Source of the DNA: Thermoplasmata archaeon
GTDB taxonomy: Archaea > Thermoplasmatota > Thermoplasmata > Halarchaeoplasmatales > Halarchaeoplasmataceae
Length of the DNA: 64,000 nt
NCBI GenBank assembly: GCA_003552585.1
Contig: PUNK01000032.1
Span: forward strand, 1 to 64,000
Reading direction: 5' to 3'
Made by a program: the position numbers and the translations under genes. Of this stretch, positions 1-64,000 are shown piece by piece. The notes beneath the pieces were generated by a model that did no database searches, was not told the origin of the DNA, and saw only the letters and a program-made list of their open reading frames with translations. Within the stretch, counting starts at the first letter, position 1. Each line of letters opens with the position of its first letter.

Positions 1-209
1 CACTGTACGAAGGATGGAACATGGTGAGCTATGCCGGTAGTGAAGCGGCAACTGGTGTTCCAGACGAAGTTACAGAGATAGGCTACTTCGACGCTTCAGA
101 AGAGTACAACGTTGCCTATACCGATGATGTGGAGAACTTTGAGTTCTCTCCCGGAGAGGGCTACTGGCTCTACGCTGAAGAGGAAGTAGAGTGGACCGTC
201 GAATACTAA
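1..209 (+). CDS. C-terminal end of a secreted protein with a GWN-type surface module (5' truncated)
   Basis: The open frame enters from the left window edge and stops with TAA at 207-209, so only the last ~68 residues are seen. They contain a GWNMVSYAGSE motif, then an acidic, aromatic-rich stretch ending in WTVEY. The same module closes the M14 carboxypeptidase at 11440-13539, with about 90% nucleotide identity by eye. The module is therefore probably a shared C-terminal domain of exported proteins, perhaps for surface attachment. The N-terminal part and any enzymatic activity lie outside the window. An internal ATG at 21 is not the true start, because the homologous frame continues upstream (LYEGWN). 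Confidence 0.75.
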   Translation, partial: LYEGWNMVSYAGSEAATGVPDEVTEIGYFDASEEYNVAYTDDVENFEFSPGEGYWLYAEEEVEWTVEY

Positions 210-241
210 AACCCCCTTCTTTCTTTTTCTTATTTTTTTAT
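207..241 (+). terminator. T-rich 3' end signal, duplicated at 11408-11442
   Basis: Directly after the stop codon comes a C5 run and then a long pyrimidine tract with several T runs, typical of archaeal termination at oligo-T. The stretch is identical, inverted, to the sequence downstream of the carboxypeptidase gene. The two genes thus share coding end and 3' flank. Termination activity is inferred from base composition only. Confidence 0.5.
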
Positions 242-324
242 CAATTTTACTTCAACGATAATATATATAGCGCCAGTAATTAATAATCTTAACACCCGTA
301 TATCTTAGATGTATTCTTATGAAG

Positions 325-690
325 GACTATTATCACACAATAATCAGGTCAGGTTGTAACAACCTCCCAAATGACAGAGCCGTGGGACTCCCCTCCCGAC
401 AGGATGATATTATCCAGCCCCTTTGGCCATCTAAGTTTTACGACCGACGGGCGAAGGTAAGTGCCACTCTACCGTTACTCATATTGGGCGAACCAATTCA
501 GAGTATCTCTTTTTACGTTGGCAGATGGTCAGTGCTTACTTTTGTTAGAGCGGACACCTACCGCCAGTTCGAACCAAGTCGTCGAGAAACCATCCCGACA
601 AACAGATATATACTATTGGCAGGATATATACCTTACTATCGGTATTCACCACTACAATAGAACCGTGGGGTTCTCTACCTCTGAACAGTA
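325..690 (+). ncRNA. Candidate structured RNA of unknown class (GC-rich hairpin array)
   Basis: This intergenic stretch is about 51% GC between 361 and 600, while the flank at 241-300 is about 28%. It holds a series of compact perfect or near-perfect hairpins: 351-365 (6 bp stem, loop TAA), 402-415, 456-473, 483-497 (ATTGG/CCAAT), 500-510 (AGAG/CTCT), 550-564 (GCGG/CCGC) and 659-674 (AGAACC/GGTTCT). A TATA-like element lies at 298-306, about 26 nt before the GC rise, and another near 260-270. Two short overlapping open frames (319-660, 461-700) show no recognisable domain. I could not match it to RNase P RNA, SRP RNA, tRNA or rRNA. The strand is a guess from the TATA element; hairpins read almost equally well on the other strand. 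Confidence 0.4.
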
Positions 691-702
691 TAGAACATAG
701 GA

Positions 703-717
703 TTAAAATACTATATT
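703..717 (+). promoter_or_regulatory. TATA-like promoter of the HAD phosphatase gene
   Basis: An A/T-rich element (TTAAAATACTATATT) lies 32-46 nt upstream of the ATG at 749. A GAAGGTTGAT ribosome binding site at 734-743 precedes that start. Together they support a separate transcript for the phosphatase gene and place a transcript boundary between it and the hairpin region upstream. Confidence 0.4.
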
Positions 718-748
718 GACTTCAGATATCACTTGAAGGTTGATTTAG

Positions 749-1366
749 ATGCTCGTAATATTCGATCTCGATGGTACATTATTCCGTACCGACAAGGTGG
801 TAATACCTGCAGTTAATGATGCTCTCTCCGAAGTAGGCCTAAAGGCAGTAGATGATGAAATCATCATTTCTCTGCTAGGTGAGAAAACAGGAGAATTCTG
901 TAGAAAGTTGGCGATCAGTGCAAACGATGATCAGTTAAATCATTTCATAAAAAGGTTAGGTCATTATGAAGCAAAATACATAGGTCTATACGGCAAACTA
1001 TACGAAGGTGTAGATGAGATACTAGATAAACTATGTAGAAAGGGACATTTACTCTCTTTATGCAGCAATGGAAGTACAGAGTATGTAGACTTCGTATTGG
1101 ATAGCATGCATATAAAAGATTATTTTAAAAAAGTTTCATCAGGTAAAGAACACTGGAGTAAAGGAAGGATGATCAAAGAGATATTGAAAGAGTTCGATGC
1201 AAATGAAGCAGTGATGGTAGGTGACACTCAACATGATGTTATCGGTGCAAAAGATAACAGAATACCTTGTATCGGAGTAGAATATGGTTATGGAGATGTA
1301 GATGGAGCTGAATATACAATAAAAACTCCCGCTGAGATCATATCATGTCTAGATATATTTATATGA
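749..1366 (+). CDS. HAD-superfamily hydrolase, phosphoglycolate-phosphatase-like
   Basis: This 205-residue protein has the HAD signature in order. Motif I is FDLDGTLF at residues 5-12, with the nucleophile D6 and acid D8. A helical cap of about residues 15-85 follows. Motif II is SNGS near residue 108, a conserved lysine lies in the SGKEHWSKG region near 132, and motif IV is VGDTQHDVIGAK near 157. Length and cap type (C1, helical) match Gph/PpaX-like phosphatases acting on small phosphorylated metabolites in the cytosol. The start has a clear ribosome binding site at 734-743. The actual substrate cannot be read from sequence, and its neighbours do not point to a pathway. Confidence 0.85.
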   Translation: MLVIFDLDGTLFRTDKVVIPAVNDALSEVGLKAVDDEIIISLLGEKTGEFCRKLAISANDDQLNHFIKRLGHYEAKYIGLYGKLYEGVDEILDKLCRKGHLLSLCSNGSTEYVDFVLDSMHIKDYFKKVSSGKEHWSKGRMIKEILKEFDANEAVMVGDTQHDVIGAKDNRIPCIGVEYGYGDVDGAEYTIKTPAEIISCLDIFI

Positions 1367-1390
1367 TGATTACGATTTTCAGGGGAAGGG

Positions 1391-1430
1391 TATAAATAGG
1401 AAAACTTATTTATATTGTTTTAGCAGGAGA
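1391..1430 (+). promoter_or_regulatory. TATA box and ribosome binding site of a possible small gene
   Basis: TATAAATA at 1391-1398 followed by a GGAGA ribosome binding site at 1426-1430 stands upstream of an ATG at 1439. The expected start of transcription, about 26 nt after the box centre, would leave a leader of roughly 20 nt. The spacing of all three elements is coherent. Confidence 0.4.
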
Positions 1431-1438
1431 AACTATAA

Positions 1439-1597
1439 ATGCTCTATCGGGACAGTCTGATATTGTCAAAAGGAGAAATGAATCAAGAGAGCGTTTATTC
1501 TGAGTCCTTTTTATTATGCATAAAAAGAGTCAAAAAACTTCATGGGAAAAATGATGATCTTGCGGAAAGTATAGATCGTGTTAAGAATTCGATATGA
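1439..1597 (+). CDS. Possible small protein of 52 residues, unknown function
   Basis: An ATG frame of 52 codons ends with TGA at 1595-1597. It has a GGAGA ribosome binding site eight bases upstream and a TATA box 48 nt upstream, which is better support than chance frames have here. The product starts MLYRDSLILS and is lysine- and serine-rich with a basic middle (CIKRVKKLHGK) and an acidic to amphipathic end. There is no membrane segment, zinc motif or recognised fold. It lies alone in the ~400-base gap between the phosphatase and the 5'-nucleotidase. The rest of that gap (1598-1762) is A/T-rich and holds only the promoter of the next gene. It may be a real small gene or a chance frame. Confidence 0.35.
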   Translation: MLYRDSLILSKGEMNQESVYSESFLLCIKRVKKLHGKNDDLAESIDRVKNSI

Positions 1598-1762
1598 ATC
1601 GTTTAGAAAAAGTGTTAAACAATATATTTATTTTAGAAATATAAAATAATTTTTTAAGGTTACGATAATGCGCAAGATGTTATATACTGAAAGATGGTTA
1701 TTAATATCATGTTGAAGGTTTATTACTGGCAAGTAGTAAACCATATTCAGAGGTGAAAGAAC

Positions 1763-3805
1763 TTGTCTAAGAACAACACATATTTGACAAAGAATGTCTC
1801 TCTCAACCAGATTTTTGTAATTATCGTTATCCTGATTATAATGACTGCTCTAAGCTCTTCTATTTCATATGGCCATTTTCATACAGCAGAGATTGAAGAG
1901 ATCAATTTCACTATTTTACATACAAATGATGAACATTCTTCGATTATCCCTCATTCCCCTGCTGTTGACCATGACCCGGGAAACCCTGATGACCCTACTT
2001 TAGGGGGTTTTGCTCGTCTTTCTACTGCTATAAACGAAGTTCGTGATCAAAAGGAGCAGGATGGAGAACAGGTACTCCTTTTCAACTCAGGTGATTTTTT
2101 AGGAGGGTCTCCATTTGGATGGCTTGCTCCCCAAGAAGGGGTTGCAGCAGAACTACATCTTATGCAGGAGATGGGTTACGATGCAGTAACAGTCGGTAAT
2201 CACGAATACGATTACGGAGCCGATGTATTAGCTGAATATCTAATAGATGCTGGTTATCCCGAAGAACACGATAAAACTACTGTACTGGCATCTAATACTA
2301 AACCGTCAGAAGACCATTTACTCGCTGAAAAAAACCTATTTCGTGATACAGCTATTTTCCAATTAGAAGAAAGATTGACCATAGGTGTTTTCAGTCTGAT
2401 CGGTGAAGATGCGGTGAGTGTAGCACCGAATACTGAAAATGTAACTTTTCAAGATCAGCATGAAATTTCTCGAGAAATGGTTGAGAGATTGAAAGACCAG
2501 GGGGCAGACATAATAGTTGCTCTAACACATTCGGGAGTGAAAGAGGATAATGAATTAGCTCGTGATGTTGATGGTATCGATATTATCGTAGGAGGTCACT
2601 GCCATACCGCTCTCTATGAACCTGAAAAGGTAGGCGGTACAATAATAGTTCAAGCAGGTTCACTGGTAAAATATCTCGGAAACTTAGAATTAGTTTATGA
2701 GGTTGAAACCGGAGAAGTTAGAATACGTAACGATGATAAAAACTCGGAATTTTTGATACCGATCGATAACCGTTTTTACCCTGACGAACATATTTCAGCA
2801 CTTGTTGAGGGCTATAAAGGGGAACTAGACAACTTAGTGAAAGAGATGACCTACGGCAGATTCGATGATATCTTAGGAACAGTCGCCACTTCAGATTTCC
2901 CTATCAAAAATCATCCCCCATCTGAAGAGACACCTATAGGTAATTTTATCACCGATGGTATGCGCTTAGTCACTGGTGAAGTGACTGGGGAAAGAGTAGA
3001 CATAGCCCTTCAGGCCAACGGGAATATTCGTGAGAGTATAGTGCCCGGGAGTATGCCTCACTGTGAAGGTAACGTATCTTTCTACGATATAGCCGAAGTG
3101 ATAGGTTTGGGTTATGGAGAAGATGGTTATGCAGGTTATCCCATAGTTTCTTTTTATCTAACCGGAGATGAGATCCGACGAGCTTTAGAGACAGCGGTTT
3201 TATTGGAAGAATTCATGAGTGATACTTACTTTTTACAATTTTCAGGAATAAGATATGAATATAATCCTAACAACGCAGTGCTTTTTACAATCCCTTTTAT
3301 GGAATTACCTATCCCGATTGGTAGAGCTGTAACTAGTGCGCAGCTTTACACAGGTGATGGGGTACAACCCACGGAAAGTGAAGAATATATCGAAATAGAA
3401 TGGGGTGACGATGAATTGTATCATATCGTCACAGATTCTAATGTTCTTTCATTCTTACCTATGGTAGGGGATTTGGTATCACGCCTTGAGGTAGAACCTA
3501 AGAATGCAGATGGAGAGCCGATTGCAGTCGAGAATTTTGACGAATTCGTAGTTCACCGAGATGATGGAACGGAATTGAAAGTATGGCAGACTGTTATAGA
3601 ACACGCAGCCTCACAACCAGAACAAAACGGGACACCTCATGTACCTGAATATTATACAGAAACCTCCGATCGAATAAATCAAGTCTGGTCTTTTCCGTAT
3701 GTCTGGCTAGTCTACATAATTCTGATAATAACATCTGGAGTGATTGTGATCATAGTCTATAGGAGAAGAGAAAATAAGAAAGAAGAGTTACCTGAGGAAG
3801 ATTGA
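1763..3805 (+). CDS. Membrane-anchored 5'-nucleotidase / 2',3'-cyclic phosphodiesterase family protein (UshA-like)
   Basis: The 680-residue product starts at TTG 1763 behind an AGAGGTGA ribosome binding site at 1748-1755. An N-terminal hydrophobic helix (about 15-36) is a signal or anchor. The metallophosphoesterase domain follows with ILHTNDEHSS, a GDFLGGS metal ligand, GNHEYDYG and GGHCHT motifs. The second half carries the 5'-nucleotidase C-terminal domain with a substrate-loop ANGNIRES motif. A C-terminal transmembrane helix (about 647-668) with a basic RRRENKK tail anchors it, leaving the catalytic domains outside. It probably hydrolyses extracellular nucleotides or sugar nucleotides for scavenging. 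A TATA-like TTATATACT lies at 1679-1688. The family covers UDP-sugar hydrolases and cyclic phosphodiesterases, so the exact substrate is open. Confidence 0.88.
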   Translation: MSKNNTYLTKNVSLNQIFVIIVILIIMTALSSSISYGHFHTAEIEEINFTILHTNDEHSSIIPHSPAVDHDPGNPDDPTLGGFARLSTAINEVRDQKEQDGEQVLLFNSGDFLGGSPFGWLAPQEGVAAELHLMQEMGYDAVTVGNHEYDYGADVLAEYLIDAGYPEEHDKTTVLASNTKPSEDHLLAEKNLFRDTAIFQLEERLTIGVFSLIGEDAVSVAPNTENVTFQDQHEISREMVERLKDQGADIIVALTHSGVKEDNELARDVDGIDIIVGGHCHTALYEPEKVGGTIIVQAGSLVKYLGNLELVYEVETGEVRIRNDDKNSEFLIPIDNRFYPDEHISALVEGYKGELDNLVKEMTYGRFDDILGTVATSDFPIKNHPPSEETPIGNFITDGMRLVTGEVTGERVDIALQANGNIRESIVPGSMPHCEGNVSFYDIAEVIGLGYGEDGYAGYPIVSFYLTGDEIRRALETAVLLEEFMSDTYFLQFSGIRYEYNPNNAVLFTIPFMELPIPIGRAVTSAQLYTGDGVQPTESEEYIEIEWGDDELYHIVTDSNVLSFLPMVGDLVSRLEVEPKNADGEPIAVENFDEFVVHRDDGTELKVWQTVIEHAASQPEQNGTPHVPEYYTETSDRINQVWSFPYVWLVYIILIITSGVIVIIVYRRRENKKEELPEED

Positions 3806-3839
3806 GTATTCATTTCATAAGTGGAAATATTTAAAAACA

Positions 3840-5345
3840 TCATAGAAGCAATTTCAATACTTTATCCCAGTCCTCCTTAATTTTTCTATAATCTTTGCTC
3901 GTCGGTTCAAAGGTCTTTTCCACTTGTGGTTTCCTCCAACTTTTCAAAATATCTTGATCTTTATAAACCCTTTTAGCGAGCATAAAAGCACCGTATGCTG
4001 AAGCATTTAACAACTTTGGTCTCTCTATCTTTTTTCCTGACAAGTCTGACACCATCTGTAAGAGTTCATCCGATCTAGAAGCTCCTCCGTCTGCCAAAAT
4101 TCGATCGACATTGACTTTAGAGACTTTTTCCAAGGATTCGATCACTTCAGCGGATCTCATAGCTAAACCGATGATCATCCCCTTGACAAGGTCTTCTTTA
4201 GATGTATCCATAGTTATGTTCAAAATATTACCTTTGATTTCCGGTTTTTCGTAAGGAGTAGCTAAACCAGATAGTGAGGGGACGAAGGTTAAATCACATC
4301 TCCCCTTCTTACATGCTGAACTTAGATCAGAGTAATCTTCGATAAGTCCAACTTCCTTCAACCAGTCGATGGCAGATCCCATCGAGTTGATGAAACCTTC
4401 CAACAGGTAGAGAACTTTTTTACTACTACCTATCGCTACCATCGGATATATACCCACATCTCCAGGTATCGCTTTTTCACCGACTATAACATCGATGAAA
4501 CTACCCGTCCCGTTGGTCATGTTCATGATACCTCTATCAACACCGCTCATGTAAAGAGAAGCCTGCTGATCTGCTATCATCGTGAGTAAAGGGATATCGT
4601 AACCTTTTATCATACCTATTTTTTTATCGTTGGCTATCATTTTTGGTAGTATTTTGGAAGGAATCCCCACGATATCCATTACGTTATCACTCCATTTTAA
4701 GTAAAAAGGATCGAAAATACCGGTTGCCGAAGCGTTAGTAAAATCAGTAACATGTTTACCAGTTAAATTCCAGGCAACCCATGTATCCAAGGTTCCGAAC
4801 AAAACTCTGCCTTCTTTCATACCCTTTTCTAACCCTTTAACATTATCCATCATCCACCTGAGATGCATGGATGTATGATTTGTTCCAAAGCTTACATAAC
4901 TCAAATTGGCGATGTATGCCCCACGTTCAGTCCTCTTCACTTGAGGGATTACTTTAGCTAAACCGTTGACCATATCTCCTAAGAACTTACCGAATTTCAC
5001 CATGGACTTTGACGAATACTTATCCACTATTTCCTTAGTTCTAGTATCCTGCCAGGTTATTATGTTGTAAAATGGTTCCCCGGTTTCTTTATCCCAAACA
5101 ACGGAACTGCTCCGTTGGTTTGTGATACCAACCCCTGCTGCCTTTCCCACATTATCTTCTAGATGGTCCAACAGATAATACACGGCATCTATCAATTTTT
5201 TTGGGTCCTGTTCCACCCATCCTTGTTTTGGAAATATAGGTTCGGTTTTGATCTCTTTGCTCTCTAAAATTTCTCCTCCTTCGGAAAACGATATTCCTTT
5301 GATATTGGTAGTACCTACATCGAGTACGAAAATATGCTTCTTCAT
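3840..5345 (-). CDS. FGGY-family carbohydrate kinase, glycerol-kinase-like
   Basis: This 501-residue ATP-dependent kinase is the last gene of a six-gene minus-strand operon; its ATG overlaps the stop of the DUF1667 gene by 4 nt. Seen motifs are DVGTTNIKG at the N-terminal phosphate loop, VGITNQRSS, ITWQDTRT, GTLDTWVAWNLTGK with TNAS, and the catalytic-base region MIADQQASLYMSG. These match glycerol kinase order and length (about 500). One difference stands out: glycerol kinases have NQRE, where the Glu contacts glycerol, and here the residue is Ser (NQRSSS). The context of GlpA/GlpB-like genes supports a glycerol-type substrate, but a related polyol or glyceryl compound is possible. The product would be a sugar-alcohol phosphate in the cytosol. 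Confidence 0.82.
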   Translation of the reverse strand: MKKHIFVLDVGTTNIKGISFSEGGEILESKEIKTEPIFPKQGWVEQDPKKLIDAVYYLLDHLEDNVGKAAGVGITNQRSSSVVWDKETGEPFYNIITWQDTRTKEIVDKYSSKSMVKFGKFLGDMVNGLAKVIPQVKRTERGAYIANLSYVSFGTNHTSMHLRWMMDNVKGLEKGMKEGRVLFGTLDTWVAWNLTGKHVTDFTNASATGIFDPFYLKWSDNVMDIVGIPSKILPKMIANDKKIGMIKGYDIPLLTMIADQQASLYMSGVDRGIMNMTNGTGSFIDVIVGEKAIPGDVGIYPMVAIGSSKKVLYLLEGFINSMGSAIDWLKEVGLIEDYSDLSSACKKGRCDLTFVPSLSGLATPYEKPEIKGNILNITMDTSKEDLVKGMIIGLAMRSAEVIESLEKVSKVNVDRILADGGASRSDELLQMVSDLSGKKIERPKLLNASAYGAFMLAKRVYKDQDILKSWRKPQVEKTFEPTSKDYRKIKEDWDKVLKLLL

Positions 5346-5707
5346 TCTTGCACCTCCATACCCCTTTCAGCGATGATATCAACCGATGTATCGGCCACAT
5401 TTTCAACTATCACAGCACCTTTCTTCATCGGAGCTATAACTTCGACTCCCTTCAATTCATCTATCACCTCTTCGACTTTATTCATAGGAACACCCTTTTC
5501 ACTTCTAACTGGAAGTCTTGGATACCTTGCTCCGATTATCTTAACAGTGCTAGGTACCACTCTTTGCGGTGAGCTAGCTTCTTTTCGACCATACTCCTCT
5601 CCCAACTTACACTCTTGACCTTCAACTACTACTTTATCTCCGATTTTTAATTTTAATCTACATCCCTTTGGGCATCTGATACAGAGGACCTCCTTTCTAT
5701 CGGACAC
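5342..5707 (-). CDS. DUF1667 family protein linked to glycerol 3-phosphate dehydrogenase
   Basis: A 121-residue protein with the DUF1667 pattern: CIRCPKGC near residues 10-17, a fourth Cys in GQECKLGEEYG, a PQRVVPSTVKI strand region, an RLPVRS segment and a basic GAVIVENVADT end. The four cysteines suggest an iron-sulfur or zinc site. In many bacteria and archaea this small protein sits with GlpA/GlpB-type flavoproteins and glycerol kinase, as here, and is thought to be an electron-transfer or assembly part of the dehydrogenase. It starts at GTG 5707 behind a strong GGAGGTGACC ribosome binding site and overlaps the upstream flavoprotein gene by 11 nt, so the two are translationally coupled. 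Confidence 0.85.
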   Translation of the reverse strand: MSDRKEVLCIRCPKGCRLKLKIGDKVVVEGQECKLGEEYGRKEASSPQRVVPSTVKIIGARYPRLPVRSEKGVPMNKVEEVIDELKGVEVIAPMKKGAVIVENVADTSVDIIAERGMEVQE

Positions 5708-6938
5708 GGATGGTCACCTCCTTTTTACCATTAAACAGATCTTTAGGAACTTTAATCTCTTCCAATGTCGATGGTCTAAGGTATCTCTTTCTATATGTTT
5801 TTATTACATTTCCTAAATTAACAAGGCAAACTACTGCATTTTCCTTTTCTACACCCGGTCTGAAAAAGACTGTAACTTCTTCACCTTCTTCATAAAATAT
5901 TCTTTGAGGAGTTACGGTGTCGATCTTATCGCCAGGTACCAACTTAATTGGCTTTTTCCTCTTTACATCAATACCTTTCAAAAATTTATCAACACCTTCA
6001 GCAACGATATAAGCTGTTTTGACGGCGTCATCTACATAATCGAATATCTGTACAAGGTTACCCACGGAAAAAACCCCATCAACGGTGGTACCATAGTATT
6101 CGTTGACCACCGGTCCTTTAGTTTCTTCATCGATCTCTGCACCTAAATCTTCAATCTTCTCGGAGTAAGGGATAAGACCGACTGAAAGTATGAGTGAATC
6201 ACATTCGTAGATTTCTTCCGTTCCCGGTATCATTTCCCACTCTTCGTCAACCTCCACGAGTTCTACCCCCTCGACTTTTTTATCACCGAGGATTCTCTTG
6301 ACAGTGGTCCTATTTCTATAAGGGATATCGAAGTCCAATATACACTGCTGGGCGTTTCTCGGTAAACCGGAAAAGAAATCCTCTGGATATACCATAAAAA
6401 GTGAATCTACACCTTCCAGATACAGATGTCTAGCAACTATCAAACCCACATCACCACCACCGACGATCACAGGATTCTTTCCTGGTAGCACACCGTATAA
6501 ATTTACAAGACGCTGGACGGTACCGGCAGTATATACCCCAGCCGGTCTAGTCCCGCCGATCTTGATCTCAAATCGATTCTTCTCGCGACATCCGATGGCG
6601 TAGACAATCGACCGAGATTTGATCTTATGTACTCCTTCTGGTGTCACTGTTAGTAGTTCAAAATGATCGTCTTTTTTATCGACTGATTTCACATAGGTTT
6701 CAAGTTCGATAGGTACATCACTTCTCATTACCTTTTCAATGAACCTATCAGCGAACTCGGGACCTGAAAGAGATTCGTCAAATAATATGGTTCCGAATCC
6801 ATCGTGGATACACTGTTGAAGTAGCCCTCCTAATTCATCGTCCCTTTCCAATATCACAACTTTGTATCCTTTTTCAGCTATGGAAGATGCGGCTGCTAGA
6901 CCAGAGGGCCCTCCACCTATAACCACCACATCCTTCAT
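5697..6938 (-). CDS. NAD(P)/FAD-dependent oxidoreductase, GlpB/HcnB-like
   Basis: This 413-residue flavoprotein has an N-terminal FAD dinucleotide fold (VVIGGGPSGLAAA at about 4-16, then ERDDELGG) and a second GGGDVGLIVARHL nucleotide site near 165. A YGTTVDGVFSVGN motif closes the FAD domain. The QQCIHDGFG segment after the FAD motif is typical of the small amine/alpha-glycerophosphate oxidoreductase branch found beside GlpA and DUF1667. It probably transfers electrons from the GlpA-like subunit to an acceptor; no membrane segment is visible. The gene overlaps both neighbours (4 nt with the GlpA-like gene, 11 nt with DUF1667), which argues for a stoichiometric complex. Confidence 0.85.
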   Translation of the reverse strand: MKDVVVIGGGPSGLAAASSIAEKGYKVVILERDDELGGLLQQCIHDGFGTILFDESLSGPEFADRFIEKVMRSDVPIELETYVKSVDKKDDHFELLTVTPEGVHKIKSRSIVYAIGCREKNRFEIKIGGTRPAGVYTAGTVQRLVNLYGVLPGKNPVIVGGGDVGLIVARHLYLEGVDSLFMVYPEDFFSGLPRNAQQCILDFDIPYRNRTTVKRILGDKKVEGVELVEVDEEWEMIPGTEEIYECDSLILSVGLIPYSEKIEDLGAEIDEETKGPVVNEYYGTTVDGVFSVGNLVQIFDYVDDAVKTAYIVAEGVDKFLKGIDVKRKKPIKLVPGDKIDTVTPQRIFYEEGEEVTVFFRPGVEKENAVVCLVNLGNVIKTYRKRYLRPSTLEEIKVPKDLFNGKKEVTIRVR

Positions 6939-8689
6939 GGTTCTTCACCCCTAACTATACCGTCGAAGAATTGACTCTCTTTCCATTCTTTTTTAACCTG
7001 ATTCAATGGCATATCCAATTCTCTAGAAATAACCTCTGCAATTCTAAGAAGGCAGTAACTCTCCTGGCACTCACCCATACCAGCCCTAGTCCTGCGTTTA
7101 ATGGCATCGAAGCTTTCTGCATCTCTTTCTATAGCTTCAACGATCTCAGCTTCCGAAACCATCTCACAGGTACATACTATGTTGCCCCAGCTGGGATCCT
7201 CTTCTATCCTCCTCTTCAATTCATCTTCACTCATCTCAGAAACTCTATCCATGGATTTTCGCTCCCCATCAAAACTCTCATCCCTTCTAAGATCCACACC
7301 CATATCTTTCAACAATTCGACTGAATATTCAGCGATAGCGGGGGCGGAAGCTAAACCAGGAGATTGTATCGCAGCCACATGTAATAGATTCTTAACTTTT
7401 TTAGCGGGTCTGATTATGAAGTCTTCAGTAAAAGAAGCAGCTCTAACGCCTGCGAAATATCTGATAAATTCGGATTCGGGAAATTGTGGTAATATTGTGG
7501 AATACTTTTGCATGATCTCATGTATCTCCTCCTTATCAACAGAAGTTTCACTTTTACTTTCTACCTCTTCAGCAGTAGGACCCCAGATTATGTTACCATG
7601 AACAGTGGGGTTGATACCTCCTCCCTTGCTCGTTGGGTGGGACGGTATCTTCAACTCAGCTAGACAGTGGTGAACCCGGTCCTCAAGCCTCTTGTTGAAA
7701 AGTAATTCCACTCCCTTCCTTGGATGTATAGTGAATTCTTTGGTTCCTGCCATTTCAGCGATCACATCTGAGTAAAGGCCTGCTGCGTTGATTACATGAC
7801 CACATTTCAAAACTCCTCTATCTGTGAAAACTCTTTTTATAAGTCCTCTTTCTTTATCGAATGCAAGGACCTCTGTGTTCAAATAGAAATCGACATCATT
7901 CTTCTTTGCATTTTCATACATGGCTATCGTCCATTCATACGGGTCGACTATACCAGTAGATGGGATCTTCACAGCAGAGATCACATCATCAACGATCCCA
8001 CTCTCCTCTTGAAAGACCTCTTCTCCTTTCAATATCTCGATACCTTCCAAACCATTCATCTCACCTCTCCTTTTCACAAACCAGGGGAGCACATGCTTTA
8101 AAAAGAATCTATAGAGTGGTCCGGGTAAATATTTTCTATATTTCTCCATGGTTCTAGGTGTGATCAATATCAAACTTCCTACTCTTTTGAAAGGTACATC
8201 TAACTCTTGACTTAGTTCTCCGTACATGGCGTTTCCACGTACATTGAGTCTTCTTTTCAACGTATCCTTAGAAGGTGCTATCCCGGGATGTACCATCCCG
8301 TTATTAGCTCTGGTTTGGCCTAGTGATACATCCGGTTCCTTCTCGGCTAAAGCCACATCCAATTCATATTTGGAAAGTTCTCGAGCGATGGAACATCCGA
8401 TGATCCCTCCTCCGATTATTACTATATCATACTCTCCTAGATTTTCTTTTTTACTTCTCTTTGATCTCTTTTTACGATCTTCAGACGCCTTATCTTTTCT
8501 TTCATCCCACACTATATCATTGACGACACCATTCACTCCTTTGATACCTCCGATCTTCAAACCGATATCTACCCAATCTTCATACGTTTCAACCTTTCCT
8601 TTCAAAAAAACGATATCCTCTTCGACAACGAACGAAATATTGTACTTCGATTCATCCGTTATCTTCTTGACCTTTTGAGGTATCCTCAT
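6935..8689 (-). CDS. GlpA-like FAD-dependent glycerol 3-phosphate dehydrogenase with N-terminal BON-like domain and C-terminal [2Fe-2S] domain
   Basis: The 584-residue protein has three parts. Residues about 5-65 resemble a BON domain (FLKGKVETYEDW, then GVNGVVNDI). Residues about 88-480 form a DAO/GlpA-type flavoprotein with IVIIGGGIIGCSIAREL, then TRANNGMVHPGIAPS. Residues about 510-565 form a BFD-like [2Fe-2S] domain with VCTCEMVSE and GMGECQESYC supplying four cysteines. The last two parts match anaerobic GlpA, which oxidises sn-glycerol 3-phosphate to dihydroxyacetone phosphate. The BON-like N-terminus is unusual, since BON domains usually occur in exported or envelope-associated proteins and no signal peptide is present. 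ATG 8689 follows GAGGAAA. It lies 9 nt after the iron-sulfur gene. Confidence 0.85.
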   Translation of the reverse strand: MRIPQKVKKITDESKYNISFVVEEDIVFLKGKVETYEDWVDIGLKIGGIKGVNGVVNDIVWDERKDKASEDRKKRSKRSKKENLGEYDIVIIGGGIIGCSIARELSKYELDVALAEKEPDVSLGQTRANNGMVHPGIAPSKDTLKRRLNVRGNAMYGELSQELDVPFKRVGSLILITPRTMEKYRKYLPGPLYRFFLKHVLPWFVKRRGEMNGLEGIEILKGEEVFQEESGIVDDVISAVKIPSTGIVDPYEWTIAMYENAKKNDVDFYLNTEVLAFDKERGLIKRVFTDRGVLKCGHVINAAGLYSDVIAEMAGTKEFTIHPRKGVELLFNKRLEDRVHHCLAELKIPSHPTSKGGGINPTVHGNIIWGPTAEEVESKSETSVDKEEIHEIMQKYSTILPQFPESEFIRYFAGVRAASFTEDFIIRPAKKVKNLLHVAAIQSPGLASAPAIAEYSVELLKDMGVDLRRDESFDGERKSMDRVSEMSEDELKRRIEEDPSWGNIVCTCEMVSEAEIVEAIERDAESFDAIKRRTRAGMGECQESYCLLRIAEVISRELDMPLNQVKKEWKESQFFDGIVRGEEP

Positions 8690-8698
8690 AACTTTTCC

Positions 8699-9847
8699 TC
8701 ACAGCAATTCATAGAGCAGTTCACCTATATCGTAAACCTTCAGATTACCATTCTCTTCGAAAGCTTTCTTACATGTAGGACAGCTGGTTATGATTTTATC
8801 AGATAAGGAACTGAGTTCATCTAACCTTTCTTCACTGATCTTCGAAGACAGATATTCGTTCAACCTACATACCGTGCTCCCACCGTATCCGCAGCAGAAT
8901 GTTTTCTCACCACTCCTTCTTGGAACTTTAACGTTTAAACCAATTTTTTCCAGCACGTCCTTCATACCTTTTTTATTTTCAAGTCCATTGACCAATTTAC
9001 ATGGGTCGTGGAAGGTGACCGTACCTTTTTTCTTACCCAGTATATCTTTTTTCTGTTCAAGATACTCAACGATATGGAGAACTTCGACATCTATATCTAG
9101 TCCGAACTCAGGGTACAATTTTCTGTAAGCATAAGCGCATGAGGGGCAAGAAGTGATAACTTTCTCAGCACCGGAATCATTTATCCTTTTTGCCATTTTT
9201 CTAGCTAACTTTTTGAACAGTTGAGTATTACCAGCATTATAAGCCGGTATACCGCAGCATTCTTCATCTGAGAGAACGAAAGCATCAAGACCCAATTTTT
9301 CAAATGCCCCCATGGTCTTACCTATGACCTTTTCATCGTCCCCCCTAAATTCACATCCTCTGAGATAAAGAACATCACCTTGATTTGGGTAACTTTTCTT
9401 TTTCTTGATCTCTCCTTGAACCAAACCATAATTTCCCAAATTATCGAACATTTCTTGGAACTCTTCAAAAATCACGCCTTCTTCGACTCCTTTTTCCTTT
9501 TCAGCTCTCAAAATGTCAGAAACAGAGAAATCGAAAGGACACCATCTTTCACAACATCCACATGAAAGGCACATGAGCATAGGATATAGATTCTCTTCAT
9601 CCATAGGTAAAACGTCGTGGTCTACCATCATACCAACCCTAGATTTACCCGCAGGAGAAGTGGTTTCTTTTCCATCGACGATACTTATTGGGCATGCATG
9701 CCGGCACATGTTAGGACACATGGCACACTTAGTCATATCATCAGGTCCAGAAACCCGACCTTTCAAGAACTTCATTACCGTAGAAAATTTAGTGATCTTG
9801 GAAACACCTCCCATCTCATCCTTCAACCAATCCCATTTACCCGGCAT
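8699..9847 (-). CDS. Iron-sulfur protein with two [4Fe-4S] motifs and two CCG domains (GlpC / glycolate oxidase GlcF-like)
   Basis: In this 382-residue protein the N-terminal part has two ferredoxin-like Cys groups (CAMCPNMCRHACP near 41-53 and CLSCGCCERWCP near 93-104). Two CCG domains follow. The first has RGCEFRG, EECCGIPA and SCPSCA; the second has HDPCKL, KTFCCGYGG and SCPTCK. All predicted cluster ligands are present. Such proteins pass electrons from a flavoprotein dehydrogenase to quinones or soluble carriers. It sits between the AGPS-like oxidase (2 nt upstream) and the GlpA-like gene (9 nt downstream), so it probably serves one or both. No transmembrane helix is seen, so membrane attachment, if any, is peripheral. 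Confidence 0.87.
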   Translation of the reverse strand: MPGKWDWLKDEMGGVSKITKFSTVMKFLKGRVSGPDDMTKCAMCPNMCRHACPISIVDGKETTSPAGKSRVGMMVDHDVLPMDEENLYPMLMCLSCGCCERWCPFDFSVSDILRAEKEKGVEEGVIFEEFQEMFDNLGNYGLVQGEIKKKKSYPNQGDVLYLRGCEFRGDDEKVIGKTMGAFEKLGLDAFVLSDEECCGIPAYNAGNTQLFKKLARKMAKRINDSGAEKVITSCPSCAYAYRKLYPEFGLDIDVEVLHIVEYLEQKKDILGKKKGTVTFHDPCKLVNGLENKKGMKDVLEKIGLNVKVPRRSGEKTFCCGYGGSTVCRLNEYLSSKISEERLDELSSLSDKIITSCPTCKKAFEENGNLKVYDIGELLYELL

Positions 9848-9849
9848 CT

Positions 9850-11277
9850 TTACAACCCCATATTACCCGGATTCATGATCCGTTTTTTATCCAATCTTTC
9901 TTTAATGGCTTTCAAAGTAGAATAGGCCTCACCGAGTTCCTGCTCCATCCAATCTCTTCTCTGACGTCCGATACCGTGGTGATGGCTGATAGTTCCACCG
10001 GAATCCAAGACTGCCTCCATAGCAGCTTTCCATACCTGCTGATAGAACTCTTCAGCATCTTTCTTTCGAGGTGTTGTCCCGGCAAATGTGAAATAGAAGC
10101 AAATCCCCTGTGGATAGAAATGTGATGCATGGGCAGAAGCGAACAGAACTCCTTTGATCGGTTTTATTGCATCGACTACATTTCTATACAGATCCATAGC
10201 TTTTGACCAATTCACAGCGACTTCGATGGTGTCGAAAACGACTCCCATCGGTACGAATTCAGCTGCCTCCTTCACGTTGAACCTAGTTTCCAACCAGTGA
10301 TCCACCGGTTTTCCCCCCATCTCGGTCCCGATAAATTCTTCCTTTACTATTTTCTTTTCAGCCTGAGTGATCTTTTCGTTACCTTCTATTACCATCACTG
10401 TAGCGACCTTTCCAAATATTTCATCGTAATCGTAAAAATGCCGTTTGGTTTCGATCTTATCGTATATTCTGATGACGGCGGGTTCAGCGCCTTCCCTCAT
10501 GACTTTTCTCACCGATTCAACAGCATCTTCTAAAGTATCTGATGCAAAAGAGAGCTTTATCCTCTTTTCCGGTTTTGGCCATATCTTAAACCACCCTTTA
10601 GTCATGATCCCTAAAGCGCCTTCGGAGCCTAAGAAGAGTTTTCTCAAGTCAGGTCCTGTAGATGTTCTTGCATGAGGTTTCAAACACAATTCTCCCCCTG
10701 GAGGTATCACCATCTCTATTCCTTTGAGCATATCTTCGATACCACCATATTTAGTGGAAAATTGTCCCAAAGCCTTGGTACTTACCCAACCACCAACCGT
10801 GGAGGGATATAATGATTGAGGGATGTTCCCCATCGTGTAACCTTTATCGTTCAATTCATCTTCCAGATAATAACCGTTAAGACCGCTACCGGCTTCAACC
10901 AAAAGGTCTTTATCGTGTATTTTCAGGGATCTAATCCTTTTTAGATCCACGACCACACCCCCTCTTTCCGGGACCGTTGCTCCTAGAACTCCTGAACCCC
11001 CTCCATAAGGATATATCGGAACATTTCCTTTGTAACACCATTTAACCACTTCTTTTACATCTTTTTTACTCTCAGGCCATATGACCGCATGAGGTAATGA
11101 GGGATATCTATCTTCAAGCATCCAGTGAAGTGAGATTGGCCAGTAATCATGGCTGTAAGAGAGAAGGTCTACTTTTCGAGTGGATATTTTATCACAACCC
11201 AACAGTCTTGTGATTTTATCGATTACTCTATTTACTTTTCCCGCATTTCTTTTTTTTTCGAATTCTTCAGGGACCAA
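9850..11277 (-). CDS. FAD-binding oxidase related to alkyldihydroxyacetonephosphate synthase (AGPS)
   Basis: The 475-residue product has a PCMH-type FAD domain (PHAVIWPESKKDV, then YPYGGGSGVLG near 91-101 and a GSEGALGIM motif) and a C-terminal domain ending SHHHGIGRQRRDWM. The SHHHG(I/V)G motif is characteristic of the AGPS branch rather than plain GlcD or D-lactate dehydrogenase, though function within this branch varies. It is the first gene of the operon. The start is TTG 11277 with a GAGGTGAT ribosome binding site at 11281-11288; an ATG there lies out of frame. With GlpA/B-like proteins and a kinase downstream, plausible roles are oxidation of a glyceryl ether or glycerophosphate, or a lactate/glycolate-type 2-hydroxyacid. 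The substrate is inference. Confidence 0.8.
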   Translation of the reverse strand: MVPEEFEKKRNAGKVNRVIDKITRLLGCDKISTRKVDLLSYSHDYWPISLHWMLEDRYPSLPHAVIWPESKKDVKEVVKWCYKGNVPIYPYGGGSGVLGATVPERGGVVVDLKRIRSLKIHDKDLLVEAGSGLNGYYLEDELNDKGYTMGNIPQSLYPSTVGGWVSTKALGQFSTKYGGIEDMLKGIEMVIPPGGELCLKPHARTSTGPDLRKLFLGSEGALGIMTKGWFKIWPKPEKRIKLSFASDTLEDAVESVRKVMREGAEPAVIRIYDKIETKRHFYDYDEIFGKVATVMVIEGNEKITQAEKKIVKEEFIGTEMGGKPVDHWLETRFNVKEAAEFVPMGVVFDTIEVAVNWSKAMDLYRNVVDAIKPIKGVLFASAHASHFYPQGICFYFTFAGTTPRKKDAEEFYQQVWKAAMEAVLDSGGTISHHHGIGRQRRDWMEQELGEAYSTLKAIKERLDKKRIMNPGNMGL

Positions 11278-11407
11278 AACATCACCTCAAGTCACCAGAT
11301 TAAGGTTAAAGGATATAAGAATGTGATAAATTTTTCTATTAGCAATATATCAATTTCCACAGTTTGTAAAATCTAGGAAAATGGTAAAATAGTGTCTCAC
11401 AAGAGCT

Positions 11408-11442
11408 ATAAAAAAATAAGAAAAAGAAAGAAGGGGGTTTTA
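11408..11442 (-). terminator. T-rich 3' end signal of the carboxypeptidase gene
   Basis: Read on the minus strand, the stop codon is followed by C5 and a long T-rich tract identical to that after the gene at the left window edge (207-241). It probably terminates the carboxypeptidase transcript before the oxidase operon. The rest of the gap to 11278 is A/T-rich and should hold the promoter of that operon (for example around 11311-11322). Confidence 0.5.
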
Positions 11443-11650
11443 GTATTCTACGATCCAATCGACCTCTTGTTCAGCGTAGAGCCAGTAGCCCTCTCCGGGC
11501 TGGAACTCGAAGCCATCCACATCATCAGTATAGGCAACGTTGTACTCTTCTGAAGCGTCGAAGTAGCCTATCTTTGTAACTTCGTATGGAACACCAGTTC
11601 CCGCTTCACTACCAGCATAGCTCACCATATTCCATCCCTCGTACAGTGTT
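11408..11650. repeat. Inverted copy of the left-edge module (partner 1-241)
   Basis: The reverse complement of this stretch aligns with 1-241 over its whole length with about 90% identity by eye. The last ~40 bases (end of coding plus 3' flank) are identical. It covers the last ~68 codons of the carboxypeptidase and its terminator. High identity at synonymous positions and in non-coding sequence points to recent duplication or gene conversion rather than protein-level conservation alone. The left copy is cut by the window edge, so the full repeat may be longer. Confidence 0.75.
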
Positions 11651-13539
11651 ATAGTGGTCTCTGTCGGCTCCTGTCCCTCGACCGTCAGTGTGTCGTCCAC
11701 GTTCATCCGTATCCAGACACCCATGGTGTGATCCCACGTATCCAGGTTGTTGAAGTGGTCTTCTCTTCCGGGCATGTAGGTCAACCATTCATCCGCAGAG
11801 GTGTCGTAGTACATCACACTATCGTAGTTATCAGATATGCCGTAGTCCTCGTGTTCCAGTATCGATTCAAGATCTGTGTCATCTAATTCAAGATTGAACG
11901 ACACGAAGTTCCATCCATCTGAATCTCCGTCTGCGGTTAGCGATATATCGAAAGTAGCTAGTTCTTCATCTAATTCCACTTCTAAATCAATCCTTCTACC
12001 CCATTCGCTTCCCAAGTCAAAATCTTCAGATTGATCAACGGTCCCGACAGTAAATGAATCGCCTTCTTCATAACCATCATCTACTAGATTGGCAAAATTG
12101 AATTCATAATAACCATTGGAATCAGTATCTATATACAGGTTCTCATACGTATCCTGGTGCTGAACCCATACTTCGCTCCCCACAACCTCGTTTCCTGAGC
12201 TATCTGTAACTGTCCCGTACAATATATAAGGAATCGGTGGGTAAAGATGTTCAGTGCCATCACCGAGATCTGTGTCTGATATTCTACCCTGATATATTAG
12301 AGAATCGTCTACATCTTTGTTTATTGTCATGATCTCATCAGGAGGAGGATAAAAACCGTGGCCACCAGTTTCCAATTCAAACACTAAAGAGAAAGCACCA
12401 GTGTTATTGTAAACCCAATCTCCTGCTCCACCTGGAGCACTGTATCCTATTTCCTCACCTGGTTGACCATAACTGTAATGTTGACTATCATCACCCATAA
12501 TAGAGGTAAGCGAAGTCATATGATCTGCCATACCCCTATACCAGTCATCATGTGGAGAAGGATGAGTGGAGTTACACCAAGGTATCAACAATGTTCCAGC
12601 ATAACTATGAATGTTCTGGTATGTGTCTATATCATAATCTAAAATGAAATCACGTAGGGATTTTGTTTCGTATTCCGAGAAAGGGGCTTCGCCTCGATAA
12701 TCGTCTCCTCTAGGATTACTGTTTCCATCTTCCCAATGGTGGTCCCAATTCCGATTGAGGTCTACACCGACTTCATTGTCAGGGATCGAATCGTTACGGT
12801 TTTTCCGCCAATTTTCTTCATCACCATAAGAACCATCCCCGTCGTAGATATACCCATCTGGGTTGACCATGGGCATAACGTAGATCCTACGATTGTTAAG
12901 CATCCAATGGATTGTTTCATTGGAGTCGTACTCGTTCAGCAGTCTCCACATGAAGTAGGCAGATGTTTGTGTAGATGACCATTCCCTCGCGTGCATCGCA
13001 CCATCAACCAGAAAGCCAGGCTTGTAATCTACCTGTGTATCGTCGTCGGACGTTAATTTTAAAACCCATAGATCTCTCCCTTCCCATGATTCACCTATAT
13101 TTACCTTAGTTAAAAGGTCTGGGTACTCGTCTAGTAAATCGTCATACCAATCGTTCAATTCACCAACAGAGGGATAGTGATTTGCAAAGGGGTAACCTTC
13201 ATCATCTATCGAGCCATCGTAATACATATCTCTAAACTCTTCAAACCCGTGCCATGCCCATGTTTCAGAATCTTCTCGATGAATTTCAAAGCCGGCCCAC
13301 TCCAATCTATCAAGAACTTTAGTCTCGCTTTCAACTAGAATACGCTCACCGTTTCTTTCCAATATATTCATACCATATCGTGAAGGTATTGAAACTTCTT
13401 TTAGGTCCTCAACTACAAGGACTGCACGCTCGACTTCGTAGTCCGTGTTGTTTGAAAAATTTATAATTAATCCTAACAACAACAAAGTCACAACTAGAAA
13501 TACGTAGGTTTTTGCAAAAGTGCTTTTCTCCTCGTTCAT
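11440..13539 (-). CDS. Secreted M14-family zinc carboxypeptidase with C-terminal surface modules
   Basis: The 699-residue protein begins with a signal or anchor helix (about 10-27). A propeptide-like region precedes the M14 domain (about 120-415), whose zinc ligands are H183 and E186 (MHAREW) and H311 (NIHSY). Substrate contacts fall in NPDGY and LNRNW, and the catalytic Glu is probably E388 in VFELETGG. A carboxypeptidase regulatory-like beta domain follows (about 425-520). Then come two GWN-type repeats: GWNFVSFNL near 548 and GWNMVSYAG near 640. It should digest peptides outside the cell, fitting a protein-degrading sediment archaeon. ATG 13539 follows AAGGTG, with a TATA-like ATTATATTTATT at about 13577-13590. 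All catalytic residues appear intact. Confidence 0.88.
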   Translation of the reverse strand: MNEEKSTFAKTYVFLVVTLLLLGLIINFSNNTDYEVERAVLVVEDLKEVSIPSRYGMNILERNGERILVESETKVLDRLEWAGFEIHREDSETWAWHGFEEFRDMYYDGSIDDEGYPFANHYPSVGELNDWYDDLLDEYPDLLTKVNIGESWEGRDLWVLKLTSDDDTQVDYKPGFLVDGAMHAREWSSTQTSAYFMWRLLNEYDSNETIHWMLNNRRIYVMPMVNPDGYIYDGDGSYGDEENWRKNRNDSIPDNEVGVDLNRNWDHHWEDGNSNPRGDDYRGEAPFSEYETKSLRDFILDYDIDTYQNIHSYAGTLLIPWCNSTHPSPHDDWYRGMADHMTSLTSIMGDDSQHYSYGQPGEEIGYSAPGGAGDWVYNNTGAFSLVFELETGGHGFYPPPDEIMTINKDVDDSLIYQGRISDTDLGDGTEHLYPPIPYILYGTVTDSSGNEVVGSEVWVQHQDTYENLYIDTDSNGYYEFNFANLVDDGYEEGDSFTVGTVDQSEDFDLGSEWGRRIDLEVELDEELATFDISLTADGDSDGWNFVSFNLELDDTDLESILEHEDYGISDNYDSVMYYDTSADEWLTYMPGREDHFNNLDTWDHTMGVWIRMNVDDTLTVEGQEPTETTITLYEGWNMVSYAGSEAGTGVPYEVTKIGYFDASEEYNVAYTDDVDGFEFQPGEGYWLYAEQEVDWIVEY

Positions 13540-13640
13540 CCTATAACACCTTAAAGGCTACACATGACTATGTAAGTAATAAATATAATATTTTGGTTGA
13601 TTTCCTGTAAAATACAGTTTATCATAATCCCTTTTACAAA

Positions 13641-13650
13641 ATATTAAATA
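13641..13650 (+). promoter_or_regulatory. TATA box of cysS
   Basis: ATATTAAATA is centred about 31 nt upstream of the cysS ATG at 13677. Transcription about 26 nt downstream of the centre would leave a leader of roughly five bases, so the mRNA is probably near-leaderless. No ribosome binding site is seen before the ATG, in agreement. Confidence 0.45.
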
Positions 13651-13676
13651 GTAACTTTCTGAATATGGTCTAACCA

Positions 13677-15128
13677 ATGTCATTGCATCTATACAATACA
13701 CTGACGAACAAAAAAGAACTATTTAAACCCATACAAGAAGACTATGTTCGAATCTATTCTTGCGGGCAGACGATATATGATGACGTTCATGTGGGTAATG
13801 CGAGAACATACAGTGCGTGGGATATACTGAATAGATATTTGAAATGGAAGGGATACGACGTATTCCATATAATGAATATCACTGACGTAGGACATCTCAC
13901 AGACGATGCGGATCAGGGTGAGGACAAAGTTGAGAAGGCAGCAAAAAAAGAAAAACTTGAGCCGATGGAACTAGTGACAAGACAAATTCTTCTTTTTTAT
14001 AAGGAGATCGAAAAACTAAACATCGACTTTGCAGATATATATCCAAGAGCAACTGGCCATATGGTTGAGATGATCGAAGCCGTAAAAAAGATACTGAAGC
14101 ATGGATATGCATACGAGAAAAACGGAACGATATATTTCAACGTTATGAAATTCGAGAAGGACTACGGATATCCTGTCCTAGGTGGAAGGAAACTTGAAGA
14201 CTTGCTTGCAGGTGAAGGTGGTAGAGTTTCTGAAGATGAGTTGAAAGAAAAAAATTCACACTATGACTTCGCTCTATGGATTAAAGCGGACAAGGGGCAT
14301 ATGATGAAGTGGCCTTCTCCATGGGGTGAGGGATACCCTGGATGGCATCTTGAGTGCAGTGTTATGAGTACAAAATATCTGGGAAAGGTGTTCGATATAC
14401 ATACAGGGGGCATAGATCATATATTTCCACACCATCCAAATGAACGAGCCCAAAATATCACAATGAATAAAACAGATGAGGAACCTATCAAGTACTGGCT
14501 CCATAGCGATTTCATCACCGTTAACGGAGAAAAAATGTCAAAAAGTAAAGGAAACTTCTACACAATCCGTGAACTATTAGAAGAATATGAACCAGAAGCC
14601 ATAAGAACTTTGTTCGCCAGCACACATTACCGATCACAGAGCGATTTCAGTATCTCTTCTCTCGAAGAGGCAGAAAAAAAATTAGAGAGATTAAGAAACA
14701 CGATCAGGAAAGCTAAAGAAAGCAAAGGTGGCGACAAAGATAATTTGCTGAGAGCCATCGAAAATGTAAAAAATGAATTCGAAGATGCGATGGATGATGA
14801 TCTAAATACTCCTTTAGCATTGAGCAAGTTGATTCAATTTACCGGAAAAATAAACAATAATCTTGATTCGAAACCAAATATTTTAGATGAAGCAGTGATA
14901 ACCCTTGAAGAGCTCGCTGGAATCCTGGGTATCGACCTTAGTGAAAAAAGAGAAAAAAGCCAAGATGCAGCACCATATATTGATTTCATACTTGAGATTA
15001 GGGAAAAATTGAGGAAGGAAAAACTATATTCCATTGCTGACGAGATAAGAGACGAACTACAGAAAAAAGGCCTGGCTATCGAAGACACTGAGGAAGGAGC
15101 ACGTTGGTACATTAAGGGGAAAACGTAA
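13677..15128 (+). CDS. cysS: Cysteinyl-tRNA synthetase
   Basis: The 483-residue class I synthetase charges tRNA-Cys with cysteine and ATP. Visible are the zinc ligand C29 in YSCGQTIYD, the HIGH-type motif HVGN at 38-41, the second zinc site region WHLECSVMS with the downstream HIFPHHPNE, and the KMSKS loop at 286-290. The C-terminal anticodon-binding helical domain runs from about 360. Length and order match bacterial and archaeal CysRS. The start has no ribosome binding site but has a well-placed TATA box. Presence of CysRS means tRNA-Cys charging need not use the methanogen SepRS/SepCysS route. The next gene begins 40 nt downstream on the same strand. Confidence 0.96.
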   Translation: MSLHLYNTLTNKKELFKPIQEDYVRIYSCGQTIYDDVHVGNARTYSAWDILNRYLKWKGYDVFHIMNITDVGHLTDDADQGEDKVEKAAKKEKLEPMELVTRQILLFYKEIEKLNIDFADIYPRATGHMVEMIEAVKKILKHGYAYEKNGTIYFNVMKFEKDYGYPVLGGRKLEDLLAGEGGRVSEDELKEKNSHYDFALWIKADKGHMMKWPSPWGEGYPGWHLECSVMSTKYLGKVFDIHTGGIDHIFPHHPNERAQNITMNKTDEEPIKYWLHSDFITVNGEKMSKSKGNFYTIRELLEEYEPEAIRTLFASTHYRSQSDFSISSLEEAEKKLERLRNTIRKAKESKGGDKDNLLRAIENVKNEFEDAMDDDLNTPLALSKLIQFTGKINNNLDSKPNILDEAVITLEELAGILGIDLSEKREKSQDAAPYIDFILEIREKLRKEKLYSIADEIRDELQKKGLAIEDTEEGARWYIKGKT

Positions 15129-15168
15129 AATTGTAGATTAGATTTATATATTTTAATCTGCAGGTAGC

Positions 15169-16881
15169 ATGAAAGAAAAAGCTCTTCGCACGAAAATGAT
15201 ATTGTCGATCTTATTGATATCAATCATTATTACAGGGACACTCTTTTTTGTGCCTGGAGAGGCCAGGGGAGCTCTTGCTGATACTTCATGGCCATCTTAT
15301 AGATGTGGGGCACAAAATACTGGCTTTAGTGATAGAGAGACAGGGGGTCACGAAGGCGAGTTAAGATGGACATTCCAGGCCGACAGGTCAATATATTCAA
15401 GCCCTTCTATTGATGAGAACGAAAATATATATTTTGGTTCGGTAGATGAGAAACTTTATTCAGTATCTCATGATGGAAATCTTAATTGGGCATTCAAAGC
15501 CAATGGCAGAATAGGTTCATCTGTAGCTATCGACCAAAATGGTGTTTTATACTTTGGTTCTGATGGAGGAAATTTTTATGCATTAACTACTTCAGGAGGG
15601 CTGTTATGGAATTATTCTGTAGGAGATAGCATACGCTCATCACCAGTCATAGGAAGTGAGGGTACTGTTTACTTTGGATCTAGGGACGGTCATATCTATG
15701 CTCTGAGTCCTGAAGGTGAACTATTGTGGAGAGAAAAATTGGGACCTTCGATATCCTCTTCACCAGCATTGGATGAGCATGGTAACATATATATCGGATC
15801 AAATACGGACATGTTTGAAGAAGGACCTACCTTTTGGGCACTTGATCCCCAAGGTAACATTTTATGGAATTCCTCACAGACGGGAGCTGTTGTTTCGTCC
15901 CCAGCAATAGATCATGAGAATCGTATATATGCTGGAAGCAGAGACGGTAATCTTTATGTTATGGAGAGCGATGGAAATATATTATGGGAGTTTGAAACCA
16001 ATGGATCTCTATTATCTTCTCCCGGCATATGTCCCGACGGAGATATATATATTACATCGATGGACGGCAGAATATATTCTCTAGATAGGGATGGAAGACT
16101 GAGATGGTACCATGAAACTGATGGTTACATGAATGGATCTCCATCACTCTCCTCTGATGGTTTCGTACATTTTGGTTCGAGTGACGGAAATTTCTATTCT
16201 ATCACCTCTGAGGGTGAGCTACACTCCGTGTATGAAATAGGTGCAGAGGTGATCTCTTCGCCTGCGATAGGATATGATGGTACTATCTATATCGGAGCAG
16301 TGGATGGTATACTGTATGCTTTTGGAGAATACGACGAAAAAATACCAGACAGTCCTGCTAACATCAGATTAGAATATGAGTCCGATTACGTTAACGTGAG
16401 CTGGAATTTTGATGGGGAACCAGATGAACTAACCAAATTCAATATATACCGGACTGTAGAGGATGGGGATGAACAAACATTCAGCGTAGACCCACATAAA
16501 AGATATTATCATGATTCTGATGTAGAAAAGAACACCACATATCAATATAGGGTTACTTCAGTTAACGAATTTGGAGAATCCCCGCCAGGAGAGACCGCTT
16601 CAATATTTATCGAACCAGAAGAAAGTGAAAAAAGCCCGGTTATGGAAAAATTTGGATTCGGTATAATCCTTCTATTTGGAGTAATAATGGGGATGACAAT
16701 TTTTACGATATATCTCTCTAAAAAAAGAGCATCATCTAGCGAGCTTGAGAAAATCAAAGAAACAGACCGAATATCTTTAATCTGCCCTTTTTGTTCAGAA
16801 AGGGTAAATCATTCTAAAAGTCCATCCGATGGTGTGAGATGTCCAAGGTGTAAAAATTATATATTACCCGGTATAAGATAG
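15169..16881 (+). CDS. Exported PQQ-like beta-propeller protein with fibronectin III domain, transmembrane helix and cytosolic zinc ribbon
   Basis: This 570-residue protein starts with a signal peptide (hydrophobic about 9-27). About eight or nine repeats follow, of the form WxxxxxGxIxSSPAIDxxGxIYxGSxDGxLYAL (about 40-388), a PQQ/BamB-type beta-propeller. A fibronectin type III domain follows (about 392-480), then a transmembrane helix (about 495-520). The C-terminus has two CxxC pairs (CPFC and CPRC), a zinc ribbon on the opposite, cytosolic side. The cysteine pairs are a distinct, deliberate-looking end. The propeller probably binds proteins or a ligand outside the cell; no enzymatic residues for PQQ catalysis can be claimed. 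It follows cysS by 40 nt but need not share its function. Confidence 0.82.
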   Translation: MKEKALRTKMILSILLISIIITGTLFFVPGEARGALADTSWPSYRCGAQNTGFSDRETGGHEGELRWTFQADRSIYSSPSIDENENIYFGSVDEKLYSVSHDGNLNWAFKANGRIGSSVAIDQNGVLYFGSDGGNFYALTTSGGLLWNYSVGDSIRSSPVIGSEGTVYFGSRDGHIYALSPEGELLWREKLGPSISSSPALDEHGNIYIGSNTDMFEEGPTFWALDPQGNILWNSSQTGAVVSSPAIDHENRIYAGSRDGNLYVMESDGNILWEFETNGSLLSSPGICPDGDIYITSMDGRIYSLDRDGRLRWYHETDGYMNGSPSLSSDGFVHFGSSDGNFYSITSEGELHSVYEIGAEVISSPAIGYDGTIYIGAVDGILYAFGEYDEKIPDSPANIRLEYESDYVNVSWNFDGEPDELTKFNIYRTVEDGDEQTFSVDPHKRYYHDSDVEKNTTYQYRVTSVNEFGESPPGETASIFIEPEESEKSPVMEKFGFGIILLFGVIMGMTIFTIYLSKKRASSSELEKIKETDRISLICPFCSERVNHSKSPSDGVRCPRCKNYILPGIR

Positions 16882-16883
16882 TA

Positions 16884-17378
16884 TCAATACAATTTCGACG
16901 AATTTAATATTTCGAGTACTTTGTCAGTCTCTGGTAAAAATCGATGCTGATGCCTCCTTTTTTCTATCTCATTAAATTTCAAAAAGATCCCTTTCTCAAA
17001 TTCTTTATCCGAAAGAATTACCTTATCAGGATCTACAGTTAAAGAATATAGATGTACGTTCTCTTTTTCTTCGGGGATATCTTTTAAAAATGATCCTAGA
17101 TATCTATAATCCCCAAAAGTCCCTATCTCTTCTCTTGCTTCTTTCTCCAAGGTTTCCTCATAAGTATCTCCAGAAGTTACATGTCCCCCTAAAACAACAC
17201 TCCAATAACCAGGAAAGAATTTTTTATCTTGGCTTCGCTTAGTTACTAAAAGACTCCCATCTTTTGTTTGAACAAAAAACATCACACTTCGATGTCGTAA
17301 ACCCTTTTCATGGACGAGAGCTCTCTCTTGACTATATAATACCTCATCCTCTTCATCAACAACGTCCAATAGCTCCAT
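16884..17378 (-). CDS. Nudix hydrolase, YfcD/IDI-like
   Basis: A small Nudix protein with the box GHVTSGDTYEETLEKEAREEIG. Compared with the consensus Gx5Ex7REUxEExGU, the first Glu is Asp and the Arg is Lys, while the metal-binding REE-type core is kept. The N-terminal MELLDVVDEEDEVL and the LRHRSVMFFV segment match the YfcD/isopentenyl-diphosphate-isomerase-like branch. I prefer the start at ATG 17378 over the in-frame ATG 17396. A TATA box at 17399-17407 is centred 25 nt before 17378, which would make the mRNA leaderless and leave 17396 untranscribed. The product is 164 residues. The substrate is unknown; with mevalonate genes elsewhere in the window, an isoprenoid link is possible but unproven. 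Confidence 0.82.
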   Translation of the reverse strand: MELLDVVDEEDEVLYSQERALVHEKGLRHRSVMFFVQTKDGSLLVTKRSQDKKFFPGYWSVVLGGHVTSGDTYEETLEKEAREEIGTFGDYRYLGSFLKDIPEEKENVHLYSLTVDPDKVILSDKEFEKGIFLKFNEIEKRRHQHRFLPETDKVLEILNSSKLY

Positions 17379-17398
17379 ATGCATTACTAATCGCATGT

Positions 17399-17407
17399 TA
17401 TATTTAA
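17399..17407 (-). promoter_or_regulatory. TATA box deciding the Nudix start
   Basis: On the minus strand this reads TTAAATATA. Its centre lies 25 nt upstream of the ATG at 17378, the usual distance to a transcription start in archaea, and only about 7 nt upstream of the longer in-frame ATG at 17396. It thus supports a leaderless mRNA beginning at the shorter form. Confidence 0.5.
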
Positions 17408-17440
17408 GTGAAACTGTACAAATATTTTAAAAAATGTTGA

Positions 17441-17866
17441 TCAAGATTCATCGCTTTTTCTCTTAGAATAATAGATAGCCCCAATATCCTCATAACAGAG
17501 TTCTTCAAAAAATTCCATACTGCCGGGATTATCACCTTCTACCAGTGCTCCGATGATATCTAAGCCTTTCTTGTCAAACTCCTTTTCTAATGACTCCACC
17601 AACATCTTTCCCATACCCTTTCTCCTGTACTCAGGATGTACAGCCAATCTATTTATCCATCCTTTCCGTCCATCATCTGTACCGACAACTATTCCAACAA
17701 TCTTTTCATTTTTATAAACTGCTTTCCAGTATTCAGGGTTCTCTTTCATCTCACTAACAATCCGATCATATGAATCTCGACCCTTAGGTTTAGAGGGAAT
17801 GCCACAGATGCCCCAAAGTTCGAGTATCGAATCATAATCAGAGGGAGTGGGTTTTTTGATGTGCAT
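17441..17866 (-). CDS. GNAT-family N-acetyltransferase
   Basis: This product of about 141 residues shows the GNAT fold order: an N-terminal strand (HIKKPTPSDYDSI), a strand ending KIVGIVVGTDD, the acetyl-CoA loop HPEYRRKGMGKML (R/Q-x-x-G-x-G/A) and a C-terminal GSMEFFEELCYE segment. It acetylates an unknown amine. I place the start at ATG 17866 because the fold begins directly after it; an in-frame GTG at 17887 would add seven residues, and neither has a strong ribosome binding site. It lies 44 nt after the winged-helix gene on the same strand, so the two may be cotranscribed and the regulator may control it. Confidence 0.82.
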   Translation of the reverse strand: MHIKKPTPSDYDSILELWGICGIPSKPKGRDSYDRIVSEMKENPEYWKAVYKNEKIVGIVVGTDDGRKGWINRLAVHPEYRRKGMGKMLVESLEKEFDKKGLDIIGALVEGDNPGSMEFFEELCYEDIGAIYYSKRKSDES

Positions 17867-17910
17867 ATGTTTTCTCAAAATTTTCACACAAATAAACTTT
17901 TTCCAGTTGA

Positions 17911-18180
17911 TCAGTCTAATTCTATTTCATAAATCACCCTTTTTTCGGCTATGGAGTACTCCCAAATCTCTCCTGTCAATCCCTCAACCTTTCGTCTCTT
18001 TAAAATATCTATATCTGACATGTCCTTAAGATATCGAACAGCAGTAGCTGTACTTAAACTGAGGTATGAGGATAGGTCACTTGCTTTTAGCCAACCCTTC
18101 TTTTTAAGCTCTGATATTATCTCTGGAACATGCTTTTTCCCCATTATCTTCGCGATACGATTGAACTCTTTTATGTCCAT
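17911..18180 (-). CDS. Small winged-helix transcription regulator
   Basis: An 89-residue protein consisting of one winged helix-turn-helix. Helices lie around residues 8-28 (RIAKIMGKKHVPEIISELKK) and the recognition helix around STATAVRYLKDMSDIDILK; a beta wing follows (RRKVEGLTGEIWEYSI). The pattern resembles ArsR/TrmB-type archaeal regulators, without visible metal-binding cysteines or a ligand domain. It probably dimerises through its terminal helices. An A/T-rich element at 18201-18212 is centred about 26 nt before the ATG, suggesting a leaderless transcript. Targets are unknown; the adjacent acetyltransferase gene is the natural candidate. Confidence 0.75.
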   Translation of the reverse strand: MDIKEFNRIAKIMGKKHVPEIISELKKKGWLKASDLSSYLSLSTATAVRYLKDMSDIDILKRRKVEGLTGEIWEYSIAEKRVIYEIELD

Positions 18181-18425
18181 GAGAGTAGTAAAGGTTTAAA
18201 ATTATTAAAACTTTACCCTATAGAAGATGAAGAATTATCTATTATTTTATTCTTGACTTTGGTCATCCAGTAAAGATCGTTGAGCTTTATTATGATGCTT
18301 TCTAAACTAAGCTTTAATCATATTAAAGCTTTGATAACAACATCTAAATTATTTATACGATCCAATGTCAAAATTCATGTTATAAATTCGTATCCTGGCC
18401 AAATATTATTGATATCATCTTATAA

Positions 18426-18533
18426 ACAAGTTTTGAATCAGCTAGGGAACTTCTAACTCAGTTCAAAACAATAAGAGAGGAATTCGAATGGGACATTCCT
18501 AGGAACTACAACTTCGGCTTCATCTTTAATTAG
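18426..18533 (+). pseudogene. Fragment of an AMP-forming acyl-CoA synthetase N-terminus
   Basis: The 567-base gap between the winged-helix gene and mvhG is mostly A/T-rich. In it, one frame of 35 codons between two stops reads FKTIREEFEWDIPRNYNFGF and then ends in TAG. This matches the N-terminus of medium-chain acyl-CoA synthetases, including the intact gene at 48044 (KKNFEWDVPEHYNFAFDEVD). No ATG heads it and nothing after the stop continues the family in any frame, so it is a remnant of a lost gene. It may come from deletion of a paralogue next to the hydrogenase genes. The rest of the gap (18181-18425, 18534-18747) shows only candidate promoter sequence. Confidence 0.65.
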
Positions 18534-18582
18534 ATTGACTCAAATCCTTCAAAACTGCTTATCAATCGCATCTGTGCGGAGG

Positions 18583-18592
18583 TATTTAAATA
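18583..18592 (+). promoter_or_regulatory. Candidate TATA box upstream of the hydrogenase genes
   Basis: TATTTAAATA is the strongest TATA-like element in the gap before mvhG, but it would leave a leader of about 140 nt. A weaker element (TCTATATTAC, 18693-18702) would give a leader of about 30 nt. Either could serve; the long leader would leave room for regulation. No clear inverted-repeat operator is visible nearby. Confidence 0.3.
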
Positions 18593-18756
18593 GAGATAAG
18601 AATTAATCACACAATATTCATCACAGAAAAAATCGTGTTCCTATTTATCCCAGGTATCATTTTAACATGAAAGCTTTTCGGGGAGGGGAAAATCTATATT
18701 ACACCTAACAGTACACATTTTACCGTGTTATCATACATCACAGGAAGATGGTTTTA

Positions 18757-19728
18757 ATGACAGATAAACTAAAATTCGCTTTTTACTGGGCAGCAAGTTG
18801 TGGAGGCTGCGAAATCGCGGTCTTAGATATCAACGAAAAGATACTTGAAGTAGTAGAAATTGCCGATATTCTATTCTGGCCCGTTGCTATAGACGTGAAA
18901 TACAAGGATGTCGAGGCGATGGAGGACGACCATATAGATGTGTGCTTCTTCAACGGTGCTGTGCGCACATCCGAACAGGAACACATCGCAAAGTTACTTA
19001 GAGAAAAATCCAAGTATCTGGTTTCCTTCGGCGCCTGTGCAGTCAACGGAGGGGTACCGGGGCTGGCAAACGTAACCGATCGTGACGAGATATTCAAAGA
19101 CAGTTACACGGACAACCTTTCCACCAGAAACCCCGAAGGCAGAGTACCTTGTATTTCCTTCGATGTACCGGAAGGTGAGCTCACCTTGCCCGAGGTATAC
19201 CACACGGTTCACACCCTCGACCAGGTGGTGGACGTGGACTACTTTTTACCCGGATGCCCACCTCCGACAGAACTGATCATCAACGCAGTAGAGGTAATAG
19301 CATCGGGCGAACTGCCTCCTAAAGGTACTGTCTTAGCTCCTTCTAAGTCCGTTTGTGATGAATGTGAATACGAAAAAAGCGAAAAGAGGATATCATCGGT
19401 TAATAGGATCTACGAAGTCGAGGAGGTGGAGGATAAGTGCCTGCTAGAGCAAGGGATAGTCTGTATAGGTCCCGCTACAAGAGGTGGGTGCGACGCAAGA
19501 TGTCTGGATGCAAACATGCCCTGTACCGGCTGCGGAGGTCCCACCCCTAACTCAAAGGACCAAGGTGCTAAGATGATATCCGCACTTGCATCGATTTTAG
19601 GTATAGAAGATGAAACGGACATGGACGATGAAGAGCTTCAAGGGATTTTGGATCAAGTGAGAGATATGATAGGGACCTTCTACAAGTACACCCTCCCCGA
19701 TTCTCTTTTGAAAAGGAAGGTGATGTGA
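18757..19728 (+). CDS. mvhG: F420-non-reducing [NiFe]-hydrogenase small subunit (MvhG-like)
   Basis: The small subunit holds three iron-sulfur clusters that carry electrons from the active site. Cys motifs are visible: ASCGGCEIAV near the N-terminus for the proximal cluster, FGACAVNGG and PGCPPP, a CDECEYEK pair and a C-terminal cluster group CDARCLDANMPCTGCGGP. There is no Tat signal, so it is cytosolic, matching group 3c Mvh. I choose ATG 18757, which has AGGAAG nine bases upstream, over ATG 18748, which lies too close to that site. The stop overlaps the beginning of the mvhA region. Its usual partners MvhD and HdrA lie in the convergent gene run just downstream. Confidence 0.92.
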   Translation: MTDKLKFAFYWAASCGGCEIAVLDINEKILEVVEIADILFWPVAIDVKYKDVEAMEDDHIDVCFFNGAVRTSEQEHIAKLLREKSKYLVSFGACAVNGGVPGLANVTDRDEIFKDSYTDNLSTRNPEGRVPCISFDVPEGELTLPEVYHTVHTLDQVVDVDYFLPGCPPPTELIINAVEVIASGELPPKGTVLAPSKSVCDECEYEKSEKRISSVNRIYEVEEVEDKCLLEQGIVCIGPATRGGCDARCLDANMPCTGCGGPTPNSKDQGAKMISALASILGIEDETDMDDEELQGILDQVRDMIGTFYKYTLPDSLLKRKVM

Positions 19729-19730
19729 TC

Positions 19731-21191
19731 ATGGAGAAAATTGAGGTCGACCCCATAACCCGATTAGAGGGACACGGTAAAATAACCATATTTTTGGATG
19801 ATGATAAGAACGTAGAGAATGCGTACATACAGATACCTGAGCTCAGAGGATTCGAAACTTTCTGTAAAGGAAGGAGGGCGGAAGATATGCCCCAGCTCAC
19901 CTCACGTATATGCGGCGTTTGCCCTGTTGCACATCATTTCGCTTCCACTAAAGCTCTGGATAGCGCTTTCGGTGTGGAACCACCTGGCCCGGCGAAGAAA
20001 TTGAGAGAATTGATGTACTGCGGGTACCTTATTTACGACCATACGCTTCACTTTTATTTCCTAGGAGGCCCGGACTTCGTGGTAGGTCCCGACGCCCCCG
20101 CCGGTAAGAGAAACATTCTGGGAGTGATCGAAGCAGCCGGGATCGACGCCGCAAAAGAGGTCATCAAACACCGTGCTTTTGGACAAAAGATCACCGCAAT
20201 ACTCGGTGGAAAAGCCACCCATCCTGTTTGCGGATTACCCGGTGGAGTATCTAAATCCCTTTCACAAGAGGAAGTTAGCGAGATAGAGGATATGATCGAT
20301 TCATGCCACGAATTTGCTAAATTTACGTTAGACCTTTTCCACGACATAGTGGTGGAGAACGAGGATTACGTCGACCTGATACTCAGCGACCCCTATCAAT
20401 TAGATACATACAACATGGGATTGGTGGATGAAAACAACAAGGTAAATTTCTATGACGGTGAAATACGTGTGACCGACCCAGCTGGAAAAGAATTCCTTAA
20501 GTTTCCGGTAGAGGAATACATGGATCATGTTTCTGAAAATGTTGAAGAGTGGACCTATATGAAGTATCCTTACCTTAAAAAGGTGGGTTGGAAGGGGCTA
20601 ACTAGCGGTAAAGAGAGCGGTATCTACCGTGTCGGACCCTTGGGGCGGCTAAACGCGGCCGACGGGATGGCGACACCGGAAGCTCAAAAAGAGTACGAGC
20701 ATATGTATAACACGTTAGGAGGCAAACCGGTTAATTCAACCCTGGCCTTCCATTGGGCTAGATTGATCGAACTGTTATATGCCACGGAAAGGGCCAAGGA
20801 ATTGATCGGCGACCCTGAGATAACCTCTACACACGTCAGAAATCCTGTGGGAGTACCTGGAGAAGGGATAGGTGTTGTCGAAGCGGCAAGGGGTACTTTG
20901 ATACATCACTACGATGTTGATGATAACGGTCTTATTGAAAAGGCAAACCTCATCGTGGCTACCACCAACAACGCTGGTGCCATCACGATGTCCGTAAGAG
21001 ATGCTGCCATGGGGCTGGTTCACGAGGGAGAGATCGACGAGGGGATGCTGAACAAAGTGGAGATGGCTTTCAGGGCCTACGACCCCTGCTTCGCATGTGC
21101 AACACACAGTTTACCCGGCGAGATGCCATTGAAGATCGAGATTCTTGACAGTGATGAAAAACTGGTCAAAACCATAGAACGTTCAACATGA
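19731..21191 (+). CDS. mvhA: F420-non-reducing [NiFe]-hydrogenase large subunit (MvhA-like)
   Basis: The large subunit carries the NiFe site that splits or forms H2. The two ligand pairs are intact: RICGVC near residues 59-64 and DPCFACATH near the C-terminus; both use cysteine, not selenocysteine. After the final His comes a tail of 27 residues, the usual peptide removed by an endopeptidase after nickel insertion. The protease gene directly follows. ITRLEGHG at the N-terminus is typical. I choose ATG 19731, preceded by a GGAAGGTGAT site, rather than GTG 19725. The product has 486 residues. Group 3c enzymes work with MvhG, MvhD and HdrABC in flavin-based bifurcation. Confidence 0.94.
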   Translation: MEKIEVDPITRLEGHGKITIFLDDDKNVENAYIQIPELRGFETFCKGRRAEDMPQLTSRICGVCPVAHHFASTKALDSAFGVEPPGPAKKLRELMYCGYLIYDHTLHFYFLGGPDFVVGPDAPAGKRNILGVIEAAGIDAAKEVIKHRAFGQKITAILGGKATHPVCGLPGGVSKSLSQEEVSEIEDMIDSCHEFAKFTLDLFHDIVVENEDYVDLILSDPYQLDTYNMGLVDENNKVNFYDGEIRVTDPAGKEFLKFPVEEYMDHVSENVEEWTYMKYPYLKKVGWKGLTSGKESGIYRVGPLGRLNAADGMATPEAQKEYEHMYNTLGGKPVNSTLAFHWARLIELLYATERAKELIGDPEITSTHVRNPVGVPGEGIGVVEAARGTLIHHYDVDDNGLIEKANLIVATTNNAGAITMSVRDAAMGLVHEGEIDEGMLNKVEMAFRAYDPCFACATHSLPGEMPLKIEILDSDEKLVKTIERST

Positions 21192-21640
21192 ACACGATTT
21201 TGATAGGTTTAGGTAACCCTTTACTAACGGATGACGCTATAGGTATAAAGGCTGCGAGGAAGCTTGCAGAAGAAGAGTGGGATGATATAGATATAGAAGA
21301 GGCATCTGTAGGTGGTATGGAACTTGTGGAGATGATGCTTGGCTATGATCGTGCCATTATCATAGACTCCATAGTAACTGGGAAAAGCGAAGTGGGTACT
21401 ATCCGAAGGATAACTCCCGATGATTTTGAGGAATCCCGCAACGTGAGCAACTTACATAACGTGGGATTCAAACAGGCGTTGAGACTCTGGTCCAACGCTG
21501 GCGATGTGATCCCAAAAGAGATCGTCATCTATGCTGTAGAAGTGGACGACGTGTTTACATTCTCAGAGACATTGACCCCCTCTGTTGAGAAAGCCCTTCC
21601 GGTTGTAGTCGAGCGAATTCGAGAGGAACTTACGGAATAA
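21188..21640 (+). CDS. [NiFe]-hydrogenase maturation endopeptidase
   Basis: This 150-residue HyaD/HycI-family protease trims the large-subunit C-terminus after nickel insertion. The family pattern is seen: GLGNPLLTDDAIGIKAARKL at the N-terminus, with the nickel-sensing Asp in LLTDDAIG, an EEASVGGMELVEMM segment with the second acid, and a DSIVTGKSEVGTI segment. The ATG overlaps the mvhA stop by 4 nt, so it is translationally coupled to its substrate. It ends 2 nt from the stop of the convergent propionyl-CoA synthetase gene. Other maturation genes (hypA-F) are not in the window. Confidence 0.92.
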   Translation: MNTILIGLGNPLLTDDAIGIKAARKLAEEEWDDIDIEEASVGGMELVEMMLGYDRAIIIDSIVTGKSEVGTIRRITPDDFEESRNVSNLHNVGFKQALRLWSNAGDVIPKEIVIYAVEVDDVFTFSETLTPSVEKALPVVVERIREELTE

Positions 21641-21642
21641 GT

Positions 21643-23538
21643 TCACTCACCATATCCGATCTTCTTTACAGCCTCTTCCATCTCTCCAAGAACTTCCGGG
21701 TCCTCTATGGTTGACGGCATCTTGTATTCCTTACCATCTGCGATATCCCTTATGGTCCCTCTCAGTATTTTTCCAGAACGTGTTTTTGGTAGACGATCGA
21801 CCACAATCGCTTTCTTGAACGATGCTATAGGTCCCACTTCGTTTCTAACCATACCGATCACGTCGGAGATGATCTCATCGTGGGAACGTTCTACACCTGA
21901 TTTAAGGACTAGGAATCCGATCGGTACCTCACCTTTGAGCTGATCTTCCACACCTAATACAGCACATTCGGCAACATCGGGGTGCTTGGCGACAGCTTCC
22001 TCCATACTTCCGGTTGATAAACGGTGTCCGGCCACGTTGATTATATCGTCAACCCGACCCATTACGAATATGTAACCGTCTTCATCTATATACCCTCCGT
22101 CACCAGTGAAGTAATAACCGGGATATTCCGTCATATACTCCTCTTTAAAGCCTTCTTCGTTCTTCCACAGAGTGATAAAGGTTCCCGGTGGAAGCGGTAG
22201 TTTAACAGCGATCACACCGTGCTCTCCAGGGGTTAATTCCTCACCGGTGATGGGATCAAGAATCCTAACGTCCCATCCGGGGACGGCTTTGGTCGCCGAG
22301 CCAGGTTTGACCGGATACTGCGTTAGTCCTCGGAAGTTGGAAACGATCGCCCAACCGGTCTCCGTCTGCCACCAGTGATCGATGACTGGTACTTTGAGTA
22401 GGTCCTCTGCCCAATAGTACGTATCAGGATCGGTCCTTTCTCCCGCCAAGAACAATGTTTCGAAATGTGAGAGGTCGTACTTCTGTATAAATTTGCCTTC
22501 CGGATCAACTCTTTTAACAGCCCTTATGGCTGTTGGAGCGGTGAACAGCACCTTGACTTTGTGCTCTTCGATAACACGCCAGAACTGACCTGCATCCGGG
22601 GTGCCAACTGGCTTTCCTTCATACATTATCGTGGTGGCACCGGTTAAGAGAGGTGCATAAACTATGTATGAGTGACCAACGACCCATCCCACATCTGAGG
22701 CTGCCCAGTAAACGTCTCCGGGATCTATTCCGTATATATGTTCCATACTCCATCGTAAAGCCACCGCATGTCCTCCGTTATCCCGAACAACGCCCTTTGG
22801 CTTACCGGTGGTGCCGGAAGTATAAAGGATGTACAGCGGATCATTGGCATCTAATTCAACGCATTCAGCAGGTTCTGCTTCTTTTTCAAGCTCTTCCCAG
22901 TCGAACTCCCGCTCCCCTTCAAGAGTCACCTCATGCTCCGGCCTCCGTTTTATAACCACCTTTTTCGGCGCATGCTCTGCAATATTCATAGCCTTGTTGA
23001 GTAACGGCTTGTATTCTATCACCTTTGTTCTTTCAATACCGCAGGACGCGGTTAATATGAGCTCTGGCTTAGCATCGTCGATTCTTATGGCGAGCTCTTT
23101 GGCCGCAAAACCGCCGAATACAACTGAATGTACAGCGCCTATGCGAGCACATGCCATCATACCTATAAGTGCTTCAGGTATCATGGGCATGTATATGATC
23201 ACCGTATCACCCTTGTTCACACCTAGCTGTCGCAGGAACCCCGCGGTCTTGGAAACCCTTTCTTTCAATTCCGAGTAAGTGAATTTTTCAATGGTATCGG
23301 TAACTGGACTGTCGTAGATAAGTGCGTTTTGATCGCCCCGCCCTTCTTCCACATGCCTGTCGATAGCATTGTAGCAGGTGTTTATTCTACCACCTTTAAA
23401 CCAGCGGTAAAAGGGCTTATCTGATGATTCTAAAACCTTATCCCATTTATCATACCATTCTATTTGCTCAGCTGCACTGCCCCAGAATTTTTCTGGGTTT
23501 TCGATCGATTCCTTAAATGCCTTTTCGTATTCGTCCAT
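21643..23538 (-). CDS. prpE: Propionyl-CoA synthetase (PrpE/ACSS3-like, AMP-forming)
   Basis: The product of about 631 residues activates a short acyl acid with ATP and CoA. It has an N-terminal ACAS domain, the P-loop-like YTSGTTGKPKGV, the segment VVRDNGGHAVALRWSM typical of propionate-preferring PrpE/ACSS3, the WWQTETGW motif, YFTGDGGYIDEDGY, and the C-terminal catalytic lysine in KTRSGKILR. Start ATG 23538 sits six bases after GAGGTG; a GTG inside that site (23547) is less likely. It is the last gene of the Hdr run, 21 nt after a second mvhD. With methylmalonyl-CoA mutase at 44-47 kb, it suggests propionate use or formation. Acetate as an alternative substrate cannot be excluded. Confidence 0.88.
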   Translation of the reverse strand: MDEYEKAFKESIENPEKFWGSAAEQIEWYDKWDKVLESSDKPFYRWFKGGRINTCYNAIDRHVEEGRGDQNALIYDSPVTDTIEKFTYSELKERVSKTAGFLRQLGVNKGDTVIIYMPMIPEALIGMMACARIGAVHSVVFGGFAAKELAIRIDDAKPELILTASCGIERTKVIEYKPLLNKAMNIAEHAPKKVVIKRRPEHEVTLEGEREFDWEELEKEAEPAECVELDANDPLYILYTSGTTGKPKGVVRDNGGHAVALRWSMEHIYGIDPGDVYWAASDVGWVVGHSYIVYAPLLTGATTIMYEGKPVGTPDAGQFWRVIEEHKVKVLFTAPTAIRAVKRVDPEGKFIQKYDLSHFETLFLAGERTDPDTYYWAEDLLKVPVIDHWWQTETGWAIVSNFRGLTQYPVKPGSATKAVPGWDVRILDPITGEELTPGEHGVIAVKLPLPPGTFITLWKNEEGFKEEYMTEYPGYYFTGDGGYIDEDGYIFVMGRVDDIINVAGHRLSTGSMEEAVAKHPDVAECAVLGVEDQLKGEVPIGFLVLKSGVERSHDEIISDVIGMVRNEVGPIASFKKAIVVDRLPKTRSGKILRGTIRDIADGKEYKMPSTIEDPEVLGEMEEAVKKIGYGE

Positions 23539-23559
23539 ACTATACACCTCTTGAATTAA

Positions 23560-23982
23560 TTAAGGGCATTCCTCCCTAACGGGATTGGGCCCGAGTTTTT
23601 TTAACGTACTTACGAAGTCCGTGACAACGTCTGCGAACTTCTGACCTTCTGAAGCTGAAATGTACTCGAATCTTAACCTATCTGGATCGATATTGAAGTC
23701 TGCAAGGAGTCTTCGGAGGAGAAGCATCTTTCTGTTTGTCTTATAGTTTCCCGACTGATAATGACAATCTCCAGGGTGACATCCTGCCACCAAAACTCCG
23801 TCGATACCTTCCTTGAAAGCATCCAGTACAAAAACAGGATCAACCCGACCGGAACACATGACCCGTATAGACCTGATATTATCGGGATACTTCAGTCGTG
23901 ATGTTCCTGCAAGGTCTGCTCCAGCATAAGAGCACCAGTTACAGAGGAATGCAACGACCGATGGCTCGTATTCTTCACTCAT
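23560..23982 (-). CDS. mvhD: MvhD-type hydrogenase/heterodisulfide reductase iron-sulfur subunit, copy 1
   Basis: This 140-residue protein is an MvhD family member. It carries the conserved FLCNWCSYAGAD, VMCSGRVDP and AGCHPGDCHYQSGNY motifs whose cysteines bind a [2Fe-2S] cluster. In the methanogen complex MvhD links the hydrogenase MvhAG to HdrA, and in other archaea it links other input modules to HdrA. The gene overlaps the upstream double-HdrA gene by 4 nt, so this copy probably docks on that HdrA. A paralogue lies at 28793-29236. The two share nearly all core residues but differ at their ends, consistent with two docking partners. Confidence 0.92.
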   Translation of the reverse strand: MSEEYEPSVVAFLCNWCSYAGADLAGTSRLKYPDNIRSIRVMCSGRVDPVFVLDAFKEGIDGVLVAGCHPGDCHYQSGNYKTNRKMLLLRRLLADFNIDPDRLRFEYISASEGQKFADVVTDFVSTLKKLGPNPVREECP

Positions 23983-26900
23983 TCTTTAACACCCCTTGAA
24001 CAGGCCCCTAGAGCATTTATCATCGCGATGATCTGGTTGTCCTTGAAACCCTTTTGATCGATTGCCCCGGACGGACAGGCGGCTACACAGGTACCGCATC
24101 CTTGGCAAAGCCCCTCGTTTACTTCTGCATGGGTTACCTCGTTACCTTCGATAGTTTCTGTAACTGAATCTATAGCGGTGTAAGGACATACGGATATGCA
24201 TGTTTTGCACCCTGAGCACATGTCTTCGTCTACCACTGCAATGTTCGGTTCTGCTTCCAGTTCCGGTTCTGCAAGCAGTGTTGACGCCCGGGCGGCGGCG
24301 GCTTGAGCTTGATAGATACACTCGTTAACGAACTTGGGTGAGTGGCAGCTTCCTGCCAGGAAGACACCTGCTGTGGAAAAATCTACGGGTCGTAGTTTAA
24401 CATGGGCTTCGAGGAAAAATCCATCCTGATTGAGAGGGACTTTCAACTGCTTTGCAACATCAAAGGTACCTTCTACCGGGTCCATACCGGTTGACAGGAC
24501 CAGATGGTCCGCATTTAACTCTATCTCCTCCTGGAGCATCGGTTCTCGGACAGTTACGGATATCTGCTCGCCGAGTTTAACATCGGGCTTTTCTTCTAAA
24601 TCGTACTGAATGAACAAAACTCCCTTCTCCCTAGCCTCTTTATAGTATTTTTCAAAGAAACCGTAGGTCATCATGTCCCTGTATAAAACGTAAACTTCCG
24701 CCCTAGGATTCAATTCCTTTATCTTTAGAGCGTTTTTCAATGCACCCATACAGCATATACGAGAGCAGTAGTTCCTATCGTCTTCTCTCGATTCCACACA
24801 CTGGAGCATCACAAAGGTTTCTCCTTCTTGAATATCTCCAGGAATTAGATCAGAAAGCATCTCTTCCAGTTCCAACTGTGTTAATATCCTAGAGTCTTTA
24901 CCGTATTCGTATGAGGTAGGAACGTGCTCGGAACTGCCGGTTGCAACTATTATGGCGCCGGTAACGAGTTCATCCCCGTCTGCCAGCTTGACCTCGTAGT
25001 TGCCTACATGACCAGATATCTCTTCGATGACGGTGTTTAAACGAAGTTCTATGCTATCGTGTTCCGTTATTCTTTCCTGCATATCTGAAAGCATCCTTTG
25101 TAGATCCGTGTCTTCAAAATTGTACCGTATCTCGTTTAGTTTACCACCCAGTTTATCTTCCCTCTCTATCAGCACGGTTTCATAACCCTGATCTGCCAAG
25201 GACAGTGCGGTCGTCATACCCGCCGTACCGCCGCCGATAACGAGGGCTGATTGTTCGATATCTATGGTGGTCTTCGGTATAGGCTCCAACAGCCTTGACT
25301 TGGCCACGGTCATGGACATGAGTTCCTTAGCCTTCTCCGTGGCCCTGTTCTTATCTGTGTGTACCCATGAACAGTGTTCTCGTATATTTGCCATCTCAAA
25401 TAGGTGAGGGTTCAATCCCGCTTGGGCGAGACTTTTCTTGAAAAGGGGCTCGTGGGTTCTGGGGGTGCAGGCCGCCACGATGACTCTGTTCAATCTATTC
25501 TTTTTTATAATGTCCACCAAACCTTTCTGAGTGTCCTCTGAACAGGTATACAGATTATCCGTAGCATATTCGACATCTTCTAAAGTACTAACGTATTCCA
25601 CAACCTCCTTCACATCAACATAATTACCGATGTTGATCCCGCAGTTGCACACGAAGACGCCTATCCGCGGTTCCTCTTCGGACACGTCCCTCTCGGGATA
25701 CTCGGGGACAGGTTCGACCAACGTTCCCTTGGAATCCCTTAAAAGTGCTGCAGCCTGACCCGCAGCGGCGGATGCCTGCATCACAGATTCAGGTATAGCT
25801 TGTGGTTCAACTATACTCCCGGCCATGAATATACCCGGTTTAACAAGAGCTACCGGTTCACTGAAGTTAGAAAGTGGAAATCCGTATTCGTTAACATCCA
25901 ATCCAAGTTCCTTCAACGCAGCGGACCTATTTTTATTCATGCAGAGTCCTATGGATAGGACCACCATATCGAAGGTGTCTTCATGCAGCTCTCCCTCGAT
26001 ATCTTCATAACGGATGACTAGGTCACCACACTTTTTCTGATATATCTCGGAGATCCTTGAACGCTCGTATTTGATCCCATGCTCCTCTTTCGCCCTTTCT
26101 ACGTACCTGTCGAAGTCCTTGCCGAAGGTTCGTACATCGATGTAAAATATGGTCGCATCGATATCCCCCTCGTGCTCTTTAGCTATCACTGCTTCCTTGG
26201 TAGTGTACATACAGCACATGGATGAGCAGAATTCTTGATCTATATTTTTATCCCTTGAACCTACGCATTGAACCCACGCGATCTTATCGGGGTGCTTTTT
26301 GTCCCCTGGTCTGAGTATCTCACCTTCATACGGTCCCGAGGCGGAAAGGATCCTTTCGAACTCCAGTGAAGTGACCACGTTGGGAAACTTATTGTAGCCG
26401 AATTCCTTCTTTATCTTCGGGTCGAATGGGTCCGAACCCATGGCAAGTATAACCGCCCCCACGTTGAGAACCATATCCACATCCTCTTGCGAATGGTCGA
26501 TACACCCTACCTTACAAGCCTTAGTACAAAGTCCGCAGTCGATGCAGCCTTTGTAACCAGGGCCCCCCTCTTTGTCAATTACGTAGGCATTTGGTATTGC
26601 CTGGGGATAATATTTGTAGATAGCCTTCCTCTCTACAAGTCCCTGCTCGAAGACATCCGGTATCTCTATGGGACATACCTCCGTACAGTCGCCGCAGGCG
26701 GTGCATGAATCGGTATCGACGTACCTTGCTTTTTTATGCACATCGACTTTAAAGTTTCCGGGTTCACCTTGTATGTTCGTAACCTGTGCCAGGGTGAGTA
26801 TCTCTATATTAGGATGTCTAGAGCAGTCTACAAGTTTAGGCGAGAGGATACACATGGAACAATCGTTGGTGGGGAATGTTTTATCCAGCATTGCCATAAC

Positions 26901-27032
26901 CCCGCCGATGGCAGGTGATTTTTCCACAAGATATACCTTAAATCCCATATCCGCTAGGTCCAAAGCGGATTGTACTCCCGCTATACCTCCGCCGACCACT
27001 GCGACTGCACCGATAGTTTCATTCACAGGCAT
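23979..27032 (-). CDS. hdrA: Double HdrA fusion (two FAD modules, 1017 residues)
   Basis: Two HdrA-like halves lie in one chain. The first half (about 1-450) has the FAD site AVVGGGIAGVQSALDLA, the NDCSMCIL cysteines (58, 61), an inserted ferredoxin (CTACGDCTEVCP, 110-121; CIDCGLCTKACK, 163-173) and a CVGSR...SMCCMY region, but lacks the HdrA N-terminal domain and the C-terminal ferredoxin. The second half (about 456-1017) starts with that N-terminal domain (GVFVCNCGINIGN), has a second FAD site (VIGGGTAGMTTAL) without an inserted ferredoxin, and ends with two [4Fe-4S] motifs (CSGCKTCISVCP, CQGCGTCVAACP). The halves thus look complementary. HdrA is the FAD bifurcation centre of heterodisulfide reductase. 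The start overlaps the tandem HdrC gene by 14 nt. Confidence 0.9.
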   Translation of the reverse strand: MPVNETIGAVAVVGGGIAGVQSALDLADMGFKVYLVEKSPAIGGVMAMLDKTFPTNDCSMCILSPKLVDCSRHPNIEILTLAQVTNIQGEPGNFKVDVHKKARYVDTDSCTACGDCTEVCPIEIPDVFEQGLVERKAIYKYYPQAIPNAYVIDKEGGPGYKGCIDCGLCTKACKVGCIDHSQEDVDMVLNVGAVILAMGSDPFDPKIKKEFGYNKFPNVVTSLEFERILSASGPYEGEILRPGDKKHPDKIAWVQCVGSRDKNIDQEFCSSMCCMYTTKEAVIAKEHEGDIDATIFYIDVRTFGKDFDRYVERAKEEHGIKYERSRISEIYQKKCGDLVIRYEDIEGELHEDTFDMVVLSIGLCMNKNRSAALKELGLDVNEYGFPLSNFSEPVALVKPGIFMAGSIVEPQAIPESVMQASAAAGQAAALLRDSKGTLVEPVPEYPERDVSEEEPRIGVFVCNCGINIGNYVDVKEVVEYVSTLEDVEYATDNLYTCSEDTQKGLVDIIKKNRLNRVIVAACTPRTHEPLFKKSLAQAGLNPHLFEMANIREHCSWVHTDKNRATEKAKELMSMTVAKSRLLEPIPKTTIDIEQSALVIGGGTAGMTTALSLADQGYETVLIEREDKLGGKLNEIRYNFEDTDLQRMLSDMQERITEHDSIELRLNTVIEEISGHVGNYEVKLADGDELVTGAIIVATGSSEHVPTSYEYGKDSRILTQLELEEMLSDLIPGDIQEGETFVMLQCVESREDDRNYCSRICCMGALKNALKIKELNPRAEVYVLYRDMMTYGFFEKYYKEAREKGVLFIQYDLEEKPDVKLGEQISVTVREPMLQEEIELNADHLVLSTGMDPVEGTFDVAKQLKVPLNQDGFFLEAHVKLRPVDFSTAGVFLAGSCHSPKFVNECIYQAQAAAARASTLLAEPELEAEPNIAVVDEDMCSGCKTCISVCPYTAIDSVTETIEGNEVTHAEVNEGLCQGCGTCVAACPSGAIDQKGFKDNQIIAMINALGACSRGVKE

Positions 27033-27696
27033 CGAGACCCTCCTTATTGTATCCTTCTTTGATGGCGATCTCCCTGATAGCGAACATGAGTTCAGGGATC
27101 TTGACCCCCTGTGGGCATTGTTCTAAGCATCTATAGTGAGTGGAACATATCTCAACGAACTTATTGCTGTAAACTTTACCTTTGATACCCAAAAGGGATG
27201 TTTTGATCACCTTTCGGGGTGAATACAGTGGATCCAGATCTCGCTCCGGACAGCCGGCGGTGCACGTACCGCATGAAAAGCAATAGTATATCTCTTTACC
27301 TGACTCGCCTTCGGCCAATTTGTACTTGAACGAAGGGTCCATCCCCTTCTTGACCTCTTTACCGGTGGTGTCTTCGATCATCTCATCTAGCAAACGCTCG
27401 TTCCGTATCTGATTCATTACTCCTTTGATGTTTACCTCTTGAGGACAATTTTCCAAACATCTGTAATGAGAGGAGCAAACCCAGAGAAATTCGGACGATA
27501 GCACTTCTTCCTTCAAACCTAGTAGTGCCTTCCTTATTACGGTCCTAGCATTCCACTCGTCGTCCACGTCCATTTCCGGACATCTAGCGGTACAGCTTCC
27601 ACAAGCGAAGCACTTCAGTATGCCTTCTCCACCTTCCTGCTCCGATATCTCGTACTTGAAGTTCGTGTCCAAATCCCTTGTATCTATACAGCCCAT
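27019..27696 (-). CDS. Tandem HdrC-like iron-sulfur protein with Cys-to-His ligand changes
   Basis: This 225-residue protein consists of two HdrC-like repeats. Each has a normal CxxCxxCxxxCP motif (C29/32/35/39 and C139/142/145/149). In each repeat the second motif has His in place of the second Cys (C74, H77, C80, C84 in CSSHYRCLENCP; C184, H187, C190, C194 in CSTHYRCLEQCP). Ordinary HdrC (gene at 36572) has four cysteines there. The change appears in both repeats, so it is unlikely to be an error. It would carry up to four [4Fe-4S] clusters between HdrA and another subunit. The start abuts the stop of the FrhB/FdhB-like gene. Confidence 0.85.
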   Translation of the reverse strand: MGCIDTRDLDTNFKYEISEQEGGEGILKCFACGSCTARCPEMDVDDEWNARTVIRKALLGLKEEVLSSEFLWVCSSHYRCLENCPQEVNIKGVMNQIRNERLLDEMIEDTTGKEVKKGMDPSFKYKLAEGESGKEIYYCFSCGTCTAGCPERDLDPLYSPRKVIKTSLLGIKGKVYSNKFVEICSTHYRCLEQCPQGVKIPELMFAIREIAIKEGYNKEGLDACE

Positions 27697-28782
27697 TTAT
27701 CCTTCCCCCACATCCTGGAATTCATCCTCCCTGTACACAACCATGGGCATCTCCTCTTCGGGATCCTTACCAGGTTCGTACTCGAACTCCCTTTGAGCGT
27801 TCTCAGCTATGGAGGTTATTATATCCATTAGGGGTATATCGGATGGACACGCTTGCTCACACAGTCCACACTCAACACATGAAAGTATCATGTGGTTGAA
27901 TCTTGTTACGTGGAATAAAAGTGAATCCGTCGGAGTTTTAAATGCCCCCTTACTTTTTGCTTTTGCCATATATTTGTTAGCCTCTAAGTCGAACACCGAG
28001 CTTTCGAAGAGACATTCCTTACAGTAGCATATGGGACAGGCTTTCATACAGTTGTGGCAGTTAACACACGTATCGAAGAACTCCAGTAACTTATCCACTC
28101 CTAAGATATCCGCATGTTCCTCCATAAACTCCTTCCTAGTTTCATCCTTCTTGCCTCTCACATCGCTGACTGCTTGTTCTCTTACCTCAACATCCTCTGT
28201 CTCATCTAGATTCATATCCGAGAGAATTCCTTCACCCTTCTCAGTTCGAGCATCCAGGAATAAACCTTCGTCTGCCCCGTAAACACCGATCACGATATCA
28301 GCGTTCTCCGGTACAGGATCTTTACAGTTAAGGCAGGCGGTCCTCAGGTACTCTTCACCTTCTCCCTTGAGTAGTACCTCCGTAGGATCTCCGTCAAAAT
28401 CGGAGTAGGTTTTCATGGGGAAGGTCCCCAGGCAGTCCACACCTATCAGTATCAAATTATCAAGGTCCGCCTGTTTTATTTTGGCCAGTTCCAACAAAGC
28501 CCTTAACTCACATGCACGAAGAACAACGGCTAATGGTTTTTTTGTACCCTGAACTTTTGTCATATGTGATACAACGGTACCGATTGAAACCGGTAATAAA
28601 GGAGCGAATACGTTGGTATGGAGTTTATCGGGATCGGACACCATAGTCGGAAATGCGGATTTACCGGTAGGTGTTTCCTGCATAGCCACAAGAGCATCGA
28701 TCTTACCATCTTTTAACATACTTCTTAATAAGTTGTTCACCGTGGTACCGGCATCCTCTTCCATCTTTAATTCGTATATCAT
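27697..28782 (-). CDS. FrhB/FdhB-like coenzyme F420 hydrogenase/dehydrogenase beta-subunit family protein with iron-sulfur domain
   Basis: In this 361-residue protein the N-terminal two thirds carry the family segment VVLRACELRALLELAKIKQADLDN split by strands, followed by GVDCLGTFP and ACLNCKDP. The C-terminal part has two [4Fe-4S] groups: CVNCHNCMKACPICYCKEC and CVECGLCEQACP. Relatives bind flavin and exchange electrons with F420 or with ferredoxin-type partners and are common in gene clusters with HdrA and MvhD. Here it lies between a tandem HdrC and the second mvhD, so it is probably an input/output port of the complex. Whether it binds F420 cannot be read from sequence. ATG 28782 has GAGGTG six bases upstream. 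Confidence 0.82.
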   Translation of the reverse strand: MIYELKMEEDAGTTVNNLLRSMLKDGKIDALVAMQETPTGKSAFPTMVSDPDKLHTNVFAPLLPVSIGTVVSHMTKVQGTKKPLAVVLRACELRALLELAKIKQADLDNLILIGVDCLGTFPMKTYSDFDGDPTEVLLKGEGEEYLRTACLNCKDPVPENADIVIGVYGADEGLFLDARTEKGEGILSDMNLDETEDVEVREQAVSDVRGKKDETRKEFMEEHADILGVDKLLEFFDTCVNCHNCMKACPICYCKECLFESSVFDLEANKYMAKAKSKGAFKTPTDSLLFHVTRFNHMILSCVECGLCEQACPSDIPLMDIITSIAENAQREFEYEPGKDPEEEMPMVVYREDEFQDVGEG

Positions 28783-28792
28783 GTTAACACCT

Positions 28793-29236
28793 CTAGATGT
28801 TCCATCTCTCCTTCATGGGGTTGGGACCCAGTTTTTTTGTCTCCTCCACGATCTCCTTGACCGTATCCGCGAACTTCTGCCCTTCGGAGGCCGATATCCA
28901 CCTTAACCATACCCTCTCGGGCTCCATACCTAGGGTGGTTAATATGTTCTTCATGAGCACCATCTTTCTTCTCGCCTTGTAATTCCCGTTAAGGTAATGG
29001 CAGTCACCGGGATGGCAGCCGCCTATAAGGACCGCATCGGCACCTTCTATAAGTGCCCTGTTAACATACACCGAATCCACTGAACCTGAGCACATCACAC
29101 GAATCACCCTTATATTCGGAGGGTATTGGATACGACTGGTGCCTGCCAGATCCGCTCCGGCATAGGAACACCAATTGCAGAGAAACCCCACAACTTTAGG
29201 TTCGAAATCTTCTTTTGTTTTGTCGTTCTCGCTCAT
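28793..29236 (-). CDS. mvhD: MvhD-type iron-sulfur subunit, copy 2
   Basis: This 147-residue second MvhD has FLCNWCSYAGADLAG, VMCSGSVDS and GGCHPGDCHYLNGNY. It is close to the copy at 23560-23982 through the core, which suggests duplication together with the neighbouring HdrA gene. It begins 4 nt after the stop of the 1493-residue HdrA fusion, implying that this copy docks on that HdrA. Only one hydrogenase (mvhGA) is in the window, so at least one of the two MvhD proteins may connect a different module, for instance the FrhB/FdhB-like protein 10 nt downstream. Confidence 0.92.
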   Translation of the reverse strand: MSENDKTKEDFEPKVVGFLCNWCSYAGADLAGTSRIQYPPNIRVIRVMCSGSVDSVYVNRALIEGADAVLIGGCHPGDCHYLNGNYKARRKMVLMKNILTTLGMEPERVWLRWISASEGQKFADTVKEIVEETKKLGPNPMKERWNI

Positions 29237-29240
29237 ATTC

Positions 29241-32200
29241 TCACTCCTTTATTATACATTCATCTATCATTGACATGATCTGTTTCTTGGTGAAGGAATT
29301 TTGCTGTGCCGTGCCGCTGGGACATATCGCGGCACATCCGCCGCATCCCTGACACAATATCTGGTTCACTTCCACCACTCTTTTTTCTTCATCGAAATCG
29401 ATGGCATCATAGGGGCATACGGCCACACATAGTTGACAGCCAGCGCATCTCCTTTCCAGTACTCTGGCCACATTACCCCCGGTCTCAAGACATTCTTTGG
29501 AAAGTATAGTGGCGGCCCTCGACGTTGCCGCTCTCGCCTGTGCGATGGCCTCCTCCATGAACCTAGGGCTGTGTGCCGTGCCGCACAAGAAGATACCGTC
29601 TGCGGAGAAGTCAACCGGCCGGAGTTTCATGTGGGCCTCGGAAAAGAACCCGTCCTGGTTCAGGGGGACCTTCAACTGCTGGGCCAGCTCCTTATTATCG
29701 TTGGGAACAAGGCCAGTGCTCAGTATCAACTTGTCGGGATTGAGTGTCAGGTCTCTCATGAGGATGGGATCTCTTGTATGCACCTTTATGTCACCGCCCG
29801 AGAGTTCCACCGAAGGCTCTTCATCATCCTCAAATCTGATAAAGAACACTCCTAGCTCCCGGGCCCTACGGTACAAGCTAGCCTCCTTGTAACCGTAGGT
29901 ACGGATGTCTCTATAAAGTACGTAAACGGATACTTCCGGATTCGCCTCTTTTAGTTTGACTGCGTTCTTAAGGGAGTTGGTGCAGCATATCCTGGAACAG
30001 TAGGGATGCTCATCGTTTCTGGAACCGACACACTGTATCATCACCACTTCTTTTAGATCCTTTATGTAATCCTTACCCTCTGATATATCCTTCTCGAATT
30101 CCTTCTGTGTCACTACCCGTTCAGTGTCCTCATAGGAATACTCGGTGGGCTGGTAGGCTTGGGCACCAGTGGCTACGATGACCACTCCATGCTCGAGGGT
30201 GACGATATCTTCATCGTACCTTATTTCAGATGTGTAATTCCCCACATATCCGTCTATATCTTCAAGTGTCGCACCGATGTAAACTCCTATGTTATCATGA
30301 TCTATTGTCTGTCGGATAAGATCTTCGACCAGTTCATGTGGATCCTCTTCCCCGATACCCAGATGTACATCTCTTGACATACCTCCGAGTTCATCTTCCT
30401 TTTCTATAAGATGGACCTTGAATCCCTGGTTCGCCAGGGCTATGGCCGAGGACATACCGGATATACCGCCGCCCACCACTAAAGCTTCCTGGATAACAGG
30501 GAAGGTATCATGTGATACGGACCTCATCTCGTTAACTCTCGCCACGCCCATGGCCACGGTTTCCATGGCCTTCAGGGTCGCCAATTCAGGGTGTTCCCTG
30601 TGTACCCATGAGTTCTGATCCCTCAGATTCACCATCTCGAAAAGATGGGGGTTGAGACCGGCCTCCCTGAGTGTATCCTGGAAGAGTGGTTCGTGAGTCC
30701 TCGGGGTGCACGAAGCCACCACTATCCTGTTGAGGCCGAATTCATCTATCTTCTCTTTTATGCGTTCCAAGGAGTCCTGGGAACAGGTGAAGGTTTCATC
30801 ATCTACCAAAGCCACGTTATGCAGTCCACGGACATATTCTGCCACTTCCGGTATGTCTATGACGCCGCCTATATTGATACCGCAGTGGCACAGGAACACA
30901 CCAGTTCTCGGGAACTCGTTGCTCACGTCTCTTTCTCTGGGATATTCTTTAGTGGTAACTTCGGTACCTCTAGCATCATTGATATCCCTTGCAGCCATGG
31001 CCGCCGCTGCGGAGGCCTCGATGACGCTCTCAGGTATATCTTTTGGTTCCGTAGTACCACCGGAGGCATATACTCCGGGTTTTGTAGTTTCAACATTCAG
31101 ATAGGGGTCGGTATCCAAGAAGCCGTGACTATTGAGGTTCACGTCCACCACTGAAGCGAGTTCGGACATGGCTTCACAGGGCTGCATACCAACGGATAGC
31201 ACGACCATATCATAACCTTCGGTCTTCACGTTGCCTTTTTCATCAACGTACCTCAATACGAGTTCATCAGTTCCTCTTTCTATACGAGGTATACGCGATC
31301 TTCTGAAGACCACGCCGTATTCGTCCTGGGCCCTCTCGTAATATCTTTCAAAATCCTTACCGAAGGTCCTCATATCCATGAAGTATATGTGTGTATCCAA
31401 TCCAGGGAGATGCTCCTTTGCGATGACCGCTTCTTTTATAGCGTACATGCAACACACCGATGAACAGTAATCATGTTCGCAGCTCTCATCTCTAGAACCC
31501 ACACACTGTAGCCATGCGATCTTTTCGGGCTCCTTCCCATCGGATAATCGTTTTACATGCCCCTTGAAAGGCCCGGATGCGGACAGCATACGTTCGAATT
31601 CAAGAGAAGTGAGGACGTCGGGATAAACACCATAACCAAGACTGTCCCCCACGGGCGGTTTATAAGTGTCTGCACCCGGAGATAGGATGATCGAGCCGAC
31701 CTCGATGATTTGGTGGTCCGTCAGCATATCGTGGTCGATAGCACCGCGTTGACAGTGTTCAACACACTGTTGACAGTCGCAGCACCCTCCGCAGTTCAAA
31801 CAGCGAGTGGCTTCATCTACCACTTGTTCAAAAGAGAACGTGGTTTCGATCTCATCAAAATCGGTGGTCCTTTTTTCCATATCTATGAGATCGGGGTGAT
31901 TTCTATCGATCGGGATCTTGGACACATGGTCGGGGATTCCAGCACCGTCCTCCTCCTTTTCTTCTCTACCTTCAAACATATCTTCACCGTTTAGATACCT
32001 ATCTATGGATATGGCGGCTTCATGACCGGCTCCTATGGCGTCTACGGCTGAAGCGGGGCCGGTCACGGCATCGCCTCCTGCGAATACGCCATCCAAAGAA
32101 GTTTGATAGGTGATGGGATCCGCGATTATGGTCCCCCATTCTTGTTTGATATCCGCATGTTCGATAGATCCATCGTCCACCTCTTGACCTATGGCAAATA

Positions 32201-33722
32201 TGAGTTTATCACACCCAAATTCCATGGTCTCCCCTTCCAAGGCTATCGGTCTTCTTCTGCCGCTTTCATCGGGCTCACCCAGCTTCATCTTTTGACAGGA
32301 GAGGCAGGTCCCTTCATCTTTTTCTTTTAAAACCAACGGTGAATTCAATATCTCAAATTTTACCCCTTCTTCTTTCGCCTGCTCGATCTCATCCATATGT
32401 GCAGGCATCTGATCTATTGTTCGTCGATACACAACGGTAACATCACCGCCCAGCCTTTGAGCGGTTCTGGCACAGTCCATTGCAACGTTGCCTCCTCCTA
32501 TGATGACCACCTTCTGCCCCTGAAAATGATCTTCTGAAAGCTCGTTGGAGTTGGCTTGGTGCAGGAATTCTATGCCCTGAAGAACACGTTCGGGTTCACA
32601 AGCTTCAAACTCGATGCGCTTCGGTTTCCAAGAACCGATGGCCAGATATACCGCAGAGTGGTCTTTTCTGAGGTTTTCAATGGATAAATCCTCACCCAAC
32701 TTCTTACCGTATTCGATCTCAAATCCGGTTTCATCCACAAGTCGCTCTACTTCATCCAAGAGGTAATCTTTGGGTAATCGGTAGTCAGGTACACCGTAAT
32801 AAAGCATACCTCCCGGTTTATCCTCGGCCTCGTAAACGGTTACCTTGTACCCCATCTCTGCCAGATCTCTTGCGGCGGTCAGGCCAGACGGTCCTGCACC
32901 GACCACTGCGACCTTTCTCCCTTCGCCTCTTTTCGGGGGTTCAGTCCAACCCTCTATCTGTGCATAATTTTCCTCCCTAGTCTCCCAGGCTTCTTTCACT
33001 TCATCAGGATGTTCATAAGCCCAATCAGCTATGAACCTCCTTATACGGCAGATGGATACCGGTTCCTCGATATCCTTGCGGTTGCATTCGGTCTCGCAGG
33101 GGTGATAACATATCCTACCCAGAGTCCCCGGAAGCGGTATCCTTTCCTTTATCAGATGGTATGCTTCGGCGAATCGTTCCTGGGAAGCAAGTGCGATAAA
33201 TCCCTGTGCATTCAATCCTGCAGGACAGGCTATACGGCAGGGTGCCCTTTTTTCCAGCTTATCTATGGCGAATATATTGGGGACCGCCTGGGGAAAAGGT
33301 TGGAATATAGCTTTTCTGTCTCCAATACCTTGATCGAAATCTGAGGGTAAACTAACGGGGCAGTATTCCACACAATCTCCACAACCGTTGCACTCCTCCA
33401 TGTCAACGAACCTAGGATATTTTTTGATCTTCACCCTAAAATTACCCGGCTTACCCTCTACTGACTCCAGAGAAGAATTAGTGATTATCTCTATGTTACT
33501 GTGCCTTCCGGTGTAAACGAGTTTGGGAGCTAGTATACACATAGAACAATCGTTGGTGGGAAAGGTCTTGTCCAATTGTGTCATCTTACCACCGATGGAT
33601 AATCCCCTATCCACCAAATATACCTTGAAGCCCGAGTCCGCCAGATCCAAAGATGACTGTATCCCGGCTATACCTCCGCCTACTACCATCACCGAGCCCT
33701 TTTTGGTCGATCTCTCTTCCAT
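29241..33722 (-). CDS. HdrA-GltD-HdrA fusion (1493 residues, three flavin/nucleotide domains)
   Basis: An HdrA half starts the chain: FAD site VVGGGIAGIQSSL, NDCSMCIL (C59, C62), and the first inserted cluster CNGCGDCVEYCP at 111-122. After AIDK (about 155) a complete GltD/NfnB-like module is inserted up to about residue 640: Cys motifs C162/C166 and C205/C209/C213, FAD site VAVVGAGPSGL (271-281) and NAD(P)H site VVIIGGGNVAMDCA (405-418). The HdrA half then resumes with its second cluster (CLNCGGCCDCQQCVEHCQ) and CVGSR...SVCCMY. A second HdrA (about 938-1493) has the N-terminal domain, a second FAD site and two C-terminal clusters. The layout equals the 1017-residue protein plus the insert. 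NAD(P)H input or output is inferred. Confidence 0.9.
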   Translation of the reverse strand: MEERSTKKGSVMVVGGGIAGIQSSLDLADSGFKVYLVDRGLSIGGKMTQLDKTFPTNDCSMCILAPKLVYTGRHSNIEIITNSSLESVEGKPGNFRVKIKKYPRFVDMEECNGCGDCVEYCPVSLPSDFDQGIGDRKAIFQPFPQAVPNIFAIDKLEKRAPCRIACPAGLNAQGFIALASQERFAEAYHLIKERIPLPGTLGRICYHPCETECNRKDIEEPVSICRIRRFIADWAYEHPDEVKEAWETREENYAQIEGWTEPPKRGEGRKVAVVGAGPSGLTAARDLAEMGYKVTVYEAEDKPGGMLYYGVPDYRLPKDYLLDEVERLVDETGFEIEYGKKLGEDLSIENLRKDHSAVYLAIGSWKPKRIEFEACEPERVLQGIEFLHQANSNELSEDHFQGQKVVIIGGGNVAMDCARTAQRLGGDVTVVYRRTIDQMPAHMDEIEQAKEEGVKFEILNSPLVLKEKDEGTCLSCQKMKLGEPDESGRRRPIALEGETMEFGCDKLIFAIGQEVDDGSIEHADIKQEWGTIIADPITYQTSLDGVFAGGDAVTGPASAVDAIGAGHEAAISIDRYLNGEDMFEGREEKEEDGAGIPDHVSKIPIDRNHPDLIDMEKRTTDFDEIETTFSFEQVVDEATRCLNCGGCCDCQQCVEHCQRGAIDHDMLTDHQIIEVGSIILSPGADTYKPPVGDSLGYGVYPDVLTSLEFERMLSASGPFKGHVKRLSDGKEPEKIAWLQCVGSRDESCEHDYCSSVCCMYAIKEAVIAKEHLPGLDTHIYFMDMRTFGKDFERYYERAQDEYGVVFRRSRIPRIERGTDELVLRYVDEKGNVKTEGYDMVVLSVGMQPCEAMSELASVVDVNLNSHGFLDTDPYLNVETTKPGVYASGGTTEPKDIPESVIEASAAAAMAARDINDARGTEVTTKEYPRERDVSNEFPRTGVFLCHCGINIGGVIDIPEVAEYVRGLHNVALVDDETFTCSQDSLERIKEKIDEFGLNRIVVASCTPRTHEPLFQDTLREAGLNPHLFEMVNLRDQNSWVHREHPELATLKAMETVAMGVARVNEMRSVSHDTFPVIQEALVVGGGISGMSSAIALANQGFKVHLIEKEDELGGMSRDVHLGIGEEDPHELVEDLIRQTIDHDNIGVYIGATLEDIDGYVGNYTSEIRYDEDIVTLEHGVVIVATGAQAYQPTEYSYEDTERVVTQKEFEKDISEGKDYIKDLKEVVMIQCVGSRNDEHPYCSRICCTNSLKNAVKLKEANPEVSVYVLYRDIRTYGYKEASLYRRARELGVFFIRFEDDEEPSVELSGGDIKVHTRDPILMRDLTLNPDKLILSTGLVPNDNKELAQQLKVPLNQDGFFSEAHMKLRPVDFSADGIFLCGTAHSPRFMEEAIAQARAATSRAATILSKECLETGGNVARVLERRCAGCQLCVAVCPYDAIDFDEEKRVVEVNQILCQGCGGCAAICPSGTAQQNSFTKKQIMSMIDECIIKE

Positions 33723-33723
33723 A

Positions 33724-35688
33724 TCAGATCACCTCGTCTATCATCCTTAAAATCTGCTGTTTGGTCATGTTCTTGTGTATGCAGGCGTTGGACGGACAGG
33801 CGGCTATACATCCCCCACATCCCGTACACAATATCTCGTCGACCTCCGCAATACCGGTGACCTCGTTCAATTCCCGGGCGGAGTAGGGACATACATCTAT
33901 GCAGACGCCGCATCCCACACATATATCCTCATCCACCCACGCGATCATGGGGTCGCTCTCTAGCTCTTCCCTGCTTATGATGCCCATGGCCTTGGATGCG
34001 GCTCCGCTTGCCTGTGCCACCGCATCCGGAATGTCTTTCGGACCCTGGCAGCACCCGGCGATGAAAACACCGTCCGTTGCAGTATCGGCGGGCTTTAGCT
34101 TGGGATGGGATTCAAGGAAGAAACCGTCGGTTCCCTCGGATATCCTCAGTATCTGACTGAGTTCTCCAGAATCTTTCCTGGGGACCAAAGCCGGTACGAG
34201 CACGACCAGATCCGAGTTGACCTGGAGCAGTTTTTGGGTCATGGTATCGAACACGTTGAAGTTGATGCTTCCATCTTTTTCAACGTTTATCTCAGACGGT
34301 CTGCCTCTAATTAAGGTGGTATTACCATCCCTGATACGTCGGTAGAACTCCTCATAACCCTTGCCGAAAGAGCGTATATCGGTGTAGCATATGTTTAAAT
34401 CGACTTCATCTCCAAGGTGGTCTCTGAGTAAATAAGCGTGTTTTAAAGCACTCATGCAGCCTATGCGGCAGCAGTATTCCTGTAGATCCTGGTCCCTAGA
34501 ACCTACGCATAGTATAAAAGAAACACTTTTTACCTCTTCACCATCGGAGATTCGGCGTATCTCACCGCTGGTGGGGCCAGAGGAACTGATCAACCTCTCG
34601 AACTCAAGGTTGGTGATTATGTCCGGTGAGTGGTCGTAACCGTACTCGTACATACCGTTGGGGTCCATCATGTCGTACCCCGTGGCAACTATGATCGAGC
34701 CTACGTTGAGCTCCATCATCTCCTCCTCCTGTTCATAGTCGATGGCTCCGAGTTCACATACATCCTGACATGGGGGACTTTCACCGCATCTACCGCTGAG
34801 AAGCATAAGACACTTGTTCGGGTCGATAGTGTACTTTAGAGGAACCGCCTGCTGAAACGGTACGTATATGGCGGACCTTTTGCCCAGTCCTTCGTTGAAT
34901 TCGTCCTCCACCCTTCCTTTCATACGGCATACCTGGGCGCATTCGCCGCAGCCGTTGCACTTGTCCCAATCAACGTAGGCGGGCTTACGTTTCACCTTTA
35001 CGTCAAAATCACCTACACTGCCATCGACCTCGGTAACTTCGGAGTATGTGAGCAGTTCTATGTTCGGGTGTCTTGCGACATCCATCATCTTAGGTGTTAA
35101 AATACAAGAAGAGCAGTCCAAAGTCGGGAAGGTCTTGTCCAGCTGTGCCATGCGACCGCCGATGCTGGGTTCTCGCTCCACCAGGTAGACCTTTTTACCG
35201 GCTTCCGCCAAATCCAAAGACGCTTGAATCCCGGCTATACCTGCACCTATGACCAGGGCGTCGTGTACAACTTCTTTCTGGAAGCTCTTTAAAGGTTCGA
35301 GTGTTTTTGACTTTCTAACCGCCATAGCCACGAGCTCCTTCGCTTTCTGGGTAGCCTCTTCTTTTTTATCTTTATGTACCCACGAACAGTGCTCCCTAAT
35401 ATTAGCCATCTCAAGACAGAAACGGTTCAATCCAGCATCTTCGATCACCGACTGAAAGGTGGGTTCGTGCATACGGGGACTGCATGAAGTGACGACCACT
35501 CGGGTCAGCTCATGCTCTTCTATGGCCTCTTTTATCACTCTAGCTCCCGGGTCTGAGCACATGTACTTATAATCAGTGGCAAATACGACATCATCCAACC
35601 TGGAAGAGAATTCAACCAACTCATCTATATCCACCACCCCTCCGATGTTGGTACCACAGTGACAGATAAATACACCGATCTTTACCAT
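33724..35688 (-). CDS. hdrA: Heterodisulfide reductase subunit A
   Basis: This 654-residue HdrA is of standard form. It has an N-terminal domain (GVFICHCGTNIGG; CSPRMHEPTF), FAD site ALVIGAGIAGIQASL at about 144-158, DCSSCIL (C192, C195), an inserted ferredoxin (CNGCGECAQVC at 244-254) and two C-terminal [4Fe-4S] motifs (CVGCGVCIDVCP, CTGCGGCIAACP). It is the FAD subunit that splits electron pairs between a high- and a low-potential acceptor. All cluster cysteines seem present and none is selenocysteine. It abuts hdrB upstream (1 nt) and the 1493-residue fusion downstream (1 nt), so it is the HdrA most directly paired with HdrBC. Confidence 0.94.
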   Translation of the reverse strand: MVKIGVFICHCGTNIGGVVDIDELVEFSSRLDDVVFATDYKYMCSDPGARVIKEAIEEHELTRVVVTSCSPRMHEPTFQSVIEDAGLNRFCLEMANIREHCSWVHKDKKEEATQKAKELVAMAVRKSKTLEPLKSFQKEVVHDALVIGAGIAGIQASLDLAEAGKKVYLVEREPSIGGRMAQLDKTFPTLDCSSCILTPKMMDVARHPNIELLTYSEVTEVDGSVGDFDVKVKRKPAYVDWDKCNGCGECAQVCRMKGRVEDEFNEGLGKRSAIYVPFQQAVPLKYTIDPNKCLMLLSGRCGESPPCQDVCELGAIDYEQEEEMMELNVGSIIVATGYDMMDPNGMYEYGYDHSPDIITNLEFERLISSSGPTSGEIRRISDGEEVKSVSFILCVGSRDQDLQEYCCRIGCMSALKHAYLLRDHLGDEVDLNICYTDIRSFGKGYEEFYRRIRDGNTTLIRGRPSEINVEKDGSINFNVFDTMTQKLLQVNSDLVVLVPALVPRKDSGELSQILRISEGTDGFFLESHPKLKPADTATDGVFIAGCCQGPKDIPDAVAQASGAASKAMGIISREELESDPMIAWVDEDICVGCGVCIDVCPYSARELNEVTGIAEVDEILCTGCGGCIAACPSNACIHKNMTKQQILRMIDEVI

Positions 35689-35689
35689 T

Positions 35690-36565
35690 TCAGATCTCCT
35701 CCTCTATAAAACTTAATTTGTCTGTTGGACTAAGGTTCAAGGTTAAACCGAGGGTGTTCTGATCTTTTCCCATGGCGATCCCGAGAAGTTGTAAATAATA
35801 TAACACGGGAACATCAATTGAGCCACCTACGACCTTAGCGGCATCCTCCTGTTTCGCATCGAACATCCTGTGGCCCCAGGGACATAATGTGGTCAATGCA
35901 TCGAAACCTTGTTCCTCTACCGCTTGGAGTTTTTGCCCTGTTTTGGTGAGTGCTGATTCCGACTCATTTACCATTATATGGGCCCCACAACAGTCCAATT
36001 TTTCTTTGTAATAATCGCTCTTGGCACCGATCGTTTTTAATAAGGTTTCCAGCTTCTGAGGATTCTCTGAATCGTCCGGTCTTGGGATATCGTTTGGACG
36101 TATAAGATGACAGCCATAGTGTGCTGCAATATTAGCATCCAAGGGTTCTTCAACATGTTCTTTGATATTGTCTATACCAATAACGTCATGTAAAAGATCC
36201 AGTACGTGGTAATGTTTTATAGTCCCTTTGTAAGTTAGTCCTTCTGTTTCAAGATTGGAATTGATTTTCGCCTTAAGAGCGGGATTGTTTTCCATAACAT
36301 GTTTTGCCTCGCTGAGTGCCTGATGGCAGTAGGGACAGGGTGCCAAAATATCCAGTCCCTCCTTTTCGAATATCGCCATGTTCCTAGCGGAAAGGTACAT
36401 AGTCAATGAAAGATTGATATGTCTCAACGGAGCACCACAGCAGGCAACACCTTCTACATCAACTAATTCAATTCCCAAGTCAGGCAAAACTTCTCTTAAA
36501 GCCATCTCGTATGCATACTGTTCAGTTGGTATCAAACAACCCAGATATAATCCTATTTTATCCAT
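35690..36565 (-). CDS. hdrB: Heterodisulfide reductase subunit B, with one CCG ligand missing
   Basis: This 291-residue HdrB has two CCG domains that normally bind two non-cubane [4Fe-4S] clusters at the disulfide site. The first is complete: C10, C42-C43, C77 and C80 (CPYC). The second has C152, C192-C193 and C228, but the last Cys is replaced: CPWGH at 228-232 with Gly at 231. I checked this on the nucleotide sequence. The second cluster may be altered or use another ligand, perhaps H232. The natural substrate (CoM-S-S-CoB in methanogens) is probably different here, since no methanogenesis genes are in the window. It is 6 nt after hdrC. Confidence 0.9.
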   Translation of the reverse strand: MDKIGLYLGCLIPTEQYAYEMALREVLPDLGIELVDVEGVACCGAPLRHINLSLTMYLSARNMAIFEKEGLDILAPCPYCHQALSEAKHVMENNPALKAKINSNLETEGLTYKGTIKHYHVLDLLHDVIGIDNIKEHVEEPLDANIAAHYGCHLIRPNDIPRPDDSENPQKLETLLKTIGAKSDYYKEKLDCCGAHIMVNESESALTKTGQKLQAVEEQGFDALTTLCPWGHRMFDAKQEDAAKVVGGSIDVPVLYYLQLLGIAMGKDQNTLGLTLNLSPTDKLSFIEEEI

Positions 36566-36571
36566 ATATGA

Positions 36572-37102
36572 TCACCCTAGGGTCTCCGTAGCCGCCTTCA
36601 TCAACACCTGTTGTAGCTTTTGTATTTCCTTTGGTGCAGGTAGTGAAGGAAGTCCTAAACTGTCTCTAGTCACTGCTTTATTGTCCTTATCAACCACCTC
36701 TTTGGGCTGTTGTATATAACCCGAACCTAAAACCGATTGTAACATGTTGGAGATACCTGTATCTATCTGTTTACCCGACGCCACCGCGATATTCTTCAGT
36801 GCAAAAATAACGTCCACTGGTGCAAGATCCTGAGGGCATCTTTCTTTACATTTCAAACACGTCACACATGTCCATATCACATCAGAGTTAAGCAGTTCAT
36901 CTATAAAACCGGATTTTGAAAGGGCCATCACCTTGTGAGGCTCCAGCTCGAGCAATATGAAGGCTTCGCAGCCCGAGGTGCATTTACCACACTGGTAGCA
37001 ATCATTTGGTATGTCTTCCTTGAGAGTCTTTAATATCTCATTTATTTTATCCTGCTGCTCGCCTTCCGGCTCAGCCATAGAAGTTAAATCTATAATGCTC
37101 AT
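36572..37102 (-). CDS. hdrC: Heterodisulfide reductase subunit C
   Basis: The 176-residue HdrC carries two ordinary [4Fe-4S] motifs: C35/C38/C41/C45 (CYQCGKCTSGC) and C79/C82/C85/C89 (CVTCLKCKERCP). It passes electrons from HdrA to HdrB. The ATG follows AAGGTGG at a good distance. The gene lies 44 nt after the enoyl-CoA hydratase gene on the same strand, so the Hdr run might be read together with the beta-oxidation genes, or have its own promoter in that short gap. The C-terminal ~80 residues are hydrophilic, with no membrane anchor, so the complex is cytosolic. Confidence 0.93.
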   Translation of the reverse strand: MSIIDLTSMAEPEGEQQDKINEILKTLKEDIPNDCYQCGKCTSGCEAFILLELEPHKVMALSKSGFIDELLNSDVIWTCVTCLKCKERCPQDLAPVDVIFALKNIAVASGKQIDTGISNMLQSVLGSGYIQQPKEVVDKDNKAVTRDSLGLPSLPAPKEIQKLQQVLMKAATETLG

Positions 37103-37146
37103 GTTTTATCCACCTTGATTTCTGATGTGTTTATGGATTATTCCTT

Positions 37147-37974
37147 TTATTCGCCTTTGAATTCCGGTTCTCTTTTGTTGATGAATGCATCCATCCCTTC
37201 CTTCTGATCTTTTGTATCGAAAAGTTCAGAGAACTTTTTAGCCTCCAGTTCAAGACCTTCATGGAGGGGTTTTGTCATTCCATAGGTAATAGATTCCTTG
37301 GCTTTCTTAATCGCTACGGGACCCTTAGAAGCTATCTTCTCTGCCATCTCTTTTGCTGCATTCAACACCGGTTCGTTATCCTGTATAGGGCGCCCTTTTT
37401 CGTTCTTTATTTTTTGACCATCAGTGCCCCGTTCATAACCTGGTACTAGCTGCTGAACCAAACCTAGCTCGTAGGCCTTATCCGCCCCGATTATATCACC
37501 GGTATAAATCAATTCCTTCGCTTTACCAAGTCCGATACACCTAGCTAACCTTTGAGTACCCCCAAAACCGGGTATTACCGCTAGATTCACTTCGGGCTGG
37601 CCGAACTTAGCAACCTCCGAGGCGATACGTATATCACAAGCAAGGGCCACCTCGGTACCACCACCTAATGCGAATCCGTTAACAGCGGCTATTACGGGTA
37701 CATGTAGTGATTCGAATCTATTGAGCACACCTTGACCGAGTTCCGAAAAGGATTTCGCCTCTTCCGGGGACATTTCCTTCATCTCCTTGATATCGGCTCC
37801 AGCTACGAAGGCCTTCCCCTTTCCCGTGACGATAACGGCTCTGAGCTCGTTGTCTTTCTCCAGTTCGATCAAAACTTTTTCTAATTCTTTCAAAAGCTCG
37901 GTGCACAATACGTTCATGGGCGGGTTGTTCATATATATAACTGCGATGCCATTCTTCTTTTCCGTCTCTATCAT
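37147..37974 (-). CDS. Enoyl-CoA hydratase/isomerase family protein
   Basis: A crotonase-fold protein that hydrates trans-2-enoyl-CoA in beta-oxidation. The oxyanion-hole segments are GKAFVAGADIKEM and FALGGGTEVALACD, and the catalytic Glu region LAVIPGFGGTQRLARCIG is present. An extra ~25-residue basic segment (about VPGYERGTDGQKIKNEK) follows LVQQL and is not usual for the family. The start is probably ATG 37974 after a CGGTGAT site (275 residues); an ATG at 37989 overlapping the upstream stop is the alternative. The upstream 3-hydroxyacyl-CoA dehydrogenase and thiolase place it in the same four-step cycle. Confidence 0.92.
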   Translation of the reverse strand: MIETEKKNGIAVIYMNNPPMNVLCTELLKELEKVLIELEKDNELRAVIVTGKGKAFVAGADIKEMKEMSPEEAKSFSELGQGVLNRFESLHVPVIAAVNGFALGGGTEVALACDIRIASEVAKFGQPEVNLAVIPGFGGTQRLARCIGLGKAKELIYTGDIIGADKAYELGLVQQLVPGYERGTDGQKIKNEKGRPIQDNEPVLNAAKEMAEKIASKGPVAIKKAKESITYGMTKPLHEGLELEAKKFSELFDTKDQKEGMDAFINKREPEFKGE

Positions 37975-37985
37975 GAGATCACCGA

Positions 37986-38837
37986 TCATGAGTAATCGTA
38001 AAATCCTCTACCCGTCTTTCTACCGAGATATCCTGCTCGGACCATCTTTTTCAGCAGCGGACAGGGACGATATTTGGAATCGTTGAATTCTTCGTAAAGC
38101 ACTTCCATGATATGTAACACCGTATCTAAACCGATCAGATCTCCAAGGGCCAATGGACCCATCGGATGATTCATACCCAATTTCATAACTTGGTCTATGG
38201 CCTCTGCTTCTGCAACGTCGTTTTGTAGACAATATATAGCCTCGTTTATCATGGGTATTAGCACTCTGTTGGATACAAATCCCGGTGAATCGTTGACTTC
38301 AACTGGTGCTTTCCCCATCTCTTTAGCCAACGAAATAATCATATCAGTTACCTCGTCGGAAGTTCTAAGCCCTCGGATCACCTCTACCAGTTTCATGAGG
38401 GGGACCGGGTTCATGAAGTGCATGCCTATAAACCTATCAGGTCTATCAGTAAATGCAGCCATCTTGGTAATAGGTATTGTAGACGTGTTGGATGCCAATA
38501 TAGTTTCAGGGGGACACAATTCGTCCAGCTTTGTGAATACCTCTTCTTTAATTTCTACATCCTCGATTACCGCTTCTATTATCAGATCACAGTTTTCAAG
38601 ATCCTCTAGATGTACTGTACCTTCTATACGTGAAAGGATATCTTCTTTCTCTTCAGAGGATATCTTCTCTTTTTGAACACTTCTAGCTAAAAAACTCTCT
38701 ATGCTCTTCATACCGTCATCGACAAACTCCTGTTTAATATCTCGCATCACAACATCGTATCCTGCCTGGGCTGATACCAGGGCTATTCCATGTCCCATAG
38801 TGCCTGCACCGACGATTCCAATTTTTTCTATTTTCAT
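37986..38837 (-). CDS. 3-hydroxybutyryl-CoA dehydrogenase
   Basis: This protein of about 283 residues interconverts 3-hydroxyacyl-CoA and 3-ketoacyl-CoA with NAD(P). It shows the nucleotide fold [18 protein letters not shown], the catalytic His segment [19 protein letters not shown], and the C-terminal domain ending [12 protein letters not shown], all typical of short-chain enzymes (HbdA/PaaH). ATG 38837 lies six bases after GAGGTG; the upstream in-frame GTG (38846) is part of that site. The stop overlaps the possible longer start of the hydratase. The gene is 10 nt downstream of the thiolase. Confidence 0.93.
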
Positions 38838-38847
38838 ATTATACACC

Positions 38848-40026
38848 TCACATTTCTATAATCATAGTGACGGCATTTCCACCGCCCAAACACAAAGACG
38901 CAAGACCTCTATGCACACCCCTATCTTTCATAGCATATATGAGTGTTGTTAATACCCTGGTACCACTACATCCGATGGGATGACCAAGAGCAACCGCCCC
39001 TCCATGTACGTTGAATTTATCATCAGGGATATCGAATTCCTTTTGGACGGCAACAGAAGCCGACGCAAAAGCCTCGTTGTGTTCTATAATATCAATATCG
39101 TCGATCTGGAGATCATTTCTTTCCAAAATAGCATATATGCCGGGAACCGGTGCTTCCATAACATCTGCCGGCTCTACACCGGAAGTATAGTAATCGACGA
39201 TCCTGGCAATGGGCTCTATACCTTTCTCCTCCGCTTTCTTTTTGTCCATGACCACGGTTGCAGAGGCCCCGTCGGAGATCTGAGATGCGTTTCCAGCAGT
39301 GACAAGACCGTCCTTTTTGAACGCCGGTCTCAATTTACTAAGCTTTTCTAAAGTACTGTCCGGTCGGATCCCTTCGTCTTTATCGAATACGATCGGGTCG
39401 CCCTTCCTCTGAGGTACCTCTAAGGGCATAATTTCATCGTCAAACTTTCCATCTTCCGCAGCCTTAGCCGCCAGGCGGTGGCTCCTCAATGCAAACTTGT
39501 CGATTTCTTCTCTTGACAGATCATAGTGCTCCGCTATTCTTTCTCCTGTGATCCCCATATGAAAATCGTTGTAGATATCCCAAAGACCGTCGTGAACCAT
39601 TGCATCTATTATCTCACCGTTGCCCAGTCTGTATCCGTTACGTGCTTTATCCAATACGTAAGGGGCTCTGGTCATACTTTCCATACCACCTGCCACGATG
39701 GTATCGTACTCACCTACCTTTATGCTGTTAGCAGCGAGCATGACCGTTTTGAGACCGGAACCGCACACCTTGTTCACCGTTGCTGCCCCGGCTTCTACCG
39801 GTATTTCAGCCCCGATAGCTGCCTGTCTAGCCGGGTTCTGACCGAGCCCGGCGGAAACAACGTTGCCCATGAGTACTTCTTGTACCTCTTCTTTGTTTAT
39901 ATCTGCTCTCTTAACCGCCTCTTCTATGGTGAAACTTCCTAATTCCGGGGCGGAAAAACTCGAGAGAGTCCCGTTAAACTTACCTATTGCCGTTCTAACG
40001 GCAGAAATTATAACTGGTTCATTCAT
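38848..40026 (-). CDS. Acetyl-CoA C-acetyltransferase (thiolase)
   Basis: The thiolase cleaves or condenses 3-ketoacyl-CoA. The nucleophilic Cys is in NKVCGSGLK near residue 89, the His in [12 protein letters not shown], and the second Cys in SLCLGGGNA. With the start at ATG 40026, which has GGAG upstream, the protein has 392 residues, the usual length. An in-frame TTG at 40056 would add ten atypical residues. It begins a tight three-gene set (thiolase, hydroxyacyl-CoA dehydrogenase, hydratase). This thiolase is distinct from the mevalonate-type one at 50697-51860. Confidence 0.94.
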
Positions 40027-40131
40027 ATTCTGTCTCCATCGTTTTTTACTATTCAAGAGTAAATACCAGAATCACTTTTTAATATTATTGGTGAGTAACC
40101 TGCTAGGTCGATCAAATAATTGAGAAAATCC

Positions 40132-40746
40132 TTAGGGCTTCCACAAAGACCCTCCCAGAGGTAGTATCTCTTTATCCGCCATATTATTAAGCAGTACACC
40201 AGCGGCACCGTAAAAGGAGAATAAGGACACGGCCAAAAGCGACAAACCCACAGGAATCGTTGAAGTTCCGATAAGGATGTGTAAAACCAGAGCGACGATG
40301 GCTATATCGATAGACATTAGGATAGCAAATAATGTTTTATTAGTCATCAACGAGGCTGCTGTTAAAATGATACTAAAAAACAAGAATCCGATCAATCCAT
40401 GGGCATAGTGAGTCATATCAGATTCAACGGATGTGAAAATGGTGATTAACAGAGTGAGGGAAACTGCGTACCAGAGCAGGGAATATGTGGTAAATGCACT
40501 CGCTCCAAATATATTATCTCTTTTAAAATCCATTATACCCGCTATCAGCTGAGCAGTAGCCCCCAAAAACAAAGTCCAGGGTATGATCAAAGATTGATTA
40601 TCAACTGATGCCAATCCTAAATCTGTAAGTCCAAGGACCAAAGCAGCGATTGCAAGACCTATAAGACCTAAACACGCTGGTTCAGCCACCTTTGGAGGAG
40701 GGGTTTTTATCGTCGTGCGAGATTCAAGTAAATCTTTCTCGTCCAT
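40132..40746 (-). CDS. GPR1/FUN34/YaaH-family membrane protein, probable acetate/short acid transporter
   Basis: This 204-residue protein has six predicted transmembrane helices. The first begins in LGLIGLAIAALVLGLTDLGL, and later helices include WTLFLGATAQLIAGIMDFKR and a final YGAAGVLL segment. The hydrophobic pattern and the FGASAFTTYSLLW segment match the SatP/YaaH acetate-succinate family. The family's N-terminal NPAPLGL motif appears here as EPACLGL. It lies between EtfA (42 nt upstream) and the thiolase, so it probably moves acetate or a fatty acid used or formed by this pathway. Direction of transport is not known. Confidence 0.82.
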   Translation of the reverse strand: MDEKDLLESRTTIKTPPPKVAEPACLGLIGLAIAALVLGLTDLGLASVDNQSLIIPWTLFLGATAQLIAGIMDFKRDNIFGASAFTTYSLLWYAVSLTLLITIFTSVESDMTHYAHGLIGFLFFSIILTAASLMTNKTLFAILMSIDIAIVALVLHILIGTSTIPVGLSLLAVSLFSFYGAAGVLLNNMADKEILPLGGSLWKP

Positions 40747-40788
40747 GAGGAACGTACAAACTTATCGTATTTCTATTTTTTCTATTAT

Positions 40789-41745
40789 TCAAGTCTTTGC
40801 ATTTTCTATAGCATCGATCAACTCAGGTAGAACTTTGTAGAGATCACCGACTATACCGTAATCAGCATTATCAAATATCAATGCATCTGGATCTTTGTTT
40901 ATTGCTACTATTATATCTGAATCTCTCATGCCTGCTATATGCTGTATCTGCCCGGATATCCCGACAGCGAAGTATACTCTAGGCTTTACCTTATGACCCG
41001 ATAAACCGACCCAGTGTTCTTCAGGAAGCCAATTCAGATCAGCGGAAATCGGTCTTGAACAACCGATGGCCCTTCCTTTGAATTGAGCAGCAAGATTTTC
41101 AGCTAGCTCTATATCTTCTCTGTTATCAAAACCCCTTCCACATGAAACGATAACTTCTGCGTCTTCTACATTTACTCCAGAATGTTCCATCTCCTTTACA
41201 TCAATTATCTTTGACCTAGAAGGATCAACCATGATCTCTTTTTCAATTATATCTCCGTTACGACCTGTGTCTGCGTCCAAAGGATCAAAGGTTTTTGAAG
41301 GGACGGTTATTATACCTTGTTTAGAATTGATCTTTTCTTTTGCGACGGCTTTACCACTGAATATTGTTCTTTCAGTTATAATATCTCCGTCATCGATATG
41401 AATATCGGTACATTCAGATACGCACCCTGCCTTAAGTTTAGCTGCTAGCCTAGGTGCTAGTTCCTTTCCATCCTTGTTTGAACCGATAAGTACAAGTTCG
41501 CTCTCGCTCTCTTCTATTAGCCCTGTCAGTATCTGTGTGTATTCCTCAGCTTTAAACATTTCTTGGTTGGTTCTTATGAGAAATACTTTATCAGCTCCGT
41601 ATTGTATGTACTCCTCTGCAAGTGCGTGGTTTTCATCTCCTACGATCACGGCAGTTAGCTCTTTTTCGAGCTCGTTGGCAAGTTCTCTCCCTTTGCCCAG
41701 CATCTCTAACATGAGTTGTTTTTTACCAGCGTATGCCAGGACCAT
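40789..41745 (-). CDS. etfA: Electron transfer flavoprotein alpha subunit
   Basis: The 318-residue EtfA has an N-terminal alpha/beta domain and a C-terminal FAD domain with VSCGRGFDNREDIELAE, GLSGHKVKPRVYFAVGISGQIQH and the ending INKDPDALIFDNADYGIVGD. With EtfB it accepts electrons from acyl-CoA dehydrogenase. Its start directly follows the etfB stop. No ETF:quinone oxidoreductase gene is in the window, whereas many cytosolic HdrA modules are, so ETF may deliver electrons to soluble partners. Whether it is a bifurcating ETF cannot be settled by eye. Confidence 0.93.
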   Translation of the reverse strand: MVLAYAGKKQLMLEMLGKGRELANELEKELTAVIVGDENHALAEEYIQYGADKVFLIRTNQEMFKAEEYTQILTGLIEESESELVLIGSNKDGKELAPRLAAKLKAGCVSECTDIHIDDGDIITERTIFSGKAVAKEKINSKQGIITVPSKTFDPLDADTGRNGDIIEKEIMVDPSRSKIIDVKEMEHSGVNVEDAEVIVSCGRGFDNREDIELAENLAAQFKGRAIGCSRPISADLNWLPEEHWVGLSGHKVKPRVYFAVGISGQIQHIAGMRDSDIIVAINKDPDALIFDNADYGIVGDLYKVLPELIDAIENAKT

Positions 41746-42510
41746 TTATATCACCCCTTCTTTTCCCAAGCTTTCAACCAATTTGGACACTGCTTCCCCC
41801 ACCGGCATTTCTTCATATATGATGTTCTTCCTATCCATAGACACCCCGGTAATGTCGATTGTTTCAACGGTAGGTGATGACACTTCAGATACAACATCAT
41901 CAGCTTCTAGTATCTCGATTGGTTTATTAGCCGCACCTAGTATATCCATTAAACTAGGTAATCTGGGTTCATTGATCTCTTTTGTAACAGTGATCAGGAC
42001 GGGATATGAAGATTCTACGGTAACTATACTATCGCCTAGGTTCCTATCCCCTACTACTTTTTCATCATCAGCTCCAATCTCTTGAGCGTAGGTGATCTGA
42101 GGAATATCAAGCAGTTCGGCGACCCTTGGCCCGATCTGTCCTGAAAATAGATCTAAAGAGGCTTCTCCACAGAGGATAATATCGTAATCACCCAGCTTTT
42201 TTATCCCTCCGATTAAAAGCTCGGATACTACATGATAATCGTAATCTTGATCCCACGGGATCAATAAGGCTTCGTCGGCACCCATAGCCAGAAGTTCCTT
42301 AACCGTTTCTGTGGCTTCTGAGGGACCTACCATTATTATGGTAACCTTACCTCCTTTTTCATCCCTGACCCTGATCGCTTCTTCAACCGCGTTTTTGTCG
42401 ATGTCACTTATTTTATTATCCAAACCTTGTAAAACGGGCTTGTTTGTTTTTTTGTCTATCCTTATATCCGTTACATTTACAATTTGTTTTGCACATACTA
42501 TTATATTCAA
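41746..42510 (-). CDS. etfB: Electron transfer flavoprotein beta subunit
   Basis: This 254-residue EtfB starts MNIIVCAKQIVNVTDIRID, with later AVEEAIRVRDEKGGKVTIIMVG and MGADEALLI segments that form the AMP- or FAD-binding side. I choose TTG 42510, which lies five bases after GAGGTGG and gives the family-typical MNIIVCAKQ start; the in-frame GTG 42519 lies inside the ribosome binding site. The C-terminal arm (PVGEAVSKLVESLGKEGVI) embraces EtfA. It lies between the acyl-CoA dehydrogenase gene and etfA without gaps, forming one electron-transfer unit. Confidence 0.92.
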   Translation of the reverse strand: MNIIVCAKQIVNVTDIRIDKKTNKPVLQGLDNKISDIDKNAVEEAIRVRDEKGGKVTIIMVGPSEATETVKELLAMGADEALLIPWDQDYDYHVVSELLIGGIKKLGDYDIILCGEASLDLFSGQIGPRVAELLDIPQITYAQEIGADDEKVVGDRNLGDSIVTVESSYPVLITVTKEINEPRLPSLMDILGAANKPIEILEADDVVSEVSSPTVETIDITGVSMDRKNIIYEEMPVGEAVSKLVESLGKEGVI

Positions 42511-42520
42511 ACATACCACC

Positions 42521-43663
42521 TCATTTAAGAATATCTCTGGATATTACCATCCTTTGTGCTTCGGAAGTACCTTCATAAATTTCTGTTATCTTCGCGTCTC
42601 TAAACAATCGTTCGATCTTGTATTCTTTGATGTAACCGTATCCTCCGTGTATCTGAACTCCTTCGACTGCTGCTTCCATAGCCGCCTCTGAAGCGAATAG
42701 CTTTGCCATAGCCGCCTCTCTAGAAAATCTACCTCCCTGGTCCTTTGCATGACATGCCCGATACAGTAGAAGCCTAGCAGCATCAATATTGGTAGCCATG
42801 TCAGCTAGCTTCCATTGAATTGCCTGGAACTTCGATATCGGTCTGCCGAACTGTTGACGGTTCTTAGAATACTCTATACTCTCTTCCAGCGCCGCTTGTG
42901 CTATACCTAGAGCCTGTGCGGCTATACCTAATCTACCGCCATCCAAAGTGGCTAAGGCTATTTTTAAACCATCCCCCTCTTCTCCAAGGAGGTTCTCTTT
43001 CGGAACTCTCATATCTTTGAAGATCAGTTCTGATGTCACCGAACCATGTATGCCGAGTTTTTCGAATATGGCTCCGACCTCGAAACCTTCTGTTTTTTCT
43101 TTATCTACGATGAATGCACTGATACCTTTATGACCAGCGGATTTGTCGGTAATCGCGAACACTATATGTATTTCAGCATCTTTCCCGCTAGTGATGAAAG
43201 TTTTGGAGCCGTTGATCACATACTCGTCACCATCGAGTTTTGCGGTAGTTTCAAGTGCCCCAAGGTCCGTACCTGCGTTATCTTCTGTAGCTGCAAATGC
43301 ACCTATTTTTTCTCCCTTTGCGAGTATCGGTAAAAACTTTTCTTTCTGCGCCTTGGTTCCAAATTCGGTTATAGGCCATGAAACCAGAGAGTTATGTACT
43401 GATGCGATCACGCCGGTGGATGCACACTCCTTCGATATCTCCTCGATTACAATTGCATAGCTGATTGTATCTAACCCCGCACCTCCATACTCCTGAGGAA
43501 CCATCACTGCCAGTAATCCTAGAGGAGCCATTTTTTTAATTATTTCATGTGGGAATTTCTCTTCCTTATCGATCTCTTCTGCAACAGGTGCGATCTCCTT
43601 TTGCGCAAATTCGCGCACCATGTTTTTAATCATCTTTTGTTTGTCTGTGAGTTCGAAATCCAT
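42521..43663 (-). CDS. Acyl-CoA dehydrogenase (short/medium chain type)
   Basis: The FAD enzyme oxidises acyl-CoA to trans-2-enoyl-CoA and gives electrons to ETF. Seen are the FAD segments AATEDNAGTDLGAL and TFITSGKDAEI, the helical C-terminal domain with QLHGGYGYIKEY-like VQIHGGYGYIKEY, and the catalytic Glu in IYEGTSEAQ. With ATG 43663 as start the product has 380 residues beginning MDFELTDKQK, the family norm; a longer upstream frame to 43687 adds atypical residues. The start has no ribosome binding site and may be leaderless. It heads the ETF genes, with about a 10-base gap to etfB. Confidence 0.94.
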   Translation of the reverse strand: MDFELTDKQKMIKNMVREFAQKEIAPVAEEIDKEEKFPHEIIKKMAPLGLLAVMVPQEYGGAGLDTISYAIVIEEISKECASTGVIASVHNSLVSWPITEFGTKAQKEKFLPILAKGEKIGAFAATEDNAGTDLGALETTAKLDGDEYVINGSKTFITSGKDAEIHIVFAITDKSAGHKGISAFIVDKEKTEGFEVGAIFEKLGIHGSVTSELIFKDMRVPKENLLGEEGDGLKIALATLDGGRLGIAAQALGIAQAALEESIEYSKNRQQFGRPISKFQAIQWKLADMATNIDAARLLLYRACHAKDQGGRFSREAAMAKLFASEAAMEAAVEGVQIHGGYGYIKEYKIERLFRDAKITEIYEGTSEAQRMVISRDILK

Positions 43664-43710
43664 AGATAAGGGATATCGCAAAGGCAATTAAAATTTTCGA
43701 CCAAGCATTC

Positions 43711-44238
43711 TTAATCGTTTATCTTTTTGAGATTGTCTTTATATCTCCATGAAAATGATCTATACAATTCCTTGTACTCCTTCCACTTATCTTTGAATTT
43801 TTCATCGATTTCCTTGATAACTTTTGCCGGTGTACCAACTGCAACTTTTTCATCAGGTATTTCTGTACCACTGACGACGACCGCACCTTCACCTACAACA
43901 CTCCACTCGCCGATGATCGCAAAATCGCTAATGATCGCTCCCATTCCTATGATCGCCCAGTCTTTGATGATTCCACCATGGATTATAGCTCCGTGGCCGA
44001 TGGTGACCCACTCACCTAATACGGTCTCTTCTTCTGGTCTAGCGTGGATGACACAGTTTTCTTGAACATTGGTACTAGCCCCTATATGGATGGTGCCGTA
44101 ATCGCCTTTGATCCGTGCTCCCGGACCGATATAACAGTTTTTGCCTATCCTGACATCACCAATTATGTCTGCACTAGAACTAACATAGGAGGATTCGTGT
44201 ATACTTGGTTTTCTTCCTTCAAATTCATAGATTGTCAT
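43711..44238 (-). CDS. Gamma-carbonic-anhydrase-like hexapeptide-repeat protein
   Basis: The 175-residue left-handed beta-helix protein is built of hexapeptide repeats (SADIIGDVRIGKNCYIGPGARI, TNVQENCVIH, GEWVTIGHGAIIHG). The histidines in NCVIHARPEE and IGHGAIIHGG could bind zinc as in gamma carbonic anhydrases and PaaY/CaiE. PaaY-type proteins act as thioesterases in acyl-CoA pathways, which fits the genes downstream. An ATTATTTATT element at 44261-44270 gives a near-leaderless transcript. It is the first gene of the long minus-strand run. Enzymatic activity remains uncertain. Confidence 0.85.
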   Translation of the reverse strand: MTIYEFEGRKPSIHESSYVSSSADIIGDVRIGKNCYIGPGARIKGDYGTIHIGASTNVQENCVIHARPEEETVLGEWVTIGHGAIIHGGIIKDWAIIGMGAIISDFAIIGEWSVVGEGAVVVSGTEIPDEKVAVGTPAKVIKEIDEKFKDKWKEYKELYRSFSWRYKDNLKKIND

Positions 44239-44260
44239 GGATGAACATTACCATCAAGCT

Positions 44261-44310
44261 AATAAATAATTTTGTCACATCGATCCGATATCTACCGAAT
44301 AATTTATAAA
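44261..44310. promoter_or_regulatory. Divergent promoter region between the gamma-CA-like gene and the mutase B12-subunit gene
   Basis: Two TATA elements point outward. On the minus strand ATTATTTATT (44261-44270) lies 28 nt before the gamma-CA-like ATG at 44238. On the plus strand TTTATAAA (44303-44310) lies about 26 nt before an expected transcript start near 44333, leaving an 18-nt leader with a GAAGGTG site. The intergenic space is about 110 nt, so one regulator could act on both acyl-CoA gene sets. Confidence 0.5.
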
Positions 44311-44350
44311 CTGACTCATGTTATAATAAATTAAACTGAAGGTGTTCTAT

Positions 44351-44743
44351 ATGGAAAAGAAAATTAGAGTCTTGGTCGCCAAACCGGGGCTTGATGGTCA
44401 CGACAGGGGGGCGAAGATAGTAGCAAGGGCCCTCCGTGATTCAGGGATGGAAGTCATATATACTGGTCTACATCAGACTGCTGAACAGATAGTCGAAGCG
44501 GCTATACAGGAGGATGTTGACGTAATCGGTTTATCACTTTTATCTGGGGCACATATGACCCTTTTTCCAAAGGTTTTAAACCTCCTAAAGGAGAATAACG
44601 CAGAAGATATAAAGGTGATGGGCGGTGGGATAATTCCCGAAGAGGATGCGGAAAAACTTAGAGAGATGGGGATATCCAAGATTTTTGGCCCGGGCACTCC
44701 CACCGAAAAGATAGTGCAATACATCCAGAACTCAGTTGAATGA
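44351..44743 (+). CDS. Methylmalonyl-CoA mutase, cobalamin-binding small subunit
   Basis: This 130-residue B12-binding domain carries the DxHxxG motif in [10 protein letters not shown], with the lower-ligand His, followed by [28 protein letters not shown] and the [11 protein letters not shown] loop. It binds adenosylcobalamin and works with the separate large subunit encoded at 45702-47372. The true start is ATG 44351, six bases after GAAGGTG; the in-frame GTG at 44342 lies inside that site. The meaB gene overlaps its stop. Splitting of the mutase into two genes is usual in archaea. Confidence 0.95.
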
Positions 44744-45705
44744 AACAACTGAAGGCGATAATTATGGAGATAGTTTCAAAAATATTATCAGGAGATAGAC
44801 GCGCTGTTGCAAGGTTAATGAGTCTTGTTGAGGATAACCAGCCTAACTATACATCTGCTCTAGCTGAATTATATCCTCATACAGGGGAGGCACATATAAT
44901 AGGGATCACCGGGCCTCCGGGTTCTGGTAAAAGTACACTTGTAGATAAACTCACTCTAGAGTTCAGAAAAAGAGGAAAAACCGTCGGCATCATAGCAGTA
45001 GACCCAACTTCACCTTTTACGGGTGGAGCTCTATTAGGTGATCGTGTGAGAATGAGCGATATCGCACTAGATAAGGGTGTTTTTATAAGAAGTATGGGAA
45101 CTAGAGGACACCTCGGAGGGCTATCTACTAAGACTAACGATCTTATAAAGATACTTGACGCCTTCGGTAAAGACATAATATTGGTGGAAACCGTGGGTAC
45201 AGGTCAATCCGAGGTGGAGATAGTTAAAACTGCTCATACTACCCTTATAGTTGAAGTGCCTGGATTAGGTGACGATATACAGACTATAAAGGCTGGTATC
45301 TTTGAGATAGGCGACATATTCGTGGTTAATAAATCCGATCGAGAAGGTGCTGACAACACATTTAGAGAATTAGAAACCATGCTAGATATGAATAAATCAG
45401 AAGGATGGAAGATACCTATCGTCAAAACTGTAGCTACAAGTGGAAAAGGTATCATCCCCCTTGTGGATATTATAGAATCTCATCTTCAATACATGCACGA
45501 AACCGGTAAATTTCAAGAATTAAAAAAGCAAAAAATCAAAGACGAATTCATGGGGATCGTGACGGATAATATAAATTCATATATAAGAAATCGCAGTTCA
45601 GAAGACGATATAGACGCCCTCGTTGAGAAGATAATCAACTATGAGTTGGATCCTTATACAGCAGCTGAAAGAATTATGAATAGTCTCAAGAACACATCAA
45701 ATTAG
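44740..45705 (+). CDS. meaB: Methylmalonyl-CoA mutase-associated GTPase MeaB
   Basis: This 321-residue G3E-family GTPase protects and reloads the mutase with cofactor. The P-loop is GPPGSGKST near residues 57-65; Switch and base-binding segments are [32 protein letters not shown] and [12 protein letters not shown]-terminal dimerisation arm follows. The ATG overlaps the stop of the B12-subunit gene; an ATG at 44764 with GAAGGCGAT upstream is an alternative start. Its stop overlaps that of the convergent mutase large-subunit gene by 4 nt, so the three partner genes are packed tail to tail. Confidence 0.95.
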
Positions 45706-47372
45706 TATATTATCGGTTCGTCATACTCTCCGAATACCTCTCTGAATACGTCGGTGATTTCTCCCAAAGTTGCATATGCCTTTGCGCACTCTAAAATTAC
45801 TGGCATTGTGTTCTCATCGCTTTGAGCGGTGCTTCTAAGGAGTTCCAGTTTTTCCTCTACTTTAGAATTGTTCCTTTCAGCTCTTAACTTCTCCAATCTC
45901 CTTCTCTGCTTTCTTTCACCCTCCGGATCCATCCTTAAAATCGGAATCTCGGGAGATTCGTCCAGTTCGAATTCGTTTACTCCCACCACCAACCTCTTTT
46001 TTTCATCGATCTCTTTCTGGTATTTGGCCGCCGCATCGGCGATTTCCTTTTGGAAGAAACCTTTCTTGATCGATGGTATCACACCTCCTAAACTTTCGAT
46101 CTTATCAAAGTATTTGTAAGTCTCTTCCTCCATATGATCGGTTAACCATTCGACATGGTAAGAACCTCCCAGAGGATCTATGGTATTGGCCACTCCACTT
46201 TCATGAGCCAGTACTTGTTGGGTTCTCAATGCGAGTCTTACCGCTTTTTTGGATGGGAGAGCTAAGGCCTCGTCCATCGAGTTGGTATGCAGTGATTGTG
46301 TTCCACCTAGCACCGCAGCTAGTGCTTGGATCGCCACTCTTACAAGGTTAACTTCAGGTTGCTGGGCCGTTAGTGCACAACCGGCGGTCTGTGTGTGAAA
46401 TCTCATCCAGCAAGAACGACTCTTCTTCGCTCCAAAGGTTTCTTTCATCTCCCTGGCCCATATCCTTCTAGCTGCACGGTACTTGGCGATCTCTTCAAAT
46501 AGATCGTTGTGTGCGTTGAAAAAGAAAGAGAGTCTAGGAGCGAACTCGTCGATATCTAAGCCCCTCTCCATACCGTGTTTCACATATTCAAGACCATCTG
46601 CCAACGTGAAGGCCAACTCTTGAACAGCCGTGGATCCGGCTTCCCTTATATGATAACCCGAAATAGATATAGTATTCCATTTAGGAACGTGTTTAGATCC
46701 ATACTCGAAAGTATCCACTATCAAACGCATCGATGGATCAGGTGGAAAGATGTATGACTTCTGCGCAATGTATTCCTTTAAAATATCATTCTGTATGGTC
46801 CCTCGAAGTTCTTCTTTAGGTACTCCCTTCTTTTCGGCCATAGCTATATAGAATGCCCATAATACAGATGCGGGACCGTTGATCGTCATAGAGGTACTTA
46901 TCTCTGCAGGGTCGATGCCTTTGAACAATATCTCCATGTCCTTCAACGATGAGATACCAACCCCGCATTTACCGAACTCCCCTTCTGCTAATGGGTGATC
47001 TGTATCATATCCGTACAGGGTGGGATAGTCGAACGCAATAGATAAACCTGTTTCACCGTGGTTTATCAAGTACTTAAATCGTTCATTTGTTTCTTCAGCG
47101 GTACCAAAACCTGAGAACTGTCTCATAGTCCAAAGTTTTCCTCGGTACATGGTCGGATGGACCCCCCGGGTGTAAGGATATCGTCCGGGGAATCCCAATT
47201 TTTCCAGGTAATCAAAATCATCTAAATCATCAGGGGCATACAACCTATCTATGGGCATTGAAGAAGTTGTGATGAATTCGTCCTCACGCTCAGGCCACTT
47301 TTTTAAAGTAGGCTTCAAACGTTCTTTTTCCCATTTCTTTTTTTCTTCTTTTACCTTTTTCGTTTCATGCAT
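45702..47372 (-). CDS. Methylmalonyl-CoA mutase large (catalytic) subunit
   Basis: The 556-residue TIM-barrel subunit binds the acyl-CoA and lacks the C-terminal B12 domain, which is supplied by the small subunit at 44351. Family segments are seen: the N-terminal [59 protein letters not shown] and the CoA-channel region [12 protein letters not shown]. Its cysteine-free active site and length agree with archaeal MutA/McmA1 forms. It interconverts succinyl-CoA and (R)-methylmalonyl-CoA, linking propionyl-CoA from odd-chain or amino-acid breakdown to central metabolism. The epimerase and carboxylase are not in the window. It lies 15 nt downstream of the adenosyltransferase gene. Confidence 0.95.
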
Positions 47373-47387
47373 GAAATCAACCTCTGT

Positions 47388-47972
47388 TCAATATTCGATA
47401 CCTTCTCGTCCTTCGACACCAACCATATAAGGATGTTTGACATCCGCCATCACCGTGACCAGATCTGCTAGATTGATCAAACCTGGAGATGCGTTCCTTC
47501 CAGTCAATACTATTTCGACATGAGGAGGGCGTTTTTCTATCACATCTATCACTTCCTCCTCAGAGAGTAGGTTAAAGTCCAGTGCCATGTTCATCTCGTC
47601 AAGTACTACAATATCATAGTCCCCTGATACTATAACTTCTTTAGCCCTCTCCAATCCCTCCATCGCAAGGTCTATATCGATCTTTTCAGGGTTTTCTTTA
47701 TTAACAAAATCCGGACGTCCATACTGTTCGATCTCAACATTTGGTAAGTTCAAGATTGCATTAAGTTCTCCATATTTGATCTGACCTTTCATGAATTGGA
47801 TGACAATAGATTTTTGTCCTTTTCCGGAAGCTCTGAGTACAAGCCCAAGAGCAGCGGTAGTTTTACCCTTACCTGTCCCAGTATAGACCTGAACTAGTCC
47901 CTTTCTCTTTTTATCCTCCAAATTAAACACCCGAACTACACTTATATGTATTCCATATGCGTAATATTTCAA
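47388..47972 (-). CDS. cobO: Cob(I)alamin / cobyrinate a,c-diamide adenosyltransferase (CobO/BtuR-type)
   Basis: This P-loop protein of up to 194 residues transfers adenosyl from ATP to cobalt(I) corrinoid. Visible are the loop YTGTGKGKTTAALG, FMKGQIKYGE, the DIVVLDEMNMALD acid segment and VLTGRNASPGLINLAD. The first ~14 residues (MKYYAYGIHISVV) do not look like the family; the real start may be GTG 47930, giving about 180 residues, the usual length. It supplies adenosylcobalamin for the mutase encoded next to it, with which it forms a small operon. Confidence 0.92.
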   Translation of the reverse strand: MKYYAYGIHISVVRVFNLEDKKRKGLVQVYTGTGKGKTTAALGLVLRASGKGQKSIVIQFMKGQIKYGELNAILNLPNVEIEQYGRPDFVNKENPEKIDIDLAMEGLERAKEVIVSGDYDIVVLDEMNMALDFNLLSEEEVIDVIEKRPPHVEIVLTGRNASPGLINLADLVTVMADVKHPYMVGVEGREGIEY

Positions 47973-48007
47973 GATCGACTTAAGTTGTTTCTAAGAAATA
48001 GGAAAAG

Positions 48008-48018
48008 TATATTAATAA
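48008..48018 (+). promoter_or_regulatory. TATA box of the acyl-CoA synthetase gene
   Basis: TATATTAATAA is centred about 32 nt upstream of the ATG at 48044. The expected transcript start leaves a leader of about six bases without a ribosome binding site. The short divergent space to the adenosyltransferase gene suggests joint regulation. Confidence 0.45.
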
Positions 48019-48043
48019 GTTTTGTAACCACCATATTGATACC

Positions 48044-49717
48044 ATGTCTGCAAAAGGGAACCAATACGAATACGAAAAGGTAAAGAAAAATTTCGAATGG
48101 GATGTGCCAGAGCATTACAATTTTGCTTTCGATGAGGTGGACCGGCAGGCGGATATCCATCCTGAGAAGGTCGCCTTGATATCGATAGATGATTCGGGAG
48201 AAAACGTCGAAAAACACAGCTTTGGTGAGTTAAAAGATCTCTCTAATAAATTTGCCAACGGATTGAGAGAGATGGGTATTAGAAAGGGAGATCGTGCTAT
48301 GTTGCTGGTACATAGAGTCCCAGAATGGTACATCGCCATACTGGGTATGTTCAAACTAGGTGTTATCCCGATACCGACACCTAATCTATCAGTGCCAAAG
48401 GATATTCAATATCGTGTGAAAGAGGCGAAGGCAAACACCATCGTTACAGACATGCCTAATCACAGCAAAGTGGACGAAGTGAGAGATAAACTTCCGTCGT
48501 TGAAAAACTTTATTTTGATAGGCGGAAGTGCTGAGGATTGGACCCCCTATTCAGAGATGATGGAAGACGTTTCAGATGATTTCGATAGAGATTCTGTGGA
48601 AAAAACAAAAAGCGACGAACCCATGTTGATCTATTTTACATCAGGAACCACGTCTTATCCAAAAATGGTTCTACACTCTCATGCGTATCCCATCGGTCAT
48701 ACTGTTACCGCTAAATACGTCCAAAATCTTAGACCCGAAGACACGATATGGGTCATAGCAGACAATGGTTGGGCCAAGACCGCATGGGGTAAACTATTCG
48801 GCCAATGGATAGTGGGAGCTACAGTAGTTCAACAAAATATTACCGGTAGATTCAGTGCTGAAAAAACCCTACAGATATTGCAAGACCACAGTATAACAGT
48901 TTTCTGTGCACCGCCTACTATATACAAGATGATGATCAACTTAGATGTGGATAAATACGATCTCAGCTCCTTAAAGCACACGTTGAGTGCCGGAGAGCCT
49001 TTGAATCCAGATGTGATAGACAAATGGGAGGAATACACAGGACTACGCATCTACGATTACTACGGACAGACGGAAAGCGTTGCTTTAGTTGCAAACTATC
49101 CATGTATGGATGTAAAAGCTGGTTCAATGGGTAAACCGACTCCAGGGCACGTTGTAGATATTGTCGACGATGAAGGTAACATCTTACCTGATGGAGAAGA
49201 AGGACATATCGCTGTGAAAGTAAAGCCTGAAAAACCACCAGGAATATTCAAAGAGTATTGGAAGGATACCGAAAAGACTAAAGAGGTCTTTCATGGGGAT
49301 TGGTATTACACAGGCGATAAAGCTTACAAAGATGAAGATGGCTACTTCTGGTTCGTAGGCCGGGCAGATGATGTAATCAAAGCTTCAGGATACCGGATTG
49401 GTCCCTTTGAAGTTGAAAGCGCTCTCCAGGAACATCCCGCAGTTCAAGAAAATGCAGTGATCGGCGCACCCCATGAAATTCGAGGAAAGATTGTCAAAGC
49501 TTATGTTATATTAAACAAAGGTTTTGAGGCCTCAGATGAACTTGTAAAAGAACTCCAAGACCACGTGAAGAAGGTAACTGCACCATACAAGTACCCACGT
49601 CAAATAGAGTTCGTTGATGAGTTACCAAAAACAATCAGTGGAAAGATACGCCGTACAGAACTGAGGGATAGAGCAGAAAAAGAGTACTTGGAAGAGCACA
49701 CTAGTTTACCCTACTGA
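48044..49717 (+). CDS. AMP-forming acyl-CoA synthetase, medium-chain type
   Basis: This 557-residue ligase activates a carboxylic acid to acyl-CoA. The N-terminal NFEWDVPEHYNFAFD segment is typical of the ACSM-like branch. The P-loop is YFTSGTTSYPKMV, followed by YYGQTESVA, YYTGDKAYKDEDGYFWFVGR and the C-terminal catalytic lysine in KTISGKIRR. It could feed medium-chain or aromatic acids into the beta-oxidation enzymes encoded at 37-44 kb. It stands alone on the plus strand with its own TATA box. A fragment of a related synthetase survives at 18426-18533. Confidence 0.92.
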   Translation: MSAKGNQYEYEKVKKNFEWDVPEHYNFAFDEVDRQADIHPEKVALISIDDSGENVEKHSFGELKDLSNKFANGLREMGIRKGDRAMLLVHRVPEWYIAILGMFKLGVIPIPTPNLSVPKDIQYRVKEAKANTIVTDMPNHSKVDEVRDKLPSLKNFILIGGSAEDWTPYSEMMEDVSDDFDRDSVEKTKSDEPMLIYFTSGTTSYPKMVLHSHAYPIGHTVTAKYVQNLRPEDTIWVIADNGWAKTAWGKLFGQWIVGATVVQQNITGRFSAEKTLQILQDHSITVFCAPPTIYKMMINLDVDKYDLSSLKHTLSAGEPLNPDVIDKWEEYTGLRIYDYYGQTESVALVANYPCMDVKAGSMGKPTPGHVVDIVDDEGNILPDGEEGHIAVKVKPEKPPGIFKEYWKDTEKTKEVFHGDWYYTGDKAYKDEDGYFWFVGRADDVIKASGYRIGPFEVESALQEHPAVQENAVIGAPHEIRGKIVKAYVILNKGFEASDELVKELQDHVKKVTAPYKYPRQIEFVDELPKTISGKIRRTELRDRAEKEYLEEHTSLPY

Positions 49718-49735
49718 GGGATAAAACCCTTTTTA
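49717..49735. terminator. Short hairpin with T run between convergent genes
   Basis: AGGG, a six-base loop and CCCT are followed by TTTTA, just after the acyl-CoA synthetase stop. The stem is only four base pairs. In archaea the T run alone could end the transcript; the space to the convergent nitroreductase stop is 15 nt. Confidence 0.3.
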
Positions 49736-50236
49736 TTTCTTCTTTTTTCTACCGAACTTTTGCCAATGTACCAATTCATCTATATTTTTCTTTACAGGTG
49801 AGAGCCCTTCTTCAGCGGGATGGCCTACAGTCATGCAAATGGTAATGTCGTATCTATCGGGAACCTCCAACTTTTTCCTCATTCCCTCAGGATCAAAAGC
49901 ACCTATCCAGCATGTACCCAAACCCAAAGATACTGCAGCAAGCGAAAGATGATCGAGTGCAATTACGAGGTCGAGTTTAGCCCATTTTTCGTCCTCGGTA
50001 AGACCTACGAGTAAAGCACCTGCATCAGCAACGAAACCTTGATCCCTGCAAAGATGAACCATGTTCATTAGCTTCCTCTTTTCCGTAATAACTATGAATT
50101 TCCAAGGTTGCAGATTTTTGGCGGAGGGAGCATCTCGAGCTGCTTTCAGTAATTTCTCCATCTTTACATCTGATATGTTTTTGCCGGTATAATTTCTGAC
50201 ACTTCTACGAGCTTTTATTGCTTTGAATACATCCAT
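49733..50236 (-). CDS. Nitroreductase-family FMN protein
   Basis: The 167-residue protein has the family start IKARRSVRNYTGKNI, the FMN segment AARDAPSAKNLQPWKFIVI and the C-terminal LGLGTCWIGAFD / TVGHPAEE segments. Such dimeric FMN enzymes use NAD(P)H to reduce nitro compounds, quinones or other acceptors, or act in cofactor metabolism. It is short compared with classic nitroreductases (about 200) and fits the small archaeal type. The C-terminus is strongly basic (KKFGRKKKK-like). It is 58 nt downstream of the DUF35 gene on the same strand. Confidence 0.87.
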   Translation of the reverse strand: MDVFKAIKARRSVRNYTGKNISDVKMEKLLKAARDAPSAKNLQPWKFIVITEKRKLMNMVHLCRDQGFVADAGALLVGLTEDEKWAKLDLVIALDHLSLAAVSLGLGTCWIGAFDPEGMRKKLEVPDRYDITICMTVGHPAEEGLSPVKKNIDELVHWQKFGRKKKK

Positions 50237-50294
50237 CTATTCCACCTGACTAATAAGTTCGGTATGGAAACTCACGATTTAAGTTTTGGTTTCT

Positions 50295-50696
50295 TTATCT
50301 CGTAGGGCGAAATTTGTAACCGTAATAAATTATACCAGAAGGACTCTCTTCCCCTAAACGTCTAATAGTAACTTCTACTTCCATACCTGGTTCCACGTCC
50401 TCATATTCTACATCCACTAATTGGCCAGTCATCCTTACATCTTCATCCATCTCAACTATGACCATGATGTAAGGCACCATCATCTTGTAATCTTCCATAG
50501 GTTCGTGTACCTGGGTATATGTAACAACCTTACCTTTTCCTCCTAGCTCGTATTCGTTCAAATTTCCGATGCTACCCCTTCTACAGTGAGGACAGACCTC
50601 TCGTGGTGGAAAATAAACCCTTCCACATGGTTCACATTCAACACCGATACCCTGATACCTTTGCCTTATTTCTCGCCAAAGTCTTGGTATATTCAT
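50295..50696 (-). CDS. DUF35 zinc-ribbon/OB-fold protein of the thiolase/HMG-CoA synthase complex
   Basis: This 133-residue protein has an N-terminal helix (IPRLWREIRQRY), a rubredoxin-like zinc ribbon with two CxxC pairs (CEPCG and CPHCR) and an OB fold (GKGKVVTYTQV, then GMEVEVTIRRLG). In archaea DUF35 proteins bridge acetoacetyl-CoA thiolase and HMG-CoA synthase, letting the intermediate pass between them; this is established for a methanogen complex. The gene directly follows the thiolase gene with no gap, and that follows HMG-CoA synthase by 1 nt, which is the expected order. Confidence 0.93.
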   Translation of the reverse strand: MNIPRLWREIRQRYQGIGVECEPCGRVYFPPREVCPHCRRGSIGNLNEYELGGKGKVVTYTQVHEPMEDYKMMVPYIMVIVEMDEDVRMTGQLVDVEYEDVEPGMEVEVTIRRLGEESPSGIIYYGYKFRPTR

Positions 50697-51860
50697 TCAG
50701 GACCACCTCTCTAAAATATGGACTACTGCACTTGCTCCGGTTCCACCTACATTATGGGTCAAACCATATAGGGGATCTTCAACCTGTCTGTCTCCTGCAT
50801 CTTCCCGTAACTGAATAACAGCCTCAACAGCTTGGTTAATCCCAACGGCGCCCACAGGCTGACCTTTCGCTTTGAGACCTCCGGATGTGTTGATCGATAT
50901 CTTCGAGTTCAAAGAGGTATCTCCTCTCTCTGTTGCTGGTCCTCCGTCACCCTTTGAGAAGAAACCAAGATCTTCAATAGCCATGATCTCGCTTATAGTG
51001 TAATTATCATGAACCTCTGCGAAGTCGATGTCTTTGGGTTCTAAACCTGCCATATCGTATGCGTTTCGAGCAGCATGTCTTGTTGCCTTCATCGCATCTA
51101 TATCTCTACGATCATGTACTGCCATGTGATCTCCTCCCATACCTAAACCTAATATCCTAACGGGTTCTCCATTATAGCTCTCTGCAATATCTTCTGAAAC
51201 CAACACACAAGCTGCAGCACCGTCCGAAAGAGGAGCACAGTCAAACATACCTAATGGCTCAGCAACTGGAGGGGCCCCCAACACTACTTTTAAAGGAAAT
51301 GCTCTCTGAAATTGAGCATTTGGGTTTAATGCCCCGTTGGAATGGTTTTTAACGGAAACCATGCCAAGCTGTTCTTTAGTCGTACCATGTTTTCGCATGT
51401 GGTATCTAGCCATCATCGCATATAGGGAATCAAAGGTTGCACCAAAAGTTGACTCCCATTCCCAGTCTGCTGTCGACGATAAGATCTTTTTTGCCTCCTC
51501 ATCTCCTACATCTGTCATCTTTTCTGCACCGCCAACCACAACAACATCATGGATGCCTGATGCTACTGCCATGTATCCTTGAGCAAGAGCCATCCCACCA
51601 GATGCTCCTCCAGATTCGATACGGACTGCAGGTACATCATCTAGTCCTGCATAATCAGCGATCATAGGTGCTATGTGCTCCTGATTGATCAACCGCCCTG
51701 CAGACATATTTCCAATGTACATCTTCTCTATCTCTTCACCTGTAACTCCTGCATCTCGAATAGCCCCCAATCCTGCATGGATACCTAGCTCTCTCAAAGA
51801 TTGGTTCCATAATTCACCTATCTTTGTTTCTCCGATACCTATTATCGCGACATCTCTCAC
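50697..51860 (-). CDS. Archaeal acetyl-CoA acetyltransferase of the mevalonate pathway
   Basis: The 387-residue thiolase-like protein belongs to the SCP-x/archaeal thiolase group: start RDVAIIGIGETKIGE, the catalytic-region ESGGASGGMAL in which the usual Cys position reads Gly-Ala-Ser rather than a clear Cys, later DFAEVHDNYTISE, and the C-terminal HNVGGTGASAVVHIL. It should condense two acetyl-CoA to acetoacetyl-CoA for HMG-CoA synthase. The lack of an obvious N-terminal nucleophile Cys in SGGASGG is worth noting; some archaeal relatives show the same by eye, but I cannot confirm alignment. It overlaps neither neighbour yet is gapless. Confidence 0.88.
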   Translation of the reverse strand: MRDVAIIGIGETKIGELWNQSLRELGIHAGLGAIRDAGVTGEEIEKMYIGNMSAGRLINQEHIAPMIADYAGLDDVPAVRIESGGASGGMALAQGYMAVASGIHDVVVVGGAEKMTDVGDEEAKKILSSTADWEWESTFGATFDSLYAMMARYHMRKHGTTKEQLGMVSVKNHSNGALNPNAQFQRAFPLKVVLGAPPVAEPLGMFDCAPLSDGAAACVLVSEDIAESYNGEPVRILGLGMGGDHMAVHDRRDIDAMKATRHAARNAYDMAGLEPKDIDFAEVHDNYTISEIMAIEDLGFFSKGDGGPATERGDTSLNSKISINTSGGLKAKGQPVGAVGINQAVEAVIQLREDAGDRQVEDPLYGLTHNVGGTGASAVVHILERWS

Positions 51861-51861
51861 T

Positions 51862-52923
51862 TTACCACGCTCCTATGTCGATCTTTTCTCTGAACTTTGC
51901 GTATCTTGAATAGGAGATGAAAACATGGTCTTCAATTACTTCTTCTATAGTTGGAACTTTATGTCTAATCTCCTCTATCCTATCTGTTACAACTATATCG
52001 AAGCTGTCTGAACCTGCACCTGAGCCATACGATGTTACTAGGATCCTATCGCCTGGGTCTGCATGATCTAAAGTTGCTGCAAGTCCTAAGGGAGCTGATC
52101 CAGAATAAGTGTTTCCAATTCTAGTCACAAGTAACCCTGGTAAAACCTGTTCTTTAGAAAATCCGAGTTTCTTAGCCACTTTGAGAGGAAATTTTCCATT
52201 AGGCTGATGGAATACCGCGTAATCATAATCATCTGGTCCTGTATCTGTTTCTTCAAATATACACTCGGTACATCCCGTTATATGCTTGAAATAAGCCGGT
52301 TGTCCTGTAAATCTACCACCATGCGATGGGTATTTCTGCCCCTCTCGCCTCCAAAAATCAGGTGTGTCAGTCGTAAAAGAACAGGTATGATGTATCTCGG
52401 CTATGAGATCATCTTTTCCTATTATAAATGCAGCACCCCCAGCCGCAGCTGAATATTCAAGGGCATCGCCAGGTGCCCCTTGCGATGTATCCGCCCCTAT
52501 AGCCATGGTGTTCTCAAGCATACCTGAAGCTACCAGTCCCATTCCTGTCTGAATGGCTGCTGTTCCTGCCTTACAGGCGAATTCGTAATCTGCCGCTGTA
52601 AGATAGGGTGTTGCGCCTATCGATGCTGCAACGATAGTAGCAGTTGGTTTAACCGCATACGGATGTGACTCAGAACCAACATATATAGCACCGATATCAT
52701 CTCCTGTCAAACCTGCTCTCTCGGTAGCCCATTTGGCAGCTTGTATCGAGATGGATATAACATCTTCGTCAGGAGATGGGACCGATTTGCTTTCTACGTT
52801 GAGACCTTTTGCCATCATCTCTCCATCTTTGCCCCAAACTTCTCCAATCTCTTTTGGAGTGATCCGATAACGTGGGACATAACCTGCATATCCATTAATT
52901 CCAACTTTTCTTTTTGTTTTCAT
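51862..52923 (-). CDS. Hydroxymethylglutaryl-CoA synthase, archaeal type
   Basis: The enzyme of about 353 residues makes HMG-CoA from acetoacetyl-CoA and acetyl-CoA for isoprenoid lipid synthesis. Visible are [15 protein letters not shown], the first acid region [14 protein letters not shown], the nucleophile Cys in [13 protein letters not shown], the His segment [17 protein letters not shown] and [15 protein letters not shown] prefer ATG 52923 with AGGA about ten bases upstream to GTG 52932. It follows the HTH regulator gene by about 12 nt. The mevalonate route is needed for archaeal membrane lipids, so this operon is core rather than accessory. Confidence 0.94.
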
Positions 52924-52935
52924 CTCAATCACTTC

Positions 52936-53604
52936 CTATAAATTACCTAATCTCTCGATAATGGAAGACTGATCTAGATCAGTGACCATTAAAGGGATCC
53001 CTTCTACCCTAGCTAGTTCCATCGTTAGTTCATCTATATTTCGTGGTCTGACGTAGGTTACTGCAGCCGGGGTAAGCGGACTCGCTCTAATAGCCACCAT
53101 AGGCGATCTCCCGTATTCGACTCCTGTGAACATCAAAACTCGCTCGGTACTCCAACCATATATCCTTAGATAATCGAAAGACTTCATAGATGCAATAGCC
53201 TTAAGACTATCTATTAGAGTGTAGCCAAAAAGTTCCCTTTCTTTATCCGGGCGATAATGGATTTCTGCATCTATAACCTCTGTGAATTCGTCTATACTCA
53301 CTGAGCTTGAAAACTCCCTCATACTGATAATCCCTTCTTCTCCAGGGTGAGTGAATCTTTTAACCACCTTTCCGCCTCTAGCTAAATCTATAGATAACAG
53401 AGAGGACACGATCTCTCTGACGAATTCAACTCCTGGGATCCTTCTTCCTTTCTCATAATCGCTTATTACCGAAGGAGAAATACCTATTTCCCTGGCTAAC
53501 TCAGTTTGGGTGATGCTGAAGGACTTCCGCCATTTCCTAATACGAGCACCATGATCCTGTGCCATGGTGATTTCGCCAGCTATCTTTTCTTGTAAGCGCT
53601 TCAT
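52936..53604 (-). CDS. XRE-type HTH regulator heading the HMG-CoA synthase operon
   Basis: In this 222-residue protein residues about 20-75 form a Cro/C1-type helix-turn-helix (ARIRKWRKSFSITQTELARE, then IGISPSVISDYEKGRRIPG). The rest is a conserved archaeal effector-like domain of unknown ligand (for example DSLKAIASMKSFDYLRIYGW and RGKVVKRF-like strands). Genes of this type often precede HMG-CoA synthase in archaea, suggesting control of mevalonate flow. The start at ATG 53604 is near-leaderless, with a TATA box at 53631-53640. It is transcribed divergently from the heliorhodopsin gene. Confidence 0.87.
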   Translation of the reverse strand: MKRLQEKIAGEITMAQDHGARIRKWRKSFSITQTELAREIGISPSVISDYEKGRRIPGVEFVREIVSSLLSIDLARGGKVVKRFTHPGEEGIISMREFSSSVSIDEFTEVIDAEIHYRPDKERELFGYTLIDSLKAIASMKSFDYLRIYGWSTERVLMFTGVEYGRSPMVAIRASPLTPAAVTYVRPRNIDELTMELARVEGIPLMVTDLDQSSIIERLGNL

Positions 53605-53630
53605 TTTCCAAGGAACGTGAAAGATGAGAT

Positions 53631-53703
53631 GTATATAAAAGTGTCGAATTATAGATTAGACGATTGTCTTTTTATCATCTTCGGGATAGAAATGCATATA
53701 TAA
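53631..53703. promoter_or_regulatory. Divergent promoters of the HTH regulator and heliorhodopsin genes
   Basis: On the minus strand TTTTATATAC (53631-53640) is centred about 31 nt before the regulator ATG. On the plus strand GCATATATAA (53694-53703) is centred about 26 nt before an expected transcript start near 53724, giving a 14-nt leader with a GGTGAT site at 53728-53733. The regulator could therefore reach both promoters. Confidence 0.5.
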
Positions 53704-53737
53704 GATAGAACTTATATCCTTTATGATGGTGATTTAA

Positions 53738-54499
53738 GTGCAAAAAAAGAAAAAGTATTCTAAACTTAAGAAGTTCAATCTAGCAATGGGTTTTTTACAT
53801 TTGATACAGGGTGTTTTGATGCTCCTTTTAAGTACTGATTTTAGCCTACCCCTTCGTTACACCTACCTTGAAATGGATGCTGGAACACTCCAACCTGCCA
53901 CCCGAACTTTATTTGATTTACAAATCGGGCCATCGGTGGCCTTGTTTTTATTCCTATCGGCGACAGCACACTTCTTGATATCAACTGTGCTTTTTAAAAA
54001 GTACGTTAAACATCTCAAAAACGAAATAAATCCCTATCGCTGGTATGAATACTCAATAAGTGCCTCCATAATGATTGTTTTAATCGCTATGTTGACTGGC
54101 ATATATGATATAGGTATACTATTAGCCCTATTCAGCTTAGTTGCCATCATGAACCTTTGCGGACTCCTTATGGAGAATTTCAACCCAAATAGGAAAGATG
54201 TTGATTGGTCTCCCTTCAATCTCGGCTGTTTAGCTGGTGTTGTTCCATGGATAGTTATAGCCATATCTTTACTTGGAGCAATATTTGCTTCACAGGGAAA
54301 TGTTCCTGATTTTGTTATCGCAATCTACATCTCACTGGCGATCTTTTTCAATTTCTTTGCTGTGAACATGTATCTTCAGTACAAAGGAGTAGGAAAATGG
54401 AAAGACTACATATATGGGGAAAGGATGTACGTTGTGCTCAGTTTAGTGGCAAAATCCGCTCTTGCATGGCAAGTCTTCGCAGGTACACTGAGACCTTGA
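53738..54499 (+). CDS. Heliorhodopsin
   Basis: This 253-residue seven-helix retinal protein has the heliorhodopsin signature RWYEYSISASIMIV (E104 is the probable Schiff-base counterion) followed by LIAMLTGIYD. The retinal lysine is K239 in LVAKSALAWQ, near the C-terminus. The N-terminus is basic (MQKKKKYSKLKK) and lies in the cytosol, as expected for the inverted topology of heliorhodopsins. The first loop (about 35-58) is long and outside. It starts at GTG 53738 behind GGTGAT. The family senses light or affects partner proteins rather than pumping ions; its function is not settled. No carotenoid or retinal synthesis gene is in the window. Confidence 0.93.
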   Translation: MQKKKKYSKLKKFNLAMGFLHLIQGVLMLLLSTDFSLPLRYTYLEMDAGTLQPATRTLFDLQIGPSVALFLFLSATAHFLISTVLFKKYVKHLKNEINPYRWYEYSISASIMIVLIAMLTGIYDIGILLALFSLVAIMNLCGLLMENFNPNRKDVDWSPFNLGCLAGVVPWIVIAISLLGAIFASQGNVPDFVIAIYISLAIFFNFFAVNMYLQYKGVGKWKDYIYGERMYVVLSLVAKSALAWQVFAGTLRP

Positions 54500-54548
54500 G
54501 CGAAAATGTTAATTATCTAGTTTCGCTATAATCGATATGGTGTATTCG

Positions 54549-55004
54549 ATGGTAGGATTGAAATTGAGCAGTCCCGCGTTTAACCATGGCGATGATATCC
54601 CCAGAAAGTACGGCTATAAGAACAAAAATGTGAGCCCACCTTTTTTGATAGAATCGATACCACAAGGCACAAAATCCCTAGCCCTGATCATGGACGACCC
54701 CGATGCCATGGCACCGGCAGGAAAGATATGGGTTCATTGGGTAATATGGAATATAAATCCAAAAACAAAGCAGATACCTGAAGGAGGTAAGCCTCCAGGG
54801 GCCTTTGAGGGCAAGAACGACTACGGAGAGGTGGGATACGGTGGCCCAAACCCACCTGATAAAGAACATACATATTTGTTCAAATTATATGCCCTTGATA
54901 CGGTTTTAGATCTAAAGAAAGGCACTACAAAAAAGCAAGTTGAAAAAGCCATGAAAGGACATATACTAGAAAAAACGGTGTTAAAAGGGACATACGCCCC
55001 CTGA
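54549..55004 (+). CDS. PEBP-family protein (YbhB/YbcL type)
   Basis: The protein of about 151 residues has the phosphatidylethanolamine-binding-protein fold: LKLSSPAFNHGDDIPRKYG, the anion site DDPDAMAPAGKIWVHWV and GYGGPNPPDKEHTYLFKLYAL. It is cytosolic and the small archaeal/bacterial type. Function of this branch is poorly known; proposed roles include small-ligand binding and protease or kinase modulation. I prefer ATG 54549, preceded by ATGGTG at a normal distance, over ATG 54537. It lies 49 nt after heliorhodopsin and may be cotranscribed with it. Confidence 0.87.
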   Translation: MVGLKLSSPAFNHGDDIPRKYGYKNKNVSPPFLIESIPQGTKSLALIMDDPDAMAPAGKIWVHWVIWNINPKTKQIPEGGKPPGAFEGKNDYGEVGYGGPNPPDKEHTYLFKLYALDTVLDLKKGTTKKQVEKAMKGHILEKTVLKGTYAP

Positions 55005-55039
55005 AATATGTTTAAGTCTTTATGTAAATGGTGTTAAGA

Positions 55040-55804
55040 ATGGAATCTATGAGATATCTACCGCCGATGGAGATGAATGGTCAGAGACAGATGGCATTGG
55101 ACGAAGCTCTTTTAAGAGGTTTTGACAAAGGCATATCTCCTCCCACCTTGAGATTTTTTCAATTCTCACCCTCCTGTATAACTATGGGGTATGCCCAAAA
55201 TACAGACGAAGTCATACACACTGACATATGTGATGAACTCGGGATTCCTTATATTCGCAGGATAACGGGCGGTGGAACCGTATATCACGACTTGGAAGGA
55301 GAGATAACCTATTCGATAGTTGGTCCAAAGAGAGAAGAAACCGTTGAAGATAGTTTTTACAGGCTTCTAAAACCAATGATAGAGACTTTGAGGAAATTTG
55401 ATCTAGATGCTGTCTTCAAGCCTTATAATGACATACTTGTGAATAAACGAAAAATATCCGGGAGTGCTCAAAGAAGGGGAAAGAAGGGTATGCTCCAACA
55501 TGGTACGCTGATGTATGCAACTGACCTGGAAACCCTGTCCAAGATCTTGGTTCTTGATGAAGATAAATTAAGAGCACGGGGAGCGAAATCCTTTATGGAT
55601 CTAGTTACCACTATAGAAGATGAGCTCGGTTGGACACCAAAACCAGAAGATCTTATTGAAGACTTAAAAGCTTCTTACGAAGAGCACATGGGGATTGAGA
55701 TCGAAGATGGTAAACTCACTAAAGATGAGATAAAACTCGTTGATAAATTCGAAGATAGATATCGTTCAGAGTCATGGACGTATAATAGAAAGTGGGAGGG
55801 TTGA
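55040..55804 (+). CDS. lplA: Lipoate-protein ligase A, catalytic domain
   Basis: A protein of about 254 residues with the lipoate/biotin ligase fold: RRITGGGTVYHDLEGEITYS and the lysine segment KISGSAQRRGKKGMLQHGTLM. It adenylates lipoate or octanoate and moves it to carrier-protein lysines. The separate accessory C-terminal domain of bacterial LplA is missing, as in archaeal split ligases; a partner (LplB-like) would be elsewhere. I choose ATG 55040 (GGTG six bases upstream) over ATG 55028. The next gene starts 4 nt after its stop, so the ligase and the radical SAM protein form one unit. Confidence 0.9.
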   Translation: MESMRYLPPMEMNGQRQMALDEALLRGFDKGISPPTLRFFQFSPSCITMGYAQNTDEVIHTDICDELGIPYIRRITGGGTVYHDLEGEITYSIVGPKREETVEDSFYRLLKPMIETLRKFDLDAVFKPYNDILVNKRKISGSAQRRGKKGMLQHGTLMYATDLETLSKILVLDEDKLRARGAKSFMDLVTTIEDELGWTPKPEDLIEDLKASYEEHMGIEIEDGKLTKDEIKLVDKFEDRYRSESWTYNRKWEG

Positions 55805-55808
55805 ACAT

Positions 55809-56699
55809 ATGGATATAAGGGTGTCTGCAGGGACTGAAATTTCCCTAGGTATGAAAAATGCAAAGGCTTCTGAGCAAAACACAACTGCTTATCTGATGAT
55901 CCCTGGGGGAATATGTAGAGGAGGGTGTTCATACTGTCCTCAGGCTAAAGGCCAAAATGGCTGGCTTTCACGAATAAGATGGCCGCTCCACGACATAGAA
56001 TATATTATCGAACCCCTTAAAAATTCTAATCTTGAACGTATATGTCTTCAGTGTCCAGATATCGAAGGTTATGAAGAAAAGATAGTGAAGACAGTAGAAC
56101 AACTTGCTAAAGCAGATAAACCGTTGTCTGTATCCGCACCTATAATTAAGAAAGAAGTGATGAAAGATATCATGTGTTATGTCGACCATATTGGAGTAGG
56201 TATTGATGCTGTAACTGATGACATCAGAAAAAGGACAAAGGTAAAATACGATCCTCTGGTTTTTTGGTCCTATCTGGGTGATGCTCTAGATGTATTCGGT
56301 AGTGATCATGTTACAGCTCATTTCATAATAGGAATGGGTGAAAACTTGAAAGAAGTGGCATATGCTGTTTACAGGGCCCATCATGCAGGAGCTCGAGTTT
56401 CCCTATTCTCTTATTTAAAAGGGGATGAATCACCGGACATATCTTATTTCCGACAAGCACAGCTTTTAACATATCTCATAGTTAATGGAGAAGATCCTCT
56501 AGATGCAGTAGATACAGTATTATTTGAACCAGAAAAAGCTATTCGGCATATTGAGAACGGTGCTCCATTCATTACTATGGGCTGTCCTGGATGCAACCGT
56601 CCTTACTACACGACCAGACCAGGTCAAGAACATAGGAACTACCCTAGGCCTCCCTCACCAGAGGAGCTGGATTCTATCAAGAGGGAATTGGGACTTTGA
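55809..56699 (+). CDS. Radical SAM protein, candidate LipS-type lipoyl synthase component
   Basis: This 296-residue protein has the radical SAM cluster motif CRGGCSYC (C36, C40, C43) and an additional Cys pair near the C-terminus in MGCPGCNRPYYTTRPG that could hold an auxiliary cluster. It has no overall likeness to classic LipA. Its place directly after a lipoate-protein ligase gene suggests the two-protein LipS1/LipS2 lipoyl synthase known from Thermococcus. This is inference; only one such protein is in the window, and LipS needs two. Start ATG 55809 is 4 nt after the ligase stop; a longer frame back to 55740 overlaps the ligase and lacks support. The methyltransferase gene overlaps its stop. 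Confidence 0.75.
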   Translation: MDIRVSAGTEISLGMKNAKASEQNTTAYLMIPGGICRGGCSYCPQAKGQNGWLSRIRWPLHDIEYIIEPLKNSNLERICLQCPDIEGYEEKIVKTVEQLAKADKPLSVSAPIIKKEVMKDIMCYVDHIGVGIDAVTDDIRKRTKVKYDPLVFWSYLGDALDVFGSDHVTAHFIIGMGENLKEVAYAVYRAHHAGARVSLFSYLKGDESPDISYFRQAQLLTYLIVNGEDPLDAVDTVLFEPEKAIRHIENGAPFITMGCPGCNRPYYTTRPGQEHRNYPRPPSPEELDSIKRELGL

Positions 56700-57319
56700 A
56701 CAAAAAAAAGGATCCGATAAAAGTGACAATCAGCACGTATGATGAGATAGCTGAAGAATACTGTGGTAATACTCTTTTGAAGGGCGATAGAAATTTTCAG
56801 ATAAGGATGATGGATCGAATGCTCGACATGTTACAAGACAATCCAAGGATAATCGATCTAGGCTGTGGCGATGGAAGAGACACATCTTATCTTGACCAAA
56901 AAGGAGCAGACGTGGTAGGAATTGACCTTTCTGGTAAGATGGTAGAAATTGCTAGAGATAACTATCCGCAAGGTACGTTCATCCAAAATGAGATGAGAGA
57001 AACTATCTTTCCCGATAACACATTCAATGGAGTGTGGGCTAGTGCGTCGATCATCCACCTTTCCCGAACCCAATTTCCAGGACTATTGAAAGAAGTTGCT
57101 AGAATCTTGATTAAAGATGGGATATTCGTATTCAGCTTTAAAGAAGGTAAAAAAGAAGGTTTTGAAGGTGCAGAGGATCGACAGCGATATTTCACATATT
57201 ATACTGTCAATGAGATAAGAAGACATTTAAAATATTTCAAAGTGATAGATTTCGTGAGATGTCCCAAAGAGATAATGGGCTCCAAGTTCATTTACTGTTT
57301 TGCGAAAAAAACTATATGA
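56696..57319 (+). CDS. Class I SAM-dependent methyltransferase
   Basis: This 207-residue protein has a Rossmann fold with motif I IDLGCGDGRDTSYL near residue 53, motif II GADVVGIDLSGKMVEIA, and FNGVWASASIIHL in the motif III region. The substrate is unknown; it resembles small-molecule methylases of the UbiE/Tam type. It starts at TTG 56696, overlapping the radical SAM stop by 4 nt, so it is part of the lplA unit. It meets the site-2-protease gene tail to tail with an 8-base overlap. Whether it has a role in lipoate metabolism is unknown. Confidence 0.85.
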   Translation: MNKKKDPIKVTISTYDEIAEEYCGNTLLKGDRNFQIRMMDRMLDMLQDNPRIIDLGCGDGRDTSYLDQKGADVVGIDLSGKMVEIARDNYPQGTFIQNEMRETIFPDNTFNGVWASASIIHLSRTQFPGLLKEVARILIKDGIFVFSFKEGKKEGFEGAEDRQRYFTYYTVNEIRRHLKYFKVIDFVRCPKEIMGSKFIYCFAKKTI

Positions 57320-57968
57320 AACCACTGAACGGCCCCAATTGTCTCCCCAATATCAGAGTCCCAACTATTAATAGAGCAAGCAAGACGTAATTTTTTACAT
57401 TCCATCGTAGTATCTTTGCACCATCCAGAGGACCAAAGGGTAGGAGATTGAAACCACCTATGAAAAGATTTACGAAAGACACAAATGCCAGAATAAAACC
57501 GTATATACCGTATCCATACCAAAAAAGAGCATAAGACGCTAGAAGAAAAGCTGTCCCAACTATCCAGTTGGTGGCTGGACCAGCAGCACTGATCTTTCCA
57601 TTTTGTTCCTTAGTCATATGTCCACTGATCACTACGGCACCAGGAGCTGCGAACACGAACCCCATGAAGCTAAAAAAGATTGCCATCATCAAACCCCATG
57701 TCCACATGCGAAATTCTGCCCAGCAGCCGTATTTCCTAGCGAGATTCCTATGAGCGATCTCATGAAATAAGAATGCGGTTCCAACTGCAAGCATCGATAT
57801 ACCCATAAGAGTTGGAAAATTCTCCATCCTTAAGCCCTGGAACCCTCCTGCAAAACTAATCGCGAAGGCTAAACTCAGCACAAAAAAAGCTATGGTCAGA
57901 TGCACAATCTCGTTTTTGCCCATGCCACGAGGCTGAGGACCCATCATGAAAACTCTTTTCTCTCTCAA
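57312..57968 (-). CDS. Site-2 protease family (M50) membrane metalloprotease
   Basis: The 218-residue membrane protein has about six hydrophobic segments. The zinc site HEIAH lies in LFHEIAHRNLARKYG near residue 68, and the third ligand is in NLLPFGPLDGAKIL, the NxxPxxxxDG motif of S2P/SpoIVFB. It cuts substrates inside the membrane, often anti-sigma-like or regulatory proteins, though archaeal substrates are unknown. No PDZ or CBS domain is present, so it is a minimal type. It is the last gene of the nop10-PAC2 operon, overlapping the DHH gene by 4 nt. Confidence 0.9.
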   Translation of the reverse strand: MREKRVFMMGPQPRGMGKNEIVHLTIAFFVLSLAFAISFAGGFQGLRMENFPTLMGISMLAVGTAFLFHEIAHRNLARKYGCWAEFRMWTWGLMMAIFFSFMGFVFAAPGAVVISGHMTKEQNGKISAAGPATNWIVGTAFLLASYALFWYGYGIYGFILAFVSFVNLFIGGFNLLPFGPLDGAKILRWNVKNYVLLALLIVGTLILGRQLGPFSGFI

Positions 57969-59281
57969 ACAGTCTTCACCTCACGTTTAAAAATAGCTTT
58001 AATTTCTTCTACCGCTTCCTGGTCAGTACAATCAAATTGCTCTTTAGGGATCTCCCCAGCTGCGGAGTGGATATGGCCTCCACCTGTTCCAATTCCAGAA
58101 ACAGTTCTTTTCATGACCTTGCCTATATGTACATTTACATCCTTACAGCGAGCACAAAGATGATAACTTTCATCCTTTATACCGATAACAAAAACGATAT
58201 TTACATCTCTTTCACCGGTCAATATATCCGCTACTTGGGGAAGGTCTTCTCTGTGAAATATCTCACCTACAAATGAAGTGAGTACACAATCATCTATCTC
58301 CCTTGAGCAAATGGCTTTTCCTAGCGCTGTAACTGTCTCGTTTTTCAACGGAGGACTTTCAAAAATCTCTAAAAGTGTTCTGTCAGCCATCTTTGTTAGC
58401 TCATATACGGCCTTTAAATCACGGGGTCCAAAATTGACTGTGTAATCTGAAGTATCAACTTTAATCCCATATAAAAGGGCAGACGCGAGTGTTGAATCTA
58501 TATCTATACCCATGTTAATCATATGTTCCGTCATCATAGTGGAAGTAGCACCCACATCAGTGTTAACTTGAAGATATTGTTTAGCTTTACCTCCAAGATT
58601 GGTAGAATGATGGTCCAATATGATATCAGGTCTAAAGTCTTCAGGTAAAGGATTATTCATACCTGGTATTGCGAAATCTATGAAAACCGTCAAACCATCA
58701 TCATCCACTATAGGCATCTCATCTTCATTCAAACTGCTTAATCGATGCCCCGTCAACTGGATAAAAAGTTCGTTCTCTGGGTGACCTATATCTCCCCAAT
58801 GATAGGTGATCGTAGGTATTTCTAAATCTTCACAAATCTTTTCGAAAGCCATCGCTGAAGCTATAGCATCAGGATCTGGATTGCTGTGAAGGAATATAGA
58901 AACCTTGCCATCAACTCCCTCGATCTTCTGATAAAGGTTATTGCTTTCCCTGATCGATTTATACGTATTAAATATGATGTCGAGGGATGAAAATAAAAGT
59001 TTACCTTCATCTATTAGTAAGTCCACACTTTTACAGTCTTTTACTTCAGGAGTGAAATCTGACCTCGAATATAGCACGGTCAGAGGTGCATCCTTATCAT
59101 TAATTTTATAGTTTTCTAAATATTCAAGAGAATCTTGGTCTAAAACAAGGAGCATGTCATTTTCATCTAATCTTTCAAGCATTTTCTTGTTTTCTATTAA
59201 AACAAAATCTTTTTTATGACTTTTAAAGACTTTTCTTATGGTATCGGCTAATTCTCCTTGGCCTATCAAACCATAGACCAT
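57965..59281 (-). CDS. DHH-family phosphoesterase with N-terminal TrkA-N-like domain
   Basis: In this 438-residue protein residues 1-120 resemble a nucleotide-binding TrkA-N fold (VYGLIGQGELADTIRKVF). The DHH domain follows with HSNPDPDAIASAMAFE, VDDDGLTVFIDFA and LDHHSTNLGGKA, the metal-binding acids and histidines. DHHA1 follows at the C-terminus with GIGTGGGHIHSAAG. Such proteins cleave oligonucleotides or cyclic dinucleotides (NrnA/GdpP-like). The binding domain may sense a ligand. It follows the DUF835 gene by 16 nt. The family is common in Thermoplasmata and methanogens with this two-domain layout. Confidence 0.88.
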   Translation of the reverse strand: MVYGLIGQGELADTIRKVFKSHKKDFVLIENKKMLERLDENDMLLVLDQDSLEYLENYKINDKDAPLTVLYSRSDFTPEVKDCKSVDLLIDEGKLLFSSLDIIFNTYKSIRESNNLYQKIEGVDGKVSIFLHSNPDPDAIASAMAFEKICEDLEIPTITYHWGDIGHPENELFIQLTGHRLSSLNEDEMPIVDDDGLTVFIDFAIPGMNNPLPEDFRPDIILDHHSTNLGGKAKQYLQVNTDVGATSTMMTEHMINMGIDIDSTLASALLYGIKVDTSDYTVNFGPRDLKAVYELTKMADRTLLEIFESPPLKNETVTALGKAICSREIDDCVLTSFVGEIFHREDLPQVADILTGERDVNIVFVIGIKDESYHLCARCKDVNVHIGKVMKRTVSGIGTGGGHIHSAAGEIPKEQFDCTDQEAVEEIKAIFKREVKTV

Positions 59282-59297
59282 CTTTGACCTCCAGAAA

Positions 59298-60023
59298 TCA
59301 TTCTTGAACCACCTTATCGAATAAAGTTTGAAAGCGCTTTAGCTGTTTTTTTTCCATACTATTACCAGGTAAGCTGACCAAAAGATAACTGTCTTTATTT
59401 GTGATCTTATCTGCCATCCAGTCAAAAAACTTCAAAACCTTTTCGAAATCGTTATAAGCTATTAATTTTGGTACCCCCTCAAATAGAACCACTGCTGTGT
59501 CCGTTCCTTTCAGAGCTTTTCCGATCTTTCCAGATAAATGGTTTACTTCGAAAGAAGAAGTTATATGATTACTTGCTTCTCCAGTATTCTGAGATCTTGT
59601 GAGTTGGATGTATCTAACCTTTTTTGGAGGTAATGAATGATTTAGTATCAATTTGGATGGTTTTTCCCTGCTTACCACCAAAGCATCAATACCTTCTTTC
59701 ACCAGATAACTCATCACATCGAATGCTTTAGTAGAATCCTCTTCAATAAAAAGATAGGAAAAACTATCCTTCATGTCAGCAAGGTCTTGAGAATTTCCTT
59801 CATAAACTGATTCATCAAATAAAATTATACTAGGATCGTCTTCGAGTTCTACTCTTTTAGAAGCCACATCCTGATAAATGGTGCCCAACTTGCTCTCTAT
59901 CCTGCTCTTTAATTCCCATCCATCGTACCTTGAAATCAAACTCTTTGCATTTCTCAGAGCTTCATCGAGTCCTTTCTCATAGCCCTTGAGGTAGGCTTTC
60001 TTGATCAATTCATCCTTGCTCAT
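59298..60023 (-). CDS. DUF835-domain protein
   Basis: In this 241-residue protein residues about 1-60 are helical (KGYEKGLDEALRNAKSLI), and the rest matches the DUF835 pattern: SYLFIEEDSTKAFDVMSYL, GIDALVVSREKP, VRYIQLTRSQN, DTAVVLFEGVPKLIAYNDFE and YLLVSLPGNSMEKKQL. The fold appears to be an alpha/beta, RecA- or KaiC-like remnant found mostly in Thermoplasmata and other euryarchaea, with no clear P-loop. The role is unknown, perhaps signalling. It lies in an operon between PAC2 (19 nt upstream) and DHH phosphoesterase (16 nt downstream). Confidence 0.78.
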   Translation of the reverse strand: MSKDELIKKAYLKGYEKGLDEALRNAKSLISRYDGWELKSRIESKLGTIYQDVASKRVELEDDPSIILFDESVYEGNSQDLADMKDSFSYLFIEEDSTKAFDVMSYLVKEGIDALVVSREKPSKLILNHSLPPKKVRYIQLTRSQNTGEASNHITSSFEVNHLSGKIGKALKGTDTAVVLFEGVPKLIAYNDFEKVLKFFDWMADKITNKDSYLLVSLPGNSMEKKQLKRFQTLFDKVVQE

Positions 60024-60042
60024 GCTTTTTCCAGCCCGAATA

Positions 60043-60822
60043 TTATCCTATGTACCGAAGATGCTCACTTTTACCCTCCTGGCCAACTCCACTGCTTGGA
60101 TCCATCTCCATGAATTTATTTGTTATACTCTCTACTTCCTCCGCTTTATCATCAAGAGCATCGAAGGATAGTTCTTCGATATTTAGCAGGGAAAGAAGGA
60201 TCTCAAGAACCGCTCTAGATGCAGTAGGGTCTACAAAATAACCAGAAGTTTCTCCCATCAAACACAGACCATCTATATCGTAAAGTCTCTTTCCGAGTCC
60301 TAAAAGTAAACCACTGGCTCCAACAATGCCTGAAGAGGGGTGTTCTTTATCAAACACCACCCCAAACTCTTTTCCTTTTTCAACTAAATTATGGTTTGTC
60401 GCAGCACCCAATACACGTGGTTTATCTATCATAGATCCCTGACCATATCCTCCCAAAGAATAAACCATATCAACCCCAAATTCTTTAACGATCTCTAGAA
60501 CCCTTGCAGTGAGCAAATACTGCCCTTGAGGAGTCATCCCTTGATAATCTCCTGTCAAGAATATCAGATCGATATCATCTTCACCTGCATTTTTTTTATA
60601 ATAAAGTTTGTTGCATACCATCTCAGCTATACCATCATCGTTTACCAGAACCTGAGGGGGAAAGTAAATCGAGTATATCTCCGCGAATATCTCTGCATCC
60701 AGCTCATCTATCATATGCTCCGCAGCTAGCTTACCAACGTTCCCAACTCCTGGTAACCCTTCTATGAGTACAGCATTTTTAGGTTCAACTTCTTTCAAGA
60801 ATTTTACGGATATATTTTCCAT
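60043..60822 (-). CDS. PAC2-family protein, proteasome assembly chaperone-like
   Basis: This 259-residue protein has the PAC2 start NAVLIEGLPGVGNVGKLAAEHMIDEL, a middle LTGDYQGMTPQGQYLL and the DMVYSLGGYGQGS segment, ending in a helical arm with VESITNKFMEMDPSSG. The archaeal PbaB/PbaA relatives assist 20S proteasome alpha-ring assembly. In archaea the gene often stands next to nop10, as here (6 nt), among translation genes. Its product is cytosolic. No proteasome subunit gene is in the window, so its role rests on family knowledge. Confidence 0.9.
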   Translation of the reverse strand: MENISVKFLKEVEPKNAVLIEGLPGVGNVGKLAAEHMIDELDAEIFAEIYSIYFPPQVLVNDDGIAEMVCNKLYYKKNAGEDDIDLIFLTGDYQGMTPQGQYLLTARVLEIVKEFGVDMVYSLGGYGQGSMIDKPRVLGAATNHNLVEKGKEFGVVFDKEHPSSGIVGASGLLLGLGKRLYDIDGLCLMGETSGYFVDPTASRAVLEILLSLLNIEELSFDALDDKAEEVESITNKFMEMDPSSGVGQEGKSEHLRYIG

Positions 60823-60828
60823 ATATTA

Positions 60829-60993
60829 TCATTCCTTTTCTGCCTTTTTAAATTGTTTCCTACGATAATCACCATATCTGTCTTCAGGTGAATACCTAGG
60901 TGGATGTGGATTTATAGTTTTTTCACCACAACATGAACATCTCTCTGATAGCGTATAGGTACCACAGGACGAACATAACCTTATCTTCTTCAT
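60829..60993 (-). CDS. nop10: H/ACA ribonucleoprotein subunit Nop10
   Basis: This 54-residue protein was read directly: it starts MKKIRLCSSCGTYTLSERC and continues with CCGEKT and NPHPPRYSPEDRYGDYRR. Two Cys pairs (C7/C10 and C19 or C21/C22) form the zinc ribbon, and the HPPRYSPEDxYGxYR segment is the Nop10 signature. It binds Cbf5 in the box H/ACA pseudouridylation complex. The start ATG 60993 is 27-34 nt after a TATA box (61020-61026), giving a leader of about four bases. It heads the operon with PAC2, DUF835, DHH and the protease. Confidence 0.95.
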   Translation of the reverse strand: MKKIRLCSSCGTYTLSERCSCCGEKTINPHPPRYSPEDRYGDYRRKQFKKAEKE

Positions 60994-61019
60994 CTCATTC
61001 AAATCAGTGCTGATAAAGG

Positions 61020-61026
61020 TATATAA
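61020..61026 (-). promoter_or_regulatory. TATA box of the nop10-PAC2 operon
   Basis: On the minus strand TTATATA, inside CCTTATATACC, is centred 30 nt before the nop10 ATG. A transcript start near 60997 would leave only a few untranslated bases. The gap to the transaldolase stop is 48 nt, so this is an independent promoter within a tightly packed minus-strand region. Confidence 0.5.
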
Positions 61027-61041
61027 GGCTTTTTGATGAAG

Positions 61042-61944
61042 TCAGCCTTTGAGTATCGAACGGTACTCCGGAATCACATCTTTTGTGAACCCTTCCATAC
61101 CTTCCTTGGTTTTGAAATGTATGACCATCTTTTCGATCACTGAAAATGGGAGCGTAGCTATATCGACTCCCATCTCTGCACAAAGTCTTACCTGCCTGGG
61201 TGTCCTTATACTTGCAGCTATTATCTCGGTATCGAATTCATACCTGTCGTAGATTTCCTTTATTGACCACACTAGATCGACGCCCGAGAAGATCCCATCG
61301 TCATTAGCCCAGTCGAAGAGTTTCATGATCGAGTGATCCTTGTAGATCATCTCTTCAACTCTACCAGACATGATCATCTCATAGATCTTTTGTTCTCTGA
61401 TCTTTCGAGCCAATTCTTCCGGGTAATAGGTACCCTTAGGATAATCCTCTCCTCTTCTGAGATTTATTTTTTTACGGATGTGATCATCTATCCGCCCCAA
61501 GAAGGGACTGACATAGGCTGCACCAGCCTTGGCAGCCATCAATGCCTGGTTGGGCGACATCACCAATGTACAGTTGACTGGTATGTCATCCTCTGAGAGT
61601 GTCTTTATCGCCTTCACACCTGCGAATTCGTCATCGTTCTCTGTTGTCGCGGTATTGATCGGAATCTTAACGACCACATTATTGTTGATATCGTTGAATC
61701 CTTCGTAAAGTATCTTGGCTTCAGAGACCATCTCTTCCTTGGAAATACCTCCCACCTCAAGGCTGACTGGGCCCTCTACTGTACGAAGTATCTCTTCTAT
61801 ATGATCATCTAGGCTTATATCCTCGGACTCAGATTCTACAGCCTTCTTGATGAGTGAGGGATTCGTTGTAACTCCATCGAGTATACCCCACGACTCAGCT
61901 TCTTTTATCTCATCTATTTTTGCAGTATCTACAAATATCTTCAT
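61042..61944 (-). CDS. Transaldolase family protein (TalC/MipB-like) with a ~70-residue insertion
   Basis: This protein of about 300 residues has the small-transaldolase pattern: MKIFVDTAKIDEIKEA, GVTTNPSLI, the Schiff-base lysine in NVVVKIPIN, NCTLVMSPNQALMAAKAGAAYVSPFLGRIDDH and the end segment TPRQVRLCAEMGVDIATLPFSVIEKM. Between PFLGRIDDH and the WSIKEIYDRY segment it has about 70 extra residues (about RGEDYPKGTYYPEEL onward), so it is longer than the usual ~220. It should exchange dihydroxyacetone units in the pentose phosphate pathway, fitting the transketolase genes beside it. I choose ATG 61944 after AGGGGAT; the longer start 61968 overlaps the transketolase stop. Confidence 0.86.
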   Translation of the reverse strand: MKIFVDTAKIDEIKEAESWGILDGVTTNPSLIKKAVESESEDISLDDHIEEILRTVEGPVSLEVGGISKEEMVSEAKILYEGFNDINNNVVVKIPINTATTENDDEFAGVKAIKTLSEDDIPVNCTLVMSPNQALMAAKAGAAYVSPFLGRIDDHIRKKINLRRGEDYPKGTYYPEELARKIREQKIYEMIMSGRVEEMIYKDHSIMKLFDWANDDGIFSGVDLVWSIKEIYDRYEFDTEIIAASIRTPRQVRLCAEMGVDIATLPFSVIEKMVIHFKTKEGMEGFTKDVIPEYRSILKG

Positions 61945-61964
61945 CATATCCCCTTTTCTAATTC

Positions 61965-62906
61965 TCATTTTCTAGCTATCACATCATGAGCACTCTCTAC
62001 AATTGCTTCAGCAGTCAAACCATACTTTTCCATCAATTCTTCGCTATTTCCTGACTCTCCAAATACATTGGGTACGCCAACTCGCTTCATCGGTACATGA
62101 TAACTTTCGGAAAGCACCTGCGATATGCCACTTCCCATACCCTGGCTAACCACCTGTTCTTCCGCAGTGACTACGCCTCCTGTCTCTTTAGCAGCTTTGA
62201 CTATGGTCTTCTCATCGAGGGGCTTGATCGTACTCATATTAACTACACGGGCCTCGATATTTTCTTTTTTCTGGAGCATCTTAGCAGCTTTCAAACACCG
62301 TGAAACCATTATCCCTGTTCCTATCAATGTAACATCATCTCCGTCTTTCAAAATACTCGCTTTACCAAACTCAAAAAGTGAATCCTCATCCGTGATTATA
62401 GGAACGCTAGAACGTCCGAGTCTCATGTAAAATGGGCCATCCATATCTGCAATAGTTCTCGTTGCTTTGGAGGTTTCGTAGTAGTCAGCTGGGGCAACTA
62501 CCCTTATATTGGGTAGAACTCTCATCAAAGCTATATCTTCCAACATCTGATGAGATGCACCATCTCCCCCGACAGTGATACCTGCATGAGTAGCCACTAT
62601 CTTTACGTTTGCACGAGTGTATGCTATGCTTTGACGGACCTGATCATAAGCCCTACCGGTAGCAAAAACCGCAAAAGTACTGGCAAAAACTGTTTTGCCC
62701 TGGAACGCTAGACCTGCAGCTACCCCCATCATGTTTTGTTCAGCCACACCACTGTTGAAGAAACGCTCTGGAAATTCTTTACCAAATTCTTTTATCCTGC
62801 ATGACCCACAAAGATCAGCACCGATTGCCACTATATCATCACGCTCTCTACCCAGTTCCACCAGTGTTTCACCGTATGCATCCCGCTGCTTTGCCATCTC
62901 CCACAT
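61965..62906 (-). CDS. Transketolase, C-terminal subunit
   Basis: The 313-residue half carries the pyrimidine-binding and C-terminal domains: AIGADLCGSCRIKEF, FFNSGVAEQNMMGVAAGLA with the catalytic Glu, FATGRAYDQVRQSIAYTRANV, SHQMLEDIALMRVLPNIRVV and a C-terminal domain beginning VVTAEEQVVSQGMG. With the separate N-terminal subunit it transfers two-carbon units in non-oxidative pentose formation. Splitting is usual in archaea. ATG 62906 lies about 8 nt after a GGGAGG site inside the upstream gene. It ends where the alternative transaldolase start overlaps. Confidence 0.94.
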   Translation of the reverse strand: MWEMAKQRDAYGETLVELGRERDDIVAIGADLCGSCRIKEFGKEFPERFFNSGVAEQNMMGVAAGLAFQGKTVFASTFAVFATGRAYDQVRQSIAYTRANVKIVATHAGITVGGDGASHQMLEDIALMRVLPNIRVVAPADYYETSKATRTIADMDGPFYMRLGRSSVPIITDEDSLFEFGKASILKDGDDVTLIGTGIMVSRCLKAAKMLQKKENIEARVVNMSTIKPLDEKTIVKAAKETGGVVTAEEQVVSQGMGSGISQVLSESYHVPMKRVGVPNVFGESGNSEELMEKYGLTAEAIVESAHDVIARK

Positions 62907-62908
62907 TT

Positions 62909-63742
62909 TTATTTGCCTCCCAGTTCCTTCAAAGCTATCTCAAGTTGTTCGTCGTTCGCAGCTTTGCCGTGGAAGGCCAAAGAACCCTCCATAAAGGTTA
63001 CACCCTTTCCTTTCACAGTATGAGCTACTATCATCGATGGTTTTCCCTCTACTTCTAAAGCTTTCTGAATCGACTCATATATCTTTCCCATATCGTGTCC
63101 ATCTATCTCCTGAACATGCCACCCAAATGATTTCCATTTAGAAACAATCGGTTCTATAGACACTACCTCCTCAGTCGAACCATCTATCTGAAGTTGATTC
63201 CTATCTAAGAAAACTATCAGATTATCCAATTTGTACTGGGCGGCAAACATACCCGCCTCCCATATCTGGCCTGACTGCATCTCTCCATCACCGCAAATAA
63301 CGAATATCCTGTAATTTTTTCTATCTATGTTGGAGGCCAAAGACATGCCGCAGGCGATAGAAAGACCTTGGCCCAGGGAACCTGTAGATGCATCAACTCC
63401 AGGGGTTTTTCGCATGTCCGGATGACCTTGCAATCTGGAACCGAGTGCCCTAAGTGTCATAAGTTCCTCAATTGGAAAGTAGCCTGATTCTGCCAAGACA
63501 CCATAAAGTGCGGGTGCGGCATGGCCTTTGCTGAGTACTAACCTATCACGTTCTTCCCAATCTGGCTCATCTGGCTTATGATCCATTATTTCAAAATATA
63601 GAACCGTAAGCATGTCAGTTGCCGATAGAGAGCCACCAGGATGCCCTGACCCTGCTGCATTTGTACTCTTTACAACATAAATCCTAACTCTACGAGCGAT
63701 CTCTTTCAGTTCCTTTATCCTGTCATCATTGAGTGTTTCCAT
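62909..63742 (-). CDS. Transketolase, N-terminal (thiamine diphosphate) subunit
   Basis: The 277-residue half holds the diphosphate/Mg site: STNAAGSGHPGGSLSATDML, DRLVLSKGHAAPALYGVLAE, DASTGSLGQGLSIACGMSLA, ICGDGEMQSGQIWEAGMFA and LDRNQLQIDG. The GDGEMQSGQ-to-N stretch is the ThDP motif. It starts with ATG 63742, eight bases after AGGAGA, and is 2 nt upstream of the C-terminal subunit gene. The set of transketolase and transaldolase genes forms a compact pentose phosphate operon, fitting ribose supply for the purine synthesis gene upstream. Confidence 0.95.
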   Translation of the reverse strand: METLNDDRIKELKEIARRVRIYVVKSTNAAGSGHPGGSLSATDMLTVLYFEIMDHKPDEPDWEERDRLVLSKGHAAPALYGVLAESGYFPIEELMTLRALGSRLQGHPDMRKTPGVDASTGSLGQGLSIACGMSLASNIDRKNYRIFVICGDGEMQSGQIWEAGMFAAQYKLDNLIVFLDRNQLQIDGSTEEVVSIEPIVSKWKSFGWHVQEIDGHDMGKIYESIQKALEVEGKPSMIVAHTVKGKGVTFMEGSLAFHGKAANDEQLEIALKELGGK

Positions 63743-63818
63743 CTGATATATCTCCTAATCTTTAAGATGATTGGGTAAAGAACTATCCGTTATTATCTTT
63801 TTCGGATGGCTTGATAAC

Positions 63819-64000
63819 TTACTCAATCCAGGCTTTGTTATCTTCCAGATGCACGCAGTCCTCAGCAAAGTAACCTACAACCTCGGGCAGCAACTTATGT
63901 TCTTCCTTTAGCACCCGTTGAGCAAGTGATTCCACTGTATCGTCGTGCTTCACAGGTACACATCTCTGTGAGATTATTGGACCCATGTCAACTTCTTTCG
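63819..64000 (-). CDS. purN: Phosphoribosylglycinamide formyltransferase, C-terminal part (5' truncated)
   Basis: The minus frame enters from the right edge and stops with TAA at 63819-63821. The 60 codons read MGPIISQRCVPVKHDDT, then LAQRVLKEEHKLLPEVVGYFAED and end in WIE. This is the C-terminal region of PurN, which formylates GAR in purine synthesis; the family pattern GP(I)I.Q..VPV...D...L..RV...EH.LyP is clear. The catalytic region is outside the window. The gap of 76 nt to the transketolase gene holds a ribosome binding site and possibly a promoter. Confidence 0.88.
   Translation of the reverse strand, partial: KEVDMGPIISQRCVPVKHDDTVESLAQRVLKEEHKLLPEVVGYFAEDCVHLEDNKAWIE

Follow-up and report, generated by a model that had tools for sequence, protein, structure and literature searches.

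A PATE derived from a TnpB-type IS200/IS605 element at a hairpin-rich intergenic island of a Thermoplasmata archaeon

The island and the case for an RNA or protein gene

The window analysed here is the 64-kb stretch (64,000 nucleotides) at the start of contig PUNK01000032.1, and near its beginning an intergenic island at 325-690 lies between a reading frame ending at 209 and an HAD-family hydrolase gene at 749-1366. The GC content of the island is 46%, with 100-bp windows peaking at 53% (351-450), against 27-29% in its flanks and a mean of 43% for the whole window. Within the window the island ranks only at the 80th percentile, and it is conspicuous because the intergenic flanks are AT-rich. 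The preliminary description had set an island of about 51% GC in a flank of about 28%; the flank value holds, but the island value is too high and is exceeded only in single 100-bp windows.

Compact hairpins are mildly over-represented in the island. Perfect stems of at least 5 bp with loops of 3-5 nt give four counts at three sites, compared with 1.0 in dinucleotide shuffles (p ~0.016), and an equal count is reached by 4% of the same-size segments of the window. The three hairpins that had been singled out at 351-365, 483-497 and 659-674 all exist in the sequence. As features of the island they fare differently, since the last two lie inside the element described below, whereas the first crosses its boundary at 356.

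These hairpins and a GC content above that of the flanks are what speaks for a host gene on the plus strand that encodes an independent structured RNA. An Rfam scan of the island gave no match at the gathering score and none at E values up to 10, so a common Rfam RNA family was dropped as a candidate, and the statement that the island resembles no standard archaeal RNA was borne out; ARAGORN found no tRNA in it. Folding of the whole island was no better than that of shuffled sequences on either strand (z -0.16 for the plus strand, -1.05 for the minus strand). Covariation among homologues had been proposed as a check, and RNAalifold on the full-element alignment revealed no compensatory pairs, with both sides changed in 0 of 37 predicted pairs; in an alignment of the right end, two rows of which are poorly alignable, both sides had changed in 3 of 17. 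The copies described below sit at unrelated places in either orientation, the named hairpin at 351-365 spans an insertion junction, and the dispersed copies and empty sites contradict a resident gene. An RNA gene of this kind is thus highly improbable, and an independent structured RNA at 325-690 is not supported.

A protein-coding gene is more improbable still. Open frames of 113 aa (319-660) and 79 aa (461-700) are present on the plus strand, but neither has a match in Pfam, other copies carry indels here, and the 113-aa frame starts outside the element and crosses its boundary.

Dispersed copies, fixed ends and a host target

A search of the host genome with window positions 230-750 matched eleven further places, which comprise one full-length copy (83% identity), copies cut by contig ends (C26, C22 and C8), a fragment of the right end, and short stretches that match nothing but the ends. 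At least four of these are further copies of the element, all with unrelated flanks. Repeats break assemblies, and contig ends are the expected place for repeat copies. Contigs C8 and C22 (at position 1) and C26 (at position 8) end inside copies, and the host copy number is therefore a lower bound.

Four genomes of the same family also carry copies, which are near full length in G001 and G006, cut by contig ends in G005 and degenerate in G004. Copies in other genera include L014 (84% identity) and L016 (80%), together with contig-edge parts in G005. No copy was found outside the family in 84 genomes of the same class, and the plasmid collection gave no match to the element; in IMG/VR there was neither a close TnpB relative nor an exact match to the pattern. 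In the aligned copies, similarity begins and stops at the same two points and the flanks are unrelated. The copy in the window is 82-89% identical to the others, which are 88-100% identical to one another; it consists of the same pieces as its sister copies with more decay, and its right terminus reads GTTAC. As the most diverged copy, it is probably an old, inert insertion.

The pentamer TCTAT directly precedes the left end at 23 of 25 sites (the exceptions are ACTAT and TGTAT), and thus represents the fixed short target that characterises IS200/IS605 insertion. One full-length relative of the element, L030 in G001, interrupts a radical-SAM gene that is uninterrupted in relatives. At the insertion point the gene of the congener G006 reads CTCTAT and then diverges from the interrupted sequence, which indicates that TCTAT belongs to the host; this argument uses the radical-SAM flank alone. 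A second locus, between glnA and a rubredoxin gene, holds a mid-size copy in G001, whereas the site has no insertion in G013, G006 or G000, the last being the window's own genome. Neither the flanks of aligned copies nor the comparison of the occupied and the empty site showed a target duplication. An orthologous empty site for the window copy, sought through the downstream HAD gene, was not found, and upstream gene order is not conserved. The mapping of target and ends therefore places the window element at 356-689 and its target at 690-694 (Table 1). The hairpin at 351-365 crosses the insertion boundary between 355 and 356; it is therefore fortuitous and has no meaning as a feature of the element.

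Table 1. Parts of the element in the window and of its junctions with host DNA.
Feature	Position	Strand	Evidence
PATE, 334 bp, internally deleted TnpB-derived element	356..689	-	Copies at dispersed sites share their ends but not their flanks; ends common to the full TnpB element
Host target / transposon-adjacent motif TCTAT (ATAGA on the plus strand), directly 5' of the left end	690..694	-	23/25 left ends; uninterrupted radical-SAM gene
Left end (LE), at 90% identity with that of intact TnpB element L030	640..689	-	blastn E 3e-12
LE subterminal hairpin AGAACC-CCAC-GGTTCT, named in the preliminary description	659..674	-	Conserved in LE copies
tnpB 3' coding remnant (nucleotides of the DMSNGxVA codons)	461..484	-	91.7% over 24 bp to tnpB of L007/L030
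Internal hairpin, CAGGAT..ATCCTG type	398..419	-	Kept in mid-size PATE copies; the window copy has an imperfect version
Right end (RE) with hairpin AGTC-CCAC-GGCT, terminating in GGAGGTTGTTAC (consensus GGAGGATGTCAC)	356..393	-	81.6% identity with the L030 RE across 38 bp (E 4e-6); copies end here
Hairpin spanning the RE/host junction (355/356), named in the preliminary description	351..365	.	Boundary from aligned copies with unrelated flanks

A PATE and its TnpB parent

We conclude that 356-689 is very probably a palindrome-associated transposable element (PATE), a non-autonomous derivative of an IS200/IS605 element of the IS1341 type (tnpB only). Deletion has taken most of tnpB but has left both ends, each with its hairpin, and a short remnant of the 3' part of the gene. 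This identification rests on the dispersed copies with fixed ends and unrelated flanks, insertion 3' of TCTAT, the empty sites of relatives, and the homology of both ends to a TnpB element. As in other PATEs, the element is too short for a transposase (334 bp, with ORFs that have no Pfam match), it carries near-terminal palindromes (the left- and right-end hairpins match the ends of L030), its boundaries are fixed among dispersed copies and against empty sites, and terminal inverted repeats are absent, the ends reading TCTAT/ACTGTTC... and ...GTCAC/. An autonomous IS1341-type element was rejected, since TnpB coding sequence is reduced to the short 3' remnant. The preliminary description had weighed a new structured RNA against a remnant of an inserted element. 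The latter proved correct, with an internally deleted and dispersed IS200/IS605 TnpB element that has defined ends, a target site and empty sites; the former fails on folding at shuffle level, on the 0 of 37 compensatory pairs across the full-element alignment, and on a natural sense that is the opposite strand, transposon sense being the minus strand of the window.

The local parent type is represented by L030 (PWKY01000058.1) and by L007 on host contig C27, which are elements of 1.4-1.5 kb with the ends of the PATE and a tnpB sense corresponding to the minus strand of the window. L030, in G001, is 1,481 bp long and encodes an intact 443-aa TnpB with Pfam OrfB_IS605 and TNB domains; two relatives that carry the parental TnpB are the "Thermoplasmata archaeon" MAGs CSSed10_214 and B1Sed10_34. 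Like this IS1341-group parent, the PATE has both ends, subterminal hairpins with CCAC loops, the target TCTAT and the same orientation, but it lacks nearly all of tnpB. Over 48 bp the left ends of PATEs are 90-94% identical to that of L030 (around 92%, with the window copy at 90%), and over ~150 bp the right ends of the sister copies L002 and L014 are 71-72% identical (E down to 5e-19). For L002 (72%, E 5e-19) the alignment spans the last tnpB codons (DMSNGxVA) to the terminal GGAGGATGTCAC. In the central stretch of the window copy, at about 510-640, one 21-bp piece is weakly tnpB-like (E 0.03).

Two further observations concern these larger elements. The flanks of L030, around 1641-3126, match two different relatives' genes, for a ~1,085-aa protein and for the radical-SAM protein, which suggests that copies have recombined or that the MAG assembly was joined at the repeat. 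The tnpB of L007 (L007:1607-2884, contig C27), the only close tnpB of the host, is 95% identical to the intact G001 copy and has an in-frame TAA in its zinc-ribbon motif (SKTC*SCG), being otherwise open.

The shared ends occur on elements of three sizes, ~1.4-1.5 kb, 334-335 bp and ~51 bp. In the ~51-bp, terminal-only form, found in the host for example on C76, C3, C40, C29, C23 and C60, the left end is joined straight to the right end through a shared CCCCACGG hairpin. A parallel core-deletion series is known from Haloquadratum walsbyi, in which the elements run from ~1,500 bp to ~52 bp, a 1,500-bp tnpB element having been reduced to a 52-bp PATE (PMC3119063). The Haloquadratum PATEs (such as HqIRS71, HqIRS46 and the terminal-only ISHwa23 form) likewise lack a transposase gene, terminal inverted repeats and target duplication, and share with the window PATE the near-terminal palindromes common to IS605-type elements; HqIRS71 also keeps a C-terminal tnpB segment, as the window PATE does (PMC3119063). 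The family described here differs in host lineage (Thermoplasmata MAGs), in end sequences and in target (TCTAT). A PATE-like element of Halanaerobium hydrogeniformans keeps its left end, the last 58 nt of tnpB and its right end (PMC7290912), and the window PATE has the same arrangement of left-end hairpin, last part of tnpB and right end. The Halanaerobium element is single-copy and bacterial, whereas the window PATE belongs to a multi-copy family that spans several genera.

Mobilisation and a possible guide RNA

The Y1 transposases of IS200/IS605 elements act on single-stranded DNA, where they recognise the subterminal hairpins, and they place the element 3' of a target. By analogy, we infer that the PATE is mobilised by a Y1 TnpA acting in trans, its mobility being read from the distribution of copies. 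TnpA would recognise both subterminal hairpins of the PATE as single-stranded DNA and excise the element as a circle, which would then be inserted 3' of TCTAT with no target duplication. Read from the sequence, GTAGA at the foot of the left-end hairpin, just 5' of it, can pair with TCTAT with one T-G wobble and may serve as the left guide. Y1 TnpA is present in 11-12 of 16 genomes of the family. In the host, the assembly of which is 91% complete, the only Y1 TnpA detected (C10) is carried by an element whose right end, ...TAGTTCAC, is not that of the PATE, and because the ends differ this element was rejected as the mobiliser. The C10 locus (L084:627-2395) is an IS605-type element in its own right, in which Y1 tnpA and tnpB are both intact and the ends are unrelated (right end ...GGTGTAGTTCAC). 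One TnpA locus of G012 has a similar right end, TTTGGGAGGATGTCAC.

The omega RNA (reRNA) of IS200/IS605 elements comes from the tnpB 3' end and the right end. The right end of the PATE occupies the same position, and the element might therefore still make a TnpB guide RNA that acts in trans: an RNA running from inside the element through the right end into the flank would direct a TnpB from another locus to cleave the vacated donor site, and in this way the element would be kept. What mid-size PATEs keep is this very segment of tnpB 3' end and right end; the internal hairpin is retained among copies, including the diverged L006 and L017, most copies share a conserved TATATATC stretch lying upstream when read in the sense direction, and G001 encodes an intact TnpB with matching ends. 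Compared with a TnpB omega RNA, however, the PATE right end is a candidate with weak structural support. The full-element alignment has no compensatory pairs, PATE right ends fold at z -0.2 (window copy) and -1.1 to -2.0 (sister copies), short of the -2.85 of the intact element, and the structure predicted next to the right end is unlike that of L030. The only close TnpB of the host is the one interrupted by the TAA codon, and the TATA-like stretch may be an old piece of tnpB coding sequence. Moreover, the ~51-bp forms are also dispersed and have no such segment, which is therefore not needed for spread. We regard trans-acting guide production as unlikely, and it is not needed to explain the data. 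Less likely again is the stronger version in which the mid-size PATE is under selection as a free-standing guide-RNA cassette that keeps the right-end/omega segment, has acquired or kept a promoter, and recruits TnpB in trans for its retention. If this were true, the PATE would be a 'guide-only' parasite of TnpB transposons.

The island at 325-690 is thus not a new RNA class; it is a new example of a familiar kind of mobile element, ordinary in itself yet well resolved here. A mobile element explains the island, which can be struck from the candidates for a new archaeal RNA. The analysis adds a well-bounded PATE family from a non-haloarchaeal lineage, with three size classes (1.4-1.5 kb, 334 bp and ~51 bp) and a clear target motif. 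The putative guide-RNA sequence at the right end of copies that have no gene makes the question of a trans-acting omega RNA testable in related strains.
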